A model generated the notes under the pieces. The model saw nothing but the letters and a program-made list of their open reading frames with translations, had not been told where the DNA came from and ran no database searches. A stretch of DNA of 37,666 bases from Mycoplasma sp. Its GTDB lineage: Bacteria; Bacillota_I; Bacilli_A; Mycoplasmatales; Metamycoplasmataceae. This document shows positions 1 through 37,666 of the stretch, piece after piece. The stretch is taken from the NCBI GenBank assembly GCA_014803855.1, contig JAAVAX010000006.1, forward strand, positions 40,512-78,177, in the 5' to 3' direction. How positions within the stretch are numbered: position 1 is the stretch's first letter; the number at the start of each line of letters is the position of its first letter. Both the position numbers and the translations under genes were made by a program.

Positions 1-139
<139 letters not shown>

Positions 140-144
140 TTACT

Positions 145-768
145 TTATTTATTATTTTTATTATCTAATATTTTCTTAATTGGTTTATAAGAAAATCTAT
201 GAATATTTTTTAATGGTTTGTACTTAACTAATGCTTCTAAATGACCTTTAGTTCCATATCCCTTATTTGAACTAAAATTATAATTTGGATATTTTTTATC
301 TAATTCATGCATGATTTTATCTCTAATTACTTTTGCAACAATTGATGCTGCTGCAATAGATTGAGATAAAGAATCTCCTTTTATAATTGATTGTGTTTTA
401 ATCTTAGATAAATTAATTTTTTCAGCATCAATTAAACAATAATCAATTTCACTTTTATGTCTATTGATTAATTCTTTCATTCCATTAATAGAAGTTTGTT
501 TTGGATTATTAATATCAACATACTCTGCATCATATATTATTCAATCAACTAATTTGGCATCATTAATTATTTGTTTAAATACATCATTACGCTTTTTTTC
601 ACTAAGTTTTTTAGAATCATTAATATTAGTATTAACATAATCTTTATCAAAAGAACATATTGCTACTACTAATGGACCAGCTAATGGACCTCTACCAGCT
701 TCATCTAAACCTGCAATTGATTTGTAACCCAATTCATATAATTTATTTTCATATTCCTTCATACTCAC
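145..768 (-). CDS. rnhB: Ribonuclease HII
   Basis: Cleaves RNA in RNA-DNA hybrids and removes misincorporated ribonucleotides. The 207-residue product has the RNase HII active-site start [14 protein letters not shown] (Asp22, Glu23) and the later [12 protein letters not shown] helix carrying a further catalytic Asp. One in-frame UGA near position 538 encodes Trp, so under the standard code the gene would look split in two. The start is GTG at 768, one base after the trmB stop. An ATG two codons later (762), with GGGTGAG just upstream, is an equally plausible start. It lies in a minus-strand operon with upp, trmB and galE. Length is normal for the family. Confidence 0.95.
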
Positions 769-769
769 C

Positions 770-1375
770 CTAGAATTTTACTTCCATGTAATTAATATTT
801 TTACCTTTTTTTGATCATTTTATTTCATAACCAGTTTTTACATTTTCATTATTTTTAACTGAATTATGCAAATCATTAGTTAAAAATAAAATATTAGCAT
901 TATAATCCTGTATTTGTTCTATAGATCAATTGAAGAAATCATCATTGTCAGTTTTAATTTTTAATATTCCATCTTTTGATAATAATTTTTTATATATATC
1001 TAAATATTTTTTATATGTTAAACGTCTTTTATAATGTCTTTTCTTTGGTCATGGATCAGAAAAAGTTAATCATAATTCACTAATTGTTCCATCAAAACCA
1101 TCAGATATATCTTCAATATCAGAACAAATTATGTAAAAATTTTTTAAATTTAATAAGTTGCTTCTCTTTGCAGCTTTAGCTGCTACAGTTGGGAATTTTT
1201 CTACACCTATATACACAAGTTCTTTATTAATGGTGGCAAGTTCACAAAGCATTTCACCTTTTCCCATTCCAATTTCTAAAATTGTTTTTTCATTAACCTT
1301 GATAGGAAAATTTTTAATTACATTTGGGCAACTATCTAAATATTCTCTTGACTTTGGATCATTTCTTAATCTCAT
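770..1375 (-). CDS. trmB: tRNA (guanine-N7)-methyltransferase
   Basis: Methylates G46 in the variable loop of tRNAs using S-adenosylmethionine. The 201-residue protein starts MRLRNDP, has the SAM-binding loop [10 protein letters not shown] (about residues 33-42), the [11 protein letters not shown] acidic strand, and the family hallmark [16 protein letters not shown] in the second half. An internal UGA joins the two halves. The C-terminal part continues [21 protein letters not shown], typical of TrmB. It lies 21 nt after upp and one base before the rnhB GTG, so the genes are probably co-transcribed and translationally coupled. Assignment is firm. Confidence 0.95.
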
Positions 1376-1396
1376 AACACTAATATAAAATTCAAA

Positions 1397-2026
1397 TTAT
1401 TTTGTACCAAAAATTCTATCTCCAGCATCACCTAATCCTGGAATAATATAACCATCTTTATTTAATTTTTCATCAATAGCAGCAATATATAAATCAACAT
1501 TTGATGTATTATTTTTTAAATAATCAATACCTTCAGGAGCTCCAACTATTGATACCATTTTAATATTTTCAAACCCATCCTTTTTCAATTTATTAATAGC
1601 GTCAGAGGCAGAACCTCCAGTTGCTAGCATAGGATCAACAATAATAACTACACTATCTCTTGAAACATTGGGCATTTTATAAAAATATTCATGTACTTCA
1701 AGGGTTTTTTCATCTCTATATAGACCAATATGACCAACTCTTGCTTGAGGTAATAATAATTTAATACCTTCAACCATACCAATACCTGCTCTTAATATTG
1801 GAACAATTACAATTTCTTTATCAAATGCATGACCAATTGTTTCTGTATTTGTAGGCGTCTTAATATTAATATTTTTAGGTTTATAATCGCTCAACATTTC
1901 ATAAACCATCAATGAAGCAATTTCATTTAAGTTAGTTTTAAATTCAGTATGATTTGTATTCTTGTCTCTTAAAACAGATAATTTAATTTTAATTAATGGA
2001 TGATCTAATACTTTTACACTTACCAT
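1397..2026 (-). CDS. upp: Uracil phosphoribosyltransferase
   Basis: Salvage enzyme making UMP from uracil and PRPP, important in mollicutes that cannot make pyrimidines de novo. The 209-residue sequence has the type I PRTase PRPP loop VIIVDPMLATGGSA (about residues 127-140), the EIVIVPILRAGIGM strand, and the uracil-binding C-terminus YIIPGLGDAGDRIFGT. Length and motifs match the family exactly. A GGAG ribosome site lies about 8 nt before the ATG. It is the first gene of the minus-strand upp-trmB-rnhB-galE run and is divergent from rsmD across a 64-nt gap that carries the likely promoters. Confidence 0.97.
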   Translation of the reverse strand: MVSVKVLDHPLIKIKLSVLRDKNTNHTEFKTNLNEIASLMVYEMLSDYKPKNINIKTPTNTETIGHAFDKEIVIVPILRAGIGMVEGIKLLLPQARVGHIGLYRDEKTLEVHEYFYKMPNVSRDSVVIIVDPMLATGGSASDAINKLKKDGFENIKMVSIVGAPEGIDYLKNNTSNVDLYIAAIDEKLNKDGYIIPGLGDAGDRIFGTK

Positions 2027-2067
2027 GACAACTCCAAAAAAATAAATTAATAATTATTTCAAACAAA

Positions 2068-2075
2068 ATTATAAT
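2068..2075. promoter_or_regulatory. Overlapping divergent -10 boxes for upp and rsmD
   Basis: The 8-base palindrome ATTATAAT contains TATAAT on both strands (plus 2070-2075, minus 2073-2068). It is the only good -10 match on the plus strand close to rsmD. It would give rsmD a leader of about 8 nt and upp one of about 35 nt. This is read from sequence alone. Confidence 0.4.
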
Positions 2076-2090
2076 TTAAAATTAATTATT

Positions 2091-2636
2091 ATGCTTAGAA
2101 TTATTGCTGGTAAATATCGTTCTAGAACCCTTGAACAACCACCATTAGATATAACAAGACCAACACTTGATCGTGTAAGAGAATCACTTTTTAATATAAT
2201 TCAAAATGAAATAAAAAATTCCATTGTTTTAGATTGCTTTGCTGGGTCTGGTGCTTTTTGCTTAGAAGCAATTTCTAGAGGTGCTACAAAGGCCATTGCT
2301 ATTGAAAAAAATATAATTGCTTTTGAAGTTATAAATAGAAATTCACAAAAATTAAGTGCTAATAATATTGAAATAAAAAATATGGATTCTTTAGTTTATT
2401 TATTACAATCAAAGAATATCAAATTTGATTTCATATATCTTGATCCCCCATACAAGTTAGATGTATTGACTGAAGCTATGGAAATAATTTATGAAAATGA
2501 TCTAATAAAAAATAGAGGAAGAATCATTATTGAAACAAATATTGAAAGAGAAATAAAAGTTCCAAAAAAAATGATGATTTCTGATGAAAGAACATATGGA
2601 AAAACTAAGTTAGTTTTTGTTTCAAAAATTCTTTAA
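2091..2636 (+). CDS. rsmD: 16S rRNA (guanine-966-N2)-methyltransferase
   Basis: Modifies G966 of 16S rRNA in the assembled 30S subunit. The 181-residue protein begins MLRIIAGKYRSRTLEQP followed by RPTLDRVRESLFNI, the RsmD N-terminal signature. It has the SAM loop VLDCFAGSGAFCLEA (about 46-60) and the catalytic DPPY tetrad (118-121). Length is typical. No clear ribosome site precedes the ATG. It is divergent from upp and followed after 80 nt by the Nif3-like gene on the same strand. Confidence 0.95.
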   Translation: MLRIIAGKYRSRTLEQPPLDITRPTLDRVRESLFNIIQNEIKNSIVLDCFAGSGAFCLEAISRGATKAIAIEKNIIAFEVINRNSQKLSANNIEIKNMDSLVYLLQSKNIKFDFIYLDPPYKLDVLTEAMEIIYENDLIKNRGRIIIETNIEREIKVPKKMMISDERTYGKTKLVFVSKIL

Positions 2637-2716
2637 GAAGTTAAAATATATATAATTGTGTATTATTAAATTTCCAAGGGGTATTATTATATGAGATTAT
2701 TAAAGGAAAAAATGAT

Positions 2717-3499
2717 ATGAAAAAAATTAATCAAAATGACATTGTAAAATTTTTAGAAGAAAAATTCCCCTTAAAAAATGCAGAAAAATGAGATTTCCCT
2801 GGTTTTTCTTTAAAGTTATCTAATAAAATTGTAAAGAGAGTCCTAGTTTGCCTAGATGTTAATCTAACTGTTGTAGAAAAAGCAACTAAAGAAAAAATTG
2901 ATTTCATTATCTCATATCATCCATTTAAATTTGCTAATTCATGAAATACCATCTATGTTTATGATAAAAGTAAAAAAGAATTAGTAAAAAAACTTACAGA
3001 TAACAAAATAAGTGTTTATTCAGTTCATACAAATTTAGATCATGATAAATATGGTACTGCTTATCAAATAATAAAGCAACTTGAATTGGAAAATAATATT
3101 GCTAAAAATTATAATTCTTCTATAGTTATATCATATGGTAAGCAACTATTAGATTTGATTGTTTTAATTAAATATAAATTAAAAATTAACACGCTTTTAA
3201 CTAATTCATTTAGCAAATTAGATATGATGATTGATAGATTTACTTTATTTCCAGGAGCAGGTGATGTTTATCAATATTTAGATAGAATGAAGAAAGATAA
3301 AACTGATCTATTAATTACTTCAGATATTAAATGAAATGAACAGCAATTATTAAATTCATTGGGTGTAAATTTCATTATTATTCCTCATAAAACTGAGGAA
3401 ATAGTTGTTGACTTATTAGGTGATTTATTAACAAAAAACTTTGATGATGAAATCAAAGTAATAAAATACATGGAAGAAGATTTTATTAAAGGATTTTAA
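2717..3499 (+). CDS. Nif3-like dinuclear metal-centre protein (YqfO/YbgI family)
   Basis: A 260-residue member of the Nif3/YbgI family, which forms hexameric toroids with a two-metal site; cellular role is unsettled, and the name GTP cyclohydrolase I type 2 is often carried over. Visible family marks are DFPGFSLKL near the start, ISYHPFKF, SVHTNLDHD, FPGAGDVYQ in the middle and IIPHKTEE near the end, supplying His/Asp/Glu ligands. The usual HHP is YHP here, so one expected metal ligand is missing. Two or more UGA codons encode Trp. The ATG at 2717 is chosen because AAAGGA lies upstream at a suitable distance. The stop TAA abuts the nfo ATG directly. Confidence 0.85.
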
Positions 3500-4351
3500 A
3501 TGTTAAAAATTGGTTCTCATATTTCATTTAAGGCACCTAATTATTTAGTTGATAGCATTAATGAAAGTTTAGAAAATAATGCTAATACTGTGATGATATA
3601 TTTAGGGCCGCCACAAAGTTCAAAAAGAATAGATCCATCTAAGTATAAAGTTGATGAATATAAAAAGGAACTTATAAATAAAATTAGTCCTATAGATATA
3701 ATTGTTCATGCTCCATACATAATAAATTTAGCTAATTTAGAAAAATCAGAATTTGCAAAAAAATTTTTAATTAGTGAAATTAATAGAATGAATGTAATTG
3801 GTGCTAAATATATTGTTTTACATCCTGGAGCTAGTCTAAAACAAGATATAAATGAATCATTGGAGCATTTAGCAAAAAACTTAAAAGAAATATTGAATGA
3901 AACTAAGGATGTTGAAATAGTTCTAGAAACTATGGCTGGTAAAAGTTCAGAAATTGGAGCATCATTAGAACAATTAAAGTATTTAATAGATAAAGTAAAT
4001 GATGACCGTATTGGTATTTGCTTAGATACATGTCATATGTGAGATGCTGGTTATGATTTAAAAAATGATTTTGAAAGTAATAATGGAAAAATGCTATTTG
4101 ACAAACTAGATAAATTAAGTTTAACTAAGAAAGTAAAAGTAATTCATCTAAATGATTCAAAAAATGAATTAAATTCTCATAAAGATCGTCATGAAAATAT
4201 TGGAAAAGGACATATAGGAAAAAAAGCATTAATAAATTTTGCTAATCACAAAAATTTTGATAACATTCCAATCATTTTAGAAACTCCATATACAGATGGT
4301 AAAAATTTATATGCTGAAGAAATAAAAATGATTAGAGAGGGTAGAGACTAA
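3500..4351 (+). CDS. nfo: Endonuclease IV (AP endonuclease)
   Basis: Cuts the DNA backbone 5' to abasic sites in base-excision repair, using three zinc ions. The 283-residue product begins MLKIGSHISF and contains VHAPYIINLA, IVLHPGA, IVLETMAGK, GICLDTCHMWDAGYD and VIHLNDSKN...DRHENIGKG, the full set of metal-ligand motifs of this TIM-barrel family. The Trp after TCHM is UGA-coded. It starts immediately after the Nif3-like stop, and its TAA overlaps the mutM ATG by one base, so the two repair genes are tightly coupled. Length is as expected. Confidence 0.97.
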
Positions 4352-5169
4352 TGCCAGAATTACCAGAAGTTGAAACAGTCATTAATTATTTAAAAAAACA
4401 AATAATTAATTCAAAAATTTTAGATGTTGAAATAAAAAATTATAAATTCTTAAAAAACAGAAATTTAGAATCATTTAAAAATGAAGTTATAAATAAAAAA
4501 ATATTAGATATAAAAAGAAAAGGAAAGTATCTAATCTTTGTATTATCTGATGATTTATTTATGATTAGCCATTTAAGAATGGAAGGAAAATATTTTGTTG
4601 ATGATAAGATTCAAAATAGAAAACATGATTATTTGATTTTTAAATTGTCAAATGATAAATATCTTTCATACAATGATTCTAGACAATTTGGAACATTTCA
4701 CTTAACTAATGATTTAAATAGTTTAAATGAAATTAAGAAAGTTGCAATTGATCCACTAGATGATCAATTTAGCACTGATTTTTTATATAAAAAAACATGC
4801 AAATCTAAGAAAAATATTAAAACATTATTATTAGACCAAACTATTATAAGTGGGATAGGAAATATATATGCATCTGAAATATTATTTGATTCAAAAATTT
4901 CTCCATTTAAAAATGCTAATGAATTGTCTAAAAATGATATTAATAAAATAGTAGTATCTTCTAAAAAAATATTAAAAGAAGCTATTAAATACAATGGAAC
5001 TACTATTCACTCCTTTTCATTTGGTGATAATAAAACTGGTGAATATAACAATTATCTAAAAGTTGTTTATAGAGAAAACAAAGATTGTCCTGTATGTAAA
5101 AATGAAAAAATTAAAAGAATTAAACAACAATCTAGAAGTACCTTTTATTGTCCTAATTGTCAAAAATAA
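4351..5169 (+). CDS. mutM: Formamidopyrimidine-DNA glycosylase
   Basis: Removes oxidised purines such as 8-oxoguanine and nicks the abasic site. The 272-residue protein starts with PELPEVETV, providing the catalytic Pro2 and Glu3, has the conserved SHLRMEGKY strand, the helix-two-turn-helix region LLDQTIISGIGNIYASEILF, and a C-terminal four-cysteine zinc finger (CPVC ... CPNC). All functional residues are present. It overlaps the nfo stop by one base, putting the glycosylase and AP endonuclease steps in one transcript. The zinc finger ends only two residues before the stop, as usual. Confidence 0.97.
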   Translation: MPELPEVETVINYLKKQIINSKILDVEIKNYKFLKNRNLESFKNEVINKKILDIKRKGKYLIFVLSDDLFMISHLRMEGKYFVDDKIQNRKHDYLIFKLSNDKYLSYNDSRQFGTFHLTNDLNSLNEIKKVAIDPLDDQFSTDFLYKKTCKSKKNIKTLLLDQTIISGIGNIYASEILFDSKISPFKNANELSKNDINKIVVSSKKILKEAIKYNGTTIHSFSFGDNKTGEYNNYLKVVYRENKDCPVCKNEKIKRIKQQSRSTFYCPNCQK

Positions 5170-5181
5170 TAACATATTAAA

Positions 5182-5218
5182 AAATAAAAAAAATTATTTG
5201 ATACTACATCAAATAATT
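5182..5218 (-). terminator. Rho-independent terminator of ssrA
   Basis: A perfect 11-bp stem AATTATTTGAT/ATCAAATAATT (5192-5218) with a 5-nt loop. On the minus strand it is followed by a run of U-rich sequence (TTTTTTTATTTTTT), just past the tmRNA 3' end. It may also slow plus-strand transcription leaving mutM. Confidence 0.8.
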
Positions 5219-5241
5219 GGTATTTTATTAATAAAAATATA

Positions 5242-5626
5242 TGGTGGAGATGCGGGGAGTCGAACCCCGGTCCAAAAATTAAGAAATATTATTTGTCTAC
5301 AGTTTAGATTATTCTTATATACATTTCTATTTTATTAGAACAATCAAGAAAATAAAATGAAAGTCAATTACTTATTCATTAGATTTTAATTGAATCCATC
5401 TACATACCCTCTTGACGACACTTTCTAAATTAAAGGGATCATTAGAAGCGACTAGATGCTATATTCTAAGCAAAAACTAGATTTGATGATTGTGAAGACA
5501 TTAAATTTGTGTAGTCTTCTGTTGATTTGTTTTCTTTTCCGTTTATTGAAAAGCCTAAAGTAATTATGGTCTACTACACCACTGCAAAATAATATACCTA
5601 ACTCCTGTCGAAACCATTACATCCCC
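5242..5626 (-). ncRNA. ssrA: Transfer-messenger RNA (tmRNA)
   Basis: Rescues stalled ribosomes by trans-translation. The 5' end GGGGATGTAATGG (5626 downward) pairs with the 3' end GCATCTCCACCA (5242 upward) to form the tRNA-like acceptor stem, with one G-U pair. The T arm GGACCGGGGTTCGACTCCCC is near-canonical and the CCA is encoded. The 385-nt length is typical. The internal tag reading frame lies at 5466-5540. smpB, encoding its protein partner, is immediately upstream, ending 9 nt before the tmRNA 5' end. A strong terminator follows. Confidence 0.97.
5466..5540 (-). other. tmRNA proteolysis-tag reading frame
   Basis: Inside ssrA, a 24-codon frame begins GKENKSTEDY, ends SNLVFA and stops at UAG, which avoids UGA (Trp here). 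The hydrophobic LVFA end is the kind of degron read by AAA+ proteases; Lon is encoded in this window. The resume codon GGA follows ATAAAC, as in other tmRNAs. The first residue is inferred from that context. Confidence 0.8.
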
Positions 5627-5635
5627 AAAAAAAGA

Positions 5636-6064
5636 TTAGAGATATTGTTTCAATCTTTTTTTAATATCATTTTCTTTAATTGCTTGTCTTTTATCAATTT
5701 TATTTCTTTTTTTAGCAATAGAAATTTCTAATTTTATTTTTCCATTTTCTCAAATCAATGATAAAGGAATTATTGTACATTTTAATTTTTCAATTTTTGT
5801 TAGGATTCTTAATAATTCATTTTTGTGTAATAATAATTTTCTAGATCTAAATTCATCATTTTTCTCTAACATTCATGATGATATGTGCATATTAGAAACG
5901 AATAATTCGCTACCTTTAAATGAACAAAATGAATTTTTTAAATTCACATTTTTTGCTCTTATTGATTTAACTTCCCAACCCTGAAGTTCCATACCAGCAA
6001 TATATTTATCTAATATTTCATAATCAGAGGTAGCAAATTTATTTTTTACTATTACCTTTGACAT
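5636..6064 (-). CDS. smpB: SsrA-binding protein
   Basis: Binds the tRNA-like part of tmRNA and brings it to stalled ribosomes. The 142-residue protein has the SmpB oligonucleotide-binding core: VKNKFATSDYEILDKYIAGMEL, LQGWEVKSIRAKNVNLKNSF, ELFVSNMHIS, then RSRKLLLHKNELLRI and IIPLSLIWENGKIKLEISIAKKR, with a basic tail ending KKRLKQYL. An in-frame UGA after MHISS is Trp. A TATAAT lies at 6090-6085, about 20 nt before the ATG. Its stop is only 9 nt from the ssrA 5' end, so the two are probably transcribed together and the tmRNA precursor is cut from the smpB message. Confidence 0.96.
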
Positions 6065-6147
6065 ATTTTTTAACCTAACAAAATATTATAATAGCATATT
6101 AATCTATATAATCTTAATTAAGAATTATATACAATGATTAAAAAATA

Positions 6148-6176
6148 AAAAAAATCAAACTTATTTTGATTTTTTT
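6148..6176 (-). terminator. Perfect hairpin with U-run at the 3' end of the membrane gene
   Basis: 12-bp perfect arms AAAAAAATCAAA/TTTGATTTTTTT with a 5-base loop. The stop codon (6161-6163) of the upstream membrane protein lies inside the structure. It separates that gene from the smpB promoter. AT-rich arms make it look bidirectional, but only minus-strand genes enter it. Confidence 0.65.
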
Positions 6177-6970
6177 ATTCTTATTTTATCTTTAATTTTT
6201 TCCATTCAAGCAAAGTATGAATTGTCAATGTAACTAATTCTAAGAACTTTTGCTCATAAGTAATTAACTAGAATTAAAATGAATGGGCTAAACAATAAAA
6301 TTAAAACATTAATGAATACAGCTAAAGCTGGAACATTTTTTAGATCAATAAATAAGATTCTTTGCACATCTAAAAATGAATAAATGTGTGCTCCTTGTAC
6401 ATTACCATTTTCACCTACTACTGCACCAGCTCCATACAATATTGCATGATATGCTACAAAAAATGAAACATACATTGAGCATACACCAATAATTCTTTTA
6501 TTCAACACCAAGTAATGTCTTAATGCTATTAATACAACAAAACCTAAAATAGGGTTAATAGCATGTAAGAATAAACTTGATATTAATGAATATGCATTTA
6601 ATCATTGATATGCTTCTACTCCAGGAGCTAAAGCTGCTCAATAAATTACAAATGTCATTGTTATTAAGGATACACTACCCATAAAAAATGATCCTGCTCT
6701 TGAAGAATTAGGAAGACATGCATAAATAATTAACATTATTCCTAAAAATAAGTTAGTTTGGACAGTAAAATAACCTAACATATAAAAAGGACCAAAAACT
6801 CTATTTAAAGAATTAGCAAATTCTTTTGTTCCAGTAGCATTTGGGTCTTGTGCTTCAAATCATCTACCTCCACTTAAAACACAAAATACAATAGTACTTA
6901 TTAATACAATAAGTCCAAAAATAAATGGCATATTAAACCTTCATTTTTGAATTTTTTTGTTCTCTTTCAT
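6161..6970 (-). CDS. Multi-pass membrane protein, Pr6Pr/DUF1600-like
   Basis: A 269-residue integral membrane protein with about six hydrophobic segments: FIFGLIVLISTIVFCVL, a pair around YMLGYFTVQTNLFLGIMLII, MGSVSLITMTFVIYWAALA, ISSLFLHAINPILGFVVLI, VCSMYVSFFVAYHAILYG and AVFINVLILLFSPFILILV. The YFTVQTN and LHAINP motifs resemble the six-helix Pr6Pr/DUF1600-type proteins of mycoplasmas; function is unknown. Several Trp are UGA-coded. Start is uncertain: ATGs at 6979, 6973 and 6970 lack a ribosome site, whereas the ATG at 6931 has GAAGG well placed and would leave 256 residues. A TATAAT lies at 6995-6990. The tail is basic (KIKDKIRIKKSK), which places it in the cytoplasm. Confidence 0.7.
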
Positions 6971-7132
6971 CATAATCATAATATGTAAAATTATATCAAC
7001 ATTTATATTATCTAATAACGTTTTATCTTTATTAATTCATTATCATCTCATTCTTGTTCTTATCTATTTATTTGAAATAAAATATTTTGTAAAATAAAAA
7101 AATAAACAAATTGATATAATTAAATTGGTTTT

Positions 7133-7223
7133 GGAGTAGTACTCAAGAGGCTGAAGAGGACGCACTGCTAACGCGTTAGGGGGAGCAATCCCCGCGGAGG
7201 TTCAAATCCTCTCTACTCCGCCA
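7133..7223 (+). tRNA. tRNA-Ser (anticodon GCU)
   Basis: A 91-nt class II tRNA. Acceptor GGAGTAG pairs with CTACTCC; anticodon loop CTGCTAA gives GCU, reading AGC/AGU serine codons. There is a long variable arm (GGGGGAGCAATCCCC), the T loop GGTTCAAATCC is present, and CCA is encoded. TATAAT at 7115-7120 is the likely promoter. A long T-run (7224-7248) follows as terminator. Confidence 0.96.
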
Positions 7224-7257
7224 TTTTTTTATGCTTTTTTTTTTTTTTAAAAAAAAA
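7224..7257. terminator. T-run/A-run terminator between tRNA-Ser and the convergent membrane gene
   Basis: After the tRNA CCA come seven T, a short ATGC, fourteen T, then nine A running into the opposite gene's stop codon. The T14/A9 junction can fold into an A-U hairpin on either strand. It probably ends both the tRNA transcript and the opposing message. Confidence 0.5.
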
Positions 7258-7896
7258 TTATCATTTATTTTTATAATCATTTTCATATCTATAGAATAAT
7301 TTAAATATTGGAAATGTAGTAGATATTGCTATTGGTATAGTTAATAAATTTGTTAATAATCAAGGAACATTATAAACAAGTGCAGCTCATGGGTCTTTGC
7401 CTCATCATGTTAAAGATGCTAGTGAATGTAACAAATATTTAATACAAATCATTATGGAAAATGAAATAATAAAAATCAAATAAGAAATTAGTTGATAATG
7501 CTTGTTTTTAATAAAAATATTAGATATAAATCTTGATAAATAGATAAATGAAAAAATATAAAAAACTAAAAAATATTCAAAAAAGGTTTGCAATGGATTA
7601 ATTATTCATGGTCCAATTTCTAAAGCAAATAAAATTGGTGGAACTACTAAAAAGAAAAAAATATTTACTAATATATTATTTATTTTATATATACCAATTG
7701 CATAAAAAATTAAAAATACTTGAATTGAATAATGAAATATTTTTACATTCTCAAGTGAAAAATCCAAGACAATAATTATTGCTAACAAGATGGATGCAAC
7801 ACAAATTGAAAATATTAAATTACTTTTGTTCTTATACTCATTAAATTTCATATTCAAATCTACTGTTTTTATTTTTATAAATTTTAAAATATACAT
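7258..7896 (-). CDS. Multi-pass membrane protein of unknown function
   Basis: 212 residues with about six hydrophobic segments, e.g. IFSICVASILLAIIIVLDF, IQVFLIFYAIGIYKI, ILVNIFFFLVVPPILFALEI, FFEYFLVFYIFSFIYL, LISYLIFIISFSIMICI and VPWLLTNLLTIPIAI. The N-terminus is basic (KFIKIKTV). Near the C-terminus there is a Trp-rich stretch TWWGKDPWAALVYNVPW, most of whose Trp are UGA codons. The pattern loosely recalls YwaF/TMEM164-like or DUF1600-like membrane proteins, but I do not recognise the family. It ends at TAA against the tRNA-Ser T-run and is divergent from the membrane gene at 8017. Confidence 0.65.
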
Positions 7897-7971
7897 TTTA
7901 ATTTATGTAAAAAACAAAAATTACTATTAAATAATACATAAAATACATTTATACTTAATATAATTAACATA

Positions 7972-7977
7972 TATAAT
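7972..7977 (+). promoter_or_regulatory. -10 box of the 8017 membrane gene
   Basis: TATAAT followed by ATG-free leader, about 40 nt before the chosen GTG start. No convincing -35 is visible, which is usual in mycoplasmas. Confidence 0.4.
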
Positions 7978-8016
7978 ATGCATTTCTTGAACATTTAAAA
8001 TTTGAAAGGTAAATTT

Positions 8017-8577
8017 GTGAAGATTAAATTAAAAAAATACATCATAATATTTACTATTACAATGATTACATATCTTTGTTCATTTATTGTTTTTTTTGTT
8101 TTAAATAAAACTGATGATGGAAAAGGTAAAGAAGTTGGGGCATTTATTATGCTAATTGTATTAGTATTGTTCTATGCTTTTGTATCTATAGCAATTTTGT
8201 TCAATTCTGCAATCAATATAATAATATTTTGAAGAGAGAGAGGAATATGGAAAATAATGACATTATTAATTGGTGTAATAATGACCATATTATCCATTAC
8301 AATTGCATTACTATCAGTGTTATGAATATATGAATTTATAAATGAAATGATTGGAATAATTAAAGAAGATAAAACTAACATTATATGAGATGTTTTTTTA
8401 GGTTTTACAACTTCACATAGTTCATTTAGTATTTCATTTAGATACTATGTTATTATATTTACTTTTATAGTGTTGTGAAATGCTTTAGGATTAGTTTATG
8501 AATTTATTAAATGAATATTTAGCAGAAGACAAAATAAGCAAGTTGAAGAAAATGAAAATGAAATCATCTCTAATTAA
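8017..8577 (+). CDS. Four-helix membrane protein of unknown function
   Basis: 186 residues with four hydrophobic segments: YIIIFTITMITYLCSFIVFF, FIMLIVLVLFYAFVSIAIL, MTLLIGVIMTILSITIALL and YYVIIFTFIVLWNALGLVY. The tail is charged and acidic (RRQNKQVEENENEIISN). The GTG at 8017 is preferred because AAAGGT lies 6 nt upstream; a TTG at 8002 would add five residues but would have that ribosome site inside the gene. Five or so Trp are UGA. It sits alone on the plus strand between membrane gene 7258 and convergent ileS. No family is recognised. Confidence 0.65.
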
Positions 8578-8601
8578 ATCCATCATTTACTATATTTAAA
8601 T

Positions 8602-11268
8602 TTAAACTAATTTAATAATTTCATAACATCTTAAGCACAAATCATCTTTAATCTCACTAAATACAAAATGATTTCAACATCTATTACATTTTTTAGAATC
8701 ATTCTTTTCAACTTTGTTTTCATCAGCAAACTTAACATCACACACCATTAAAAGTGTCTTCATATCAAGTGATTTAATAAATTCATTGGAACTATTAATA
8801 GTAACAAAAGCTTCATTTGATCTTTTTATTAAACCAGATTTAATATTATTTTCAATTAATTTATATATGTCATCTTTTATATCAAAAAATTCTTTTCATT
8901 TTTGTTCATATTCATATGATTCTGTATCTTTAATTTTATAAAACTCTTCTAAACATATTGAATCTTTTTTATTAACTTTATCAAATAATAAATAAGCTTC
9001 TTCACATGTTGTTGGCAATATTGGATAAAGTGATAACAATAAGAAATCTAGTATTTCATATAAGACATATTGAACTTCTCTTCTTGATTGACTATCAGGT
9101 TTTTCAACATAAAGGATATCTTTAATTACTGATAAATAAAATGAAGACAAATCTGTAACAAAATTATTAATATTTTTTACAACATTCATAAATTGATATT
9201 CATCATAATTATTTTTAGTTTTTATTTTTAAATTATCTAATCTCTCCATAATTAAACAATTAACACCAGATAATTTAATATCTTTAACATGTTTATAATC
9301 ATATAAATTAGATAATATAAATCTAATGGTATTTCTTAATTTACGATATATTTCAGTAGACTGAGAAATTATATTTTTAGATATTGATATATCATTAGAG
9401 TATTCACTATTAGCAACTCATAACCTTAAAATATCAGCACCACTTTGATTAATTATGTCCAAAGGGTCAATTCCATTACCCAATGATTTAGACATTTTTT
9501 TACCTTTTTCATCTACAACAAAACCATGTGATAAAAGTGCTTTAAATGGAGATTTTTCATTAAATGCAACTGAATTAATTAATGAAGAATTAAATCAACC
9601 ACGATATTGGTCACTTCCCTCAAAATATAAATCATATGGTGTTTTTATTCCTTCTTTAGATGATATTGAAGCAAATGATGTTCCAGAATCAAATCAAACA
9701 TCCATAATATCATTTTCTTTGGTTCAATTTTTCCCTCTATATTTTTCTGGCAACAGTTCATCACATTTTCTTTCAAATCAAATATCTGAACCAAATTGAG
9801 ATACTAAATCAATAACATAATCAAATATTTCCTCATTAATAATTGGATTTTTATTTTCATCATAAAAAATTATGATAGGAACACCTCATGCACGTTGTCT
9901 TGAAATTGTTCAATCACTGCGGTTATCAATCATTGTATACAATCTCTTATATCCTCATTCTGAATAAAATTTAATATTTTTAATTTCATTAATTATTTTG
10001 TCTTTAATTTTAGAAATAGAAACAAATCATTGAGGTGTACCTCTAAAAATTATTGGTTTCTTTGTTCTTCAATCATGAGGATATTGATGTTTAATGAATT
10101 GTAATTTTATTAAATATTTATTTTCATCTAATCACATTCCAATATTCTTATTAGCATCCTCAAAGAAAATTCCTTGAAATTGTTTTCCATTTTCATTTAT
10201 TGTTCCATCATCTTCAATATGCATTATTTGATTTAAATTGTTTTTATTACCAATGATAAAATCATCTTCACCAAATAATGGTGCTATATGAACTAAACCA
10301 CTTCCTGCATCTAAAGTGACATGATGTCCTTCCACAATAGGACAAATGTCATTGTTAATAATTGATTTATACTCAATACCTACAAGATCTATTCCTTTAA
10401 ATTCTTTAATTATTTCAAACTGTTCTCAACCAAAAATACTAGTTAATTGATTAACTAATTGAGATGCTATTACATAATTTTCACCATTAGCTTTAATTAG
10501 AGAATAGTTAAAGTCTTTATTAACAGCAATACCTGCATTGGCTATCAATGTTCATGGTGTTGTAGTTCATATTATTAAATTGTCACTAGTGGATAATGTA
10601 TCATTTCCTTTTACAATTGGAAATTTAACAAAAATTGAAGGTGATCTATGTTCTAAATATTCCACTTCAGCTTCAGCTAAAGCAGATTGAGATGATGGAG
10701 ATCAATAAACAGGTTTTAAACCTCTATAAATCAATCCATCTAGACACATTTTTTTAAATATTTTTAATTGATTAACTTCAAATTCTTTATCTAAAGTAAC
10801 ATATATGTCTTTAAAATCACTTAACAATTGTAATTTTAAAAATTGTTCCTTTTGAATTTGAACTTGGCCAAGTGCATATTTTGCAGCTTCTTTTCTTAAT
10901 TTAACTATTGATATATTTTTATGATTGACATTCATTTCTGAAAGAATTTTATTTTCAATAGGTAAACCATGTGTATCTCATCCAGGTATATATGGAGTAT
11001 AAAAGTTATTAATAGATTTATAACGAACAATTATATCTTTTAAAATTTTATTCAATGAATGACCTAAATGAATTGATCCATTTGCATATGGTGGACCATC
11101 ATGTAAGAAAAATATAGGATTGTTTTTATTCTTATCTAAAACTCTTTTATAGATTTGTTCTTTGTTTCATTTTTCTCTAAATTGTGGTTCTTTAATACTC
11201 AAATCAGCCCTCATTGAAAAACTTGTTTGAGGCATATTTAATGTTGACTTATAATCTTTTTCTTCCAT
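8602..11268 (-). CDS. ileS: Isoleucyl-tRNA synthetase
   Basis: Charges tRNA-Ile. The 888-residue class I synthetase has the HIGH motif as HLGH (67-70) in [15 protein letters not shown], the isoleucine site [10 protein letters not shown], an editing domain ([19 protein letters not shown] ... [15 protein letters not shown]), [21 protein letters not shown] (about 590-598) and a C-terminal zinc knuckle CNRCW...CLRCYE. Many Trp are UGA-coded, so the standard code would break it into fragments. It has its own promoter: the ptsH terminator lies upstream and a TATAAT at 11313-11308 is merged with a 24-bp dyad. No T-box is visible because the leader would be only about 35 nt. Confidence 0.97.
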
Positions 11269-11285
11269 AATTAGCTCTACATATT

Positions 11286-11313
11286 ATTATTTAAACTTGT
11301 TTAAATAATTATA
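11286..11313 (-). promoter_or_regulatory. ileS -10 box joined to a 24-bp perfect dyad
   Basis: TATAAT (minus 11313-11308) runs into a perfect inverted repeat with 11-bp arms ATTATTTAAAC/GTTTAAATAAT and a 2-base centre (11286-11309). The dyad covers the expected transcription start, so it could be an operator; as RNA only part would be transcribed. No regulator is identified. Confidence 0.5.
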
Positions 11314-11390
11314 TAGTAATAGTAGAATTTAAGTTCCAAATTGAAACAATTAATTAAAAAAAATTGTGTTATAAAAATATTCAAAATTAA

Positions 11391-11419
11391 AAAATAAAAA
11401 GTACATACTTGTACCTTTT
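11391..11419 (-). terminator. ptsH terminator
   Basis: On the minus strand, AAAAGGTACA, an AGTA loop and TGTACTTTTT form a hairpin (with one bulged G) followed by a U-rich tail. It lies about 30 nt past the ptsH stop and separates ptsH from ileS. Confidence 0.7.
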
Positions 11420-11448
11420 ATCAATATTTTATAAATCTATATTAGATA

Positions 11449-11715
11449 TTAATCAATTAATTTTAATTTAGATAGTTCTGATTTTAATTTTTCAATTGCT
11501 TGATCAGCATCTGCTCCATTAGCTTCAATAGTAATTTCATCATCTTTTTTAATTCCTAAAGCCATGATGTTCATAATTGATTTAGCATTTCCTTCTTTAC
11601 CTTTTGCAATGATTTTAATATCTGAAGTAAATGATGAAGCAATTTTTATCAATTCTGAAGCTGGTCTTGCATGTAATCCAATAGGATCAATAACTTTTGC
11701 TGTAAAACTTGCCAT
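11449..11715 (-). CDS. ptsH: Phosphocarrier protein HPr
   Basis: Carries phosphate from enzyme I to the sugar-specific EIIA components of the phosphotransferase system. The 88-residue protein has the active-site His in GLHARPAS (His about 15) and the regulatory serine region KSIMNIMALGIKKDD (Ser46), so it could also be phosphorylated by HPr kinase as in other Firmicutes-Mollicutes. AAAGGAAAT precedes the ATG and TATAAT lies at 11777-11772. It is transcribed alone, with a terminator downstream and the divergent tRNA-Leu upstream. Confidence 0.97.
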   Translation of the reverse strand: MASFTAKVIDPIGLHARPASELIKIASSFTSDIKIIAKGKEGNAKSIMNIMALGIKKDDEITIEANGADADQAIEKLKSELSKLKLID

Positions 11716-11834
11716 ATAGTTTTTATTTCCTTTCCATTATTAGATAATAATTTTAAATATAAGCAATAATAATTATATTAAAAACATAATGTAAATTAAA
11801 ATAAATTATTGTATAATGTTTAGATACAAAAGAA

Positions 11835-11920
11835 GCCCGAATGACGAAATGGTAGACGTAGGGGACTTAAAATCCCCGGGCAGAAATGCCGTGCTGGTTC
11901 AAGTCCAGTTTCGGGCACCA
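11835..11920 (+). tRNA. tRNA-Leu (anticodon UAA)
   Basis: An 86-nt class II tRNA. Acceptor GCCCGAA pairs with TTCGGGC; anticodon stem GGGGA/TCCCC holds CTTAAAA, anticodon UAA, reading UUA/UUG. The variable arm GGGCAGAAATGCC, T loop GGTTCAAGTCC and encoded CCA are present. TATAAT at 11812-11817 is the likely promoter. UUA is the leading Leu codon in such AT-rich genomes. Confidence 0.97.
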
Positions 11921-11923
11921 TAT

Positions 11924-11954
11924 AAAAATAACAAGTTAATGTCTTGTTATTTTT
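11924..11954. terminator. Bidirectional terminator after tRNA-Leu
   Basis: A perfect 12-bp stem AAAAATAACAAG/CTTGTTATTTTT with a 7-base loop, 3 nt past the tRNA. Its right edge covers the first bases of the convergent DUF2779 gene's stop codon, so it can serve both strands. Confidence 0.75.
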
Positions 11955-13719
11955 ATTTCTCTTTAATTAGATATTTTATAAAGTAATAAACCATTATCAT
12001 TGCTCGAACATCATTTTCGCAATATTCTTCTAATTTTTTACTAATAGCTTTTCATTCTTCATTATCAATAGATAATAAATATCTTTGAATTGCTTTATTC
12101 ATAGCCATTAGACCATTTTGAATTTCTAACTTTTTATATGGTTTTATCATTACCTCTAAATTTAAATTATTTTCTGTAATATATTTTTCTATTTTTTTAA
12201 TTGATGAAAAACCTAATAAATCTGGAATAAAAATGGGAGGTATCTTTGTTTTACTTTGACTTACATTAAATAAATCAAATAAATCAATAGTTTTGTTTTT
12301 AATGTGACTAAATTTTAATTTATATTCATTAAATAAGTCATCATCATATCATTTAATAACCTCAACCATTTCTTTTATTCTTGTTAGTTCGTACTTGCTA
12401 TTATACACAACATAATAATCAGCATTTTCTAAATATATAGCATCAATAATTTTTCTAAAATCGTTAACAGAAATGGTCAAAGGATCAATTACAACATTTT
12501 GTAAATAATTTATTTTTTCATTTTTAGTTCTTATAACTGATACTTGAAAAACTATTTGTTGATAAGGTTTTGTGTGAGGCAAGACAACATATGGCAAATT
12601 AAACCCTTCAAAATCATATCAAACAACATTAGATTCCTTTATTTTGTCAACATATTCTTGCATTATTGTTTTGTCATATTTGTGAATATTGTTTAAAACA
12701 TAATTTAATGATTTTTTATTTTTAGCTAAATCATCTACTATTTTATTTCCATATTTTATTTCTATCAATTCATTTTTGTTCAAAAGATTGCCACTATATC
12801 TTTTTATATTAAAACTATCAAAATCAAATATATCTAGAAAATAATCATTAGTTCCTCATTTGGTGTTGTCGTTGATTGTTGCTGATGTATAGGTTTGGGT
12901 TGTTTTTGCATTTCTTATTTGATCAATAAAACTATCAAATTCTTTTATTTCCAATTTAATATCAGGTTCTTCAATTTTAATCTTAGATTTTGTTTTTCCT
13001 TTTGATTTTTTTGTAGTTATTATACCAGATAAGAGTTTATTTATAATGCTATCTTTAGAGTGATCTTCAATTTTAATTTTTATATCATTTTTTGGACCAC
13101 TTTTTTGTGTTCAACAATATTTTGAAAAAACAAATGATAAGTCTTTTTCATTATAGTATTCCTTATTTTTGTCATATGTAAAAAATAGATATTCACTTAT
13201 ATGAATATTCAATTTCAATAAAACATTAAAATCAAAATAAGCTTTTATATAATGTTTTAATTTTGTTGTACTACCATGAATCAATGAAAATAATTCCATT
13301 TTATCTTTAGTATACAAATTTGGTTTAGATATAATATCTTCAAAAATAAAAACAGGATTAATTACTCAATCAACATTAGGATCATTTATAGCCTCTATAG
13401 TTTTATTAAATGAAAGTTCATTAGATTTTTCATTTATTACAACAACATTTTTAGATTCTCTGGCAGCTCATTTTTTAATGTGTTTAATAAATAAACTCAT
13501 TACTAAGTCATATCCATTTTTAATGATTTCAACAACATTATAATCTTCAATATCATCATCAAGATCACCAAAAATTTCTCACAATGATACTTGATCAGAA
13601 TCTTCATTATCAAAATCTTTTAACTTATTTTCTAAATTAGTGTTTCAAATAAAATAATCTTGAGAAGTTAATAGTCTCTCAAGATGTTTATATGTGATCA
13701 TTTTATTTTTAAACTGCAT
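11953..13719 (-). CDS. DUF2779-type protein with DEDD exonuclease-like domain and decayed N-terminal nuclease motif
   Basis: 588 residues. The C-terminal part has WYDFEGFNLP (Asp369, Glu371), YYVVYNSKYELTRIKEM (Glu444) and YCENDVRAMI (Asp570), the layout of DEDD/RNase H-fold 3'-5' exonucleases as in DUF2779 proteins. The N-terminal part lines up with the RecB-like PD-(D/E)XK half of that family (VDWVINPVFIFEDIISKPNL ... then helical STTKLKHY), but the usual RPD...E-x-K motif reads KPN...S-x-I, so that half is probably inactive. A Lys-rich linker (TTKKSKGKTKSKIKIEE) lies between. Cellular role is unknown; a DNA or RNA processing role is inferred. It lacks a ribosome site, and a TATAAT ends 9 nt before the ATG. 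It follows atpC on the same strand after a 32-nt gap. Confidence 0.8.
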
Positions 13720-13751
13720 TATATGCTTATTATATAAAGATATTTAATTTA

Positions 13752-14156
13752 CTACTTCGATAATGTTTCTAATTTATTTAATGCTTTTTTAAGAATTATT
13801 TCATTTTTATTTCTTTCAACATTATTATTTTTTGATTCATTTATTTTTCTATTAGCTTCATCAATTAGTGATTGAATCTCAAATTTGTTTAATTCCTCTT
13901 TTCATTGAATATCATCAGTAAAAATATCAATGTACGTTTTTTCAACAAAAACAATTCCGCCACCTATAGCAGCAATTTTTCTATTGCTTGCATCAATTTT
14001 GATAAATAATGATGAAATGTCAATAGATGAAATAAAAGGTAATCTATTTTTTTGTAAACCAATATAACCTTCAGGGGTTTTAAGAGTTACCATTTCAACA
14101 TCTTTTTCAAAAAAAACTCCATTTGGTGTTAGTATTTTCAAAGCTATTGAACTCAT
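13752..14156 (-). CDS. atpC: ATP synthase epsilon subunit
   Basis: Central-stalk subunit that couples F1 rotation to the c ring and can inhibit ATP hydrolysis. The 134-residue product starts SSIALKILTPNGVFFEKDVEMVTLKTPEGYIGLQKNR in a beta-sandwich pattern, with a helical C-terminal hairpin (KEELNKFEIQSLIDEANRKI ... LKKALNKLETL). One UGA Trp joins the parts. It starts directly after the atpD stop and is the last gene of the operon, followed by the DUF2779 gene. Confidence 0.95.
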
Positions 14157-16401
<2,245 letters not shown>

Positions 16402-16402
16402 T

Positions 16403-17971
16403 TTACTTTTCTCCTTCTTCTTTAGTATTATTTTTTACTTCAATTCCATTATTTGCAATGAATTGATTAGCAAAATCATTAAGTGTTGATAGCATTTTGT
16501 TGTTTAAATCATTTGATATTTCTTTTGAATTAGTAATTTCTTGAGAAATTTCTATACCTTTTGATGATTTTTTCATAAATTCAATTAATTGTTCTTTAAA
16601 TTTATCAATATAATTAATTGGAATATTTTCAATTATTTTATTTTTGATTGTAAATAGAATAGCAATTTGAATTGATTGATCTAATGGTGAATATTGTTGT
16701 TGTTTTAATATTGAATAAACTTTTTTACCATGGTCTAATATTTTTTTGGTTGAATCGTCTAAATCTGAAGAAAATTGAGCAAAAGCTTGCATTTCATTAA
16801 ATTGAGATAATTCAAGTTTTAAAGATGAAGAAGCTTGCTTCATAGCTTTTATTTGTGCTGATGAACCAACTCTGGAAACTGAAAACCCTACATCAACAGC
16901 AGGTCTTTGACCTGAATTAAATAGGGATTCTGATGTAAATATTTGACCATCAGTAATTGAAATAACATTTGTAGGAATATATGCAGAAATATCACCTGAT
17001 TGTGTTTCAATGATAGGTAAAGCTGTAATTGAACCACCACCATACTTCTTATTAACTCTAGCAGCTCTTTCTAGCAATTGTGAATGTAAATAGAATACAT
17101 CACCAGGATAAGCTTCACGACCAGGAGGTCTTCTTAATAATAGTGATAGTGTTCTATATGCTATAGCATGCTTTGTTAAATCATCATACACAATTAAAAC
17201 ATCTTCACCTTTTTCCATTCACTCCTCAGCAATTGTGATTCCTGAATATGGTGCTAAATATTGCAATGGAGATAATTCACTAGCACTAGCAACAACAATG
17301 GTAGTATAATCCATTGCCCCTGCTGATTTTAATTTTTGAACAATTTGTGCTACTGTTGAGTTTTTTTGTCCAATTGCAACATAAATACACTTAACATTTT
17401 TTCCTTTTTGATTTAAGATTGCATCAATTGCAATAGATGTTTTACCAGTTTGTCTATCACCAATAATCAATTCACGTTGTCCTTTACCAATTGGAATTAA
17501 TGAATCAATACAAATTAATCCTGTTTTTAGGGGTTGATTAACTGATTCTCTAGTCATTACTCCAGGAGCAATTCTAAATACTACTCTAGTTTTTTTAGTT
17601 TTAATTACACCCTTACCATCAATAGGTTCACCTAAGGCATTAATTACCCTTCCAATCATTTGGTCACCAACTGGAATTGAAACAACAGTATTTGTTCTTT
17701 TAACTTTATTACCTTCTTTTAATGAAGGTGAAGAGCCCATTAAAACTACACCAACTGCATCTTCCTCTAAATTTAGTGCCATACCATAAACATGATCACC
17801 AAAATCCAAAAGTTCACCTAATTTAACTTTATCTAAACCAGATACTAAAGCAGTCCCATCTCCAATAGATAAAATTTCACCTTCTTCATTTCTTTTACTT
17901 ATTGTCTTTTTTGAAAACTCTTTAATTTGTTTTTTAATTATTGATGAAATATCACTTGCACTTAAAGCCAT
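16403..17971 (-). CDS. atpA: ATP synthase alpha subunit
   Basis: Non-catalytic nucleotide-binding subunit of F1. The 522-residue protein has Walker A GDRQTGKT (171-178), [17 protein letters not shown] with a UGA-coded Trp at about residue 251, [11 protein letters not shown], the [22 protein letters not shown]-like segment with HSQ in place of HSR, and [12 protein letters not shown]. Its upstream ribosome site (GGAGGTG) is strong. Under the standard code it would look like two half genes. It lies between atpH (15-nt gap) and atpG. Confidence 0.99.
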
Positions 17972-17986
17972 ATATTAAACACCTCC

Positions 17987-18523
17987 TTATTCCTTTAAAA
18001 CTAATGATTTCTTAATTAAAGCTAAATCTGATTTTACTGAATCTTCAATTACAACTGATCCTATTACAATTTTAAAACCACCTATTAGTTCTTTATCAAT
18101 TAAGTTCTTTAAAGATATTTTTTTATTAAATTCTTTTGTTAATTTTGCTTCTAACTTCTTTAAATTTGTTTCAGAAATTCTCTTCACTGAATAAACTATA
18201 CCTTGTTCAATTTGAAGAATATCTTGTAAGTATTTAATTAATTTTTTCAAAATATCCTTAAAGTACTTAAAATTATTTTTAAATGCTAACATTTGCGCCA
18301 CATTAATAAGTGATCAATGAATGTTTTTGAATGTCTTTTCGATAAGTTTAGATTTTGTTTTTTCATCTATACTACTATCTAATATTTCTACAAATTCATT
18401 TTGTTCATCTAAGACATTTAGTAATATATTTGATTGGTTATAAATTTCTTTTATTTTTTTTTCTTCTTTAGCTATATCTAAAATTGCAAGTGAATAACCA
18501 ATTTTTAATTCATTTTTAAGCAT
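17987..18523 (-). CDS. atpH: ATP synthase delta subunit
   Basis: Links the peripheral stalk to the top of F1. The 178-residue protein has the helical N-terminal domain (GYSLAILDIAKEEKKIKEIYNQ ... FVEILDSSIDEKTKSKLIEKTF) and the C-terminal signature ELIGGFKIVIGSVVIEDSVKSDL. A UGA Trp separates the halves. It overlaps atpF by 8 bases. The sequence is diverged, as usual for delta, but position and the C-terminal motif make it firm. Confidence 0.95.
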
Positions 18524-19097
18524 TATCCTTACTTCCTAGATATTCATTTAAATATTTTTTAGTTTCAGATTCAGTTATCTTGCTTTTAATTATTTTCTCT
18601 GATATATCTATAGCAGCTGTAACAACTTTGTTGTAATATTCTTTCTCAAGATCTTTCTTTTTATTTTGAATTTCATTTTTAGCTTCTTGAATCAATCTTT
18701 CTGCTTCTTTTTTACCTTGATCAATATATTGATTTTTAATATTTTCAGCATCAATTTTGGCTTTTGATATTAAATCTTGACCAACATTTCTTGAATCTTC
18801 TAATTTATTTCTGGCTTCATTTTCTAAATTAAAAGCTGATTCTTTTGCTTCAATTGATTTATCAATATTATTTTTAATAAATTCTTGCCTTCTTTTAACC
18901 ATTTTATTAATAGGGTTATATAGAAATTTTGTAAGAATAATCAATAAAATTAATAGTGCTCCAAATGTAGCAATAATTATTCAAATTGATGGGAAAAGTG
19001 AATCCATTTTTTCAGCTATTCCATCAGATCCTGACCCAGCATTATTTATTGCTCGAGATTGAATCTTTTCAATTGTTTCTTTTAAAGTCTCTAACAC
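18516..19097 (-). CDS. atpF: ATP synthase b subunit
   Basis: Peripheral stalk. 193 residues: a short polar N-terminus, one membrane segment (IWIIIATFGALLILLIILTKFL), then PINKMVKRRQEFIKNNIDKS and a long charged coiled coil. The GTG at 19097 is chosen because AAAGGA lies upstream at good spacing; an ATG at 19007 would drop 30 residues but still keep the membrane helix. There is no lipobox, unlike the lipoprotein-type b subunits of some mycoplasmas. The UGA Trp is in the membrane helix. Confidence 0.93.
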
Positions 19098-19128
19098 TTT
19101 TTAATGTCCTTTAAAATTCTATTTTGTT

Positions 19129-19386
19129 TTATACCGGTTTTACTGTCCCTGGGAAAACAAATATTAGTAAAATAGCAATAACTAGTGCATAAATTGCAGC
19201 TGATTCTGTAATAGCTAAACCTAAAATTAGCATTTTTCTAATTACAGCTTCAGCTTCTGGATTTCTTCCTACAGCATCAGCAGCTTTCCCCGAAGCATAA
19301 CCTTGACCTAATCCTGTACCTAAACCACCAATAGCAGCTAATCCTGCTCCAACTGCTACTAATCCAAATTCAATAGTATTTTGCAT
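19129..19386 (-). CDS. atpE: ATP synthase c subunit
   Basis: Forms the ion-carrying rotor ring. The 85-residue hairpin has two membrane helices around the GRNPEAE loop, with ion-binding Glu61 in ITESAAIYALV. Gln28 (GLGQGYASGK) and Ser62 next to Glu61 match the ligand set known from Na+-dependent rings such as Ilyobacter, so sodium coupling is possible. AGGAGG is well placed before the ATG, the strongest ribosome site in the operon, in keeping with the higher copy number of c. Confidence 0.98.
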   Translation of the reverse strand: MQNTIEFGLVAVGAGLAAIGGLGTGLGQGYASGKAADAVGRNPEAEAVIRKMLILGLAITESAAIYALVIAILLIFVFPGTVKPV

Positions 19387-19435
19387 TATAATTAATATCC
19401 TCCTAAATCAATTAATTTTTAAATTTTAATACTTT

Positions 19436-20224
19436 TTAAACAACTACATCTAAATTTTTAATATCATTTTTTGGTTGATTATCATTATTTACTATTTTAG
19501 AATGTTCTATTTTCTTATTCTCATAAATTTCTAATCCCTCACTAACTTCCTGTGTTCAATAAATACTTGTTAATAGAGCAAATACATAAGCTTGTATTAG
19601 TCCATCAAAAATATCAAAATACATATGGAATCATGGGGCTATTATCATTCCCAATAAATTTACATCACCAACAATTGGAATGCTATTTCAAACCACTGAA
19701 GTAGCTCAATAAATAATATACATAATTACTGAACCACCAATGATATTCCCAAAAATACGAAATGATATAGATATTAGTGGAGAAAATTGTCCTACCAATT
19801 CAATGGGATTCTTGTACCTCTTAAAGAAATGTAATTTTTGATAGATAATACCAAATACATAAATACCAATTCATGTTATAAGACCCAATGTTAATGAAAC
19901 ACTATAAGATGTAACAGCTGGTTCTAATGATAATAAACCTGCTGTGTTGCCAACTGCCAAAAATGTAAACAATGTAAAAATGTATGGTCCTACCCTATCT
20001 ATTTTTCCTTCACTTATTGCATTAAATTCATTATTAAACAATCCAACATATTGTTCTGCTAAAAAAACAATACCTTTTGGTGATTCATCTGGTTTAACTT
20101 TTTTAACTTTAAAATAAACAATAAAAGAGATAACGGTTAATAAAATTGTTACATAAATTAATGTAACCAGTTGTGGCTGAAAAACATTATCTATTGATGT
20201 TAAATTTGTAACAATATTATCCAT
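19436..20224 (-). CDS. atpB: ATP synthase a subunit
   Basis: Stator channel next to the c ring. The 262-residue protein has several membrane segments, e.g. LVTLIYVTILLTVISFIVYF and YIFTLFTFLAVGNTAGLLSL, and the essential arginine in ISFRIFGNIIGG. The end ALLTSIYWTQEVSEGLE fits the last helix and is followed by a charged tail of about 30 residues (ENKKIEHSKIVNNDNQPKND) longer than usual. Three or more UGA Trp occur. It overlaps the AtpI-like gene by 8 bases. Confidence 0.97.
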
Positions 20225-20654
20225 CTATTCCTTTCTCCTTCCTTTTCTTGAATTTAAGATCTAACATTTCAATAAAATTATAAATAATAATCGATAATCA
20301 AATCATACTTGATCCATAAATAAATGAAAATATATTAAAAATACCATTAGTTCAAGAATTACCTAATGTATTATTGGCAAATAAAATACCAATAAAAATT
20401 CCTGAGAAAACTAACAATCAAATGGTAGATTTCATAAATACTAATACAAATGCAAATTTAAATGTTCTTCTTTTGGATAACAATTTGGATGAAAATAATT
20501 CAGTTATTAAATATCCACTAACACTAATACATGAACCTATTAAAAATCCAGTCAAAAGTGATCAATCTAAATAGCAAAATATGGAAAATGCAACAATTGA
20601 TATAGAAAATATTATTAAAAATGTTACTAAAATGTTTTTTCTTAATTTATCCAT
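20217..20654 (-). CDS. AtpI-like membrane protein at the head of the ATP synthase operon
   Basis: 145 residues with four hydrophobic segments (NILVTFLIIFSISIVAFSIF, LTGFLIGSCISVSGYLI, FAFVLVFMKSTIWLLVFSGI, FIYGSSMIWLSIIIYNFIEM) and a basic tail. Size, topology and its place directly before atpB, overlapping it by 8 bases, fit AtpI, proposed to help c-ring assembly or Mg2+ uptake; sequence motifs alone would not prove it. UGA Trp codons split it under the standard code, so it is easily missed. The ATG has no clear ribosome site; an unusual stem-loop lies 37 nt upstream. Confidence 0.75.
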
Positions 20655-20691
20655 ATAAAAATGTATGTTTCATAAAATATTATTAACATTG

Positions 20692-20714
20692 GGTATCTCT
20701 AAAGTCGAAATACC
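20692..20714 (-). other. Stem-loop between secA and the atp operon
   Basis: On the minus strand GGTATTTC and GAGATACC pair over 8 positions (one G-U) around a 7-base loop. On the plus strand the same position would be a C-A mismatch, so the structure favours the secA-atp transcript. No U-run follows, so it does not look like a terminator; an RNA processing or stability element is possible. Confidence 0.45.
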
Positions 20715-20743
20715 TAAACTAATTTTATTACTTTTAAATAAAG

Positions 20744-23392
20744 TTATAATTTATTTTCATTAATTTTTATATCTAATTCTGCTAAATCTAATTGTACTGG
20801 GTCGTTGTATTCTAATTTAATATCAATTGGTTTTTGTTCACGAATTAATGTAATTTTATCTAACTCAGATAGACTATCAATTTTGTTCATAATTTGTTGC
20901 TCAATAAAATTGATTTTTTCATTTTGAGATTGGGAAGAACTTCTAGTAAATGAATTCATACCTTTAAAAATAGATTTTACAGAACCTAAAGCTATATCAT
21001 CTATCATCTCATTAAATTTTGCAGACCCTTCTTCAGTATATATTTGATATGGATTTTTTTGTGAATATTGCATAACATTAGTAGAAGATTTTAATTTATC
21101 CATTGTATTAATGTGATCTTGTCAATAAATATCAATATTATTTATTATTTGTGATCTTAAAAAATCTTGAAACAATAATGAAGAACCATTTTCATTTATT
21201 AATTTATTTTTGCTATTAAAAATGTCTAATAACTTCTCTTCAAAAAATCTTGGCAAAATATCAATTGGCAATTTAATCAAATCAGCTTTATTTATTTTGT
21301 ATTCTTGTCCAAAATTTATAAAAAATGAATCATTTATATATTTTGTTAAAAAATCATAATCAATTAATCCATTATCTAAAATGACATCTTTAGTATATAA
21401 AATCTGCTTTGATGTATTTATGATCATTCTTTGAACAACATGGGATAAATCATCTATTTCTAGAACTAAATCCCTTTGTTTATATAACATTTCTCTTTGT
21501 TTACGAACAACGTCATCATAGTTTAAAATACTTTTTCTTGAGTCATAATTAAATCCTTCAATTTTTTTCTGTGCCCTTTCAAAAGCCTTCACAATTTGTG
21601 AACCTGTTATCTTATTATCACCAAATTGTTTAAAAATTTCTTTTCATTTATCTTGAAGAGAAAATCTTTGAATTAGTCTATCCTCAATTGATAAAAAGAA
21701 TTTTGATTCACCAACATCACCTTGTCTACCTGAACGACCTTTTAATTGATTATCAATTCTTCTTGATTCAGATTTATCTGTACCTAAAACATAGAGTCCA
21801 CCAACTTCTTTTACACCTTCACCTAATTTAATGTCAGTACCACGACCAGCCATATTTGTTGCAATAGTAATTGCTCCTAATATTCCTGCTTTTTTAATAA
21901 TTTCAGCTTCAGCAGCATTTTGTTTAGCATTTAGTACAGTATGTTGTATCCCTTCAGTTGCTAACAAATTGTGTAAGTATTCAGATTCTTCAACCTGTGT
22001 TGTACCAACTAATATTGGTTGTTTTTTAGAATGAATTCTTTTAATTTCTTCTACTAAAGCCTTGTACTTAGCATTTGCAGTTAAATATATTTGGTCCTCA
22101 TGGTCAACTCTTAAAATAGGTTTATTTGTTGGAATGACATTTACTCTCATATTGTATGTTTTTATAAATTCATTTTCTTCAGTTTTTCCTGTACCTGTCA
22201 TTCCAGATAATTTTTTAAACATACGGAAAAAATTTTGATATGTAATTGTAGCAAGTGTTTTAGTTTCAGGTTCAATCTCTACATTCTCTTTAGCTTGAAT
22301 TGCTTGTTGTAAACCTTCAGAATATGAACGACCTTCCATAATCCTTCCAGTAAATTGATCCACTAATTCAATCTTATTATTTAAAACTACATATTCATAG
22401 TCTTTCTTCATAATTAAATTAGCTCTTAATGCATTTTGAATTCTATGAACATATTCAGTATTTTCAATTTTGAATAAATTATCTGTTTTGTATCACTTAT
22501 TAGCTTTATCAACACCAGAATGTGTCAATGAAATACTTTGTGTTTCTTTATCTATGTAATAATCACCAGGAACAAGAGATTTAACAAATAAATCAGCATT
22601 AGTATACAATGTTGATTCATTTTGTTCACCACCAGAAATAATAAGTGGAGTTTTAGCCTCATCAATTAAAATAGAATCAACCTCATCAATTAAAGCATAA
22701 TTTAGTCCTCTTTGGACTTTGTCAGTTATTTTTTTGACAGTATTATCTCTTAAATAATCAAAACCTAATTCAGAATGAACTGAATATGTAATGTCACATA
22801 AATAAGCTAATCTTTTCATTTGAGGTGACATTTCTGCTTTATTTAAACCAACAGTCAATCCTAACCATTTAAAAACTTCACCCATTTCTTCAGAATCACG
22901 CTGAGCTAAATATTCATTTACTGTTGAAACAATAACACCATTACCATCTAGAGCATTTAAATAAATAGGAGCAATTGAAGTTATGGTTTTTCCTTCACCC
23001 GTTTTCATCTCGGCAACTGAACCCATATCTAAAATTAAACCACCTAATATTTGAACATCAAATGGTCTTTTACCTAAAACTCTAAAAGTAGCTTCTCTTG
23101 CAACAGCAAAAGCTTCAATTCTTATATCATCTAATGTTTCTCCTCTACTTAATCTTTGTCTAAAAAATCTTGTTTTATTTTTTAATTGTTCATCACTCAA
23201 ATTTTTTATAGACTTTCCTAAATGATTAATGTTTTTTAAAAGAACTTCAGCTTCCCTAAATTCAACAGATTTAAATCCAGCCTCTTTAATGGACTTTATT
23301 CTTCTTTTTTCTTCACGTTTTTTCACTGCTTTTTCTTCTTTTAAATTAGCATTCTCTAATATAGCAGTTTTATTTCTAGAAAATATTTTCAT
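20744..23392 (-). CDS. secA: Preprotein translocase ATPase SecA
   Basis: Motor that pushes secreted and lipoprotein precursors through SecYEG. The 882-residue protein has Walker [10 protein letters not shown] (128-136), [49 protein letters not shown], the [18 protein letters not shown] helicase motif and [19 protein letters not shown]. The C-terminal region carries the [16 protein letters not shown] scaffold helix and ends without the zinc-binding SecB/lipid tail, as is usual in mollicutes. A 36-residue basic lead (about residues 1-36) precedes the core. Four open stretches are joined by UGA Trp. It lies downstream of recU and 89 nt before the AtpI-like gene. Confidence 0.98.
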
Positions 23393-23445
23393 ATAGTCTT
23401 ATTTTATTAAAAATTACAATTATATTTATATTATAAAAATTTAAA

Positions 23446-23943
23446 TTATAGCGCATCTAAAAAATCTACAATTCCTGGAAAAATAATTTCTAAGTTTGTT
23501 CCAATTTCACATATCTCTTCAAAGGATATAGATTTTTTATTTTTATAATCTATACAATCTACATCAACCTTAAATAATTTTGATTTATTTTTAAAAAAAA
23601 TTATATAGAAAGCATATCCACCCATATTTTTAATTAGTTGTAAATGCTCATGTTGATGAAGTTTTATGTTAGAAAATGGAAAACTATTTTCACTAGTTGA
23701 TTTTGCCTCAAAAGTTATATATTTACCTTCATATATTCCATAATAATCAACAGTTGATTTTTCATGAATAAATGGTGAACTTAGTTTAAGTTTATTATTT
23801 TCATTAATAACATTTCTAAATTTTATATTTAAATTATTTTTTGTAAAATAAGCAATTTTATTTTTGTTGTAATAATCTATTGTTATATTGATTATTTTTT
23901 CCAATAACATTCCTCTATTACCATATGAAATAAATTTATTCAA
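23446..23943 (-). CDS. recU: Holliday junction resolvase RecU
   Basis: Cleaves four-way junctions in recombination and repair. The 165-residue protein has NRGMLLEKIIN near its start, FIHEKSTVDYYGIYEGKYITFEAKST with the metal-binding Asp66, Glu79 and Lys81, LHQHEH, and NMGGYAFYIIFF, all family marks. The start is TTG, with AAGGAG 6 nt upstream. An extended -10 (TTTGGTATAAT, 24033-24028) lies about 85 nt upstream. It precedes secA on the same strand with a 53-nt AT-rich gap that may hold a second promoter. Confidence 0.94.
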   Translation of the reverse strand: MNKFISYGNRGMLLEKIINITIDYYNKNKIAYFTKNNLNIKFRNVINENNKLKLSSPFIHEKSTVDYYGIYEGKYITFEAKSTSENSFPFSNIKLHQHEHLQLIKNMGGYAFYIIFFKNKSKLFKVDVDCIDYKNKKSISFEEICEIGTNLEIIFPGIVDFLDAL

Positions 23944-24246
23944 AAATAACTCCTTAAATAATATATTTTAAATTGTTAAAAAAACAAGAAATTTAAATTT
24001 GATTTTAGGTATTAAAACTTATACACAATTATACCAAATTTATACCCATTGCAAAATTGAAAAGGTAATAAATTACAAATTTTTAAAATATTTTTATCTA
24101 AACTAAAACAAAATAATAAACATGTGTTTATGTATTAATTATTATGCTTAAATTCAAGTAAATTTTGACTAAAACTAACAAATATAAACAAAAAACAATA
24201 TAATTAAGTAATATATAACAACATTTCTAAGAAAGTGAGACTATTT
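23944..24246. other. Divergent intergenic region recU/HU
   Basis: About 300 nt, strongly AT-rich, with no open frame of note. It holds the recU extended -10 (minus 24033-24028; TTGCAA lies 15 nt upstream of it) and, on the plus strand, TATAAT at 24199-24204 about 40 nt before the HU start. Short A/T tracts are frequent, but no array or long dyad is seen. Confidence 0.5.
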
Positions 24247-24552
24247 ATGGATTCAAACAAAAAAGAAAAATTGACAAAATCAGAATTAATAACAAAAATT
24301 GCTGAAATTGTTGAGTTATCAAAAAATGATGTTAATCTAACTATTAATGCCTTAGTATCAATTATTATTTCAGAAATGCAAATTGGTCATGAAATTACAA
24401 TACCTGGGCTAGGAACATTTGCTAAAAAACACAAAGCTGAAAGAATTGCATCTAATCCATTAACTGGACAAAAAATTAAAATTCCTTCAAAAAATGTTCC
24501 AAAATTTAAACCAGCAAAAAACTTAAAAGAAGCAGTTGGACTAACTCAATAA
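24247..24552 (+). CDS. hup: HU-like DNA-binding protein
   Basis: Small histone-like protein that bends and compacts DNA. The 101-residue product has KLTKSELITKIAEIVELSKNDV followed by the IPGLGTFAKKHKAERIASNP arm region and TGQKIKIPSKNVPKFKPAKNLKEAV, matching HU/IHF. The arm carries ASNPLTG where RNPxTG is common. Start at ATG 24247 is preferred because AGAAAGTGAG is well placed upstream; a GTG at 24235 would overlap that site. It lies 101 nt before lepA on the same strand. In mycoplasmas HU is often the main nucleoid protein. Confidence 0.93.
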   Translation: MDSNKKEKLTKSELITKIAEIVELSKNDVNLTINALVSIIISEMQIGHEITIPGLGTFAKKHKAERIASNPLTGQKIKIPSKNVPKFKPAKNLKEAVGLTQ

Positions 24553-24653
24553 TTGCAAATATTTTAAATATTGTTGAAAAAATAAATATTTCTTAATTTA
24601 TTAAAATTTAAGTTTGTTTTTTATTGTTTTTTGTTTTAAAATAATGATATATT

Positions 24654-26444
24654 ATGGATAAAAATAAAATAAGAAATTTTGCAATAATAGCTCACATTGA
24701 TCATGGAAAAAGTACATTAGCTGATAGATTATTAGAATTCACTAATACTATTGAATCTAGAGATTTAAATGCACAACATCTAGATACAATGGATCTTGAA
24801 AAAGAAAGAGGGATAACAATCAAGCTAAATGCTGCACAAATTAAATATAAAGATTATTTATTTCATTTAATTGATACTCCTGGTCATGTTGATTTTACAT
24901 ATGAAGTATCTAGATCATTAGCAGCATGTGAAGGTGCTTTACTATTGGTTGATGCTACACAGGGAATAGAGGCTCAAACATTATCTAATGTTTATTTAGC
25001 TCTTGATAACAACTTAGAAATAATTCCTATAATCAATAAAATAGATTTACCATCTGCAGATCCAGATAGGGTAAAAGAAGAAATTGAAAATATAATTGGT
25101 ATACCTGCTAATGATGCTATTTTAATATCTGCTAAAAATGGAATTGGTATTGATAAAGTTTTTGATGCAATCATTGAAAGAATACCTGCTCCCAAAAATT
25201 GTGATTACTCTAAGCCATTAAAAGCACTAGTTTTTGATTCTTATTTCGATCCTTACCGTGGCGTTGTATTATTAACTAGATTATTTGATGGAAAAATAAA
25301 AGTTGGTGATGAATTTTATTTTATGTCATCTAATAAAAAATTTCATGTAACTGAACTAGGTATTAAAAAACCTCATGAAGAAAAAAGAGAAGAGCTATTT
25401 GCTGGTGAGGTTGGTTGAATAGCTGCTTCTATTAGAGATGCAAAAGATGTTTCAGTAGGAGATACTATAACACTAGTTAAAAATCCTACACAAGAATCTC
25501 TTCCTGGATATAAAAAATTAAATCCTGTTATTTTTTGTGGTTTTTATCCTATAGATACTGTTGATTATGACAAAATGAAAGATGCATTAATTAAAATATC
25601 ATTATCTGATTCTTCCATTACATATGAACCAGAAACATCAAAAGCTCTTGGTTTTGGGTTCAGAATAGGATTCTTAGGCTTATTGCATATGGAGATAATA
25701 AAAGAAAGATTAGAGAGAGAATTTAATGTTTCCACAATTGCAACAACACCATCTGTAGAATATAATGTTTATAAAACCAATAAAGAAATGGAAGTTATTG
25801 CTAATCCTTCAGACTTTCCTGATAAATCATACATAGACCACATAGAAGAACCATATATCAAAGCGACAATAATTGTGGATGAAAAATTTGTAGGACAAAT
25901 TATGGAATTATGTCAAAACAAAAGAGGAATTTACAAAACTATTGAATTCATAGATAATAATAGAAGAAGAATAATTTATGAATTGCCATTATCTGAAGTT
26001 ATCTTTGACTTTTTTGATAAATTAAAATCTGTTTCCAAAGGATATGCTTCATTTGACTATGAATTAATTGGATATAGACCAAGTGAAATGGAAAAAGTAG
26101 ATATTTTATTAAATGGGGACAAGATAGATGCATTTTCTATGATAGTTCATAGAGAATTTGCATATATAAGAGCTAGAGATTTAACAAAAAGATTAAAGGA
26201 TGTTATACCAAGACAAAACTTTGAAGTTCCAGTACAAGCAGTTATTGGTTCAAAAGTTATTGCAAGAGAAACAATTAAAGCTTATAGAAAGGATGTTACA
26301 GCAAAATTGTATGGTGGTGATGTAACTAGAAGAATGAAGTTATTAAAAAAACAAAAAGAAGGAAAGAAAAAATCTAAATTATTTGGTCGTGTAGAAGTTC
26401 CTCAAGAAGCATTTTTATCAATCTTGAAAGCAAATGATAAATAA
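24654..26444 (+). CDS. lepA: Elongation factor 4 (LepA), ribosome back-translocase
   Basis: Translational GTPase. The 596-residue protein has the G1 loop AHIDHGKST (13-21), [21 protein letters not shown], the EF-G-like domains with [25 protein letters not shown], and the LepA-specific C-terminus ending [26 protein letters not shown] ... [14 protein letters not shown]. One UGA Trp at 25419 separates two open stretches. There is no clear ribosome site; AT-rich sequence (TTTTAAAATAATGATATATT) precedes the ATG. It ends 3 nt from the stop of convergent ybeY. Confidence 0.98.
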
Positions 26445-26447
26445 TTT

Positions 26448-26900
26448 TTAACTCCTTTTTATTTTAACTTTATCCATTATTTCATAAACAAGTGAATTAA
26501 ATGAATTTTCATCATCTATAGTTTTATGATCTTTTCCTGATAAGTGAACTAATCCATGAGCAAACAAAAAACAAAATTCCCTTTTAATTGAGTGATTAAA
26601 TTCTAGAGCTTGTTTCTCTATTTTTTCATAAGACAAAACTATTTCACCAAGAAAATTAAAACCTAATTGTGTAGATAAAAAATTGAACTCGAATGGAAAA
26701 GATAATACATCAGTTTCTTTATCAATGTTTCTATAATTTTTCGATATTTTTTTTATCTTCTTATTATTTGTAATTAGTACATCAACTTTTAATTTTTTTT
26801 TATAGTCTAATACTTTTTTAAATACATTTAAAATCTCTTTAAATTCTTTTTCAAAAGGAAAATCATAATTATCATCTACTTCAATTGACAAAACATTCAT
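26448..26900 (-). CDS. ybeY: Endoribonuclease YbeY, rRNA maturation factor
   Basis: Single-strand endoribonuclease needed for 16S rRNA 3'-end maturation and ribosome quality control. The 150-residue protein has the conserved TDVLSFPFEF and the zinc site HGLVHLSGKDH with His115, His119 and His125. Length is typical. It lies 9 nt after the stop of the 131-residue membrane gene and has no ribosome site. A TATAAT 8 nt before the ATG suggests its own start as well. It is convergent with lepA with a 3-nt gap. Confidence 0.95.
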   Translation of the reverse strand: MNVLSIEVDDNYDFPFEKEFKEILNVFKKVLDYKKKLKVDVLITNNKKIKKISKNYRNIDKETDVLSFPFEFNFLSTQLGFNFLGEIVLSYEKIEKQALEFNHSIKREFCFLFAHGLVHLSGKDHKTIDDENSFNSLVYEIMDKVKIKRS

Positions 26901-26909
26901 ATGTATGAA

Positions 26910-27305
26910 TTATATATTAAATATAATTTCAAATATCTTTTTAGAAGAAGAAAATATTCTTACTTCATATAAGGAATTTGTTTTTACCAATTTATATAAT
27001 TCATCATTATAAAAATTTATTCTATATATATTATTACCTTGATTTATAAATTCAACATCCTCTAGAAAAAATGTTTTTGATTCTAATGTAATTGATAAAT
27101 CTTTTTGAGTAGTTAAAAGATTTATATTTGATGTAGAAAACTTTAATGAAAAATTTTTATTTTGATCAACTTCTAGTATTGCATTGTTAATTTTTTTAAT
27201 TTCAACATTAAATAAAATTAATAGAAATATGAAAGATAAAAATATTAATACAAAAACAATAAGAAATATTTTTCAACTTAAATATTTATTTATTAAATAG
27301 CTCAC
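26910..27305 (-). CDS. Single-pass membrane protein coupled to the C39 ABC exporter
   Basis: 131 residues. The N-terminus is short and mildly basic, followed by one long hydrophobic helix (KIFLIVFVLIFLSFIFLLIL, about residues 12-32). The remaining 95 residues look extracytoplasmic and strand-rich, e.g. FSLKFSTSNINLLTTQKDLS and GNNIYRINFYNDELYKLV, with no cysteine. Start GTG at 27305 has AAGGAA at good spacing and lies inside the last codons of the exporter gene (20-base overlap), a sign of translational coupling. A Trp is UGA-coded. I do not recognise a family. A role as a reduced membrane-fusion-type partner of the exporter is only an inference from position and topology. Confidence 0.65.
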
Positions 27306-29322
27306 AATCTATTTCCTTCCCTTTATATAAATAATTTTCTCTATGTGAAACTTCAATAACTATTTTATTTTTCAAATGAATTCTTAATTGATCAAAAATC
27401 AATTTTAAATTATCTTGATCAATATTTTCAAAAGCTTCATCCAATAAAATGAGTGAGGGGTTAAATGAAAATAATTTCATCAATGTTACAAATTGTTTTT
27501 GACCTGATGATAGATTTTTTCCACCTTCCTCAATTTTGGTTGATAGTTTCACATCCATATTTTCAAATAAAGTTAGCAAATTATATTTCTCTATATTGCC
27601 TAATAATATGTCTGGATTATTTTTGTTGCTTGATATAAGAAATTCATAAACTGTTGCAGTAGGCAAATACTCATTATTAGATATATAACATACTTGTTCT
27701 CTTAGTGAATTGATATTATAATAATCTAGACTTTTGTTATTAAAACTTAAATTTTTAGAGAAAATTAAAGTAGATAATATTTTAATTAATGTTGATTTAC
27801 CAATGCTATTTTTACCAATTAAATTTATATTTGAATCTATTTGTAGATTCTTCACTAATATCTTTTTATTTGAATCATTATAATTAAATTCTAAATTTTC
27901 CATTTTAACACATTTTATAATGTCTATATTTTTTTGTTTATCATTGCTATTGCATTCATCAGATAACAAGAAAAAGCTATTAATGGTATCAATGTATTGT
28001 TTAATAATAGGCTTTTCAATAAATATGGATGTTACTTGATAAAATGCATTAATAAAAAAATTATAAATTGATATAAATATAAAAATCTGACCCATTGACA
28101 AATTATCTTTTCAGATTTGATTAATAGAAAATATTATTATCAAAAACATAAATGTTGTTTTAATAATTGATTGAACCATATAATATAAAAAACCTATATG
28201 TGACGATTTAATTTTATTCATTATTGATTTATTTAAAGAGTCATTGAAACTCTTGTCTAATATAGATTTTGTGTTTCCTATTTTATATTGATCAATTCCT
28301 TTGATGATATTTAGAAAAGAATTTTTAAAAAATAATGAGTGTTTAATATTTATGGTTTCCATCTCTTGAAATTTATTCTTAAATAAAAATGTTGTTATTA
28401 TTAATAAACCTGCTGACAAAAATGAAAATAAAAATATTTGTAAATTTAATATAACTAAAATGATAGTTGATATTAATAAACAAAATACTTGTGTAACCTG
28501 ACTAAATACATACTTAGTTTTAAATGAAGAAATTTGAGCTATAATTTCAACATTTTTTAGATGCATTGATTCATCAAAATGAATGATATTTATTCAATTA
28601 ACATCAGAGATTTTTTTAATATATTTTTCCAATAAAATTATCTGGTATTTGAGTTCTAATTTACTACTAATAAATTCTAAAGAAATGTTAAGAAAAATTT
28701 TTATAAGTGAAATAATAAGAAAAATAAATGATATTCAAATAAGTAAATTGAAATTATTTAATGGAGCTATTTGATCTAAAACTATCTTTATATAATATGT
28801 TCCTATAAATGTCAGTCCAAATATAATTAATGAAATAATGCTTAATCAAATATTTTCTTTGTAAAACTTTTTGTCCAATAGATCAATTTTACTAATTGAA
28901 TCATCTTTATATTTTTTATCCTTATTGCATAATATTACTATGTTGCAAAAAATCTTTTCAAATTTATCTAATGATATTTTTTGTTTACCCAATATTAGGT
29001 CATAATAAATGACATTATTTTTACTTGTAATTTTTTCTACAATAACATAATGAAAATAACTTTCATTTGTAATGATGGAAATAATTGGATTTTTTAATTT
29101 TAATTTTTTAAATGAATCAAAATTTCCTTTTAATACTTCTGACTTCATTCCAAATCTATTTATCAAATTAGATAATTCAAATATACTTATTCCATATTTA
29201 TTATAATTAACATCTTTTTTTAAATCAGATAATGTGATTCACTTATCATAAAAATACTTATACATTGTTTGTACAACAAAGACACCACAATCTAGTTTAT
29301 CAACTTGTGTATTATATTGCAT
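27286..29322 (-). CDS. Peptidase-containing ABC exporter (C39 bacteriocin/peptide type)
   Basis: 678 residues with three parts. The N-terminal C39 cysteine peptidase has TQVDKLDCGVFVVQTMY (Gln6, Cys12), FHYVIVEKI (His91) and VIYYDLILGK (Asp108), the full catalytic set. The middle (about 155-430) holds the membrane segments of an exporter. The ATPase has Walker A GKNSIGKS (503-510), LSSGQ (604-608), LILLDEAF and the switch His (SHREN); the Q-loop Gln appears to be Asn (CYISNNEYLP). The family removes a double-glycine leader and exports the peptide in one complex. UGA Trp codons divide it under the standard code. An extended -10 TGGTATAAT lies at 29378-29371, and the 131-residue gene overlaps its end. 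No GG-leader peptide is visible nearby. Confidence 0.92.
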
Positions 29323-29370
29323 TATGTCCTAACTAGCAAGTTATAAAAAAGAAATAATTTAGTATTATTA

Positions 29371-29407
29371 ATTATACCAAAATCAATTATCTTATTTGAT
29401 ATCAAAT
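29371..29407 (-). promoter_or_regulatory. Promoter of the exporter operon with a 14-bp palindrome
   Basis: An extended -10 TTGGTATAAT reads on the minus strand (TATAAT at 29376-29371), about 50 nt before the exporter ATG. The perfect palindrome ATTTGATATCAAAT (29394-29407) covers the expected -35 position, which suggests an operator; the binding protein is unknown. Confidence 0.5.
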
Positions 29408-29475
29408 TATCAAAGGGTATTTTCTCGCTAATATCTAATTAAGTTCTATTATTTATATTGTTTGTGTAAAATGAG

Positions 29476-29504
29476 TATACATTTAACATTAGTAAATGTA
29501 TAAT
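29476..29504 (+). promoter_or_regulatory. Channel-gene -10 box overlapped by a 10-bp-arm inverted repeat
   Basis: TATACATTTA and TAAATGTATA form perfect inverted arms separated by 7 nt (29476-29502). TATAAT at 29499-29504 overlaps the right arm and ends 10 nt before the channel ATG. A protein bound to the dyad would block the promoter. It is distinct in sequence from the 29394 palindrome. Confidence 0.5.
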
Positions 29505-29514
29505 ATTAGTTAAT

Positions 29515-30651
29515 ATGTCATTAAGTGAAAAAATAATTAACAATAATAAATTAAAATTTCTAAATTTTATATGTACTAGTAGAAGCGATTATCAACAACT
29601 TGATGAAAAAAAATTAAAAAAAGCTAAATTATTTAACTGAATGTATTTATCTATAATTTTTATTGCAATTGTAATTTCTTTTATTCCTCTATTTTTTATA
29701 TCTAGTGAAAATGAATTAGTTATTATGGATAGTAAATGAATGAGTGCTTTAAACATTATTGTTTTAATTATTCTTACCATTGATTATTTATTAAGATGAA
29801 TAACATATCCAATAAGAATCAAGCACAATTCTGTAAATCCATTGCTTTTTTTCATTTTTACTAGTAGTAGTATTATGATACTAGCTTCAATATCATCTGC
29901 TGTTCTATTTGTTACTGTATCTTTTTTACCAAATGACAAAGAATTAATAAAAGTGGCTAAAGCATTATCTGTTTTAAAAATATTTAGGTTCATTTTACTT
30001 TTAAACATAATACCATCATTCAAAATATTGACTGAAGTATTTATTAGAAGTAGATCAATTGTTTTTAACTTGTTATTGGTTCTTTTTTCATTTATATTTA
30101 TTTTTGCTCTAATTATATACTCAATTGAATATTCAGCCAATCCACAAATAAACAATTATAGTGATGCCTTATATTATTCATTTATAACAGTTTGTACAGT
30201 TGGATTTGGTGATATTGTTTGTGTTACAAATGAAGGGAGATTTTTATCAGTTATTTTGGGAATTTTAGGTTCAATAGCTTTTGCTATACCCTTTGGTATT
30301 GTTGTAGGTGCATTCAATGTTAAGATTAAAGAAAAATATAAAAATATTGATCAAATGGATGTTTATTCTACAACTACATTAGTGGAAAAAACATACTTAA
30401 AATTAAATAAGAACAGGAAAACAAAAAACAAATCAGCAACTATTATATTAAACAAAATTCTTAAAAAAGATTCTGATATATCTGAAAAAATAATAAGTTG
30501 TCTAGGTGGAAGTGACAACATTGAAGTATTTGAAGAAATTGACAATAAAAAAACAAAACTAGTTATTATTAATTCAAATAAAATTAATGAGCATAAACTA
30601 GATTTGTTACTAGAAATATTAGAAATTGGATATCAATACAATCACAATTAA
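29515..30651 (+). CDS. Voltage-sensor-type potassium channel with C-terminal EIIB-like domain
   Basis: 378 residues. Six membrane segments are visible, including an S4-like helix with regularly spaced charges (Lys146, Lys149, Lys155, Arg158 in LIKVAKALSVLKIFRFIL). The pore loop has the K+ filter TVGFGD (228-233), and the last helix is ILGILGSIAFAIPFGIVVGAF. After a basic linker, residues about 310-372 read like a PTS EIIB domain: ISCLGGSDNIEVFEE, then TKL and NKINEHKLDLLLEI, but without the phosphorylated Cys, and shortened at the end. In mycoplasmas such channels would serve K+ balance and membrane potential. Four or so Trp are UGA-coded, which hides the first 109 residues under the standard code. 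No ribosome site is seen. Its stop lies 3 nt from convergent rpmF. Confidence 0.88.
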
Positions 30652-30654
30652 ACA

Positions 30655-30849
30655 CTAACGATCATTTTGAGCTTTAAATCCTTGAACTTTTTTTCCTTTG
30701 TAAAATCCACAAAATCTACAAGCTCTATGTTGTTCAATTTTTTCTGAACAATTTTTGCATGATACTAAATTCATTAATGTTAATGAATCATGTGTTCTTC
30801 TAGCTCTTTTTCTACGTTTAGAGGTCTTTCTCTTTGGAACTATAGCCAT
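30655..30849 (-). CDS. rpmF: 50S ribosomal protein L32
   Basis: 64 residues: MAIVPKRKTSKRRKRARRTHDSL followed by a CKNC...CRFCG zinc ribbon and a basic end. The sequence and length match bacterial L32 of the zinc-binding type. AGAAAGGAAG precedes the ATG and TATAAT lies at 30911-30906, so it is probably transcribed on its own rather than from the upstream membrane gene. Confidence 0.97.
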   Translation of the reverse strand: MAIVPKRKTSKRRKRARRTHDSLTLMNLVSCKNCSEKIEQHRACRFCGFYKGKKVQGFKAQNDR

Positions 30850-30954
30850 ATTTTTACTTCCTTTCTTAAATTTATTTAAATAAGTATTATTAAAAGATAA
30901 CTTAAATTATAAGACATTTTAATTTAAAATTAATATATTATCTTAATAAATGAA

Positions 30955-31893
30955 TTAATTTTCTTTTTTAGAATCATCTTTTTCAATTTCATCAACTGGC
31001 TTCACTTCAATTTCTCTTGATTCTCTGTCTTGAACATTTCTTATATCATAAATTATATTAATTATCTCTTGATCTGACATACTATCATAACCAGAAATAG
31101 ATAAAGTTTTTGCTATTTCTTCTAACTGATCTCTAGAAAGATTTTTCAATCTTAAATAAAATTCATCATTTTCTTTAGTGACACTACTATTTAAATCAGG
31201 ATTTTTTGTTTGATTTTGACCAAAAAAATTAGGTCCAAATGGATTATTAAATCCATTTTCTCCACTCTCATTCATTGTCTTTAAAAGAGCATCTCTAGCT
31301 TCTATTCTAATTGAAATAATTCTAATTAAACTAACATTTCTTGAAATAAAAAATCAAATAAATGGATAAATAAATGACATAGAAAAATTAAGAATATATA
31401 TCCATGAGACACTAAATGATGCTAACAAGTCTTGACGAAATATTATGTATTGAAATAAATCCATAAATCCATAAATCATTTGAATAAATACAAATATAGT
31501 AGACAATAATGAAATTAATTTAAATGTTTTTTGTTTAATACATTTAGCTATTGACATGGACAGAGCTGTAACAACAATTATTGAAAATAGAATTTGAATA
31601 ATGCTACTCATCAAATTAATTGACCATGTTTGTTGTGGATTGGTTGAGGTGTCACTAAAATATGATATCAATCTATCTCTTTCAATGGCTAGTGATATTG
31701 TTTGTAAAATATTTAAAATTAAAACTACAATCATAACAGATAAGAAAGCGAAAATTCAAGCAAAAAATGCATTTCTTTGTTTTTTTTCTCATAAATCATC
31801 TTTGGTTTTATCATTAAACTTATCTATATCAATTAAATATAGACCTTTATTTATTTTAAAATTTCATTTTTTGTTTTTGTTATTTGTTGTCAT
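30955..31893 (-). CDS. Four-helix membrane protein with C-terminal Rho-N/SAP-like domain
   Basis: 312 residues. A charged N-terminal segment (about 1-45: KNKKWNFKINKGLYLIDIDK) precedes four membrane helices (FAWIFAFLSVMIVVLILNIL, SSIIQILFSIIVVTALSMSI, LISLLSTIFVFIQMIYGFM, SWIYILNFSMSFIYPFIWFF). The cytoplasmic tail has a Gly/Asn/Pro-rich stretch (GENGFNNPFGPNFFGQNQ) and then LKNLSRDQLEEIAKTLSISG ... MSDQEIINIIYDI, matching the helix-turn-helix pattern of Rho-N/SAP nucleic-acid-binding domains, followed by an acidic-basic end. UGA Trp codons hide the N-terminal part. It starts 6 nt after the azoR stop, in the lon-nadE-azoR run. Function unknown. Confidence 0.75.
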
Positions 31894-31899
31894 TTATTT

Positions 31900-32496
31900 T
31901 TAAAACTCGCTTACACATTTATTAAATTCTTTTTCTTTTAATTGAAATTTTTCTAATATAGATAGATTGCTTTGATCATTTGTTTTTGTTCCATCAAATA
32001 ACAATAAACTAATATCATTTAATCCCATGAATTTTAGCACTGATATTAAGTAATCATCGAATGCTGAAAATTCATATCAATCTTTATATGAACCTTGAGC
32101 CATAATTAATTGGACTTTTTTACTTGAATCAACCAATCCAACACTTTTACCTTTTTCATCATACTTGTATTTAAATGTTTTATTAGCTTGCAAAACATTA
32201 TCAAAAAAATTTTTTAATAATGGTGAAATTGTAAAATTAATCATTCCAGTACTAATAATAATTTTGTCACATGAATTAATTAAATCTATATATCTATCGC
32301 TATCTTCATTTCAAAAATTGGAAAAATTATTTAATGATAATACATTTTGTAATTTTTTTTCTTTATTCAGATCTAATATAATGAATTCATCATTTGAATT
32401 AATCTTTTTATATTCTTCAATAAATTTTTTTGTGGCAAATTCACTAACTGAAAATTCATTTGATAAATATGATTCTACTACTAATATCTTAGCCAT
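31900..32496 (-). CDS. azoR: FMN-dependent NADH:quinone oxidoreductase / azoreductase
   Basis: 198-residue flavodoxin-fold protein that reduces quinones or azo compounds with NADH. It shows AKILVVESYLSNEFSVSEFATKKFIEEY (FMN phosphate loop), DKIIISTGMINFTISPLLKNFFD (the Met-x-Asn-Phe substrate and flavin motif), and LIMAQGSYKDW...FDDYLISVLKFMGLNDIS as in AzoR. Its ATG overlaps the nadE end by 8 bases, with AAAGGA inside nadE. One UGA Trp. In a fermenting mycoplasma it likely serves thiol and redox protection. The substrate is unknown. Confidence 0.88.
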
Positions 32497-33208
32497 TTTT
32501 ATTCCTTTCTGGCGGTTTAGGAATATCTTTCCTTTTATGTTCAGTTTTTAATATCTGTAATTTTATTTTATCAATTATTTCCTTATTTTTCAATAAACCC
32601 TTATCATACTGTTCATAATTATCATATGTAAATCCCAATTCCTCTTCATCAGTTTGATTTTCTCAAAGACCTGCAGATGGTTGTTTATTTAAAATAGATT
32701 CTGGGACACCTACTTTTTTGGCATAGTCAAAAACTTCAGATTTATACAAATGAACAATGGGCAGTAAATCACACCCACCATCACCTCATTTTGTAAAATA
32801 ACCCAAATAGTATTCAGCTTTATTATCAGTCCCTAATACTAAATAATTATTTTCTTGAGCAATTGAATACAGAGTAGCCATTCTTAATCTAGCTTGCAAA
32901 TTACCTTTAGTTAAATTTGACTTAACACTTGTTTTATTAGAAATAGATTTGTATTCATCATAAAGATCAATAATCTTATAATCCAAATTTATTTTTTTTA
33001 CAAGTTCAATTCCATCATCTAAATCAAATGTTCTATCTTTATTAATAGGCATCAATACACCTAATGAATTATTAGGGAAGGCCTTTTTAGCTAAATATGC
33101 AACTAATGAAGAATCAATTCCACCACTTATTCCAACAATGACACCATTTGCATTGGCCTCAATTGTTTTTTCTTTTATTCAATTAATTATATTATTTAAA
33201 TAGTCCAT
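32489..33208 (-). CDS. nadE: NAD+ synthetase, ammonia-dependent
   Basis: Last step of NAD synthesis: amidates nicotinate adenine dinucleotide. The 239-residue protein has the PP-loop VGISGGIDSSLVAYLA (SGGIDSS 28-34), [44 protein letters not shown] and KSEVFDYAKKVGVP. No glutaminase domain is attached, so it uses free ammonia. The ATG has AGAAAGTGA upstream. It follows lon with a 31-nt gap and overlaps azoR by 8 bases; coupling with an NADH-using enzyme is suggestive. Confidence 0.96.
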
Positions 33209-33239
33209 TAATCACTTTCTTAATTTATTTTTATTATTT

Positions 33240-35741
33240 TTATTTAAATAATTTATTGTAAATTTCAGTGTAATTATTTACTGGAATAAATTTAATTTCT
33301 TTTTTAACTTCATCTGCAACATCCTCAAGATTTCTTTCATTATCTTTAGGAATAAAAATTGTTTTAATACCCAATCTTAATGCAGCTAATGATTTTTCTT
33401 TTAAACCACCAATAGGTAACACTTTCCCTCTTAAAGTAATTTCTCCAGTCATCCCAATATTGTGGTTAACAGGTTTTTTAGTTAAAGCAGAAATAATAGC
33501 TGTAGTAAATGTTACACCAGCAGATGGTCCATCTTTAGGTACTGCTCCTTCAGGAACATGAATTTGAATAGTTGAATCTTCAAAACTAAAATCAATATTG
33601 AATAATTTAGCATTTGATCTAATATAACCTAGTGCAACAGTAGCAGATTCTTGCATAACATCTTTAAGTTGACCAGTTATTTTTATTTCGCCTTTACCTG
33701 GGAATGTTGTCACTTCAATAGGTAATGTTGATCCACCATAAGATGTATATGCTAAACCATTTACAACACCAATTCTAGGTTTATCATCACGATCATCATC
33801 TGAGAATTTTTCTACACCTAAAAATTTCTTAATAGTTGGAATATCAATTGTGAATTCATCTTTAATTTTGCCCTCAATAATACCTAAGGCAACTTTACGA
33901 GCTAATTTATCTAATACTCTCTGTAAATTTCTTACTCCAGCCTCTAAAGTATAGTGTTTAATAATATATTCAATTTCTTTATCATTTATTTTGAATTGTT
34001 CTTTATCTAAACCATTTTGTTTAATAACTTTAGCTACTAAATATTTTTTAGCAATATTTATCTTTTCAAACAATGTATATGAAGAAAGTTCAATTAATTC
34101 AACCCTATCTAACAATGGTGCAGGAATGTCTTCATAATAATTAGCTGTTGCAATAAATAATACCTTTGATAAGTCATATTCTATTTCAAGAAAATGATCT
34201 TGGAAGTTAGCATTTTGTTCTGGATCTAAAACTTCTAATAAAGCAGAAGATGGATCTCCCTTAGTACTTGATGAACCTAATTTATCAATTTCATCTAATA
34301 AAATAATCGGATTTGAAACACCAGCTCTTTTAATAGCATTAATAATTTTACCTGGCATAGCACCAACATAAGTTTTACGGTGTCCACGGATTTCAGCTTC
34401 ATCATTTACTCCACCTAATGATATCTTGATGAATTTTCTACCTATTGCCTCTGCTAAAGATTTAGCTATAGAAGTTTTACCAACACCTGGTGGACCTAAT
34501 AAAGTTATAATTGGTGATGAATTTTCTTGAGTCTTATTTAAACCTGCCTCTTTAACAAATAAATTTTCATTAATTTCAGCATTAGGAGTGTCAGTTAATC
34601 TAATTTTTTTGAATTTATCAGGGTGCTTTCTTTGATTATTAATCATTACAGCTACAAATTCAATTATTCTTTCCTTTACATCCTTTAAACCATAATGTTG
34701 ATCATTTAAAACTTTTTTTACTTTTTTAATATTTATTTCTTCAATTGAAGTTTTTCTTCATGGTAACTGAGTTAGTAAATCAATATAATTTCTTGTTATA
34801 TTAGCATCAGGAGATGAAGACATCATTGATTTAAGTTTAGCTTTTTCTTTTTTAATTGCTAATTTTACTTCATCAGGATATATTTTACTTAACTGTTTAT
34901 CATCAAAAATCTTATCAATTTTTTCTTCTTCAACATTGTCTTCACCTAAAAGATTTCTTGTAACCCTTAATCTTTCTCTTAATAAAAATTCCTTATTTTG
35001 CTTATCCAAAGATTTTTTAAGTTCTGTTTCTATTTCATTATCTATTTCAGTAGTTTTTTCTAATCCACTAATTAATTCTTCAATTAATGCACATAAAGTG
35101 TCAATTTTTGCTGAAATTGATTTTTGACTAAAGTAAAAATAAGCAAATTTTGTAGGCATTGCAAATGAACTTACTATATTATTTAAGGTGTATAAATCTT
35201 TTAATTCTTCCTTTTTAATATTTTTTGGAAGTGGAGTCTTAATGAAAATCTTTTTAAAATGCTCATTATTATTAAGTAAATTATGAGTTAGTGCATCATA
35301 TAATGAATCCAATTGACGTTGTGTTTTATCTGTTTGTTTGAATTTTAAAATTGTTTTTACTTTTTTAAATGAACCGATGTAGCATTCTTCATCTGATTCA
35401 TTGTAGTCAGTTATTTCCATTTTTTCAATTGCTCTAACAGTAATTCTTTCATTATTACCAATGGTCTCAACATTAAGTATTTGTGCCAAAACACCATATC
35501 TTTGTAAATCATCTATTGAATTAATATCTCTCTGTTCAGGTGATTTTTGTGAAATTAACACAATATGTGAACCAAAAGCTTTCTGTGATAATTTAACAGA
35601 TTCTCTAGATTTCTTTCTTCCTATTTCAAGATAATCAGTAATACCTTCTAACAAAATAACATCTCTTGTAGGTATAAATGGATAAACATCACCTAGTTTA
35701 TTTTCAATATTAATTTTTTCTTTTTCATCTCTTGTACCCAT
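33240..35741 (-). CDS. lon: ATP-dependent protease Lon
   Basis: Degrades misfolded and tagged proteins. The 833-residue protein has the LonN substrate domain (YPFIPTRDVILLEGITDYLEI), AAA+ Walker A GPPGVGKT (416-423), Walker B ILLDEIDKL, and the Ser-Lys protease with PKDGPSAGVTF (Ser740) and GGLKEKSLAA (Lys781). About 35 extra residues (KHPDKFKKIRLTDTPNAEIN ...) sit just before Walker A, between the helical and ATPase domains. A strong AAAGGAGG lies before the ATG. Upstream are an extended -10 and a CIRCE-like site, so heat-shock control by HrcA is likely. Lon is the expected reader of tmRNA tags in mollicutes. Confidence 0.98.
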
Positions 35742-35767
35742 TGAATACCTCCTTTATTGATAATTCA

Positions 35768-35773
35768 ATTTTA
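35768..35773 (-). promoter_or_regulatory. lon extended -10 box
   Basis: TGCTAAAAT reads on the minus strand (TAAAAT at 35773-35768), about 26 nt before the lon ATG and directly downstream of the CIRCE-like site, which covers the -35 region. Confidence 0.5.
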
Positions 35774-35791
35774 GCATAAAAAATATTATCT

Positions 35792-35818
35792 TTAGCAACT
35801 TTTACATTAAAGTGCTAA
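35792..35818 (-). promoter_or_regulatory. CIRCE-like HrcA operator upstream of lon
   Basis: Reading with lon, TTAGCACTT, 9 nt, then AGTTGCTAA; the consensus is TTAGCACTC-N9-GAGTGCTAA. The left arm matches 8 of 9, the right arm 6 of 9, and the spacing is exact. The site spans the -35 region and its left arm contains the dnaA stop codon. Confidence 0.75.
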
Positions 35819-37152
35819 ATTTCATTTATTTTTTGCTTTAGAATTTTAAGAGCATTTTTGACTGTTTCATTTATTTTTAATTGATAATCAATTTTTTCTA
35901 TAGAAGCAATAACAGTTGAATGATCTTTACCCTTGAATAATTTTCCTATTTCTTTATAGGTTAAATTTGTTATATTTCTTATCATTCACATAGAAATTTG
36001 ACGAGCTAGCACTATTTCTCTTCTTCTAGACTTTCCTTGAATATCTGATTTTGATAATTTATAGTATCTAGAAATAATTTCGATAATTTTATCTGGTGTT
36101 ATATTTTTATTTTCTTTTGAAATTGTAGAAAACATTTGAGATACAACATTGTAGGTATATTTAATATTTTGAATATTTTTTTGCTTATTTCATTCTATTT
36201 TATTGATAGCACCCTCCAATGTTCTAATTGAAGATGAATGATTTCTAACAATAAATTTTATCGCTTCAGTTTCTCAATCTTTAGGATCAATATCATACTT
36301 TATTAATTTAGCTTCAAATATAATCATCAAATCATTTAAAGATGGTTTTGATATTTTCTGAGTTATACCACCTTGAAATCTTGTTATAAATCTCTCTTCA
36401 AATCCACCTAATAGTTCTGGATTTTTATCAGAAGCAATAATTATTTGTTTTTTTTGTTCAATATTGGAATTAATAATGTTAAATAGTATATTTAAAGTTG
36501 CAGTTTTTGAACCAAAGATTTGTATATCATCAAATAATAGCACATCAAAACTTTTGTAATATTCCACAATTTCTGCCAATTTTTCTTGATCTGATGATAT
36601 TAAGAATGAAGTAATTTTCTTAATAAATTGGTCAGGATTAATAAAACAAACTTGTTTATTATTTTTAACTAGCTCATTACCTACTGCATTCAAAAAATGT
36701 GTCTTTCCCATCCCTGATGAAGAATAAATAAATAAGGGATTATATATAACCTCATCTTGATTAATAATTTTTTTTCCAAGAGCAATGACATCTTTATTAA
36801 AATCAGCTTCAATATAATCATCAAAAATAAAATTTTTATTTAAATTAGAATTTGCATTGTCTTTATTAGATAAATTTTTTTTGAAATTAAGCTCAAATTC
36901 ATTTTGAGATATTAATTCTACTTCTGCTCCAATACCAAATACATACTTAATTGCTTCTTGCACTTGAGTTAAAAAATTCTTCTTAATGTATTTAACATCA
37001 TTATTAGTCATTAGAACTAAATATATTTTTTTATCATCTTCTGAAATTATTTTTGCATCTCTAAAAAATGCTAAATATGTTTGAGAATCACATAAATCAC
37101 TTAGTTTTTTAAGAACTTCATCATTATTAAATTTACTTCTATTTAAGCTCAT
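35815..37152 (-). CDS. dnaA: Chromosomal replication initiator DnaA
   Basis: Initiates replication by binding DnaA boxes at oriC. The 445-residue protein has domain I (KLSDLCDSQTYLAFFRDAKI), a short linker, the AAA+ core with FIYSSSGMGKTHFLNAVG (Walker A about 145-151, first Gly replaced by Ser), VLLFDDIQIFG, LLGGFEERFITRFQGGI (arginine finger region), and the C-terminal helix-turn-helix KGKDHSTVIASIEKI. UGA Trp at about residue 294. No ribosome site is seen; TATAAT ends only 6 nt before the ATG. The stop overlaps the lon CIRCE site. dnaN is not next to it, and no DnaA-box cluster is evident in the flanks inside the window. Confidence 0.97.
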
Positions 37153-37201
37153 ATTTTTATTATATCTTAATTAAGTTTTCAACATAGGAAAAAGTAACAA
37201 A

Positions 37202-37234
37202 AAAACTTATTGAAACCAATAAGTTTTATGTTTT
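37202..37234 (-). terminator. Terminator upstream of dnaA
   Basis: A perfect 10-bp stem AAAACTTATT/AATAAGTTTT with a 6-nt loop. Read on the minus strand it is followed by TTTTTTTG, a good intrinsic terminator for the membrane gene that ends at 37249. A T-run also flanks it on the plus side. Confidence 0.8.
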
Positions 37235-37248
37235 TTTATTTTATTATT

Positions 37249-37666
37249 TTATAAAAATGTTGGTATACCTAATAGTATAGCAATAGCAGTTACAGCAATA
37301 CCTAGTACTATTCCTGAAATTAACAATCATTTTAATACTGGTCTTGAAGATAATCTTACTTTTCTATCTTTAGTTGCCACTGCAATAGATGAAGAAGTTA
37401 ATATTCCAACACCTACTAAAGCAATAACTATTCATCATGCATATTTAATAATAAATTCAAGAACAACAATAGCAGGTGTAATGTCTAATGATCTTGATGC
37501 TAATAAAGAAGAATCCTCAATTAATTTATCAGCTATTGCTGATACATCTGACCCATCTCTACCTGAAAACTTCTTAGTATACTCAGAGTAATCTTTTGTA
37601 TTATCAATAATATTAGATCATATTGATAATTCAGATGAAGACATTTGTTCATTAGAATTTAATATA
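37249..37666 (-). CDS. Membrane protein, C-terminal part (cut by window edge)
   Basis: 138 residues of the C-terminus are present. A polar Ser/Asp-rich stretch (SSSELSIWSNIIDNTKDYSE, then KKFSGRDGSDVSAIADKL) leads to two membrane helices, IKYAWWIVIALVGVGILTS and WLLISGIVLGIAVTAIAILL, joined by a basic loop (ATKDRKVRLSSRPVLK). Four Trp are UGA codons, including one of a WW pair. The final residues GIPTFL end at TAA just before a terminator. The N-terminal part lies outside the window and no family is recognised; a channel or transporter-associated protein is possible. Confidence 0.7.

Follow-up and report, generated by a model that had tools for sequence, protein, structure and literature searches.

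A mycoplasma potassium channel with a cysteine-less C-terminal domain of probable EIIB descent

The window, the whole 37,666-nucleotide stretch of DNA analyzed here, belongs to a Mycoplasma sp. assembly of 750 kb in 11 contigs (G000), whose nearest named relatives are assemblies labeled "uncultured Mycoplasma sp." It contains a complete open reading frame of 378 codons with a TVGFGD selectivity filter, exactly as described in the initial annotation, in which Trp-42, Trp-75, and Trp-95 are encoded by TGA under code 4 (Table 1). The encoded protein matches the Pfam families Ion_trans (E = 1.8e-21 over residues 39–269) and Ion_trans_2 (E = 3.3e-15), which together with the filter identifies it as a six-helix K+ channel. 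The closest relatives in the PDB are KCNQ channels, and the six helices and the TVGFGD-type filter are shared with KCNQ/Kv, KvLm, and Kch channels, of which the Kch type bears a cytoplasmic regulatory domain. Unlike these channels, the window protein has a charge-poor S4 and, in place of an RCK, CNBD, or T1 domain, an EIIB-like tail. The first description of the fourth helix as S4-like is a fair label, although alignment with KCNQ5 leaves it few gating charges. Only Arg-158, with Lys-155 and the upstream Lys-145 and Lys-148, lies near them; Arg-158 pairs with a KCNQ5 gating arginine, and the later S4 arginines stand opposite leucine, asparagine, and isoleucine, so that the regular arginine series of voltage-gated K+ channels is not present. 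Because S4 is arginine-poor, strong voltage sensing by the channel appears doubtful from its sequence. After S6, the linker contains an (S/T)xxEKxxxK segment common to most channels of the genus, tailed or tail-less.

Table 1. Features of the channel gene and of ptsH in the window
Feature	Residues	Position	Strand	Basis or remark
K+ channel gene with EIIB-like C-terminal domain	1–378	29515..30651	+	complete 378-aa ORF, TGA = Trp
Six-helix channel region	39–269	29629..30321	+	Pfam, KCNQ5 alignment
S4-like helix	145–172	29947..30030	+	KCNQ5 alignment
Selectivity filter TVGFGD	228–233	30196..30213	+	sequence
Charged linker after S6	271–306	30325..30432	+	alignments
C-terminal EIIB-like domain	307–378	30433..30648	+	profiles, AlphaFold
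Strand beta-0, no EIIB counterpart at that end	308–312	30436..30450	+	AlphaFold
Helix 1, counterpart of EIIB helix 1	321–329	30475..30501	+	AlphaFold, profile alignment
LGGSDNI motif	330–336	30502..30522	+	EIIB HMM alignment
Strands beta-1 and beta-2, site of the EIIB catalytic loop	336–343, 346–351	30520..30567	+	AlphaFold, HMM
Helix 2, just past KIN; counterpart of the EIIB KVDxxxLK helix	359–368	30589..30618	+	AlphaFold, HMM
Strand beta-3, final element	373–377	30631..30645	+	AlphaFold
ptsH (HPr, GLHARPAS present)		11449..11715	-	not adjacent to channel

The tail beyond the linker had been described as a shortened EIIB of the glucose type, with the motifs in the right order and the catalytic cysteine missing. 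This description holds, and the resemblance exceeds chance. LGGSDNI is followed by TKL (residues 347–349) and KINEHKL (residues 356–362), the first and last in the same order as in glucose-type EIIB (PF00367; E. coli PtsG EIIB, 1iba, 3bp3, 3bp8, and 1o2f), with which the tail shares LGGxxNI after helix 1, two strands, a KIN/KVD...L helix, and, as predicted, the alpha-beta-beta-alpha-beta order and spacing. The shortening is likewise real, in that the last strand and helix of EIIB (beta-4 and helix 3) are absent because only some 10 residues follow helix 2. The tail differs from EIIB also in its predicted added N-terminal strand and ferredoxin-like fold overall, and in its fusion to a channel. 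The phosphorylated cysteine followed by TRLR that marks PF00367 is not found; the arginines of TRLR are not retained in the window tail, and a cysteine at the catalytic position is missing from all four tails known (from G000 and the congeneric genomes G132, G133, and G134). The initial register, in which Asn/Lys occupies this position, is correct as to a residue other than cysteine and gives Lys-345, whereas the EIIB HMM gives Ile-342 instead. As judged from these residues, the known route of phosphate transfer is closed to the tail. The two glycines of the motif are present in G132 and gone in G133 and G134, NI is kept in all four, and six residues are invariant across the set.

Searched alone in Pfam, the window tail matched PTS_EIIB as the sole family, with an E-value of 0.042–0.049 and 13.5–13.7 bits over 14 residues. 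Because this match is short and below the curated cut-off for PF00367 (27 bits), we built EIIB profiles from mycoplasma sequences, comprising canonical PtsG-type domains and free cysteine-less proteins. In a six-frame search of G000, the free cysteine-less EIIB (3.7e-31) and the EIIB of PtsG (3.3e-27) came first and the window tail third (E = 2.9e-4), above a degenerate second EIIB of PtsG, EIIB′ (1.8e-3). The same search of 12 genomes of the genus at E ≤ 0.05 returned 31 true EIIBs, EIIB′, two tails, and one chance match, with the tail of G132, the nearest relative, at E = 4.4e-3. In the reverse direction, a profile built on the tails of G000 and G132 was searched against 135 genomes, and seven of the eight best non-self matches were EIIBs, either canonical with CATRLR or free and cysteine-less, aligned over about 40–50 profile positions starting at 19–23; the tail of G134 was also recovered (E = 1.7e-3). 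HHalign gave these two tails a probability of 85% against EIIB, which none of 300 column shuffles equaled. Relatedness to EIIB, which the initial annotation had proposed to check by profile, is thus significant in either search direction for G132 and the window protein, and the result it had named as fatal, the absence of EIIB profile hits from every homologue, was not obtained.

The signal is unevenly distributed over the tails. A large share of the EIIB score is due to LGGxxNI, which G133 and G134 lack, and their tails alone gave no significant similarity to EIIB by profile or HHalign. The four-tail profile reached 27% in HHalign against EIIB, likewise beating all shuffles; comparison of the four tails with a single EIIB sequence was uninformative, probably because the tails without GG dilute the profile. 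The stretch after the motif, taken by itself, ranked 52 (G000) and 35 (G132) against 13,943 real 75-residue tiles, some of which are EIIBs; the unmasked tile ranks are flattering because reading frames with a GG..N motif were omitted from the null set, and it is the whole-genome searches that test the relationship fairly. A PDB search with the two-tail profile returned no EIIB at E ≤ 10. Scanning the genome contigs with a single sequence found no relatives; an alignment query succeeded. Weak matches of the four-tail profile to 129-residue frames in genus g5 proved to be unrelated reading frames, and the tail is not a copy of EIIB′ of PtsG (HHalign probability 8%, through the motif only). One of the four tails matched LAGLIDADG_1 in Pfam (E = 0.0087), a single weak match that is possibly due to chance; homing endonucleases belong to the same fold class as EIIB.

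AlphaFold, given the G000 tail with all four sequences, predicted a beta-alpha-beta-beta-alpha-beta domain (pLDDT 87.4, pTM 0.75). Separate modeling of G133 and G134 only, which lack the GG motif, gave an identical order of elements (pLDDT 74.9), and therefore all four tails appear in these predictions to be a single domain. Foldseek matched both models to ferredoxin-like structures in the PDB, namely aspartokinase ACT, Lrp/AsnC RAM, PII-like, HMA, and designed ferredoxin folds, all at E > 0.001, and no EIIB was among the top 50 PDB matches of either. The alpha-beta-beta-alpha part of the model nevertheless sits where the EIIB HMM alignment places those elements, and five of the seven elements of the EIIB fold are predicted in order, with the last strand and helix absent and an extra strand at the N terminus. 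The EIIB fold is alpha-beta-beta-alpha-beta-beta-alpha with sheet order 1-2-4-3; in the ferredoxin-like order, 4-1-3-2, the first strand occupies the place of the fourth strand of EIIB, and thus the N-terminal strand of the tail would replace the missing C-terminal one. A circularly permuted EIIB is a hypothesis that fits the models. A predicted fold unrelated to EIIB had been named at the outset as counting against the idea, and the models go half of that way: the alpha-beta-beta-alpha-beta core is kept, in an apparently permuted and ferredoxin-like arrangement.

The initial annotation had suggested looking for the fusion in other mycoplasmas, and it recurs in three congeners besides G000, although in two of them (G133 and G134) the GG is lost and the similarity to EIIB is insignificant. 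Four of the 11 channels of the genus carry the tail and the other seven do not. The four carriers group together as a single clade when the tree is built on the channel core (SH-aLRT 93), and their distribution can therefore be explained by one gain, or else by a single loss in the sister group. The tail is not a general feature of mollicute channels, since those of other genera and families end differently. The channels of family f11 (L169 and L170), another mollicute family, have a different C-terminal extension (KLTRDQLWKKYRGLTKEEILNLL...). Over the whole reading frame the window channel is 66% identical to that of G132 and about 33–36% identical (whole alignment) to those of G133 and G134; the four filters agree in the threonine, both glycines, and the aspartate. 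In the channels of G134 (L082) and G133 (L083), S5 is separated from the pore helix by an insert of about 30–50 residues that lies on the outer side. The gene neighborhood of the channel is common to G000 and G132 only. An ABC exporter whose N-terminal part is C39-peptidase-like, named by eye, adjoins the channel (27286–29322, minus strand) and is also present next to it in G132.

G000 encodes PtsG (EIIC-EIIB-EIIA) and HPr. The ptsH gene, to which the initial annotation had pointed as context, lies 18 kb from the channel on the opposite strand and forms no operon with it, and the neighborhood of the channel holds no PTS genes. PtsG of G000 (contig C1; L001:577-3096, minus strand) and of G132 (L055) have the extra degenerate EIIB′, of about 80 residues and with no conserved catalytic cysteine, in the interval between EIIB and EIIA; it is missing from PtsG of G133 and G134 and from EIICBA-type proteins in three further congeners. 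A free 123-residue protein (G000:C6:2268-2639; L002:1348-1719), found in most of the genus, consists of one membrane segment and an EIIB-like domain in which threonine replaces the catalytic cysteine. Such free proteins resemble the tail as a cysteine-less module beside a membrane segment and are the closest to the window tail by profile; they differ from it in being complete EIIBs by sequence and in having one membrane segment and no channel. MG_129/MPN_268 is, we presume, the counterpart of this protein. MG_129 is described as an orphan EIIB for which binding to FtsY was predicted, and a single cross-link also connects MG_129/MPN_268 with FtsY (PMC13047044).

Taken together, these data incline us, with about even confidence, to regard the tail as a dead, remodeled EIIB-derived module for binding or assembly. 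Its EIIB status is probably one of descent and not of family membership. Of the two parts of this explanation, descent is the more secure, and the docking role is our inference. The same models could instead describe an independent ferredoxin-like regulatory domain of the ACT, RAM, or PII-like kind that binds a small ligand and gates the channel, LGGxxNI having arisen by convergence. Such domains often bind ligands and oligomerize, both models match their structures and share their predicted beta-alpha-beta-beta-alpha-beta order, and the more distant tails lack GG. What the tails do not share with them is sequence: at E ≤ 10 none of the four matched an ACT, RAM, HMA, or PII family in Pfam, whereas PTS_EIIB matched two, and EIIB dominates the whole-genome searches in both directions, which makes an independent origin rather unlikely. 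Nor do we give much weight to a fast-drifting extension of little function, such as a fragment of EIIB left by an accidental fusion. Between G000 and G132, 69% of tail residues differ compared with 24% in the core. The dN, about 0.7 compared with 0.17, favors such drift, as does the absence of the tail from seven congeners; yet in four species, at only about 20–35% tail identity, the tail stays in frame and keeps its predicted fold, and third codon positions are still the most variable, so that we judge drift to be quite improbable.

A special case of the favored explanation is the proposal of the initial annotation that K+ flux is tied to sugar uptake, which we take here to mean that the dead tail would dock the EIIA of PtsG or another PTS protein according to its phosphorylation. 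The presence of PtsG and HPr in the genome would permit this, and the regulator Mlc is a binding partner of EIIB-Glc in E. coli (compare the EIIB chain in PDB entry 3bp8). There is also a precedent among K+ transport proteins, as unphosphorylated EIIA-Ntr (PtsN) of E. coli binds TrkA, KdpD, and YcgO (PMC13104625). Against such coupling, the former active-site loop is unconserved among the four tails and contains insertions, the channel is unlinked to PTS genes, and some congeners with PTS EIIBs have tail-less channels. On balance, we consider such coupling improbable.

Under the reading of the tail as a remodeled EIIB-derived module, each subunit of a presumably tetrameric channel would bear a small cytoplasmic domain derived from the EIIB of a glucose-type PTS. 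A single acquisition by the common ancestor of the clade, whose members are uncultured Mycoplasma-like species, would have introduced the domain, which would then have lost the last strand and helix of EIIB, its N-terminal strand filling the vacant place in the sheet to give the ferredoxin-like fold. Four copies would hang below the pore on the charged linker. Given the loss of the cysteine and the ferredoxin-like rebuilding, the tail probably binds or assembles and does not relay phosphate; it would most likely be a docking or oligomerization module, and a partner bound there may set the assembly, placement, or opening of the channel. Candidate partners would be proteins of the PTS or the molecules to which the free cysteine-less EIIBs of mycoplasmas bind. 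A fixed partner is less likely, because the tail diverges fast and only the six residues are invariant.

In the literature searched, which covers subscription journals scantily, we found no description of an EIIB-related domain on an ion channel. If the descent is true, a PTS domain has given up phosphotransfer and taken on a new role as the tail of a channel, and the remodeling of its fold can be seen across four related species. Because G000 holds two more cysteine-less EIIB modules besides the tail, our data suggest that dead EIIB domains are recycled in mycoplasmas for binding. Should the channel in fact be gated through a dead, circularly rearranged EIIB that senses how the sugar phosphotransferase system stands, which we hold to be improbable, it would provide a direct molecular link from sugar uptake to K+ flux and a natural case of an EIIB turned into a ferredoxin-like sensor.
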